Source: a virus. From it: 25,259 nucleotides of DNA. A program made the translations under genes and the position numbers. Location: the IMG/VR virus record IMGVR_UViG_3300042549_011226, positions 1 through 25,259 of that record. One strand, 5' to 3'. The notes beneath the pieces were generated by a model that searched no databases, was not told the origin of the DNA, and worked only from the letters and a program-made list of their open reading frames with translations. Below are positions 1 through 25,259 of the stretch, one piece after another (position 1 is the first letter of the stretch; every line of letters begins with the position of its first letter).

Positions 1-1059
1 CTATCGTGTCGGGTTAACCAGCTTGCCAACTCTATGCCGAACATAGGCTGTAGTCATGGTCTGCGTGGTATGGGCTAATAAATCTTGCGCTGCTCCCATG
101 CCATCCGACATTTCTTTTTCTGTGCCAGCCTTGGCTCGCAAATCACGGAATTGCCACGTCTGACCAGACTCTAGCCTGGCACGATCAAACTTCGTCCTTA
201 ACTTTGAATAGGTCAGCGGTAAACCATCCATATCAACTAACAGCTTCAGGCTACGTACGCTGGCCTGCCGTTTCCGCTCTAAAATCCGCTGAATTAATTT
301 CTCCAGCTCCCCAACGATCGCAATCCGGAGTTTTGCTCCCGTTTTGTTTTGGGTAATCCATAACTCCCCATTTTTTAGATGCCCTTCTGACACCTTTAAA
401 ACATCAGCAGGACGCTGGCCAGTTAGCCACGCTAAATCCAGTGCCTCCTGCAGCGCAACATCACCCTTCTCATACACCGCCAGATACTCAGACCCGCCAA
501 CATAAACATCTCTGGCCACTTCCTTGTAACCCTTAATTCCAGCACAAGGATTGGGCTGGTTTGTATAGCCCCAGTTACGCGCCGAGTTCCAGATATGCGA
601 AAACAGAGCCTTCTCGCGATTGGCTCTAATTTTGCCACTCCCTGCGTCTGGCTTTCCATTTTGAATATTTCGCTTCGTAGTTTCTGCAACTCGCCAATCC
701 ATGTATTGCCGAATATTAACCGGCTGGATTTCATCCAGCGGGGCCGGTGGATCATTAAAAAACTCAAGTAAACGCTTTAACTCCCGTAAATTATCAATTT
801 GAGTGGCTGAAGCTTTGGTCGGCAATACTTCCCGTATATAGCGATCTGCGGCATGTTTAAACGTAATCACAGCAACAATTGGCTCTACTGCCTGCTCCAA
901 CTCCGACCATTTCTTTACCGCTAAAACATAGTCACAGCCCAAAGGGAGCTCTTTTCTTGGTTTGCCACCGGCATCGTAGTAATACCAAATTTTCTCACCA
1001 CGATGCCGCGCACGCATACGCGGTGGCAAATTCTTATTTTTTGTAGCGGTACGGCCCAT
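1..1059 (-). CDS. int: Phage tyrosine recombinase (integrase)
   Basis: A 352-residue site-specific recombinase that would integrate and excise the prophage. A SAM-like core-binding region spans about residues 65-165 and the catalytic domain about 185-345. Visible catalytic positions are Arg216 (in GQRPADV), a beta-hairpin Lys (239 or 243, in NKTGAK), Arg308, His330 (LLAHTT) and the Tyr339 nucleophile (TTAYVR). The usual first His of the HxxR box is Arg305 (FRDLR), a substitution also found in active phage integrases. The stop codon is at positions 1-3, so the gene is complete. It is the last gene of the minus-strand early operon, 9 bp after the DUF4224 gene. The Shine-Dalgarno sequence is weak. 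An attachment site is expected just left of the window, but no flank is visible. The family call is secure; activity is inferred. Confidence 0.95.
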   Translation of the reverse strand: MGRTATKNKNLPPRMRARHRGEKIWYYYDAGGKPRKELPLGCDYVLAVKKWSELEQAVEPIVAVITFKHAADRYIREVLPTKASATQIDNLRELKRLLEFFNDPPAPLDEIQPVNIRQYMDWRVAETTKRNIQNGKPDAGSGKIRANREKALFSHIWNSARNWGYTNQPNPCAGIKGYKEVARDVYVGGSEYLAVYEKGDVALQEALDLAWLTGQRPADVLKVSEGHLKNGELWITQNKTGAKLRIAIVGELEKLIQRILERKRQASVRSLKLLVDMDGLPLTYSKLRTKFDRARLESGQTWQFRDLRAKAGTEKEMSDGMGAAQDLLAHTTQTMTTAYVRHRVGKLVNPTR

Positions 1060-1068
1060 AAATCACTT

Positions 1069-1314
1069 TTAGCTGGAAATTACACGAGGAACCCATACAG
1101 GCTTTATAGCTGCTGCTTCAGCCTTTCTACCTTCAATTGCTGAACGTGTCACGACTGGCGCACCACGCGCATTCACCCAGAACGCAATGCCAACCGATCT
1201 CAGCCATGCACATTGCAGCTCCTCACGACTTAATCCGCGCCGGCCAATGCTGACTCCCGTCAACTCGACCAGCTGGGATTTATTTAAAAACAACACACTT
1301 TCTTGAACCAGCAT
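1069..1314 (-). CDS. DUF4224 family protein, possible excisionase partner of integrase
   Basis: An 81-residue protein with the DUF4224 pattern: an N-terminal segment FLNKSQLVELTG, then a conserved tryptophan/leucine helix (CAWLRSVGIAFWVN), then GAPVVTRSAIEG. DUF4224 proteins are common next to phage integrases in Proteobacteria and are often suspected of working as recombination directionality factors, but this is not established for the family. It lies 9 bp upstream of the integrase and 10 bp downstream of the zinc-ribbon gene on the same strand, so the three are co-transcribed. The ATG at 1314 is used because it gives the full domain; its Shine-Dalgarno sequence is poor, which suggests coupling to the upstream gene. 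Confidence 0.8.
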   Translation of the reverse strand: MLVQESVLFLNKSQLVELTGVSIGRRGLSREELQCAWLRSVGIAFWVNARGAPVVTRSAIEGRKAEAAAIKPVWVPRVISS

Positions 1315-1324
1315 ATCCGACCCG

Positions 1325-1543
1325 CTATTTGGATTGATTAGTAATTTCTTTCTGTTTTTCCCATACTGCTATTTCTTTTTCTGTCATAAACATATAACAG
1401 TCGCAGCCGCAGTCCGGACAAACGTGAGTGCGCGTAATACTTCCCGAATAACGCGGTGCAAGATCCCCCTCATAACCACGCCACTTGCATCTAGTTCTGC
1501 CACATCGAATAGGAGCAGTTCCCCATTTAGGTCTATCTCGCAT
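1325..1543 (-). CDS. Small zinc-ribbon-like phage protein
   Basis: A 72-residue hypothetical protein with two cysteine knuckles: Cys14 and Cys19 (RCGRTRCKWRG), and Cys42-Cys45 with Cys47 and Cys49 (VCPDCGCDCYMF). The spacing suggests a structural zinc site. The C-terminus is charged (EKEIAVWEKQKE). A good Shine-Dalgarno sequence (GAGGGGA) precedes the ATG. It sits between the primase/helicase gene (26 bp upstream) and the DUF4224 gene in the early operon. Such small zinc-ribbon proteins are common beside phage replication genes, but the role is unknown. A DNA- or protein-binding accessory function is only a guess. Confidence 0.7.
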   Translation of the reverse strand: MRDRPKWGTAPIRCGRTRCKWRGYEGDLAPRYSGSITRTHVCPDCGCDCYMFMTEKEIAVWEKQKEITNQSK

Positions 1544-1568
1544 TTGAATCTTTCCCCTCGGTCATTTA

Positions 1569-4337
1569 CTAGTTTTGTCCTGGTACTGCTTCGAATTTAA
1601 AAGGCGTGGCGTGGAGGCCGAAGCGCTCTAATTGCTTCAGGCTTAATGCGCTCATGTGAGCAACGCGACGATTATTCAGGCTACGCTCGACGCCATCTTT
1701 TAAGATCACCCCAGCGCTGGCCAACTGCTTCTTCAGTACTCGATCGCTCTTTACCGGCAGGCCGTTCCACTTTTCACGCAGGGCAGGTTTGCAACTGATG
1801 TGATCCATGATGTGGCCAGTGCGGATGCATAAAACGTCCTCATCCTCGCCGTCCTTATTCTTTTCGGTGCTCCATTGATAGGGATGGCGGTATTCGCCTG
1901 CGGCCAGCTCAGAAAGGATGATTTCCATAATCCAGACCCACGGCTCCCGATCGGCATCGGTTTCGCCAATGTGCAGATTCATTTCGTGTAGCAAATCCGT
2001 AGGAAATCCGCCCCAGCTATCGGGCAGGCCTGCAAACTCGGTCAGTAATTTCCATGCTGTCAGGACAGCTGCGTAGTTTTGCGTCATCCGTGTAGCGCCA
2101 TCGTCGCTAGCCGGTGCGCGGCTGCCACTACTGCAGAATGCTTTAGCCTCTTCAAAGCGTGCGTTTACGCGGGCTTTGTCGAGTTTGGATAAGAACTGCA
2201 GCCACTGCTTAACGGGGAAGCGCGGCAAGGTGTCGGGAATCGGTGCGCCCTTCTTATGGCTTAACTCGGTACGCACAATCTTGCCGATTAAGCTGCGGAT
2301 CGGCACATCTTCACCCGCCAGCATCACTGGGGCAGAAAGCAGGTACTCAGTCATATCGCTACCGCGCCGGCTAACGGTGTACTGATAGTTTTCCTGCAAC
2401 ATGCCAACCGCTTTATCGATAATGTCTTGGCGGCGAGCGGATAGCTCCTCCCAGCCGATGGGATGGCTGGTGTGGCTGATGCTGGTCAGCAAACGAAACT
2501 CGGTCTGCAGTGATTGGCCAGACAGCATGGTAAAAGCGATCGCCCGCTCCAACTTCTTAATCAGCGTGGATTTACCCGCGCCTTTATTAGCCTGCATTTG
2601 CATATGTGGCCAGAAGCCCAGGAAGGCTTTTAAGTGCCCGCCCAAGCCCCAAACCAAGGCCAGCGTTGCGGCGTTTTGCTTCATGGTTGCACCAAACGCC
2701 TCGATCACGGCACGAGCATCGGCAACTTGGCCAGAGGGGAAACTCAGTTTGTTATAGGGGCACTGTTTTTCTGGATCAGTAAAATAGCAATCTGTGCCCT
2801 CATTCACCGTAAGCTGCCCTTCTCGCCATGCGAGGCCAACATAATTAACCGCGCGGCGAGAGCCGATCTGTGACGTGCGCTCCAAGACATTAACCATGCG
2901 CTTAAAATTAGCAGGCGAATAAATAGGGCCAAATTTCTCCCACTTAGTCACGTTATGCAGGTCTTCATCGGCAAAAACGCGGCGCAGCAGTTCTGGCCCG
3001 TGCCGTGGCACCTGCACTGAGACAGAAAACTGCACATTGGGGGCGCTATCCGGATCGCCAGTCATGGTGGCGCTGGCGCTTTGGATCGTGACACGGGACA
3101 AGCTGGCCACCCTAAAGCCGCATAAATCACCCACATCGATTTGCGGCATAGCGTTGTCTTCTGATGCCTCTGTGACTTTAGTGATGATCTGTGTGTGATC
3201 GTCCTTCACACGAAACTTCCAATACGCATGGAAATCATGCCCAGGGAGAAATACCCGACGTTTACCTGGCTTATCGTCTTTACCTGGTAATCCGGGGATG
3301 AGCCAAGGCTCAATTAATTTGAGGGTGCGTGCAGTGTTTTGTGCGCCATCGGCCTGCAGCATGTCATTCAGATCTATGCCTTCCTCCCAATCGTGCTGAT
3401 CGACTAAGAGAGCAGGAATATCCAGCACTGTTAAAGCCTCGTGCAGATCCCAAGCCGCCTTTAGGCCTGGGCGAAAGCCGGTGCGCTCATTAATCTTGTC
3501 CGCATGATCCAGGCAAATCCGAATCTGTTTACCGCGTGCCCAGCCCCAATCCAGCACATTGATATTGGCCACACCGCGCAGGGCAAATGCAGCGATATGC
3601 CGCTCATTGGGGAATGCTGTTTCTACGGACAGCGCATTGATGGGGCTTTCAGTGATGTAAACCGTGCGTGCTGCCAGCAGGCGCTTGATATCACTAGTCC
3701 AGCCATAGCCTAGCTTTTCGCCCTGGCATGCGGTTTTGCTCCCACCATTGAGCGCGGGATCGATATAGCGCAAATCAACCGCCACAATTCTGCCCGGATT
3801 CAGCGTTTTAACGATAAACGCCGCCGCTGGGCCACAATGCCCTTGCTCACCAGGTGCCGCTTTTGTGCTGGTCCAATCATTAAAGCCAATTGCTTTATTT
3901 TTTAATGCGCTTTCAATTACTGGCAATGCAATACCACGAGATTGCAAATACGCAACAACTGGATCGGTTTGAATAAAGCATTTATCTGCAATATATTCGA
4001 CCATGCTTTTTTCTTGTACGGGCTTATCTTTTGTATCAAAAGGAATGCCATACCATTCATGCAATAATTTCATAGCCTCTGCTATATCAAATGCTTTACC
4101 ACTATAAATAACCAAATCAATGATGCTGCCTTTTGCATTAGGCGCACCTTCATTGCTCCAATCTTTAAATCCTTGCTCACCGTCTTTTGTGAATATAGAT
4201 AAAGAAGGTGTGCCATCTTTATGGGCCGGAGAATGCCAAAGGCTTTTTTCGCTCCCATTGCCTCTTTTTAACCCAAGGAAGTTTTCGGCAAGATGCTCTA
4301 TATCTATCTGGCGTTTTAATTCTTGAATGCTGGCCAT
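1569..4337 (-). CDS. Phage primase/helicase (TOPRIM primase-like domain plus DUF927-type ATPase)
   Basis: A 922-residue bifunctional replication protein. The N-terminus (residues 1-100) resembles the CHC2 zinc-binding region of DnaG-like primases (LWHSPAHKDGTPSLSI, then GFKDWS and GSIIDLVIY), but the cysteine ligands are largely missing, so it may not bind zinc. A TOPRIM fold follows, with the acidic motif YITESPINALS (227-237) and ICLDHAD (274-280). The C-terminal half looks like a DUF927-type P-loop ATPase, with Walker A NKGAGKST (584-591) and a possible Walker B at PIGWEEL (626-632). It would prime and unwind at the phage origin. It is the largest early-operon gene. No separate origin repeats were recognised, though one could be hidden inside the gene. 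Confidence 0.88.
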   Translation of the reverse strand: MASIQELKRQIDIEHLAENFLGLKRGNGSEKSLWHSPAHKDGTPSLSIFTKDGEQGFKDWSNEGAPNAKGSIIDLVIYSGKAFDIAEAMKLLHEWYGIPFDTKDKPVQEKSMVEYIADKCFIQTDPVVAYLQSRGIALPVIESALKNKAIGFNDWTSTKAAPGEQGHCGPAAAFIVKTLNPGRIVAVDLRYIDPALNGGSKTACQGEKLGYGWTSDIKRLLAARTVYITESPINALSVETAFPNERHIAAFALRGVANINVLDWGWARGKQIRICLDHADKINERTGFRPGLKAAWDLHEALTVLDIPALLVDQHDWEEGIDLNDMLQADGAQNTARTLKLIEPWLIPGLPGKDDKPGKRRVFLPGHDFHAYWKFRVKDDHTQIITKVTEASEDNAMPQIDVGDLCGFRVASLSRVTIQSASATMTGDPDSAPNVQFSVSVQVPRHGPELLRRVFADEDLHNVTKWEKFGPIYSPANFKRMVNVLERTSQIGSRRAVNYVGLAWREGQLTVNEGTDCYFTDPEKQCPYNKLSFPSGQVADARAVIEAFGATMKQNAATLALVWGLGGHLKAFLGFWPHMQMQANKGAGKSTLIKKLERAIAFTMLSGQSLQTEFRLLTSISHTSHPIGWEELSARRQDIIDKAVGMLQENYQYTVSRRGSDMTEYLLSAPVMLAGEDVPIRSLIGKIVRTELSHKKGAPIPDTLPRFPVKQWLQFLSKLDKARVNARFEEAKAFCSSGSRAPASDDGATRMTQNYAAVLTAWKLLTEFAGLPDSWGGFPTDLLHEMNLHIGETDADREPWVWIMEIILSELAAGEYRHPYQWSTEKNKDGEDEDVLCIRTGHIMDHISCKPALREKWNGLPVKSDRVLKKQLASAGVILKDGVERSLNNRRVAHMSALSLKQLERFGLHATPFKFEAVPGQN

Positions 4338-4391
4338 TTGTGGCTAATCTTTTTTTAAGAGTGAATCGGTCAAACCAAGTTAGCCTCCCAG

Positions 4392-4787
4392 CTACTCAGT
4401 CTGAAACGCCATATCTGGCGTAATGCCACAACGTGCGCCACTACTACTATTGAGAATCCAAATTGCATCACTACCGACAGCAAGTCGCGCTGGCTGGATG
4501 CGCCATGGATTAGCATCGAGATGAATTAAATTACGCACCGTGCGGCAATGCATGCCGTCATCAACACAGACCGGTAAATCCATAGAAACCGGTGTTTCGA
4601 TAACTGTTAAAGCCTCGTGATAGCTAACTGGGCAGCCATCAACAAGCTGACGGAGATCACCGCTCACAAGCGTAATCGGCACAACCAGCAGCGTGCCATC
4701 GCCTGCTGCAATCACATGGCCATAGCAGCGATACAGCACATCATTGGCTGCAAAAGGGCGCAGTTGATCAAGTGTCAGCGTGTTCAT
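4392..4787 (-). CDS. Hypothetical early phage protein
   Basis: A 131-residue protein of unknown function, not recognised. It opens with MNTLTLDQLRPF, has a beta-rich centre (GTLLVVPITLVSG) and ends with a segment containing ARLAVGSDAIWILN. There are no transmembrane segments and no obvious catalytic motif. Five cysteines are scattered rather than paired. A modest Shine-Dalgarno sequence (TAGG) lies 7 nt before the ATG. It starts 7 bp after the 137-residue gene and ends 54 bp before the primase gene, so it is transcribed from the Cro-like promoter during early expression. Reality as a gene is well supported by tight packing and strand; the function cannot be given. Confidence 0.7.
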   Translation of the reverse strand: MNTLTLDQLRPFAANDVLYRCYGHVIAAGDGTLLVVPITLVSGDLRQLVDGCPVSYHEALTVIETPVSMDLPVCVDDGMHCRTVRNLIHLDANPWRIQPARLAVGSDAIWILNSSSGARCGITPDMAFQTE

Positions 4788-4794
4788 ATATGGC

Positions 4795-5208
4795 CTATTC
4801 GCCCTTTGCCCACGCCACAGCGTCGGTAATTGCGCAATCTAAACGCTCATGAAAGAACCACCGACCAGCCTCCCGAAACTTAATGGTGATGTGCTCTGGA
4901 CGCACCATTTGCTCAACACGAATCAACCAACCAAACTTGCCTGTCTCTAGCAGCCACTGACAAACCTGATCATCCGTCTTAACGATCAGCTGAGCGTTTC
5001 CTAACGCTGCAGCAATATGTGGGCTTTCTTCATAAATACATTCTGCCAATGTGGCTGGCAGCATCGACCACGTAGCAATTAATCCAGTATGAAACGTGTG
5101 ATCCACAATCAATGCGGCATCGGCCAACATTGCTTGGCAGTCCAATACGTTTTTTTGCGGCAGCATAGCGGGTGAAGTCGATTCAAAAGCCATATCATTT
5201 AGTTTCAT
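4795..5208 (-). CDS. Hypothetical early phage protein
   Basis: A 137-residue protein, not recognised. The first half is mostly helical with many alanines (QAMLADAALIVDHTF, ATLAECIYEESPHIAAALG). The second half alternates hydrophobic and basic residues (WLLETGKFGWLIRVEQMV, HITIKFREAGRWFFHERLD), suggesting a small alpha/beta fold. There is no signal peptide. The ATG at 5208 follows a strong purine-rich Shine-Dalgarno sequence (GGAGAGAAG). It lies 24 bp downstream of the 70-residue gene and 7 bp upstream of the 131-residue gene, all in the early operon. Position between CII-like regulator and primase is typical for small replication-accessory or host-takeover genes, but no role can be assigned. 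Confidence 0.7.
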   Translation of the reverse strand: MKLNDMAFESTSPAMLPQKNVLDCQAMLADAALIVDHTFHTGLIATWSMLPATLAECIYEESPHIAAALGNAQLIVKTDDQVCQWLLETGKFGWLIRVEQMVRPEHITIKFREAGRWFFHERLDCAITDAVAWAKGE

Positions 5209-5232
5209 TTCTTCTCTCCATGAAATAACAAA

Positions 5233-5445
5233 TCAATTAAATAGCGGATCACGATTTGAAATATTAAAAAAATGATCTTCAACAGACCGTCTTATTTGAC
5301 GCAGTTTTAATTGCTCTGCACTTATCTTTTCTTTTTCTGCATCAATCGTTGGCTGAATCAGAGATTTAGCAACACCAAATTTACGCGGGGAACAAACCTG
5401 CATTTGCTGATGCGCTTGGGGCTTATGGGCTTTAGCTCTACTCAT
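5233..5445 (-). CDS. Small basic hypothetical phage protein
   Basis: A 70-residue protein, not recognised. The N-terminus is basic and rich in His/Gln (MSRAKAHKPQAHQQMQ), followed by a predicted charged helix (DAEKEKISAEQLKLRQIRRSV). The basic start suggests nucleic-acid binding, but no known fold is visible. The nearest Shine-Dalgarno-like GGAG is about 12 nt from the ATG. A 17-codon reading frame with a perfect ribosome-binding site ends 3 nt before this start, so translation may depend on coupling to it. Part of the minus-strand early operon. Confidence 0.55.
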   Translation of the reverse strand: MSRAKAHKPQAHQQMQVCSPRKFGVAKSLIQPTIDAEKEKISAEQLKLRQIRRSVEDHFFNISNRDPLFN

Positions 5446-5448
5446 TGC

Positions 5449-5502
5449 TTAGCTGACTCCATTTTTTGAATATTTATTCATTACAGAGTTTCCACCTTTC
5501 AT
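5449..5502 (-). CDS. Possible 17-residue leader peptide
   Basis: A very short reading frame (MKGGNSVMNKYSKNGVS) with an excellent Shine-Dalgarno sequence (TAGGAGG, 6 nt before the ATG). The stop is 3 nt before the start of the 70-residue gene, which lacks a well-placed ribosome site of its own. The arrangement suggests a coupling or leader peptide. It could equally be a remnant of a longer gene. Confidence is low because the peptide is too short for composition or homology arguments. Confidence 0.35.
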   Translation of the reverse strand: MKGGNSVMNKYSKNGVS

Positions 5503-5545
5503 AAAAACCTCCTAAATACCTAGATACAGGTGCCGCCTGCACGGT

Positions 5546-6004
5546 TTAATTAATAATCATTCCTTCCAACCGTGCGCCAAGCTCGGCAACAGCGGAATGG
5601 AGATGATTTAAATCCACAGAAATCATTTTAAATTCATCTTTTCTGAGCCGACCATCCTCAAATGCCTTTGCAATGGACTGGTGCATATGCCCTTCTTCAA
5701 TGGCAATTTTTCCAAATAACGACAGCAGTTCTGCATCCGCCACATGGTCTAATTTCGGCACCATAAAGAATGCACCACCCACAGAGCGGCATAGCGCCTC
5801 GATTAATCTGTAATCTCTTGTCAGTGATGTAATCACGACAACTTCAGCGGCCGTCAGCTGAGCGTTCATATCGTTCGGGTTCGCTTTGTTGTAGAGCGTG
5901 GACTGCGGCATGGCCATTAATGCCGCCAGCTCACACACGCCATAGTCCTGAGTAACTTGATGTGCTGCTTCTGCGATATCCAAACTGGGTAATGCTTTCG
6001 CCAT
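5546..6004 (-). CDS. CII-like phage transcriptional regulator (CP76 family)
   Basis: A 152-residue protein matching the phage regulatory protein CII (CP76) family by eye. Residues about 8-60 form a helix-turn-helix-like N-terminus, with the typical phrase LAALMAMPQSTLYNKANPN. Next comes LTAAEVVVITSLTRDYRLIEALC (about 50-75), then a long C-terminal helical region (AIEEGHMHQSIAKAFEDGRLRKDEF and following) suited to oligomerisation. Family members are usually 140-180 residues, so this is full length. In known phages they act near the lysis/lysogeny decision, often as activators of repressor or integrase promoters. It is the second gene of the early operon, 38 bp after the Cro-like gene, with a GGGGGA ribosome site. 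Its target promoter here is not known. Confidence 0.8.
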   Translation of the reverse strand: MAKALPSLDIAEAAHQVTQDYGVCELAALMAMPQSTLYNKANPNDMNAQLTAAEVVVITSLTRDYRLIEALCRSVGGAFFMVPKLDHVADAELLSLFGKIAIEEGHMHQSIAKAFEDGRLRKDEFKMISVDLNHLHSAVAELGARLEGMIIN

Positions 6005-6042
6005 TGGTAAATCCCCCGCTAGTTTCTGATAGGTGCTTCTTT

Positions 6043-6282
6043 TTATTTATCTGACAATGAATCCGTCATAAAGCGAGCAGGAAACAGCAGCTGCTCTAAT
6101 GTCACCGTGTTTTCTAAAGCAAAAACCAGTAGTTCTGCAGTTTCTGGCCGTGGTTTCGCGCGCATTGTTTCAAAGTTTGAAAGCGACTCTTGCTTGATAC
6201 CTACACGAGTAGCTAAGTCTTTCTGACTTAAGCCCATAGCAGAGCGTGCGCGCTTTAATGCCGTTTCCTTACAAGCTTCCAT
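6043..6282 (-). CDS. Cro-like XRE-family regulator
   Basis: A 79-residue single-domain protein with an XRE-type helix-turn-helix (residues 9-62). The recognition region reads LSQKDLATRVGIKQESLSNF, followed by a conserved hydrophobic tail (ETAELLVFALENTVTLEQLL). It is the first gene of the leftward early operon and is divergent from the larger repressor, the usual place of a Cro. The ATG at 6282 has an AGGA ribosome site. Its promoter (6309-6337) overlaps two of three shared operators. By position it should repress the repressor gene and damp early transcription. The lack of any C-terminal domain also fits a Cro rather than a lysogenic repressor. Confidence 0.85.
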   Translation of the reverse strand: MEACKETALKRARSAMGLSQKDLATRVGIKQESLSNFETMRAKPRPETAELLVFALENTVTLEQLLFPARFMTDSLSDK

Positions 6283-6308
6283 TGCAGTTCCTAAGGTTCA
6301 TGAACGCT

Positions 6309-6337
6309 AATATAGGCAACTCCTATATTTATGTCAA
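6309..6337 (-). promoter_or_regulatory. Early leftward promoter for the Cro-like operon
   Basis: Read on the minus strand, a perfect -35 box TTGACA (6332-6337) is followed after exactly 17 bp by the -10 box TATATT (6309-6314), five of six matching consensus. Transcription would start near 6302, about 20 bp ahead of the Cro-like ATG. Operator 1 covers the spacer and -10 box and operator 2 abuts the -35 box, so repressor bound to either would block RNA polymerase. Confidence 0.85.
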
Positions 6338-6375
6338 AGCCTATTCCTATTTGTTTTATATAGGCGTCGTCTATA
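6309..6375. promoter_or_regulatory. Three-operator repressor/Cro switch region
   Basis: Three dyad sites of the form TATAGG-N5-CCTATA lie at 24-bp centre-to-centre spacing. Operator 1 is perfect, with 8-bp arms AATATAGG/CCTATATT at 6309-6329, centre 6319. Operator 2 is imperfect at 6335-6351 (right half CCTATT, left half CAAAGC), centre 6343. Operator 3 is TATAGG-CGTCG-TCTATA at 6359-6375, centre 6367. The order relative to the two promoters matches lambda OR: the best site is at the early promoter, the middle one between promoters, and the last at the repressor's own -10 box. Confidence 0.8.
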
Positions 6376-6377
6376 CT
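6349..6377 (+). promoter_or_regulatory. Repressor maintenance promoter (PRM-like)
   Basis: On the plus strand a good -10 box TATACT lies at 6372-6377. There is no good -35 box at 17 bp (ATTTGT at 6349-6354) or at 15 bp (TTGTTT at 6351-6356). A weak -35 beside an operator is what an activator-dependent maintenance promoter looks like. The start site would fall around 6384, only about 3 nt before the repressor ATG. Operator 3 overlaps the -10 box. Confidence 0.6.
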
Positions 6378-6386
6378 GTGGGCACG

Positions 6387-6719
6387 ATGATTGGATTCCG
6401 AATAAAAACAGCCCGTGTACAACGCCAACTCAGCCAGTCTGACTTGGCTGAAATCGTGGGCGTAAAACAACCGAGCGTGAGTTCATGGGAGCGGGGAGAT
6501 ACAGACCCGACAATGGACAATCTGGCAATGATCGCAAACAGCCTACGGGTCAGCATTGAGTGGCTGGGGCGTGGTATAGGAGAAATGACAAATGAAAGTT
6601 ATGTGCCCGCACAAGTAAACGAGCACAAACCAATGGAAGAAGAACTGCTACAGCATTTTAGAAAACTAAGCTGGGGCAACCAGCAAGCGCTCCTAGACTT
6701 TGTAAAGCGCTGGAAATAA
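6387..6719 (+). CDS. C1-type prophage repressor (XRE family)
   Basis: A 110-residue DNA-binding protein, the only plus-strand gene of the main prophage block. An XRE helix-turn-helix fills residues 1-65, with the core LSQSDLAEIVGVKQPSVSSW followed by ERGDTDPTMDNL and MIANSLRVSIEWL. The C-terminus (85-110) is a short helical tail with no LexA-type peptidase domain, so it is not expected to self-cleave after DNA damage; release by an antirepressor is more likely. The ATG at 6387 is chosen over an upstream in-frame one at 6246 because that would run through the operators and promoter. No Shine-Dalgarno sequence is present, and the mRNA is probably leaderless. It is divergent from the Cro-like gene and ends in a bidirectional terminator. 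Confidence 0.85.
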   Translation: MIGFRIKTARVQRQLSQSDLAEIVGVKQPSVSSWERGDTDPTMDNLAMIANSLRVSIEWLGRGIGEMTNESYVPAQVNEHKPMEEELLQHFRKLSWGNQQALLDFVKRWK

Positions 6720-6743
6720 AAAAGGCCACAATCGTGGCCTTTT
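6718..6743. terminator. Bidirectional intrinsic terminator
   Basis: The inverted repeat AAAAAGGCCAC / GTGGCCTTTTT around an AATC loop gives a GC-rich stem with a T tract on both strands. It lies between the convergent repressor gene and the last gene of the tail operon, so it can serve both transcripts. Confidence 0.9.
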
Positions 6744-6747
6744 TACA

Positions 6748-6975
6748 TCACACCTCGAACTGATATACAGCTAACACCGGTGCCTCGCTAATAATTTTCC
6801 CATTTTGCACATAGGCCAATTTCCCCGCTGGTATCATGGTCCCGTTCGCTAGGCTTTGCTGCCCGCTATCTACGCTCTCTAAAATACTCTGCCCATTCGC
6901 ATTAAAGCCCAGCACTCTGCCCACAAAGGGTGGATCCCCCGCTAATAATTGATTTAGCTGCTGCCATGGATTCAT
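6748..6975 (-). CDS. Hypothetical protein, last gene of the tail operon
   Basis: A 75-residue protein starting MNPWQQLNQLLAGDPPFVG, with a beta-rich body (GRVLGFNANGQSILES, GTMIPAGKLAYVQNGKII). It resembles small phage proteins encoded at the end of baseplate or fibre modules, but the family is not recognised. The start at 6975 is chosen because its ATG overlaps the stop of the upstream gene as ATGA, a standard sign of translational coupling; an ATG at 7002 would add nine residues. It ends just before the bidirectional terminator. Likely a virion or assembly accessory, by context only. Confidence 0.65.
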   Translation of the reverse strand: MNPWQQLNQLLAGDPPFVGRVLGFNANGQSILESVDSGQQSLANGTMIPAGKLAYVQNGKIISEAPVLAVYQFEV

Positions 6976-8723
6976 TGCCTGCGCTCCAATTCGATATTGC
7001 ACGACACAATCCCCACTTCATCAGCTGAGAGAGAAACCTTGGTCAGCATGCAACGCTGGCCATTTTTTCCGACCTGAATCAGTGATCCCATATTTTTAAG
7101 CACAGGCGCAAATGCACACTCAGCACTAACCCGCCAAGCGGGGCCTGCCTCATTCAAGATCCGCCGGCCACGCTCACGGCCAACCGCAGATTCAGTAATA
7201 AATGGATCGATCACTGTTGCGGCCCACACATTGCCAGCGCTACCAGCACGCGTCACTTCCACACTGACTCCGCCAGCCTTGCCTGTTACCAGCACAGCAT
7301 TAGCCGGCGCGCGGCTATCTAATCGCTCAGCAATCGTTACCGTGGCAGATTCATCCAGAATCGCCGCCAGCGGCATAGCCGACCATTCCCACCATGACTG
7401 TGGATATCGGGGCCCAACCGTGAAGGCTTTTTGATCCGAAACGGGTAAAACAATACCGCCAGCCGCCTTGGCCACATCTGCCAACCAGCCTGCAGGTGTA
7501 CGGCGCTCGATCGCCACGGTGTTGGGCGGCAAGCTCCAAACAGGCAGATTCCACGCCAAGCTGAAGCCTGTATCTGCCAAACCCAAAGCCGCGAGAGCAG
7601 CAGAGCTGGTCCAATCCGCCACCAAATGACTAGCGCTGGCCGCATAGCGATCGCCAAGCAAAGCATGCACACCCACCAGCTTTACATTGCACCTTTTCTC
7701 GCCAAAAACCTGCTGCACTTCAAAAGAATCCGCCAGCATCAGCCAACGAGCTCCATCGATGGCCACCATAATTTCTACCGGCAAGCCATCAGCGCCCGCG
7801 TGTAATCGTGGCGCATCGGTCGCGGCGATTGCACATGATCCTGACCAATAAAACGAATCAATATCGTGATCTAAATTTAAGGACAGCAAGCGCAGCGGTA
7901 CACCGGCAACAGAAGCTGAGACTTTATGCATTAACGGCCTTCCTGAAATAGTACGAATCCATTGCTGGATAACGGTTTTACAAGCCAAGCCCATCCCTGC
8001 CTGCTGCCCAAGCGGCGGCATGTAATCACCGGCTAGATTGATATTTGCTGCCAAGCCAAATGGCGGGATATAGCAACGATGCGGGGGCTGGGGAGGAATA
8101 ACAACAGCAGGTAGATGCTGATGCGGCACTGCTCGAGCAGCATCCCAACGTAGATCTACATCACGCCAGCGCAGCAGGCCCAAGTCCCACGGCAACAGCG
8201 CCGCTGTATGCACGGCCTGCGCAGGCTTCCACCGCATAGAAAACGGCAGCAAAGCCGCGACCCCCTGCTGCCAACTCGCTTTTTTCACGGCCACCCGCAG
8301 CGCATTAGGGACAAAATCCAGACGCGCAGCGCTAAAATTCGCCAGCATGCTTTGCCAGGGCAACACCCCCGACATCTGCCGCGCCATAGCAAACTGCCAA
8401 CCCGCGCCGGAGAAAGAATAGAGCGCATTAAATTTTCGCCACTGCAGACCAATAAGGCCAGATTTAAGCGTGGCTGCCTGCCATTGCATCCCCGCCGGTT
8501 TACTTCTTGCCAGCATGGTTTGCCACTGGCCAGCAGCAGCAACTTGCTGTTGCGATCCTGTTTGCCATTGCGCCCCTGCAGATTTTTGCAGGCTGCGGCG
8601 CTTGGGAATAACAATACTGGGCGGGTGCAGATCGATCTTGGCGAGCAGGCCAGCGGGAGGCGAATACGCGCCAGCCAGATCGATCGTTGCACGCAAACCA
8701 CGAGGCGGAGAGTAAATAACCAT
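6972..8723 (-). CDS. Phage tail/baseplate protein with tryptophan repeat domain
   Basis: A 583-residue virion protein with three visible parts. Residues 4-34 and 218-246 each carry two copies of YxPPxGxxAxIxL spaced by 16. Between them, residues 49-202 form eleven 14-residue units with Trp at position 5 of each unit (53, 67, 81, 95, 109, 123, 151, 165, 179, 193; Phe at 137). The rest (about 250-583) looks like a baseplate-hub or tail-tip domain, with alternating strands and repeated references to tail-hub features (SFYWSGSCAIAATDAPRL, WLMLADSFEVQQVF). The gene overlaps its upstream neighbour as TAATG. The tail location is supported by context; the exact role is inferred. The repeats could form an elongated beta structure or a binding surface. 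Confidence 0.7.
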   Translation of the reverse strand: MVIYSPPRGLRATIDLAGAYSPPAGLLAKIDLHPPSIVIPKRRSLQKSAGAQWQTGSQQQVAAAGQWQTMLARSKPAGMQWQAATLKSGLIGLQWRKFNALYSFSGAGWQFAMARQMSGVLPWQSMLANFSAARLDFVPNALRVAVKKASWQQGVAALLPFSMRWKPAQAVHTAALLPWDLGLLRWRDVDLRWDAARAVPHQHLPAVVIPPQPPHRCYIPPFGLAANINLAGDYMPPLGQQAGMGLACKTVIQQWIRTISGRPLMHKVSASVAGVPLRLLSLNLDHDIDSFYWSGSCAIAATDAPRLHAGADGLPVEIMVAIDGARWLMLADSFEVQQVFGEKRCNVKLVGVHALLGDRYAASASHLVADWTSSAALAALGLADTGFSLAWNLPVWSLPPNTVAIERRTPAGWLADVAKAAGGIVLPVSDQKAFTVGPRYPQSWWEWSAMPLAAILDESATVTIAERLDSRAPANAVLVTGKAGGVSVEVTRAGSAGNVWAATVIDPFITESAVGRERGRRILNEAGPAWRVSAECAFAPVLKNMGSLIQVGKNGQRCMLTKVSLSADEVGIVSCNIELERRQ

Positions 8724-9841
8724 TACGCCTCCGGCTGCAGCCTGTCTAGCACACCTGCATTGAATTCATCTTGTGGGTCTAGGGCAATCAGATAGCACGG
8801 CACATCGGGAATGCCAGTCACGCTATATGTGCCATCGGCAGCGCTGATGCCCGTTTTAATTAGAACGCCGTCGGAGCGGCGGTAAACGCGGTAGGGAATA
8901 CTTGCTGGTGTGCCATTGCGAGTCAGTACCCCTGCCAGCCGTTTAACACCAGATGGCAGATCAACAACCCCAGGAGTGCCAATCACAAATGGCGGCGCTT
9001 TGAATGCGGTAACTGAATAGCTTGCATCCCATGCAGCATCCAACTTACTGTCACTCACACGATTTGCGCTTAACTCATCAATTCCGCCAGCACAAAAAGG
9101 GCGGTACAAATCTGCAGCCTGAGCAATAGACTTTATTTCATCGGCACTCAATAGCCGCTTATAAATAGCCAAAGCTGAAATGGCACCGTTTAAAAACGCC
9201 CCCCCGATTCCACGCCCAATCCGACCCAGCATGGCAGTGGACGGCATAGAAATATAATTAATATTAACGGGACTGTCATACCACAGCTCACCACAGACCC
9301 AAACTCTACGCACCACCTCGCTAGCCTTAACTGCCCCCTGAAACTGAAGAGCAAGCTTCGTCCAGCGTCCCGCTGTAAATAATGGTGCGACATTACTTTG
9401 GCGCAGATAACAGCCAATGCCACGCCCCGATTTTGCAGAGCTAGCTAATTCAAAGATTTGCCCAGAATTATATGGGCCAAGCGACATGCTGACGGCGTCC
9501 CACCCCCAGCTACTAGGTGCTGCAGCAGAGAACTCAAATAGCTTCATGTTGTTAGAGAGAAACTGAGTCAACGATGGAACATAAACCATCATTACGATCG
9601 TCATAGGAGCCTCGATATCCATGCCCCCACCCCAAAACGATGGAATCAAAATCTCATCATCAACACCGTCCAACGCAACAGCAGTGCGCCCTGCAACAGA
9701 CGCCAAGACAGCCCCGCCTGCAGTAGTTGCAACACCTCCCTCACCAGTAGCGCTTTGCCACTGCTCAATCCCTGAGCCAGTTGCACCCAGCGGGTAGTAA
9801 CGATGCGGCTCCGCAGCCAATAATTGCTCATGTAATGTCAT
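8723..9841 (-). CDS. Phage tail protein with LamG/concanavalin A-like domain
   Basis: A 372-residue protein. Residues about 8-230 resemble a concanavalin A-like lectin/glucanase (LamG) fold: HRYYPLGATGSG near the start, VALDGVDDEILIPS, then ISALAIYKRLLSADEI at the end of the sandwich. The C-terminus (about 285-372) looks like a carboxypeptidase-regulatory (CarbopepD_reg) module: RLAGVLTRNGTPASIPYRVYR, then GTYSVTGIPDVPCYLIALDP. Both modules are common in phage fibres and tail tips, where they may bind cell-surface glycans. The ATG at 9841 is preferred over a TTG at 9847 because it overlaps the previous stop as TAATG. Receptor binding is a likely role but unproven. Confidence 0.75.
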   Translation of the reverse strand: MTLHEQLLAAEPHRYYPLGATGSGIEQWQSATGEGGVATTAGGAVLASVAGRTAVALDGVDDEILIPSFWGGGMDIEAPMTIVMMVYVPSLTQFLSNNMKLFEFSAAAPSSWGWDAVSMSLGPYNSGQIFELASSAKSGRGIGCYLRQSNVAPLFTAGRWTKLALQFQGAVKASEVVRRVWVCGELWYDSPVNINYISMPSTAMLGRIGRGIGGAFLNGAISALAIYKRLLSADEIKSIAQAADLYRPFCAGGIDELSANRVSDSKLDAAWDASYSVTAFKAPPFVIGTPGVVDLPSGVKRLAGVLTRNGTPASIPYRVYRRSDGVLIKTGISAADGTYSVTGIPDVPCYLIALDPQDEFNAGVLDRLQPEA

Positions 9842-10935
9842 TACCAAGGCCCCGTTAAGTCAAAAAACACGTAGTTAACCTGATTAACCGTTGGTTTTGC
9901 TGTAGCTAAAATCCGTGTGTTTATTGCCAAAACAGGGAGTAATTGCCGCGCTGATCCCAAAACATTTTGCGAAAGAGCAGCGCCGCAATTATCAACACCA
10001 TAGCGCCACGCCCCCCGATCATTTAATGAGCAAACAAGCCCCCCCAACTTTCCACGAAATAATTTTGCATCCGCACAGTACAAGCGAAGGTCTACCGGCA
10101 CTAAAACCAGACTATTCGCAAATGGATTCGGTGCAGAAAATAACGGCATAGTCCCTCCAAGCGCTGGGTCTGACATCAATGGCGAATTACAAAATGCAAT
10201 CTTGGGCGAGGGAAGCACTCCACTGGCATTCTTGTAGAACTGATACATATCTCCTGATGCACCCGCTAGTAGCAATTGAACATTTGAACCTGCATATTGT
10301 GGAGAACCAATGCCCGCATAAGAATTGACTGGTGCAGCCCCAGGCCAAATAAATGCGCCTGTATCCCCCCTAATCATTGACCCTGGCACAGACCCAAACG
10401 CCACAATATTAAACGCGACATCTCGACGCTTAACATCTGAAGTCATATTCTCCAAGGTGCCTACCAACCCTCCATTTGATACGTCGCCAGCCATCGGTAA
10501 AAGTAAATAAAAATAATCCAGCTCACTATCCGCAAAAAGTAGCCACGGCAAAATAACACCGTCATTCCGTCTATATGACAAATAACACGCCTTAGAAAAC
10601 GTCGCTACATTTACGCTCCCCTGCATCGCTGAACCATCATCAGCCAGTCCAGTAAGCGTCTCAAACAGAGCCATCGGGGCTGAGCCGCGCAAATCAGTAC
10701 CGTACATACTCGCCAGGCAACGGTCATCAAATGCCAACCACGGCCGGCTAATTGCCCGAGCCCGTGGCTGAAAAGCAATAATATTTCCTGACGGGGATTT
10801 GATTTTCCCCCACCCCAGCCCCGCCTGCGCGCCATAGCCATCAACCAAGCATTTCTCTAAAACTACCGACAGCGAACTAGCCGCCCCCAATTGCGGTGCA
10901 CCTGCATCATCCCAACGAAAACAACGAATTGTCAT
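9841..10935 (-). CDS. Hypothetical tail-module protein
   Basis: A 364-residue protein, not recognised. It is rich in beta-type segments and small residues (SLSVVLEKCLVDGYGAQAG, NIIAFQPRARAISRPWLAF, MYQFYKNASGVLPSPK). It has many aromatic residues and no transmembrane segment or catalytic signature. It lies between a 695-residue tail protein (13 bp upstream) and the LamG protein (TAATG overlap) in the minus-strand operon, which implies a virion tail component, perhaps at the tip or fibre. The ATG at 10935 gives a clean start. Confidence 0.65.
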   Translation of the reverse strand: MTIRCFRWDDAGAPQLGAASSLSVVLEKCLVDGYGAQAGLGWGKIKSPSGNIIAFQPRARAISRPWLAFDDRCLASMYGTDLRGSAPMALFETLTGLADDGSAMQGSVNVATFSKACYLSYRRNDGVILPWLLFADSELDYFYLLLPMAGDVSNGGLVGTLENMTSDVKRRDVAFNIVAFGSVPGSMIRGDTGAFIWPGAAPVNSYAGIGSPQYAGSNVQLLLAGASGDMYQFYKNASGVLPSPKIAFCNSPLMSDPALGGTMPLFSAPNPFANSLVLVPVDLRLYCADAKLFRGKLGGLVCSLNDRGAWRYGVDNCGAALSQNVLGSARQLLPVLAINTRILATAKPTVNQVNYVFFDLTGPW

Positions 10936-10948
10936 ATCAAGCCCTTTA

Positions 10949-13036
10949 TTAAACGTCTGTATCGCCGCGCAATTGGATGCGCACGCTATCTGTTGCTGGG
11001 CCTACCACGCCTTGCAGCGTTGCCCGGCTCAGCCAAAACGGTGATTTTCCTGCGCTGGTGTTGAATCTGAGTTGATTGCCCGCGTTCCAGCCTGAACCCC
11101 AGCCGCGCCGATCGATAGAAAAATACGGCGTGCCGGTGGCAGGATTGAGCGGAGCCACATCTTCATTGATGCTGACGCCTTCAGCGACTACGCCAACGGA
11201 TTCGCCGATGATTTTTACCGTAGTGGCATTGGTAAAATCGATACGCCAGCGCTCGGCGATTGCGCCGCGATTGGTGAGGGTAAGTGGGTATTGGGCGGTG
11301 TTGTATTGCGCAGCGATGGCTTGGCCTATCAGGGTATTCAACCATTCCCCGGTCCAAGCGCCCTGCTCAAATGGCGGAGAGAAGCCAGCGACTAAATCCC
11401 CTAGCAACAAAGCGCCTGAAACCTGCGCATTAGCTGACCACGCTTTTTGCAGAGGCATCGTAAGCAAAAGTGAAGCGGCAGCAGTATCAACAGCCGACAC
11501 CAGCGCCATTTCATCACAGGTATGGCGCACGCTGTACGGGCCTAAGAAACCAACCAGATTCAGCGGATTGGCCCATGTTAAAACGCCGGTGTCCAGATCT
11601 ACGCTATAGCGATCGGAGTAAACCTCACGCCCTGCTGCATCTTCAACAACCACAGCAGACAAACCGCTGCGAGTAACCGTTGTACTCCCCGCCCCCGGCG
11701 TGGCCACACTTGTTACCGCCGTATCGTGCAGCACGATCACATCACCGGCGCGCCACAGATCAACGCGACCTGACGGCGGCATTTTGTCCAGATCCAGCCC
11801 AACGATAGAGGCATCAAAGCCGGGATAAATGGGCGGGCAGATCAATGCGGCCATGCGATCGATCAGTAATTTCTTTTCACCTATTGCAGCCGCTGCAGTC
11901 AGCGTGCCCACACCAACCGCACGGAAGCCATCACCGCGCTGGCTGCCTGTATTTACTGGCAGCGCTTGCGACAGCACCTCGGTGGCCGTTGCTACAGTTG
12001 GGTAGCCTTGTTTACTTCTCAGTGGCAGCGCAAATTGCAATGCGTCCACAGTAACCGATGCCTCATCAAACCAAGTCCCTTCGTCATACCCTGGCAAGCG
12101 AGTAACGCTGCTGGTGGAGCTAATCGTTTGCTCAAAGATCAAATCCATCGCCGTATAGCTATAACGACGGATCGAAATTTTACCAAGCCGTGGCGGGGCA
12201 GAAAGCGCAGGGGGGCGGCCATTTTGCAATGCAACACCCCGACGCAATTTAAGTGCGGTCGCATCTACTGCAATATCCGCATCGATGACGACAGACCACG
12301 CCACGCCTAGGCTATCTCCATTTACAGCAGACCAATCCAAACCTGCCACGGTAGATACACCAGAAAACACGCCTACAGCCGCTGCAGCATCTTGAAAATT
12401 AGCCGGGGCAATATGCTCATTTTCTAGTGGTTTTTTTAACTCCAACTGCACAGCGGAATACCAGGTATTACCGCCGGGGTTAAGTGACGGCGAAAAAGTG
12501 ACCACTCGCACCACCTCAACCAGCTCGCGCTTTAAGCCGCTACGTGTGGATAGATAAAACGCACGGCCAGCAAACATCGCGTTCATTTTTTCTTTAGTCA
12601 GGCCACTTTCCCAGAGAGCAAGAGCAATCACGACTGCCCCGCGTGGATAGCTGGCACCGTAGGCCAGAGGCCATTTCCAATCGCCAATATCGCCCCCCGC
12701 CACGCCCGTGCCCTGCATTCGCCCCTGAATATCAGCCCGTGTTTCTGCCCAGGAATTGGCACGCAGCAGGCAAACATCGATTAGCGGGTCGGTTGCATCG
12801 TTCTGCAAAATAACGTGCGCGCCGTAAAATGGCTGTGAATCATCACTGGCCACGCCCGCAAAGACCTTGCGGATCGAAACACGGCCAGTGGTTTTATCTA
12901 GGTGTGACACATCGGGGAATAGATTATTGGCGCGGCCAGACTGCAGCGCCGTACCCGTCATCATGCCGCCGCCATCACTGGTGTCATCTAGCCGGTTGCT
13001 TTGCAACAGCACGAGGTTTTCTGTGGTTAAAGGCAT
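10949..13036 (-). CDS. Large tail protein (tip/baseplate component)
   Basis: A 695-residue protein of unrecognised family. It is beta-rich throughout, with repeated strand-turn patterns (GRVSIRKVFAGVASDDSQPFYG, DVIVLHDTAVTSVATPGAG, TVTRSGLSAVVVEDAAGREV). The end, GTPYFSIDRRGWGSGWNAGNQLRFNT, looks like a compact beta domain. It follows the 129-residue gene by 2 bp and the tape measure gene, the usual place for siphovirus distal tail, tail-tip or hub proteins. Length fits a hub or central tail-tip protein. Role inferred from operon position; no catalytic motif was seen. Confidence 0.65.
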   Translation of the reverse strand: MPLTTENLVLLQSNRLDDTSDGGGMMTGTALQSGRANNLFPDVSHLDKTTGRVSIRKVFAGVASDDSQPFYGAHVILQNDATDPLIDVCLLRANSWAETRADIQGRMQGTGVAGGDIGDWKWPLAYGASYPRGAVVIALALWESGLTKEKMNAMFAGRAFYLSTRSGLKRELVEVVRVVTFSPSLNPGGNTWYSAVQLELKKPLENEHIAPANFQDAAAAVGVFSGVSTVAGLDWSAVNGDSLGVAWSVVIDADIAVDATALKLRRGVALQNGRPPALSAPPRLGKISIRRYSYTAMDLIFEQTISSTSSVTRLPGYDEGTWFDEASVTVDALQFALPLRSKQGYPTVATATEVLSQALPVNTGSQRGDGFRAVGVGTLTAAAAIGEKKLLIDRMAALICPPIYPGFDASIVGLDLDKMPPSGRVDLWRAGDVIVLHDTAVTSVATPGAGSTTVTRSGLSAVVVEDAAGREVYSDRYSVDLDTGVLTWANPLNLVGFLGPYSVRHTCDEMALVSAVDTAAASLLLTMPLQKAWSANAQVSGALLLGDLVAGFSPPFEQGAWTGEWLNTLIGQAIAAQYNTAQYPLTLTNRGAIAERWRIDFTNATTVKIIGESVGVVAEGVSINEDVAPLNPATGTPYFSIDRRGWGSGWNAGNQLRFNTSAGKSPFWLSRATLQGVVGPATDSVRIQLRGDTDV

Positions 13037-13038
13037 GT

Positions 13039-13428
13039 TTAGACCGTGAGTAATTTAAGGGAAACAACGTAAACATCAGCGGGGCGTGGCACCGCAATCC
13101 GCCGCAATGGCACGGCATCGATCGGCTTATCAGACTGCCGCCAGCGCACCGTAAATACACGATTATCGGCCAGCGTTAATTGCATGTTTTCCGGCTTGGC
13201 CAGCCGCGTCTGCAGCTGCTCAAGCTGCTGACGTGTCACCCAGCCCAAATCACGCTCGCCTTTAAGCGTGATTGACCGGCCTGCTTGCATTACGCCCTCT
13301 TGAATAAGATTGCTGCCATCCAATGTGCGGGTGATTTTTTGTTTAATGGGCGTCCAGTCAAACTCATCAACCCAAATCAGCCCGGAAGACAGCTCGACAC
13401 CATCTAAAAAAATAAAGCTGCTACTCAT
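13039..13428 (-). CDS. Small tail protein downstream of the tape measure gene
   Basis: A 129-residue protein starting MSSSFIFLDGVELSSGLIWVDEF. It has beta strands with many charged turns (ITRTLDGSNLIQEGVMQAGRSI, NRVFTVRWRQSDKPIDAVPL) and ends with YVVSLKLLTV. Its size and position immediately after the tape measure gene (ATGA overlap) fit a distal-tail or minor tail protein that closes the tube, as in many siphoviruses. No database family could be confirmed by eye. Translation is probably coupled to the tape measure gene. Confidence 0.65.
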   Translation of the reverse strand: MSSSFIFLDGVELSSGLIWVDEFDWTPIKQKITRTLDGSNLIQEGVMQAGRSITLKGERDLGWVTRQQLEQLQTRLAKPENMQLTLADNRVFTVRWRQSDKPIDAVPLRRIAVPRPADVYVVSLKLLTV

Positions 13429-16289
13429 AAGGCACTCCGGCTTTTGGCATCAGCCAGCACCGCCAGCAGCCCATCCACATCCATCTTCGAATTAGCCGTT
13501 AAAGAAATACTGCGGCCACTCGGCGTAGAAAGCTCAATGCGATGGATCACCTCTTGAGGAGGCGAAGGCATTACCGGCTGGAGGGTAGGCACTGGCGCAG
13601 GAGTGGGCGTGTGCCTTGGAGGAGGTGTTGGGGCGGGTGGCGGTGGCGGCGGCGGAGGAGCCGGCGTCTGGCGGTGATAGCCAAAAACATTAGATCCAGC
13701 TGTGCCCGTATTGCGGCGCTGCTGCAAAATATTAAATGCGGCTTGCTGCACGCTATCGCCGTTTGTGCCATCAGAGCCGCCCGCTGCTTTGGTCAGCTCA
13801 TCGGTAGACAAGCTATTCAGGTTAGGGCCACCCACTGTGCGCACAGGGGTCAGCGTATTACGGCGAGCTGCTTCTGCGGCTTGCTCAGCAGCCTTCAATT
13901 TCTCGACTTGCTCAACGGTGCGACTAATTTCGTTTTGTGCGATACGCTGGCCAACGGCGATGCTCTCACCCGCTTTTAGCCCTGCATTGCCCTGCTCCAC
14001 CAATGCCTCAGTGCCTTTTCGCGTAAGTAGCTCTGTCTTAGCTGACTCTTCACGCGCAGTCAGTCCTGCAATTTGTGCAGACTTTGCTACGTGCTCAAGA
14101 GCTGTATCCAAAGCATTTGCAGCAAGCTCACCCCGCTGTACTGCAGCCCGTACAAGCGCCAAATCTTTAACCGCTTGATCAGCCTCAAACTGCAGAGCCT
14201 TCTTGGTTTTTAAGCCTAAGCGATCTAACGCCTCCTCGAGCGGCGTAACGGCCTTATGCGTTTTATTTAAGGCACGTTCAGCTTCTTGCATACCTGCCGC
14301 GATTTGCTCACCTGTCAGCTTACCTTTTTTGCCCAGGTCAACCATTTCGGCTTTGAGGCTTAAAACGGCTTTTTCGCTATCAACTGTTGTAAATGCTGCT
14401 TTCAGAGCCATCGCCAATTGGCTACCAGTCAGCGTTCCTGCCTCGGCAAGTGACTTAAAACTGGCCACAATATCTTGAGACTTTTTACTTATACCAGTCA
14501 GAACCTGGTCAGCATCTAAGCCCAGTTTTTTTAATGAAACTTCTGTAATCTGTTTCAGAACACTCGCAAAGTCCCCGGCCATAACAGGCAAAGCCTTGAG
14601 CTGAGCCTGTAAGCTGGCAAGCTGCTGGCCATCCAGTTTCTTCAGTGCTTCATCCAGTCCTTTTGCGCCAGCGGTACTCTCTCGCATCTCAGGCGGGATC
14701 GTTGCCAAGGCCAAACCGAACGCAGAGACACCACCGGTATCTAAGGCCCTAGCAAGCGCCTCTTTTAGCTTGTCCGCACTCTCTTTACTCAGATTTATGG
14801 TTCCGGTAGCCAGCCCAAGCGCCGAACTCATCTGCGACGCAGCTGCAGTCGTCTTGGCTGCAGACTGCTTGGCAGCTTCACCTACATTGTCCAAGCTGCC
14901 AGATAAGAGTTTGGAGTGTTTATTTACTGCATTTAAGTTTTCGGCCGCACGATCAAACGCCTCGGAAAGCTGTTGTCCAGCAAGATCACCTTGATGCAAG
15001 GCGCGGCTTAAGGATTCTCCCATGCCAGCAAAATCTAACTTCAATAGTTGTTGTGCTGCGGTCCCCAGATCTTGAATTTGTGCTGCACCAACGGCCGCCG
15101 TATAGCCAATTGTATTGCCCAACAATTTAAACGACTCGGCAGCACCAACCACCACGCTTGCCAAAATTTTAATACTTTCAGCAAAGCCATCAATCACACC
15201 CGCCTGACCTAAACTAACCAGCGCCGTATCAATAGCCGTTTGAAACCGCCCGACTGAAGCCTGCAAGGATTCCACTTCTTTTTTCGGATCACCAAAGGTT
15301 TTATTGAGCTCTTCAGCTAATTTTGGCAACAAATCAACAGCAGCAACCTGTCCAGTTTCCAATAGTTTATTCAACTCGGCTTCAGTCACTTTTATTGCTT
15401 TGGCCGCGAGAGCAAATGCCCCTGGCAAACGCTCTCCAAGCTGTCCTTTAAGCTCCTCTGACTGAACGGTTCCCTTGCTCATCATCTGCTCTAAAGACAA
15501 TAAAACGCCCTTAGTGTCATCGCTTGATTTGCCCAGCACCGCCATAGAATGAGCAACAGCTTCAAATACTAACTTGCTCTTTTCTCCTTCCAGCGCACTG
15601 CCTTTCATGGCAACAGCGAAACCAGAATATGCAGCTTGTAAATCCCGAATAGGGATACCCAGCCGGTCAGCAGTTGTAGCTATATATTTCAGCTCTTCAT
15701 TTGCTTTTTCAGTGCTGCCGGTCAACAGCTGCATGGTTCGCTGAAAACCGTCTGCTGCAATATTTGCTTCCAAAAAACGCTTAGCTAGAGCTGCACCTGC
15801 CCAAGCCTGTGCAATGCCATACATTTCCTGCAGCCTACTGCTAATACCCATGACATGAGTTGACGTTTTTTCAGACTCATCGCCAACTTTTTTAATTGAT
15901 TCAGCTATTTTTTTCAGGCGTGGCGCTGCTTCCGTACCCGCCCGCCCTGCGCCCTGAATTTCACTTGCTGCCGATTTTGCTTTCGGTGCAGCACCGGCTC
16001 CAGCCTTGCCAGCTTGATCCATAGCCGTTGCGGCCTGGTTTATTTTTGGGGCCGCATTGGCACTTGAACGGCCCGCCTCCTGCATTTCATTCGCTGCAGA
16101 TTTAGCCTTAGGTGCTGCAGTTGCGCCAGCCTGCCCTAGTTGCTCCAAGTCCTTAGTCAGCTTTTCAGCTTGTGGCGCTGCCTCACTACTCGCCTTACCG
16201 ATACCACGAAGCTCATCCTGCATTTTTTCGATAGCTGCAGAGCCTTTCGTAACCGCTTCAATCTCAATTTGTACTTTTTTGTCTGACAT
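13425..16289 (-). CDS. Tail length tape measure protein
   Basis: A 954-residue protein that fills the tail tube and sets its length. Five 21-residue units starting AAP span residues 37-141. A tape-measure N-terminal domain follows (about 150-350), with the typical phrases ADGFQRTMQLLTGSTEKANEEL, DRLGIPIRDLQAAYSGFAVAMKGS and GQLGERLPGAFALAAKAI. Next are long alanine/lysine-rich helices, then a proline-rich linker (about 870-910, with a run of eight prolines), then a short C-terminal domain ending in LLAVLADAKSRSAL. At the usual 0.15 nm per residue the tail would be near 140 nm. The ATG at 16289 is preferred over a TTG at 16292 and has AGGG upstream. It ends in an ATGA overlap. Confidence 0.92.
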   Translation of the reverse strand: MSDKKVQIEIEAVTKGSAAIEKMQDELRGIGKASSEAAPQAEKLTKDLEQLGQAGATAAPKAKSAANEMQEAGRSSANAAPKINQAATAMDQAGKAGAGAAPKAKSAASEIQGAGRAGTEAAPRLKKIAESIKKVGDESEKTSTHVMGISSRLQEMYGIAQAWAGAALAKRFLEANIAADGFQRTMQLLTGSTEKANEELKYIATTADRLGIPIRDLQAAYSGFAVAMKGSALEGEKSKLVFEAVAHSMAVLGKSSDDTKGVLLSLEQMMSKGTVQSEELKGQLGERLPGAFALAAKAIKVTEAELNKLLETGQVAAVDLLPKLAEELNKTFGDPKKEVESLQASVGRFQTAIDTALVSLGQAGVIDGFAESIKILASVVVGAAESFKLLGNTIGYTAAVGAAQIQDLGTAAQQLLKLDFAGMGESLSRALHQGDLAGQQLSEAFDRAAENLNAVNKHSKLLSGSLDNVGEAAKQSAAKTTAAASQMSSALGLATGTINLSKESADKLKEALARALDTGGVSAFGLALATIPPEMRESTAGAKGLDEALKKLDGQQLASLQAQLKALPVMAGDFASVLKQITEVSLKKLGLDADQVLTGISKKSQDIVASFKSLAEAGTLTGSQLAMALKAAFTTVDSEKAVLSLKAEMVDLGKKGKLTGEQIAAGMQEAERALNKTHKAVTPLEEALDRLGLKTKKALQFEADQAVKDLALVRAAVQRGELAANALDTALEHVAKSAQIAGLTAREESAKTELLTRKGTEALVEQGNAGLKAGESIAVGQRIAQNEISRTVEQVEKLKAAEQAAEAARRNTLTPVRTVGGPNLNSLSTDELTKAAGGSDGTNGDSVQQAAFNILQQRRNTGTAGSNVFGYHRQTPAPPPPPPPPAPTPPPRHTPTPAPVPTLQPVMPSPPQEVIHRIELSTPSGRSISLTANSKMDVDGLLAVLADAKSRSAL

Positions 16290-16320
16290 CAAACAGCCCT
16301 AAAAAACGCAAGATAACGCC

Positions 16321-16350
16321 TAAGTCGACGACATTGATGTCGTCGACTTA
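16321..16350. repeat. 30-bp near-perfect palindrome between tail tube and tape measure genes
   Basis: The arms TAAGTCGACGACAT and ATGTCGTCGACTTA (14 bp each, no mismatch) flank a central TG. It would form a long hairpin in the mRNA between tail tube (stop at 16393) and tape measure (start at 16289). There is no T tract directly after the stem on either strand, so it is not a typical terminator. A transcript-stability or processing hairpin, or a protein-binding site, are possible roles. Confidence 0.85.
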
Positions 16351-16392
16351 GATCCATCAAAAACAAAATAAAAAACTCACCCTACATATCAA

Positions 16393-17145
16393 TCACAGCA
16401 TTTCAATCAGACCAAGCTGCCCCATCAGCGCGTTGTTAGGCGCGCCTGGATCGGCCATCAACTCGGCTTCTAAATCCAGTTCGCCAAATTTTTTATTACT
16501 GATTAAATCCACTACTTTGGCGGGGTCAAAGGTCACACGCCACAGGCTCATCCGCGCCTCGCGCCCGCTTTGCGCCTTGTTATTGCCCTTAAAAAGCACT
16601 TCATACTCAGCAGGATCGGCACTAAAAATGCCGACATTTACCGCGCTGGCGTAGGAGTAATTAGCCTTGATCGGCATCACAAACGGGCCGGTAATGCTGA
16701 GCACCTCAAAGGTGCCAAACTGTGGGTCAAGGCGGAAATGCGTGCCTTCAACTAACGAGAGCGGCGTTCCTGTTGAATCTTTCAGCGTCACCGCACTCAC
16801 TGCGCCATGGGCCAGCTTATAAATGCCGCCAACTTCGAGAATGGCGAAGCTTTCATTGGTAACCGAGCCACCAACCACAGCTAAGCTAGTGGCATGCAAT
16901 GCCAAAGCAGCCACATCTGGATCAAACTGGTTTGTCTTCAACTTCAAGGCAGCCTCAGGCGATCCATAGCGCACATCGATGATGCCCTCGCCATTACTAC
17001 CTTCCAGCTTAGTTTTGTCGCGCTTCAGCGTGAGCTGTAAGTCAGGGCAGTTACCCAAGAGGCGGAAATTATTCGTGCCTTTTTTTCTAAGCAGTACTTG
17101 GCCATCAAAGCTAAAGTGCTCGCGGATAAATGGAGTGGCTGGCAT
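16393..17145 (-). CDS. Major tail tube protein
   Basis: A 250-residue protein with the look of siphovirus tail tube proteins: EHFSFDGQVLLRKKGTNNFRLLGN near the start, then charged strands (TLKRDKTKLEGSNGEGI), ALKLKTNQFDPDVAAL, and at the end YEVLFKGNNKAQSGREARMSLWRVTF and KKFGELDLEAELMADPGA. These are features of tube proteins whose inner strands stack into hexameric rings. It is followed after 103 bp by the tape measure gene and preceded directly by a 55-residue gene (stop and start adjacent). The ribosome site AAGGAAG lies 8 nt before the ATG. Identity is strongly supported by context and sequence character. Confidence 0.85.
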   Translation of the reverse strand: MPATPFIREHFSFDGQVLLRKKGTNNFRLLGNCPDLQLTLKRDKTKLEGSNGEGIIDVRYGSPEAALKLKTNQFDPDVAALALHATSLAVVGGSVTNESFAILEVGGIYKLAHGAVSAVTLKDSTGTPLSLVEGTHFRLDPQFGTFEVLSITGPFVMPIKANYSYASAVNVGIFSADPAEYEVLFKGNNKAQSGREARMSLWRVTFDPAKVVDLISNKKFGELDLEAELMADPGAPNNALMGQLGLIEML

Positions 17146-17313
17146 TTATTCGGCTTCCTTTTTTACGGCCACAGCGGCCTTGGTTTTTGTGTCACTGGCA
17201 ATACCGTTTTCTTTTAGCCAGCCTGCAGTGGATTCATCCACTTCAATTTCATCGCCAGCGCGGTACTGCTTGCCAGCATCGATATGGTCTTGCTTCAGTA
17301 ATACCTGGGGCAT
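17146..17313 (-). CDS. Small conserved-type phage protein (DUF7210-like)
   Basis: A 55-residue protein beginning MPQVLLKQDHIDAGKQYRAG and continuing DEIEVDESTAGWLKENGIAS, with a lysine/alanine-rich tail. The layout (short strand, AGKxYxxGDxIEVDxxTAxWLxxxG) is familiar from small proteins in phage head-tail modules. The ribosome site is the best in the region (AAAGGAGG, 6 nt before the ATG), implying high translation. The stop codon directly abuts the start of the tail tube gene, so the two are probably coupled. The role is unknown. Confidence comes from ribosome site, motif and tight packing. Confidence 0.8.
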   Translation of the reverse strand: MPQVLLKQDHIDAGKQYRAGDEIEVDESTAGWLKENGIASDTKTKAAVAVKKEAE

Positions 17314-17329
17314 ATAGCCTCCTTTAGAT

Positions 17330-17749
17330 TTACAAATTAGGCAGGGTGAGCTGTATCGCCACCCAGCCGTAGGGAAACTCCAACTGGCTGCTTTGCCTCA
17401 GCTCGCTAATCGCTACCGGCCCCAGCTCTCTAGGCAAGCAGTCTTTATCTAAAGCCCTGAGTAATTCATCGGCAAAATCGCTCTCGGCATCTTCAACATC
17501 ACAAGCATCAACTCCACTGACAAACAGTTGAGCGATGATAGCCACGCGGCGCAAGCCACTATTGGCCAGCTCGCCGGGGATATTTTCTAAATCTTGCATG
17601 CCCTGATGCACGATGGTAATCACCCCCTGCTTCAAAGCAGCATCGCCCCGCTCGGCAAAATCCTGCATAGAGCGAGTCACAATCCGGGTGGGCAGCTGGG
17701 AGGATAAATGCGCTTTTAACGCGTTCATCCGGGTAGATAGCCTGCTCAT
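17330..17749 (-). CDS. Putative tail terminator/completion protein
   Basis: A 139-residue protein with an N-terminal helical part (MSRLSTRMNALKAHLSSQL), then strands (GVITIVHQG, RVAIIAQLFVSG), an acidic helix (DVEDAESDFADELLRALDKD) and a last strand WVAIQLTLPNL. Length, fold pattern and position (after the HK97 gp10-like gene and before the tube gene) match tail terminator proteins of the lambda gpU/Gp17 type, which cap the tail and join it to the head. The start overlaps the upstream stop as ATGA. Function is inferred from order more than from sequence. Confidence 0.6.
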   Translation of the reverse strand: MSRLSTRMNALKAHLSSQLPTRIVTRSMQDFAERGDAALKQGVITIVHQGMQDLENIPGELANSGLRRVAIIAQLFVSGVDACDVEDAESDFADELLRALDKDCLPRELGPVAISELRQSSQLEFPYGWVAIQLTLPNL

Positions 17750-18249
17750 GGCATAAACCCCTGCAATGCCGAATCACGCAAAACCTGCATTACTCGGCTT
17801 TCTGTATTGTTGAATGCACGTTCGGCAAATGGATTCGCTGCAATGCCTTTTTTGGCAATGGCGCGACCAATTAAAAACGTCAATGAATCTACCTGCTCCT
17901 TACCGCCCTTTTTACGGCTTTCCCGAGCACCAACTACACGCAACCGCACCCACTCAGCAAAAGCAGAGCCTGGCCTCATATTTGGAAACCGCCCAGGATT
18001 ACGACCTTCATGAACAAATCCCGCATAGTTCACACTGGGAGCAACTACGCGCACCAGATCACTTGGCCGACTCACATGGATAGAATTGGTCAACAACGAA
18101 AAACCCTTGGGCGATTCTTCTTTCATCGAAACTGCAACAATTTGCCCAGCCTGATCCAGCCCAGCAATAAGTGACTTCTTTAATGATTCCTCTGTGGATT
18201 TCAGCGCTGTTTGCACATCTTCATCATCAACACGAATCGTAAAACTCAT
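17746..18249 (-). CDS. HK97 gp10-like head-tail joining protein
   Basis: A 167-residue protein. Residues 1-45 are strand-helix (MSFTIRVDDEDVQTALKSTEESLKKSLIAGL), followed by the family hallmarks VNYAGFVHEGRNPGRFP (about 73-89) and GIAANPFAERAFNNTESRV (about 135-153). HK97 gp10 family proteins work at the neck, helping to complete the head-tail joint. The length is a little above the usual 120-160. The gene overlaps both neighbours by 4 bp as ATGA, so three genes in a row are translationally coupled. Confidence 0.8.
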   Translation of the reverse strand: MSFTIRVDDEDVQTALKSTEESLKKSLIAGLDQAGQIVAVSMKEESPKGFSLLTNSIHVSRPSDLVRVVAPSVNYAGFVHEGRNPGRFPNMRPGSAFAEWVRLRVVGARESRKKGGKEQVDSLTFLIGRAIAKKGIAANPFAERAFNNTESRVMQVLRDSALQGFMP

Positions 18250-18872
18250 GAGCGCCCAGCCTTCCAGAACTCACCCAACAGAGCCTGATACAGTGCCGCA
18301 GGTGTGCTATTGCGCGGCGAGCCGGTCAGGCCATCGCGCATAGCCACCGGCTTATTGATATTGCGCATGGCCAGCTCTCGCATAGCCTCAGCTTGGCAAC
18401 GCAATACAAGCAGCGGCAGATCTTGGCTTGGCACTGTGGTTTGCGCCGCTGTGCCGACTTTATGCAGGCCAAGGTAGTGATAAGAAAAGCGGCTGCCACA
18501 CACGCTAAGCTGCAGCTGCGTAGGCGCTGGGCTCAGTGTTAAAGCCCGCTGATCATTAATATCAACTCTGGCTACACGCGGTAATTGGCCGGGATAAAGA
18601 GGCTCCCACGGCATATGGCCGTGATCACCCCAGATCATTTGCCGAAACTGAATAAAATCAGCAGGCACGGCATAGCAATTTGGATAATCAGCAATTTGCC
18701 CTGTTAGCAGATCAAAGCTGCCAATGCCGATGCGTGGCCGCTGCGTACTGAAATCAGCGAGGGCCGTATCCAAATGGCGCTGAAAATCTGCATCATCTGC
18801 AGCCTTAAACCCACTGACGGCATCGCCAAGGCTGGCTTTCAGCTGAGTGATAATTTCACCCCGGCTAATCAT
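18246..18872 (-). CDS. Putative head-tail connector/adaptor protein
   Basis: A 208-residue protein. The start MISRGEIITQLKASLGDAVS and DADFQRHLDTALADFSTQRP is helical, as in gp6-like head-tail adaptors that bind the portal. The middle is beta-rich and contains YAVPADFIQFRQMIWGDHG and LPLLVLRCQAEAMRELAMRN. It follows the capsid gene and an unknown gene and precedes the gp10-like gene, the normal place for a connector. The start overlaps the preceding stop by one base (TAATG). The family is not recognised with certainty. The odd point is that no portal gene is present upstream in this window. Confidence 0.55.
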   Translation of the reverse strand: MISRGEIITQLKASLGDAVSGFKAADDADFQRHLDTALADFSTQRPRIGIGSFDLLTGQIADYPNCYAVPADFIQFRQMIWGDHGHMPWEPLYPGQLPRVARVDINDQRALTLSPAPTQLQLSVCGSRFSYHYLGLHKVGTAAQTTVPSQDLPLLVLRCQAEAMRELAMRNINKPVAMRDGLTGSPRNSTPAALYQALLGEFWKAGRS

Positions 18873-19249
18873 TACTGGCCCTCACCTGTAGTTTTTTCTG
18901 CATTAGCTGCACCCGCACGATTAAGCAGATGTTCAGCTACCGCACCCAGCACACCCTTGCGGCTTTTACCCAGCTGCTCCAGCTCCCCCAAGCGCTCCAG
19001 CTCTTCATCAGGCAGATCAGCCATTGCAGCCAGCACGCTGTCTACATTGCCATCCAACAAGAGCTGCATTGCCAGATCAATCTCTGATACATCAATTTTC
19101 TCCTGCTCATCAGCAGGGCCATCCGCTGGAGCGGAATAATCAGGGTGTAAGTAAGCTTCAACAGAGCGAGTCTGGCCGGGAGGAATAGTGAATAAACCAA
19201 CCGTAACAAAGCGGTCGGTTTCATTAGTAAATGGCACGAGGTTTGACAT
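18872..19249 (-). CDS. Hypothetical head-module protein
   Basis: A 125-residue protein, not recognised. The N-terminus is a short beta region (SNLVPFTNETDRFVTVGLFT, IPPGQTRSVEAYLHPDY), the remainder a strongly acidic helical tail (ADEQEKIDVSEIDLAMQLLL, ADLPDEELERLGELEQLG). It lies between the capsid gene and the connector gene, downstream of a short intrinsic terminator, so its expression is expected to be lower than the capsid's. A head completion or decoration role is possible but not shown. Confidence 0.6.
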   Translation of the reverse strand: MSNLVPFTNETDRFVTVGLFTIPPGQTRSVEAYLHPDYSAPADGPADEQEKIDVSEIDLAMQLLLDGNVDSVLAAMADLPDEELERLGELEQLGKSRKGVLGAVAEHLLNRAGAANAEKTTGEGQ

Positions 19250-19263
19250 GATTTTTCCAGCAC

Positions 19264-19291
19264 AAAAGCCCCGCTAGCGAGCCAGCGGGGC
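19264..19291 (-). terminator. Intrinsic terminator after the capsid gene
   Basis: On the minus strand an 8-bp stem GCCCCGCT/AGCGGGGC with an 8-nt loop is followed by TTTTGTG. It sits between the capsid gene (ends 19298) and the next gene (starts 19249). The short T run suggests partial termination, which would keep capsid transcripts more abundant than those of downstream genes. Confidence 0.75.
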
Positions 19292-19297
19292 GGGTTA

Positions 19298-21853
19298 TTA
19301 ACGGCCTGTAAAGGAATAAACCAACACAGAAGTCATGCGGTTACGAACCGGAGTAGGAACCTTAATGGCGTTGTACTCTTCGCCATACGCTTGCCTTTTA
19401 CCGATTGGCACACCTTGGGCGTTGGTGACTTCAAAAGGCGCGCCCATTTCGAAGGGTTTGGCCACGGTATAAGTGAGCTGGCCACGCTGGCCCAGCAGCA
19501 TGCGCTGATCACCCAAATCAATCCCTGGCGCATTGGTGCCAAAGGTCGGGATGCTCTTGATGGCCTGTAAATCGCCCTGGCTATCTGTTGAAGTGCCGTT
19601 CTTATTCAAGAGGCTGACAAACTGCTCTGCATTAGAAATCGTGTCGTTTAGGGTAGGGCTCATTAGCGCGAAATCAGGCTGAATAAAGCGCTGGCCAGCC
19701 ATCATGGCTTTCTGCGCACCCACGGCCTGTAAAGATTTATTCAACTGCTTTTCAAAGGTACTGCTGCCTGGCACATCCAGATCCACCTTGATCAGATTGG
19801 TGGCTCGGCTGTAATCCACGGTGCAAACACCGGTATTAGCAGGGGTTACGGGCACGCCATCTTTATTTACAAACTGGATGTAACCCATATTGAAGCTGGT
19901 CACGCGGTAATAGGTGGCGGCAGGCTGAGCACCAGAGCCATCCCATGGCAACACGGCCACAGCATTCAGTTTTACCACCATCGGGTTTTCAGGAGGGCCA
20001 ATCGGGGTGCCCTTAATATCAAACGCTTGATACGGGCGAACGATAGGGAAACTGGCCGTTTTAATAGTGTTTTTAGTGGTGCCATCCAGCTGCGCCGAGA
20101 TACTTTCCGCTGCAACCCCCACCGCGTTATAAGCATCCGAGCTGCGCTGTAATTCATTCGCAATACGCTTTGCCACCAGCTCACGCATAACACGGGCGCA
20201 GACCTCAATATTGCGGGCCATCGCATCCCAATTGATCGCGCTGGCACGGCTAAAGTTAGCCATTTCATTGGTGATGATGTAAGCCACTTTCATCGGCAGA
20301 ATGTAGGCCGTATCCATCGCTTGAGTAATTGTGGCGTAGTTAATCGCGCCACCCTCAAACACCACGCCGTCATTCACCACGCCAGATACATCGCGGTACT
20401 CATATGGGATTTGGGTGGTTACGGTCGCAGTGAAATCGGTCAGCGTATTAATCAGCTGCAAGATATTCAGATCCGACAAAGCTTCACGGATTACTTCACG
20501 CTGAAAGCCGATCGGCAAGCTACCACGGGCCATATTTGTTTCGCCCCCCGCCAGCATCTTCACTTCTTCGGCAATGGCATACGCATTAATGTGATCAAAC
20601 TGAGTGATCACTTCATCTACAAACGGAGAAACCTTCTCCGCCAGCTTCAGCTTGCCACTAGAAAACGTCGACGTGCGCTTTAGCATATCGGTGTAAGTGC
20701 CAGACAACTGCTTGGCACCCTCATCTGGCATAGAGAAGCGAACCGATCCCGCAGGAGCAAAGCCCAGCGCCGCCAGCTGCTTAGCCGCAGCCTGCTGATT
20801 GCCCTGGCTAAGCAGCATTTCAGACAAGGTTGTAATCTGCGCATCACCCCAGCCCGGCATCAATAGCGTTGTGCCCTGCTCGCAAAGGGTTTTCTTTGCC
20901 GCATCGCTAAGGCCAGATGCATTAATCTTGTCGCTAAGCAGCTTAGCGGCCGCCGCTTTATCATCGCTTAACTGCTTAACTGCAGCGGCATCGCTAGCAC
21001 GCTGCTCGGCCAATGCCTTAGTGACTGCTGCAGCCACATCAATCGTTTGGGCAGGGGCATTAACAGAAAGCTGAATCACGCCACCACCGGCCAGCTGCTG
21101 TGAAAGCTGCACAGCAGAAGCTTCAAATTGAGCCAATACCGCTTCAGCGACTTTTTCATCTGTAACGCTGGCTTCAGACAAGCATTTTTCAGCAGCGATA
21201 GATAAACATTCAATAGCCGCAGCAGACAGGCCTTTAGCCACAAGGCTTTGTGCCAAGCGTTTTACGTGTTCTTTCCACATTGTTTGGATCTCCGACAGAA
21301 GCGTTTTCTGTAGTTCTGGGTGTAATAGGATGGGGAGTTCATTAGAGGCGGCACTTACACTCAATTTCACCGGATCCAGCCCTTTAATCACTGGACGCAC
21401 AGTGAGGGCAGCGCCAAGCAAGACACATCCGTGCTGCTGGCCCGCTTCGTTGTCGATGAACTGTTCGTGGTATTCCGCAGAAAGGTATTTATATTTCTTG
21501 CTACGCACTGCAGTGACCCCGTAAGGGCTCCACTCCACCAATGCGCGCAAGCGATTACCTTCAATGCCCAACTTGAGAACGGTAGCGGCCGCTCCATCCC
21601 CAGGCTCATGGTTTACATCGATAAAAATATCCTGCCCAAATGTGCGCTCATCAAAATTGCGCACCATAGACAGCAACATTTCTTTGGTAATTTCAAAACG
21701 GCCATAACGCGGATCAGTAAAGCTACCTGTTCTGGTCACGGTTACCCACGTCGGCCCTGGAGCATCTCCATCTGCCAAGGTCACGCTAAGAGCGGACAGA
21801 AAACGTACTGCCTCAGGGCGGTTAGATTCAGAAAGTTTGATGATTCGCGCCAT
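19298..21853 (-). CDS. Fused prohead protease, scaffold and major capsid protein
   Basis: An 851-residue polyprotein from the ATG at 21853 (a GTG at 21877 would add 8); residue numbers here count from the GTG. Residues about 9-175 resemble the Mu gpI-type prohead protease, with candidate catalytic His90 (DVNHEPGDGAA) and Ser133 (YKYLSAEYH), ending in LGAALTVRPVIKGL. Residues about 180-400 are alanine/lysine-rich helices and look like a scaffold. The remainder (about 405-859) looks like the capsid shell protein (MARGSLPIGFQREVIREALS, RVMRELVAKRIANELQRSSDAYN, TYTVAKPFEMGAPFEV). Self-cleavage would release the capsid subunit and destroy the scaffold. Protease-capsid fusions are known. A strong terminator stands directly upstream. 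No portal or terminase precedes it. Confidence 0.85.
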   Translation of the reverse strand: MARIIKLSESNRPEAVRFLSALSVTLADGDAPGPTWVTVTRTGSFTDPRYGRFEITKEMLLSMVRNFDERTFGQDIFIDVNHEPGDGAAATVLKLGIEGNRLRALVEWSPYGVTAVRSKKYKYLSAEYHEQFIDNEAGQQHGCVLLGAALTVRPVIKGLDPVKLSVSAASNELPILLHPELQKTLLSEIQTMWKEHVKRLAQSLVAKGLSAAAIECLSIAAEKCLSEASVTDEKVAEAVLAQFEASAVQLSQQLAGGGVIQLSVNAPAQTIDVAAAVTKALAEQRASDAAAVKQLSDDKAAAAKLLSDKINASGLSDAAKKTLCEQGTTLLMPGWGDAQITTLSEMLLSQGNQQAAAKQLAALGFAPAGSVRFSMPDEGAKQLSGTYTDMLKRTSTFSSGKLKLAEKVSPFVDEVITQFDHINAYAIAEEVKMLAGGETNMARGSLPIGFQREVIREALSDLNILQLINTLTDFTATVTTQIPYEYRDVSGVVNDGVVFEGGAINYATITQAMDTAYILPMKVAYIITNEMANFSRASAINWDAMARNIEVCARVMRELVAKRIANELQRSSDAYNAVGVAAESISAQLDGTTKNTIKTASFPIVRPYQAFDIKGTPIGPPENPMVVKLNAVAVLPWDGSGAQPAATYYRVTSFNMGYIQFVNKDGVPVTPANTGVCTVDYSRATNLIKVDLDVPGSSTFEKQLNKSLQAVGAQKAMMAGQRFIQPDFALMSPTLNDTISNAEQFVSLLNKNGTSTDSQGDLQAIKSIPTFGTNAPGIDLGDQRMLLGQRGQLTYTVAKPFEMGAPFEVTNAQGVPIGKRQAYGEEYNAIKVPTPVRNRMTSVLVYSFTGR

Positions 21854-21882
21854 GCCGATTCCATGAAAAAGTGGCACAGCGG

Positions 21883-21937
21883 AAAAAGAAAAACCCCGCT
21901 GCGCAGCCCTTTATGGAAAAGGGCTTACACAGCAGGG
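21883..21937 (-). terminator. Strong intrinsic terminator just before the capsid gene
   Basis: On the minus strand a long stem (arms 21917-21937 and 21894-21913, about 19 pairs with one bulged A and some G-U pairs, loop TCCA) runs directly into an 11-nt T-rich tract (21883-21893, one C). The tract ends 30 nt before the capsid ATG. Transcripts from the antirepressor operon should stop here unless antiterminated. Confidence 0.88.
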
Positions 21938-21978
21938 TAGGGATTTAATGCAAGACTAAAAAGGCACCAAAAGCACCG

Positions 21979-22167
21979 TTAAAACTCGGGGTTCACCTCC
22001 AATGCCACTTTCAATTCCTGCACCTGCACAGCATGATCCCGAGCGAGGGTATCAAGCACCGCAGCAATATCTGCAGGGCGATCTAAATACAGACTTTCGC
22101 GCAGTAAATGAGCCAAGCCCATCAGTGCGGCTTCGTGCTGTTCCAGCCCCATTATCAAATCTGACAT
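21979..22167 (-). CDS. Small hypothetical phage protein
   Basis: A 62-residue helical protein (MSDLIMGLEQHEAALMGLAH, then LLRESLYLDRPADIAAVLDT, then ARDHAVQVQELKVALE). It is acidic, with no cysteines and no transmembrane segment. A clear ribosome site AAGGA lies 5 nt before the ATG. It is the last gene of the antirepressor operon before the strong terminator at 21883-21937. Not recognised. It could be a regulator of late genes, because it lies beside the only obvious control point upstream of the capsid gene, but that is only a suggestion from position. Confidence 0.65.
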   Translation of the reverse strand: MSDLIMGLEQHEAALMGLAHLLRESLYLDRPADIAAVLDTLARDHAVQVQELKVALEVNPEF

Positions 22168-22179
22168 GCTTATCCTTTA

Positions 22180-22386
22180 TTAAAAAGTGAGTGGCAAAGC
22201 GCAGCCAGACGGCAAGGGCACACGCATCCGCGCTTCGTACAAGTCTTTACGGGAATCAAGGCAAAAAATCTTAAACCCCTGATTGATCCACCCAATAAAC
22301 GCATCCTCCGGTGAGCCGTCCCCCACCATCGCAGTTTGAATCGGCACACGAATTTCATGAAAAGCAGCAATGAGTGCAGAAGCCAT
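22180..22386 (-). CDS. Small hypothetical phage protein
   Basis: A 68-residue protein (MASALIAAFHEIRVPIQTAM, then VGDGSPEDAFIGWINQGFKI, then FCLDSRKDLYEARMRVP). The ATG at 22386 is preferred over a TTG at 22392 because it has a good ribosome site (AAGGGGG) and lies 2 nt after the preceding stop. The mix of alpha and beta elements suggests a compact fold. No family recognised. It is the middle of three small genes between antirepressor and capsid, all tightly packed and probably co-expressed. Confidence 0.65.
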   Translation of the reverse strand: MASALIAAFHEIRVPIQTAMVGDGSPEDAFIGWINQGFKIFCLDSRKDLYEARMRVPLPSGCALPLTF

Positions 22387-22388
22387 GA

Positions 22389-22574
22389 TCAACCCCCTTC
22401 AGGTGAATGAGCTAATAAATGCTCTATACGGTTTTTAGCCCGCTCAACTGCATAGGCATATTTAAATACCACGGCCCGAATATCATCCGGCAGGCTGGCA
22501 TAAATCTGGTCCGCCTCATTGAACGCACTCATCGCACGGCGAGCTTCTTTTACTGTATCCATTTTCTTAGCCAT
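22389..22574 (-). CDS. Small hypothetical phage protein
   Basis: A 61-residue basic helical protein (MAKKMDTVKEARRAMSAFNE, then ADQIYASLPDDIRAVVFKYA, then YAVERAKNRIEHLLAHSPEGG). Its ATG lies inside the end of the antirepressor gene (8-bp overlap), with AAAGGAG 8 nt upstream, so the two are co-translated. Helical, lysine/arginine-rich and without transmembrane segments, it could bind nucleic acid or another protein. No family is recognised. Confidence 0.65.
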   Translation of the reverse strand: MAKKMDTVKEARRAMSAFNEADQIYASLPDDIRAVVFKYAYAVERAKNRIEHLLAHSPEGG

Positions 22575-23517
22575 TTTGCGGCTCCTTTGGTGAACCCAAC
22601 TCAGGGAGAGCTGGCAAAGGTTGGCCTAAAGCTCCTGCAATTTCACGTAATAGCCCCACAAGTACATTTCTAGAGAACGCCTCCTTACTTTTTGCAATAT
22701 CCAAAGCCAGCTGCCTTGCCATTTTAAGCAGGGCCAGCCGGTCTTTAGTCAGCGCACCACCGGCGCTATAAAAGCCTTGTTTACGGATGGCGGGCAGTAC
22801 CAAGCTGCCGATCCACTCCTTAAACGGCTTCACTTCTGGCTTGCGGCTACCTGCCAGTAAAATAAACACACCGGCCTCGCTGACTAAATTCAGCGGCTTA
22901 CCCTTAGCCTCTATTGAGCGCATGGCTACATCTTCAGCTTCCAACCGTTGCACGGCCATCGTTGGATTACCCAAGCCAATTGCCTCGCATACATCGGCCA
23001 CGACAAACCACACCTCACCATCGTTACGCAGTAACACCCGCACATCGATGCGGTTTTCAAAGCAGTAGCTAAACACAAACCCTAGATTTGGCGCGGCTTG
23101 CGGCGTATCGCTGGTCGGCTGAATGCTTAGTGTTTTGCCTTCTAATACATCCAGTACCCAACGGCGGAAAGCTTTAGCGTTTTCGGTTTGAGCAAACATC
23201 CCCAATAAATAGCAACCACGAGGAGAGAAAATCCGAACTTCGCGGGCTTGACCTGAGCTTGCAGATTGCAAGCTCAGATCACCTGCGCTCCCATTTTGGG
23301 AGCGCAGGTCAGGCAACTTAACCAAGGCCGTCATTGAGTCATCAAACTCATCAGCATGGCGAGTATATAACTCGGACATTTTGGCCCTTGGGCTTTGATA
23401 ACCTAGAGCCGCCCCAATTTGAGCCCCTCTCAACCAAGGCTTGCCGTGAATATCAACCACATCAAATGCAGTTTCTTGAAAAACTAAAGCTGAGGACGTG
23501 CTAGAATTAAGGTTCAT
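22567..23517 (-). CDS. BRO-N domain antirepressor (P22 Ant-like by position)
   Basis: A 316-residue protein with two BRO-N-like domains. The first is about residues 12-127 (FDVVDIHGKPWLRGAQIGAALGY, ending in VRIFSPRGCYLLGMF and AKAFRRWVLDVLEG). The second is about 150-250 (VRVLLRNDGEVWFVVADVCEAIGL, then SEAGVFILLAGSRKPEVKPFKEWI and LPAIRKQGFYS). A short helical tail follows. BRO-N proteins include phage antirepressors that disable lysogenic repressors by direct binding. The place here, downstream of an Arc-like gene and with an antisense RNA over its start, matches P22 ant. The ATG at 23517 has AGGGA 7 nt upstream. Residues 70-88 are encoded by two tandem hairpin repeats. The likely target is the C1-type repressor at 6387; this is inferred. 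Confidence 0.85.
   Translation of the reverse strand: MNLNSSTSSALVFQETAFDVVDIHGKPWLRGAQIGAALGYQSPRAKMSELYTRHADEFDDSMTALVKLPDLRSQNGSAGDLSLQSASSGQAREVRIFSPRGCYLLGMFAQTENAKAFRRWVLDVLEGKTLSIQPTSDTPQAAPNLGFVFSYCFENRIDVRVLLRNDGEVWFVVADVCEAIGLGNPTMAVQRLEAEDVAMRSIEAKGKPLNLVSEAGVFILLAGSRKPEVKPFKEWIGSLVLPAIRKQGFYSAGGALTKDRLALLKMARQLALDIAKSKEAFSRNVLVGLLREIAGALGQPLPALPELGSPKEPQNG
23251..23310 (-). repeat. Two tandem 30-bp hairpin units inside the antirepressor gene
   Basis: Unit 1 spans 23281-23310 and unit 2 23251-23280. Each is an inverted repeat with 13-bp arms and a 3-nt loop on the coding strand, and the two are direct repeats of each other (21 of 30 bases equal). The differences keep pairing: three base pairs differ by compensating changes and one becomes G-U. 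They encode 10 codons each (DLRSQNGSAG and DLSLQSASSG) in a loop of the first BRO-N domain. Confidence 0.85.
23499..23507 (+). promoter_or_regulatory. Extended -10 promoter for the sar-like antisense RNA
   Basis: The plus strand carries TGC followed by TAGAAT (23502-23507), an extended -10 element that can work without a good -35 box. A TTGAAA (23476-23481) lies 20 bp upstream, too far to be optimal. The start site would be near 23514, opposite the antirepressor ATG. Confidence 0.55.
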
Positions 23518-23586
23518 GTTATTTCCCTTGTAAGTTGTGGCATGTAACGGCCTTAAGGTGTTCCACCACCTTAGGGCCTTTCTTTT
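23514..23586 (+). ncRNA. Sar-like antisense RNA over the antirepressor start
   Basis: A predicted RNA of about 72 nt on the plus strand. It begins at about 23514, after the extended -10 box at 23499-23507, covers the antirepressor start codon (23515-23517) and its ribosome site (complement of 23524-23528), and ends at a terminator at 23549-23586. The terminator stem has 12 bp, all paired in the plus-strand RNA (one G-U), while the minus-strand RNA would carry a C-A mismatch. The TTTCTTTT tract is also on the plus strand. In P22 the sar RNA, about 70 nt long, similarly lies between arc and ant and represses ant translation. Promoter and terminator are visible; expression is a prediction. Confidence 0.65.
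23549..23586 (+). terminator. Intrinsic terminator of the sar-like RNA
   Basis: Arms GGCCTTAAGGTG (23549-23560) and CACCTTAGGGCC (23567-23578), with loop TTCCAC, are followed by TTTCTTTT (23579-23586). The only imperfect pair is G-U in the plus-strand RNA, but C-A on the other strand, so the element favours plus-strand transcription. No plus-strand protein gene ends here. Confidence 0.8.
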
Positions 23587-23595
23587 GGCTGCTGA

Positions 23596-24309
23596 TTACG
23601 CGCATTTCTGCACCGCCTTTAAATAATCCCGTTTGGGCTGCCGCCCCGATCGCAAGCCTTCCAGCCTTTGCGCCTCTTCTTCCAACTCACTTCTCCCTGG
23701 TGTGGCATAAATCCGCGCACTGGCGGTGCTGCTCTGGCCCAGCGCATAGGCCACTTGCGCATACGGGTCTTTAGCCACAGTTTCCCTCATAATATTCCGC
23801 GCCTTTGTATGCCGAAACCAGTGTGGCGAAGCATCTGCAGGCAAGCCCGCCTTGGCCGCCCACTCTGCCAGCCGCGCCTGATAGCTACGCACCGACAAAG
23901 CCATGCCTTCTTTACGCCCCACCACCAAAGGCCCATCCACAATACGGTTCAACGCCAGCAATTGCCGCAGGGCCGCCGCCGCCGCATTGTTCAAGATGTA
24001 GCAATGGGCATTGCGCTCAGTTACCCGCTGCGCTTTTTGTGTCAGTGGATCCAACACCACCACACCTGCCTCTTTTAGCACCTTACCTTTCACCCCCTTC
24101 CGTTTTTCAGCCGCGATATACAAACGCCCATCCGCCAACCAGCGCTCTGCATCTTGCCGAGTAGACGCGGCAAACTCGCTGATGCGCAAGCCGGTTTCCA
24201 GTAAAAACTCATATACCGCCAAATCACGCTGCGCCAATTCATCGGCTCTATGCGCCTTTAGTGTCTTGAACAGCTGCTTGAGTTCTGCTTGAGTAAAGTC
24301 GTTATTCAT
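23596..24309 (-). CDS. Stand-alone tyrosine recombinase catalytic domain
   Basis: A 237-residue protein of the tyrosine recombinase family. Visible catalytic residues are Arg42 (TGLRISEF), Lys69-71 (AEKRKG), His163 and Arg166 (PHWFRHTKAR), Gln192 where His is usual (LGQSS), and the Tyr201 nucleophile (ARIYATPG). The usual N-terminal core-binding domain is almost absent: only about 25 residues precede the catalytic fold. The start at 24309 is chosen over an ATG at 24315 because AAGGAG sits 6 nt before the former and directly abuts the latter. It lies between the Arc-like gene (19 bp upstream) and the antirepressor. The role is unknown: possibly DNA inversion, or a captured recombinase. It is distinct from the integrase at 1-1059. 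Confidence 0.85.
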   Translation of the reverse strand: MNNDFTQAELKQLFKTLKAHRADELAQRDLAVYEFLLETGLRISEFAASTRQDAERWLADGRLYIAAEKRKGVKGKVLKEAGVVVLDPLTQKAQRVTERNAHCYILNNAAAAALRQLLALNRIVDGPLVVGRKEGMALSVRSYQARLAEWAAKAGLPADASPHWFRHTKARNIMRETVAKDPYAQVAYALGQSSTASARIYATPGRSELEEEAQRLEGLRSGRQPKRDYLKAVQKCA

Positions 24310-24328
24310 CGTCATCTCCTTAAAACGT

Positions 24329-24496
24329 TTAAGAGGCTAATTCGACGCTGGGTTCAGACTCTTTCTGTTTTAAGCCCTCTTGAATAAAAAATAAAATCTG
24401 ACCGTTCACTGAACGACAACTGTGCTCAGCCTCTTCCTTTACCTTCTCTGCCAGCTCAGGAGGAACTCTGAGTTGCATCAATACCTTAGAAACCAT
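24329..24496 (-). CDS. Arc-like ribbon-helix-helix repressor
   Basis: A 55-residue protein: MVSKVLMQLRVPPELAEKVK, then EEAEHSCRSVNGQILFFIQE, then GLKQKESEPSVELAS. It has the ribbon-helix-helix layout: a beta strand (residues 4-10), a first helix (13-25), the turn RSVNG (28-32) and a second helix (33-44). Length and pattern closely follow P22 Arc (53 residues, with RSVNSEI at the same place). RHH dimers bind DNA with the paired strand. The AGAGGA ribosome site is 7 nt before the ATG. It is the first gene of an operon continuing into a recombinase and the antirepressor, and is divergent from the Mnt-like gene. It would repress its own promoter (24557-24585). Confidence 0.85.
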   Translation of the reverse strand: MVSKVLMQLRVPPELAEKVKEEAEHSCRSVNGQILFFIQEGLKQKESEPSVELAS

Positions 24497-24535
24497 TTTC
24501 AAATCCTCTTTCTAAACTCTGGTTGTTTTTAAATA

Positions 24536-24634
24536 ATGGCCTAGGGCCATACATACACAATAAATACTCTTAGTGGCAAAGTCAATAAAAAATATGGCCC
24601 TAGGCCACTAATTGCAATGATGGCTATCTGCCAT
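24536..24634. promoter_or_regulatory. Shared operators between the Arc-like and Mnt-like genes
   Basis: Three copies of ATGGC-N5-GCCAT lie at 24536-24550, 24594-24608 (last base C instead of T) and 24620-24634. The first sits at the expected start site of the Arc-like gene, the second directly upstream of its -35 box, the third fills the spacer of the Mnt-like promoter. A half-site (GTGGC, 24573-24577) lies between. Arc-type and Mnt-type repressors bind such dyads as paired dimers. Confidence 0.75.
24557..24585 (-). promoter_or_regulatory. Promoter of the Arc-like/recombinase/antirepressor operon
   Basis: On the minus strand, TTGACT (24580-24585) and TATTGT (24557-24562) are separated by 17 bp. 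Transcription would begin near 24550, at the edge of the first ATGGC-N5-GCCAT operator, leaving a leader of about 54 nt before the Arc-like ATG. Confidence 0.65.
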
Positions 24635-24640
24635 TACTAT
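24612..24640 (+). promoter_or_regulatory. Promoter of the Mnt-like gene
   Basis: TTGCAA (24612-24617) and TACTAT (24635-24640) are separated by 17 bp. Operator 24620-24634 fills the spacer exactly, so the promoter is probably autoregulated. The start would be near 24647, directly at the ATG (24648), giving a leaderless mRNA. Confidence 0.65.
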
Positions 24641-24647
24641 TGACCCC

Positions 24648-24926
24648 ATGCCTAAACAACTCACCCCTAGTCGCACAGCTGATAAGTACATTCTTCGTCT
24701 ACCAGATGGGATGAGAGATCTTATTGCCACAACGGCCAAGACCAACAACCGCACCATGAACGCAGAAATTGTTGCTCGTTTACAAAACTCTTTTGAAACT
24801 GAGCATTCAACCGAGAGCAACCTAAACACTGAAACCATAAAAAAAATGCTGCTCGATCAAGAGCAGCACTTAGAAGAAAAAATTAACAACGCCATGAGCG
24901 AGCTACTTAAAGTACTCAAGCCATAA
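24648..24926 (+). CDS. Mnt-like ribbon-helix-helix repressor
   Basis: A 92-residue protein. After a short N-terminal arm it has an RHH domain at about residues 12-50: YILRLPDG forms the strand, MRDLIATTAKTNN the first helix, RTMNAEI the conserved turn, and ARLQNSF the second helix. Residues 58-92 are predicted helix/coiled coil (ETIKKMLLDQEQHLEEKINN), like the tetramerising tail of P22 Mnt (about 83 residues). It is divergent from the Arc-like gene and separated from it by about 150 bp holding three dyad operators. The expected role is repression of the arc-ant operon in the prophage. It has no ribosome site and is probably leaderless. It ends in a bidirectional terminator. Confidence 0.8.
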   Translation: MPKQLTPSRTADKYILRLPDGMRDLIATTAKTNNRTMNAEIVARLQNSFETEHSTESNLNTETIKKMLLDQEQHLEEKINNAMSELLKVLKP

Positions 24927-24954
24927 AAAAAAGCCAGCATTCGCTGGCTTTTTT
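24927..24954. terminator. Bidirectional intrinsic terminator
   Basis: A GCCAGC-ATTC-GCTGGC stem (24933-24948) is flanked by a run of A on the left and T on the right. It directly follows the Mnt-like stop codon and separates that gene from the IS-disrupted gene. Confidence 0.9.
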
Positions 24955-25003
24955 AGGCACTATTTGCTTACAAAAAACTTCCTCTAAACTACCGGTAAAT
25001 AAA

Positions 25004-25134
25004 ATGTCTTTCCTGCCCTTCCTCATTTTTTGCGGCATCATTTTTGGAGCTTTTTATTTCTTTTTTTCTTCCAGAGAGCGGCGCAACCCACGAGGCAATC
25101 AATATATTTGCTCAACATGCGGCTGCAAAACACC
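25004..25134 (+). pseudogene. Small membrane protein with zinc-ribbon start, truncated by an IS element
   Basis: A 5'-end remnant: about 43 original codons remain, reading MSFLPFLIFCGIIFGAFYFF (a hydrophobic membrane segment at residues 3-21), then SSRERRNPRGNQYICSTCGCKT. The CxxCG knuckle suggests the first half of a zinc ribbon; the second pair of cysteines would have followed and is missing. After about 25134 the frame continues into IS sequence and stops at 25222, giving a chimeric 72-residue frame that is unlikely to be functional. What the intact gene did is unknown. Confidence 0.65.
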
Positions 25135-25259
25135 TGAATCACACCGGGTTTCGCGGAGGCTCCAATTCTTGAGAGAATGGCGCCATGAAGAAATCAACTC
25201 ACTTTTCCCCCGAAGTCCGTGAACGAGCAGTTCGCATGGTCATTGAACACCTTGCTGAA
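25135..25259 (+). mobile_element. Left end of an IS3-family insertion sequence
   Basis: The IS appears to begin near 25135 (TGAATCACACCGGGTTT), a sequence of the kind seen at the ends of IS3-group elements, followed by the transposase start at 25185. The element runs off the right edge, so its other end, its target duplication and its completeness cannot be seen. The exact first base is an estimate from the break in the 25004 gene. Confidence 0.6.
25185..25259 (+). CDS. IS3-family transposase OrfA (partial)
   Basis: Only the first 25 codons are in the window: MKKSTHFSPEVRERAVRMVI, then EHLAE. This is the characteristic start of IS3-family OrfA helix-turn-helix proteins, which bind the IS ends. 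OrfB (the DDE catalytic part) would lie beyond the right edge and is usually expressed by -1 frameshifting. Family call is good; subgroup is not decided. Confidence 0.85.
   Translation, partial: MKKSTHFSPEVRERAVRMVIEHLAE

Follow-up and report, generated by a model that had tools for sequence, protein, structure and literature searches.

A predicted sar-type antisense RNA over the antirepressor start in an immI-like module of a viral genome

The antirepressor module and the gap before ant

The viral DNA analysed here (IMG/VR record IMGVR_UViG_3300042549_011226, positions 1 to 25,259; the window is this whole stretch of 25,259 nt) carries an antirepressor gene, ant, on the minus strand at 22567-23517. 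Its product contains two Bro-N domains (PF02498; phrog_5060, anti-repressor Ant). On the same strand lie a gene for a tyrosine recombinase (int, 23596-24315) and one for an Arc-like ribbon-helix-helix repressor (24329-24502; PF03869, 1.5e-07), while a divergent plus-strand gene at 24648-24926 codes for a Mnt-like repressor of the Arc family (PF03869, 1.3e-15). A candidate promoter for arc-int-ant, Pant, reads TTGACT-17-TATTGT at 24557-24585 on the minus strand. It is surrounded by two 21-nt inverted palindromes, at 24531-24551 and 24593-24613, with cores GGCCTAGGGCC and GGCCCTAGGCC, which are likely Arc/Mnt operators. A divergent Mnt-like gene thus faces an arc-ant operon and both repressors are Arc-type ribbon-helix-helix proteins, as in the P22-type module. 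The window is the P22 immI arrangement plus one extra gene, the tyrosine recombinase. A tyrosine recombinase gene also separates arc from ant in two close relatives, L002 and L003, whereas ant follows arc directly in L010 and L011.

Recombination genes are also found elsewhere. A second integrase and an excisionase-like gene occupy positions 1-1314 of the window, and its right end (25185-25259) appears, by eye, to be the start of an IS3-type transposase gene. In a related phage (L039:2510-3681), two adjoining paralogues of the arc-ant recombinase lie by a CII-like gene, outside any immI region.

In the gap before ant, the P22 sar layout and RNA folding led us to predict a sar-like antisense RNA of about 71-75 nt on the plus strand (23512-23586). 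Its start is placed at 23512-23516 from the position of the -10 element described below. Two stem-loops are predicted. The 5' one (23515-23544) presents in its loop the complement of the ant Shine-Dalgarno sequence. The other (23549-23578) is an intrinsic terminator with a stem of 12 pairs, 7 of them G-C, followed by the T tract TTTCTTTT at 23579-23586, which is found on the plus strand only. The plus-strand CAT at 23515-23517 complements the ant ATG, and CCCTT at 23525-23529 complements the Shine-Dalgarno sequence AAGGG on the minus strand, so the predicted RNA covers the ant ribosome site and ends within the gap. A preliminary description of this DNA had proposed an RNA of about 72 nt running from the ant ATG across the ribosome site to a terminator with its T tract on the plus strand, and this layout agrees with ours.

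The predicted structure is strong and favours the plus strand. Few terminator-like sites in a 20-kb scan are as strong as this terminator. For the 73-nt RNA of the plus strand, the predicted folding energy is -27.4 kcal/mol (z -4.9), a value that none of 200 shuffled sequences reached, versus -22.2 kcal/mol (z -3.05) for the minus strand of the same 73 nt. As had been pointed out earlier, the terminator stem contains one G-U pair on the plus strand that becomes C-A on the minus strand. We found three more such pairs, previously overlooked, in the 5' stem-loop, whose stability is -5.8 kcal/mol on the plus strand versus -1.2 on the minus. In all, four C-A positions thus interrupt minus-strand pairing in the window.

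The predicted promoter, Psar, is an extended -10 element, TGCTAGAAT (TGC-TAGAAT), at 23499-23507 on the plus strand, inside the first codons of ant and exactly as first described. The motif TGNTAKAAT occurs only this once across the 25-kb window, with 1.2 occurrences expected by chance. When both strands were scored with a sigma-70 -10 matrix, 3 of 50,500 positions scored as high as the Psar -10, which corresponds to 0.001 expected by chance in the slot tested. A -35 element is absent at 16-18 bp from this -10, and a TTGAAA stands 20 bp off.

Close relatives and a survey of antirepressor loci

L002 and L003, about 90% identical to the window, keep the stem, and their -10 is unchanged. In L002 the G-U pair of the window becomes A-U, and the sense strand forms a slightly more stable stem than the antisense strand. 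In L003 one pair of the 5' stem-loop is lost, which weakens this structure. Both have mnt/arc pairs and intergenic sites different from those of the window, and the palindromes flanking Pant are missing. Consequently, it is ant (or int-ant), rather than the repressor pair, with which the RNA appears to travel. L010 and L011 come from genomes of the family holding L002. There, Arc lies 71 and 82 nt ahead of ant, the recombinase is absent from the gap, and a homologous stem is found. L010 carries TGCTATTAT at the same distance (-16) as the -10 of the window and shares its first ant codons, though it lacks the N-terminal Bro-N domain. In L011 the stem is kept and the -10 is poor. Across the window, L002, L010 and L011, three stem pairs of the terminator changed on both sides, leaving 47 of 48 cells paired; shuffle support for covariation in this small close set is modest (11/500). 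The preliminary description had named the absence of promoter and stem from close relatives as a refutation; the relatives L002, L003 and L010 retain both elements, and the proposal stands. Another arrangement is found in L142, where arc and ant are separated by a T5orf172/MUG113-domain gene (L142:1483-1947) but the RNA elements still abut ant. The arc-ant gap thus seems to accept unrelated genes while the sar elements are retained.

We surveyed 96 Bro-N antirepressor starts from viral contigs, genomes and plasmids, with P22 Ant as a control. An immI-like context, defined as a divergent Mnt-like gene plus an upstream Arc-like gene, was assigned with a profile derived from Arc- and Mnt-like seeds and was found in 26 of the 97 starts (window and P22 counted in). 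A scan for strict antisense terminators gave weak enrichment over all Bro-N antirepressors (13/96 vs 13/173 control genes), and the terminator signal emerged only once these were split by immI context. Owing to its short T tract, P22 sar itself escapes the strict scan, and the tail criterion was therefore relaxed, before the held-out test described below. The 26 immI loci have their best antisense hairpin at the P22 position, with a T-rich tail and a -10 in the first codons. Compared with the 71 non-immI antirepressors, they differ in -10 score (p 4e-12) and in tail (p 3e-13), values overstated by the kinship of the loci. The antisense stem is more stable than the sense stem in 24/26 immI loci vs 40/71 of the others. 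Where Arc directly precedes ant, its stop lies mostly about 67-76 nt from the ant start, approximately the length of sar.

The held-out scan yielded 80 loci, of which 39 were kept at less than 85% start-region identity to earlier loci and to each other. All 39 are immI-type. Since immI-type Ants had supplied the query, this set bears on the RNA but not on the frequency of immI. Hairpin, tail and -10 were together present in 38 of the 39, with the stronger stem on the antisense strand in 36. Pooling both sets, 63 of 65 immI loci combine an antisense hairpin, a T-rich tail and a -10 at the P22 sar position. The same three features, loose enough to be passed by 14% of ordinary genes (33/238), occur in 2/71 other antirepressors (63/65 vs 2/71, Fisher p ~1e-33, again overstated since the loci are related, with 25 clusters at 60% identity and 18 at 50%). 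One of the two immI failures, L010, fails only because its start was set 38 nt too far downstream; once the ATG at position 1513 is taken as the start, terminator and tail are present together with TGC-TATTAT. The sar-like reading of the preliminary description was supported by nearly every test run.

The stems of the immI loci vary widely in sequence despite the kinship of the loci. RNAalifold predicted no pairs in a sequence-only alignment of 39 RNAs because stems of unequal length were misaligned, and pairs were instead counted among stems sharing one length. When the hairpins of immI loci are selected on the antisense strand, they contain 164 G.U pairs vs 4 A.C mismatches; selection on the sense strand gives 13 vs 43. 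In the 71 control antirepressors the ratio is balanced between strands (92:11 and 93:11). This asymmetry indicates that the structure appears to be kept for an antisense RNA. The sense transcript is left with a weaker structure, and transcription of the operon could then continue into ant.

Alternative roles of the hairpin

The hairpin could be a mere terminator of stray antisense transcription, placed before int and arc, with neither a dedicated promoter nor a regulatory RNA. The plus-strand terminator is indeed clear by sequence and the promoter has no -35. However, a -10 at the right distance is kept along with the hairpin in 63/65 immI loci. It is frequently a TGn-extended TGCTACAAT or TGCTATACT, and the P22 version is an annotated promoter. 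Moreover, this -10 is kept at varying distances from the ant ATG (-10, -12, -13, -16), so conservation of the encoded peptide alone is an insufficient explanation. We consider a bare terminator improbable. A little less probable still is that the hairpin serves the sense int-ant mRNA by attenuation, as a site of processing or by insulating translation. Such a role would fit the location of the hairpin in an intercistronic gap and the fact that the sense strand also folds a hairpin (-19.2 kcal/mol), but the T tract is missing on that strand, C-A mismatches interrupt the sense stem in the window and most relatives, and nearly all G.U pairs occur on the antisense strand. The hairpin could nevertheless act in both antisense and sense RNA.

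The least probable explanation, to which we give hardly any weight, is that the palindrome is a DNA operator for an Arc- or Mnt-like repressor, or a chance arrangement. The stem arm CCTTAGGGCC does resemble CCTAGGGCC, the palindromic operator core of the mnt-arc gap. The operator reading was rejected on the evidence of L002 and L003, whose mnt, arc and intergenic sequences are different and in which the core is missing, while the stem is nearly the same. Chance is countered by the recurrence of the arrangement in other phages. We therefore retain the interpretation of the window feature as the gene of a sar-type cis-antisense RNA over ant, to which, judging from the sequence, we assign a probability of about 0.88.

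Comparison with P22 sar and proposed mechanism

In the P22 record NC_002371, sar is annotated as a 70-nt RNA whose first base immediately precedes the ant ATG; the promoter lies inside ant and the terminator within the arc-ant gap. The -10 counterpart of the window Psar is TGCTATACT in P22, in full TGC-TATACT. The window RNA (about 73 nt) resembles it in lying directly over the ant start, in folding as two stem-loops with a 4-nt linker, and in its extended -10 inside ant. The similarity in position, length and target that had been pointed out at the outset is in agreement with annotation and folding. The surroundings are also alike, with a gap from the upstream cistron to ant and divergent Mnt-like and Arc-like repressors. 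In contrast, the target in the window is a tandem Bro-N protein, while P22 Ant is a P22_AR_N/P22_AR_C protein (PF10547, PF10548). PF02498 is the only one of these domains found in the window Ant, and blastp detected no similarity between the two Ants. The tyrosine recombinase between arc and ant is a further difference from P22, as is the origin of the closest relatives of the window, a Janthinobacterium-labelled MAG and another proteobacterial MAG.

The Rfam sar model RF00262 gave no match to the window even with relaxed E-values, whereas the same kind of search gave 97.8 bits on P22. Besides P22, its threshold was reached in 3 of 20 other immI loci scanned (L085, L086 and L094), most others falling short. 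These three are examples of immI loci with Bro-N antirepressors that have the gene arrangement of the window, with stem, tail and -10 in the same place. The window RNA is therefore best described as sar-type by its predicted layout and its immI-type module, and outside RF00262 as modelled. A DNA similarity search of phage records returned nothing, and a literature search, with subscription journals outside its scope, found sar in the context of P22 and near relatives.

Salmonella phage SPN3UB (L212), the one related enteric phage whose record was checked, has the same gene order as these immI loci, yet it carries no annotation of such an RNA. Its ant is annotated at 1123-1845, from a start that overlaps arc and crosses the sar-like gap, and Bro-N alignment supports a start further downstream. 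Annotations may thus hide sar-like RNAs, and ant starts in some other records may likewise be annotated too far upstream.

Other small RNAs act in prophage control, such as the c4 RNA of P1/P7. IsrK of Gifsy-1 (PMC4825925) and STnc6030 of BTP1 (PMC7067206) do so too. All three differ from the window RNA in position, origin and targets. To our knowledge, none of them is a short cis-antisense RNA over the ant ribosome site in an arc-ant gap.

In P22, sar prevents ant translation through base pairing (summarised in PMC13397905; see also Liao et al. 1987 and Wu et al. 1987, cited in PMC2629481). The window has promoter-like and terminator elements, a predicted RNA fully complementary to the ribosome site of ant, the immI arrangement, and joint conservation with strand-specific pairing. 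From these we infer transcription of the RNA and its exact ends and, by analogy with P22, the block of translation. RNA polymerase would start at the extended -10 promoter in the first ant codons, read away from ant across the start codon and ribosome site, and stop at the terminator in the int-ant gap; the product would be about 72 nt long and fold into two stem-loops. Like sar, this RNA would pair with the leader of the ant mRNA, blocking ribosome binding and ant translation. In the lysogen, antirepressor synthesis from the leftward arc-int-ant transcript would thereby be kept low. Its synthesis would also be shut off soon after infection, when Arc and Mnt have reduced the activity of the leftward promoter.

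A broader proposal, which we regard as somewhat better than evenly balanced, is that every antirepressor module under Mnt/Arc control includes, almost without exception, a sar-type RNA that can be transferred, whichever of several unrelated families the antirepressor belongs to and across proteobacterial phages, staying with the first ant codons while the ant body, mnt/arc and inserted genes are swapped. Such RNAs can be looked for by a simple rule: ant is preceded by a gap of about 70-80 nt, the hairpin is strand-asymmetric, and a -10 lies in the first codons.

In summary, our results suggest that an RNA of this type is present in nearly all immI-type antirepressor modules, including those whose antirepressor is unrelated, and that the sar-type off-switch is standard in phages well beyond those covered by the known RNA family. 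The control of the P22 antirepressor by two repressors and an antisense RNA thereby becomes testable as a general module.
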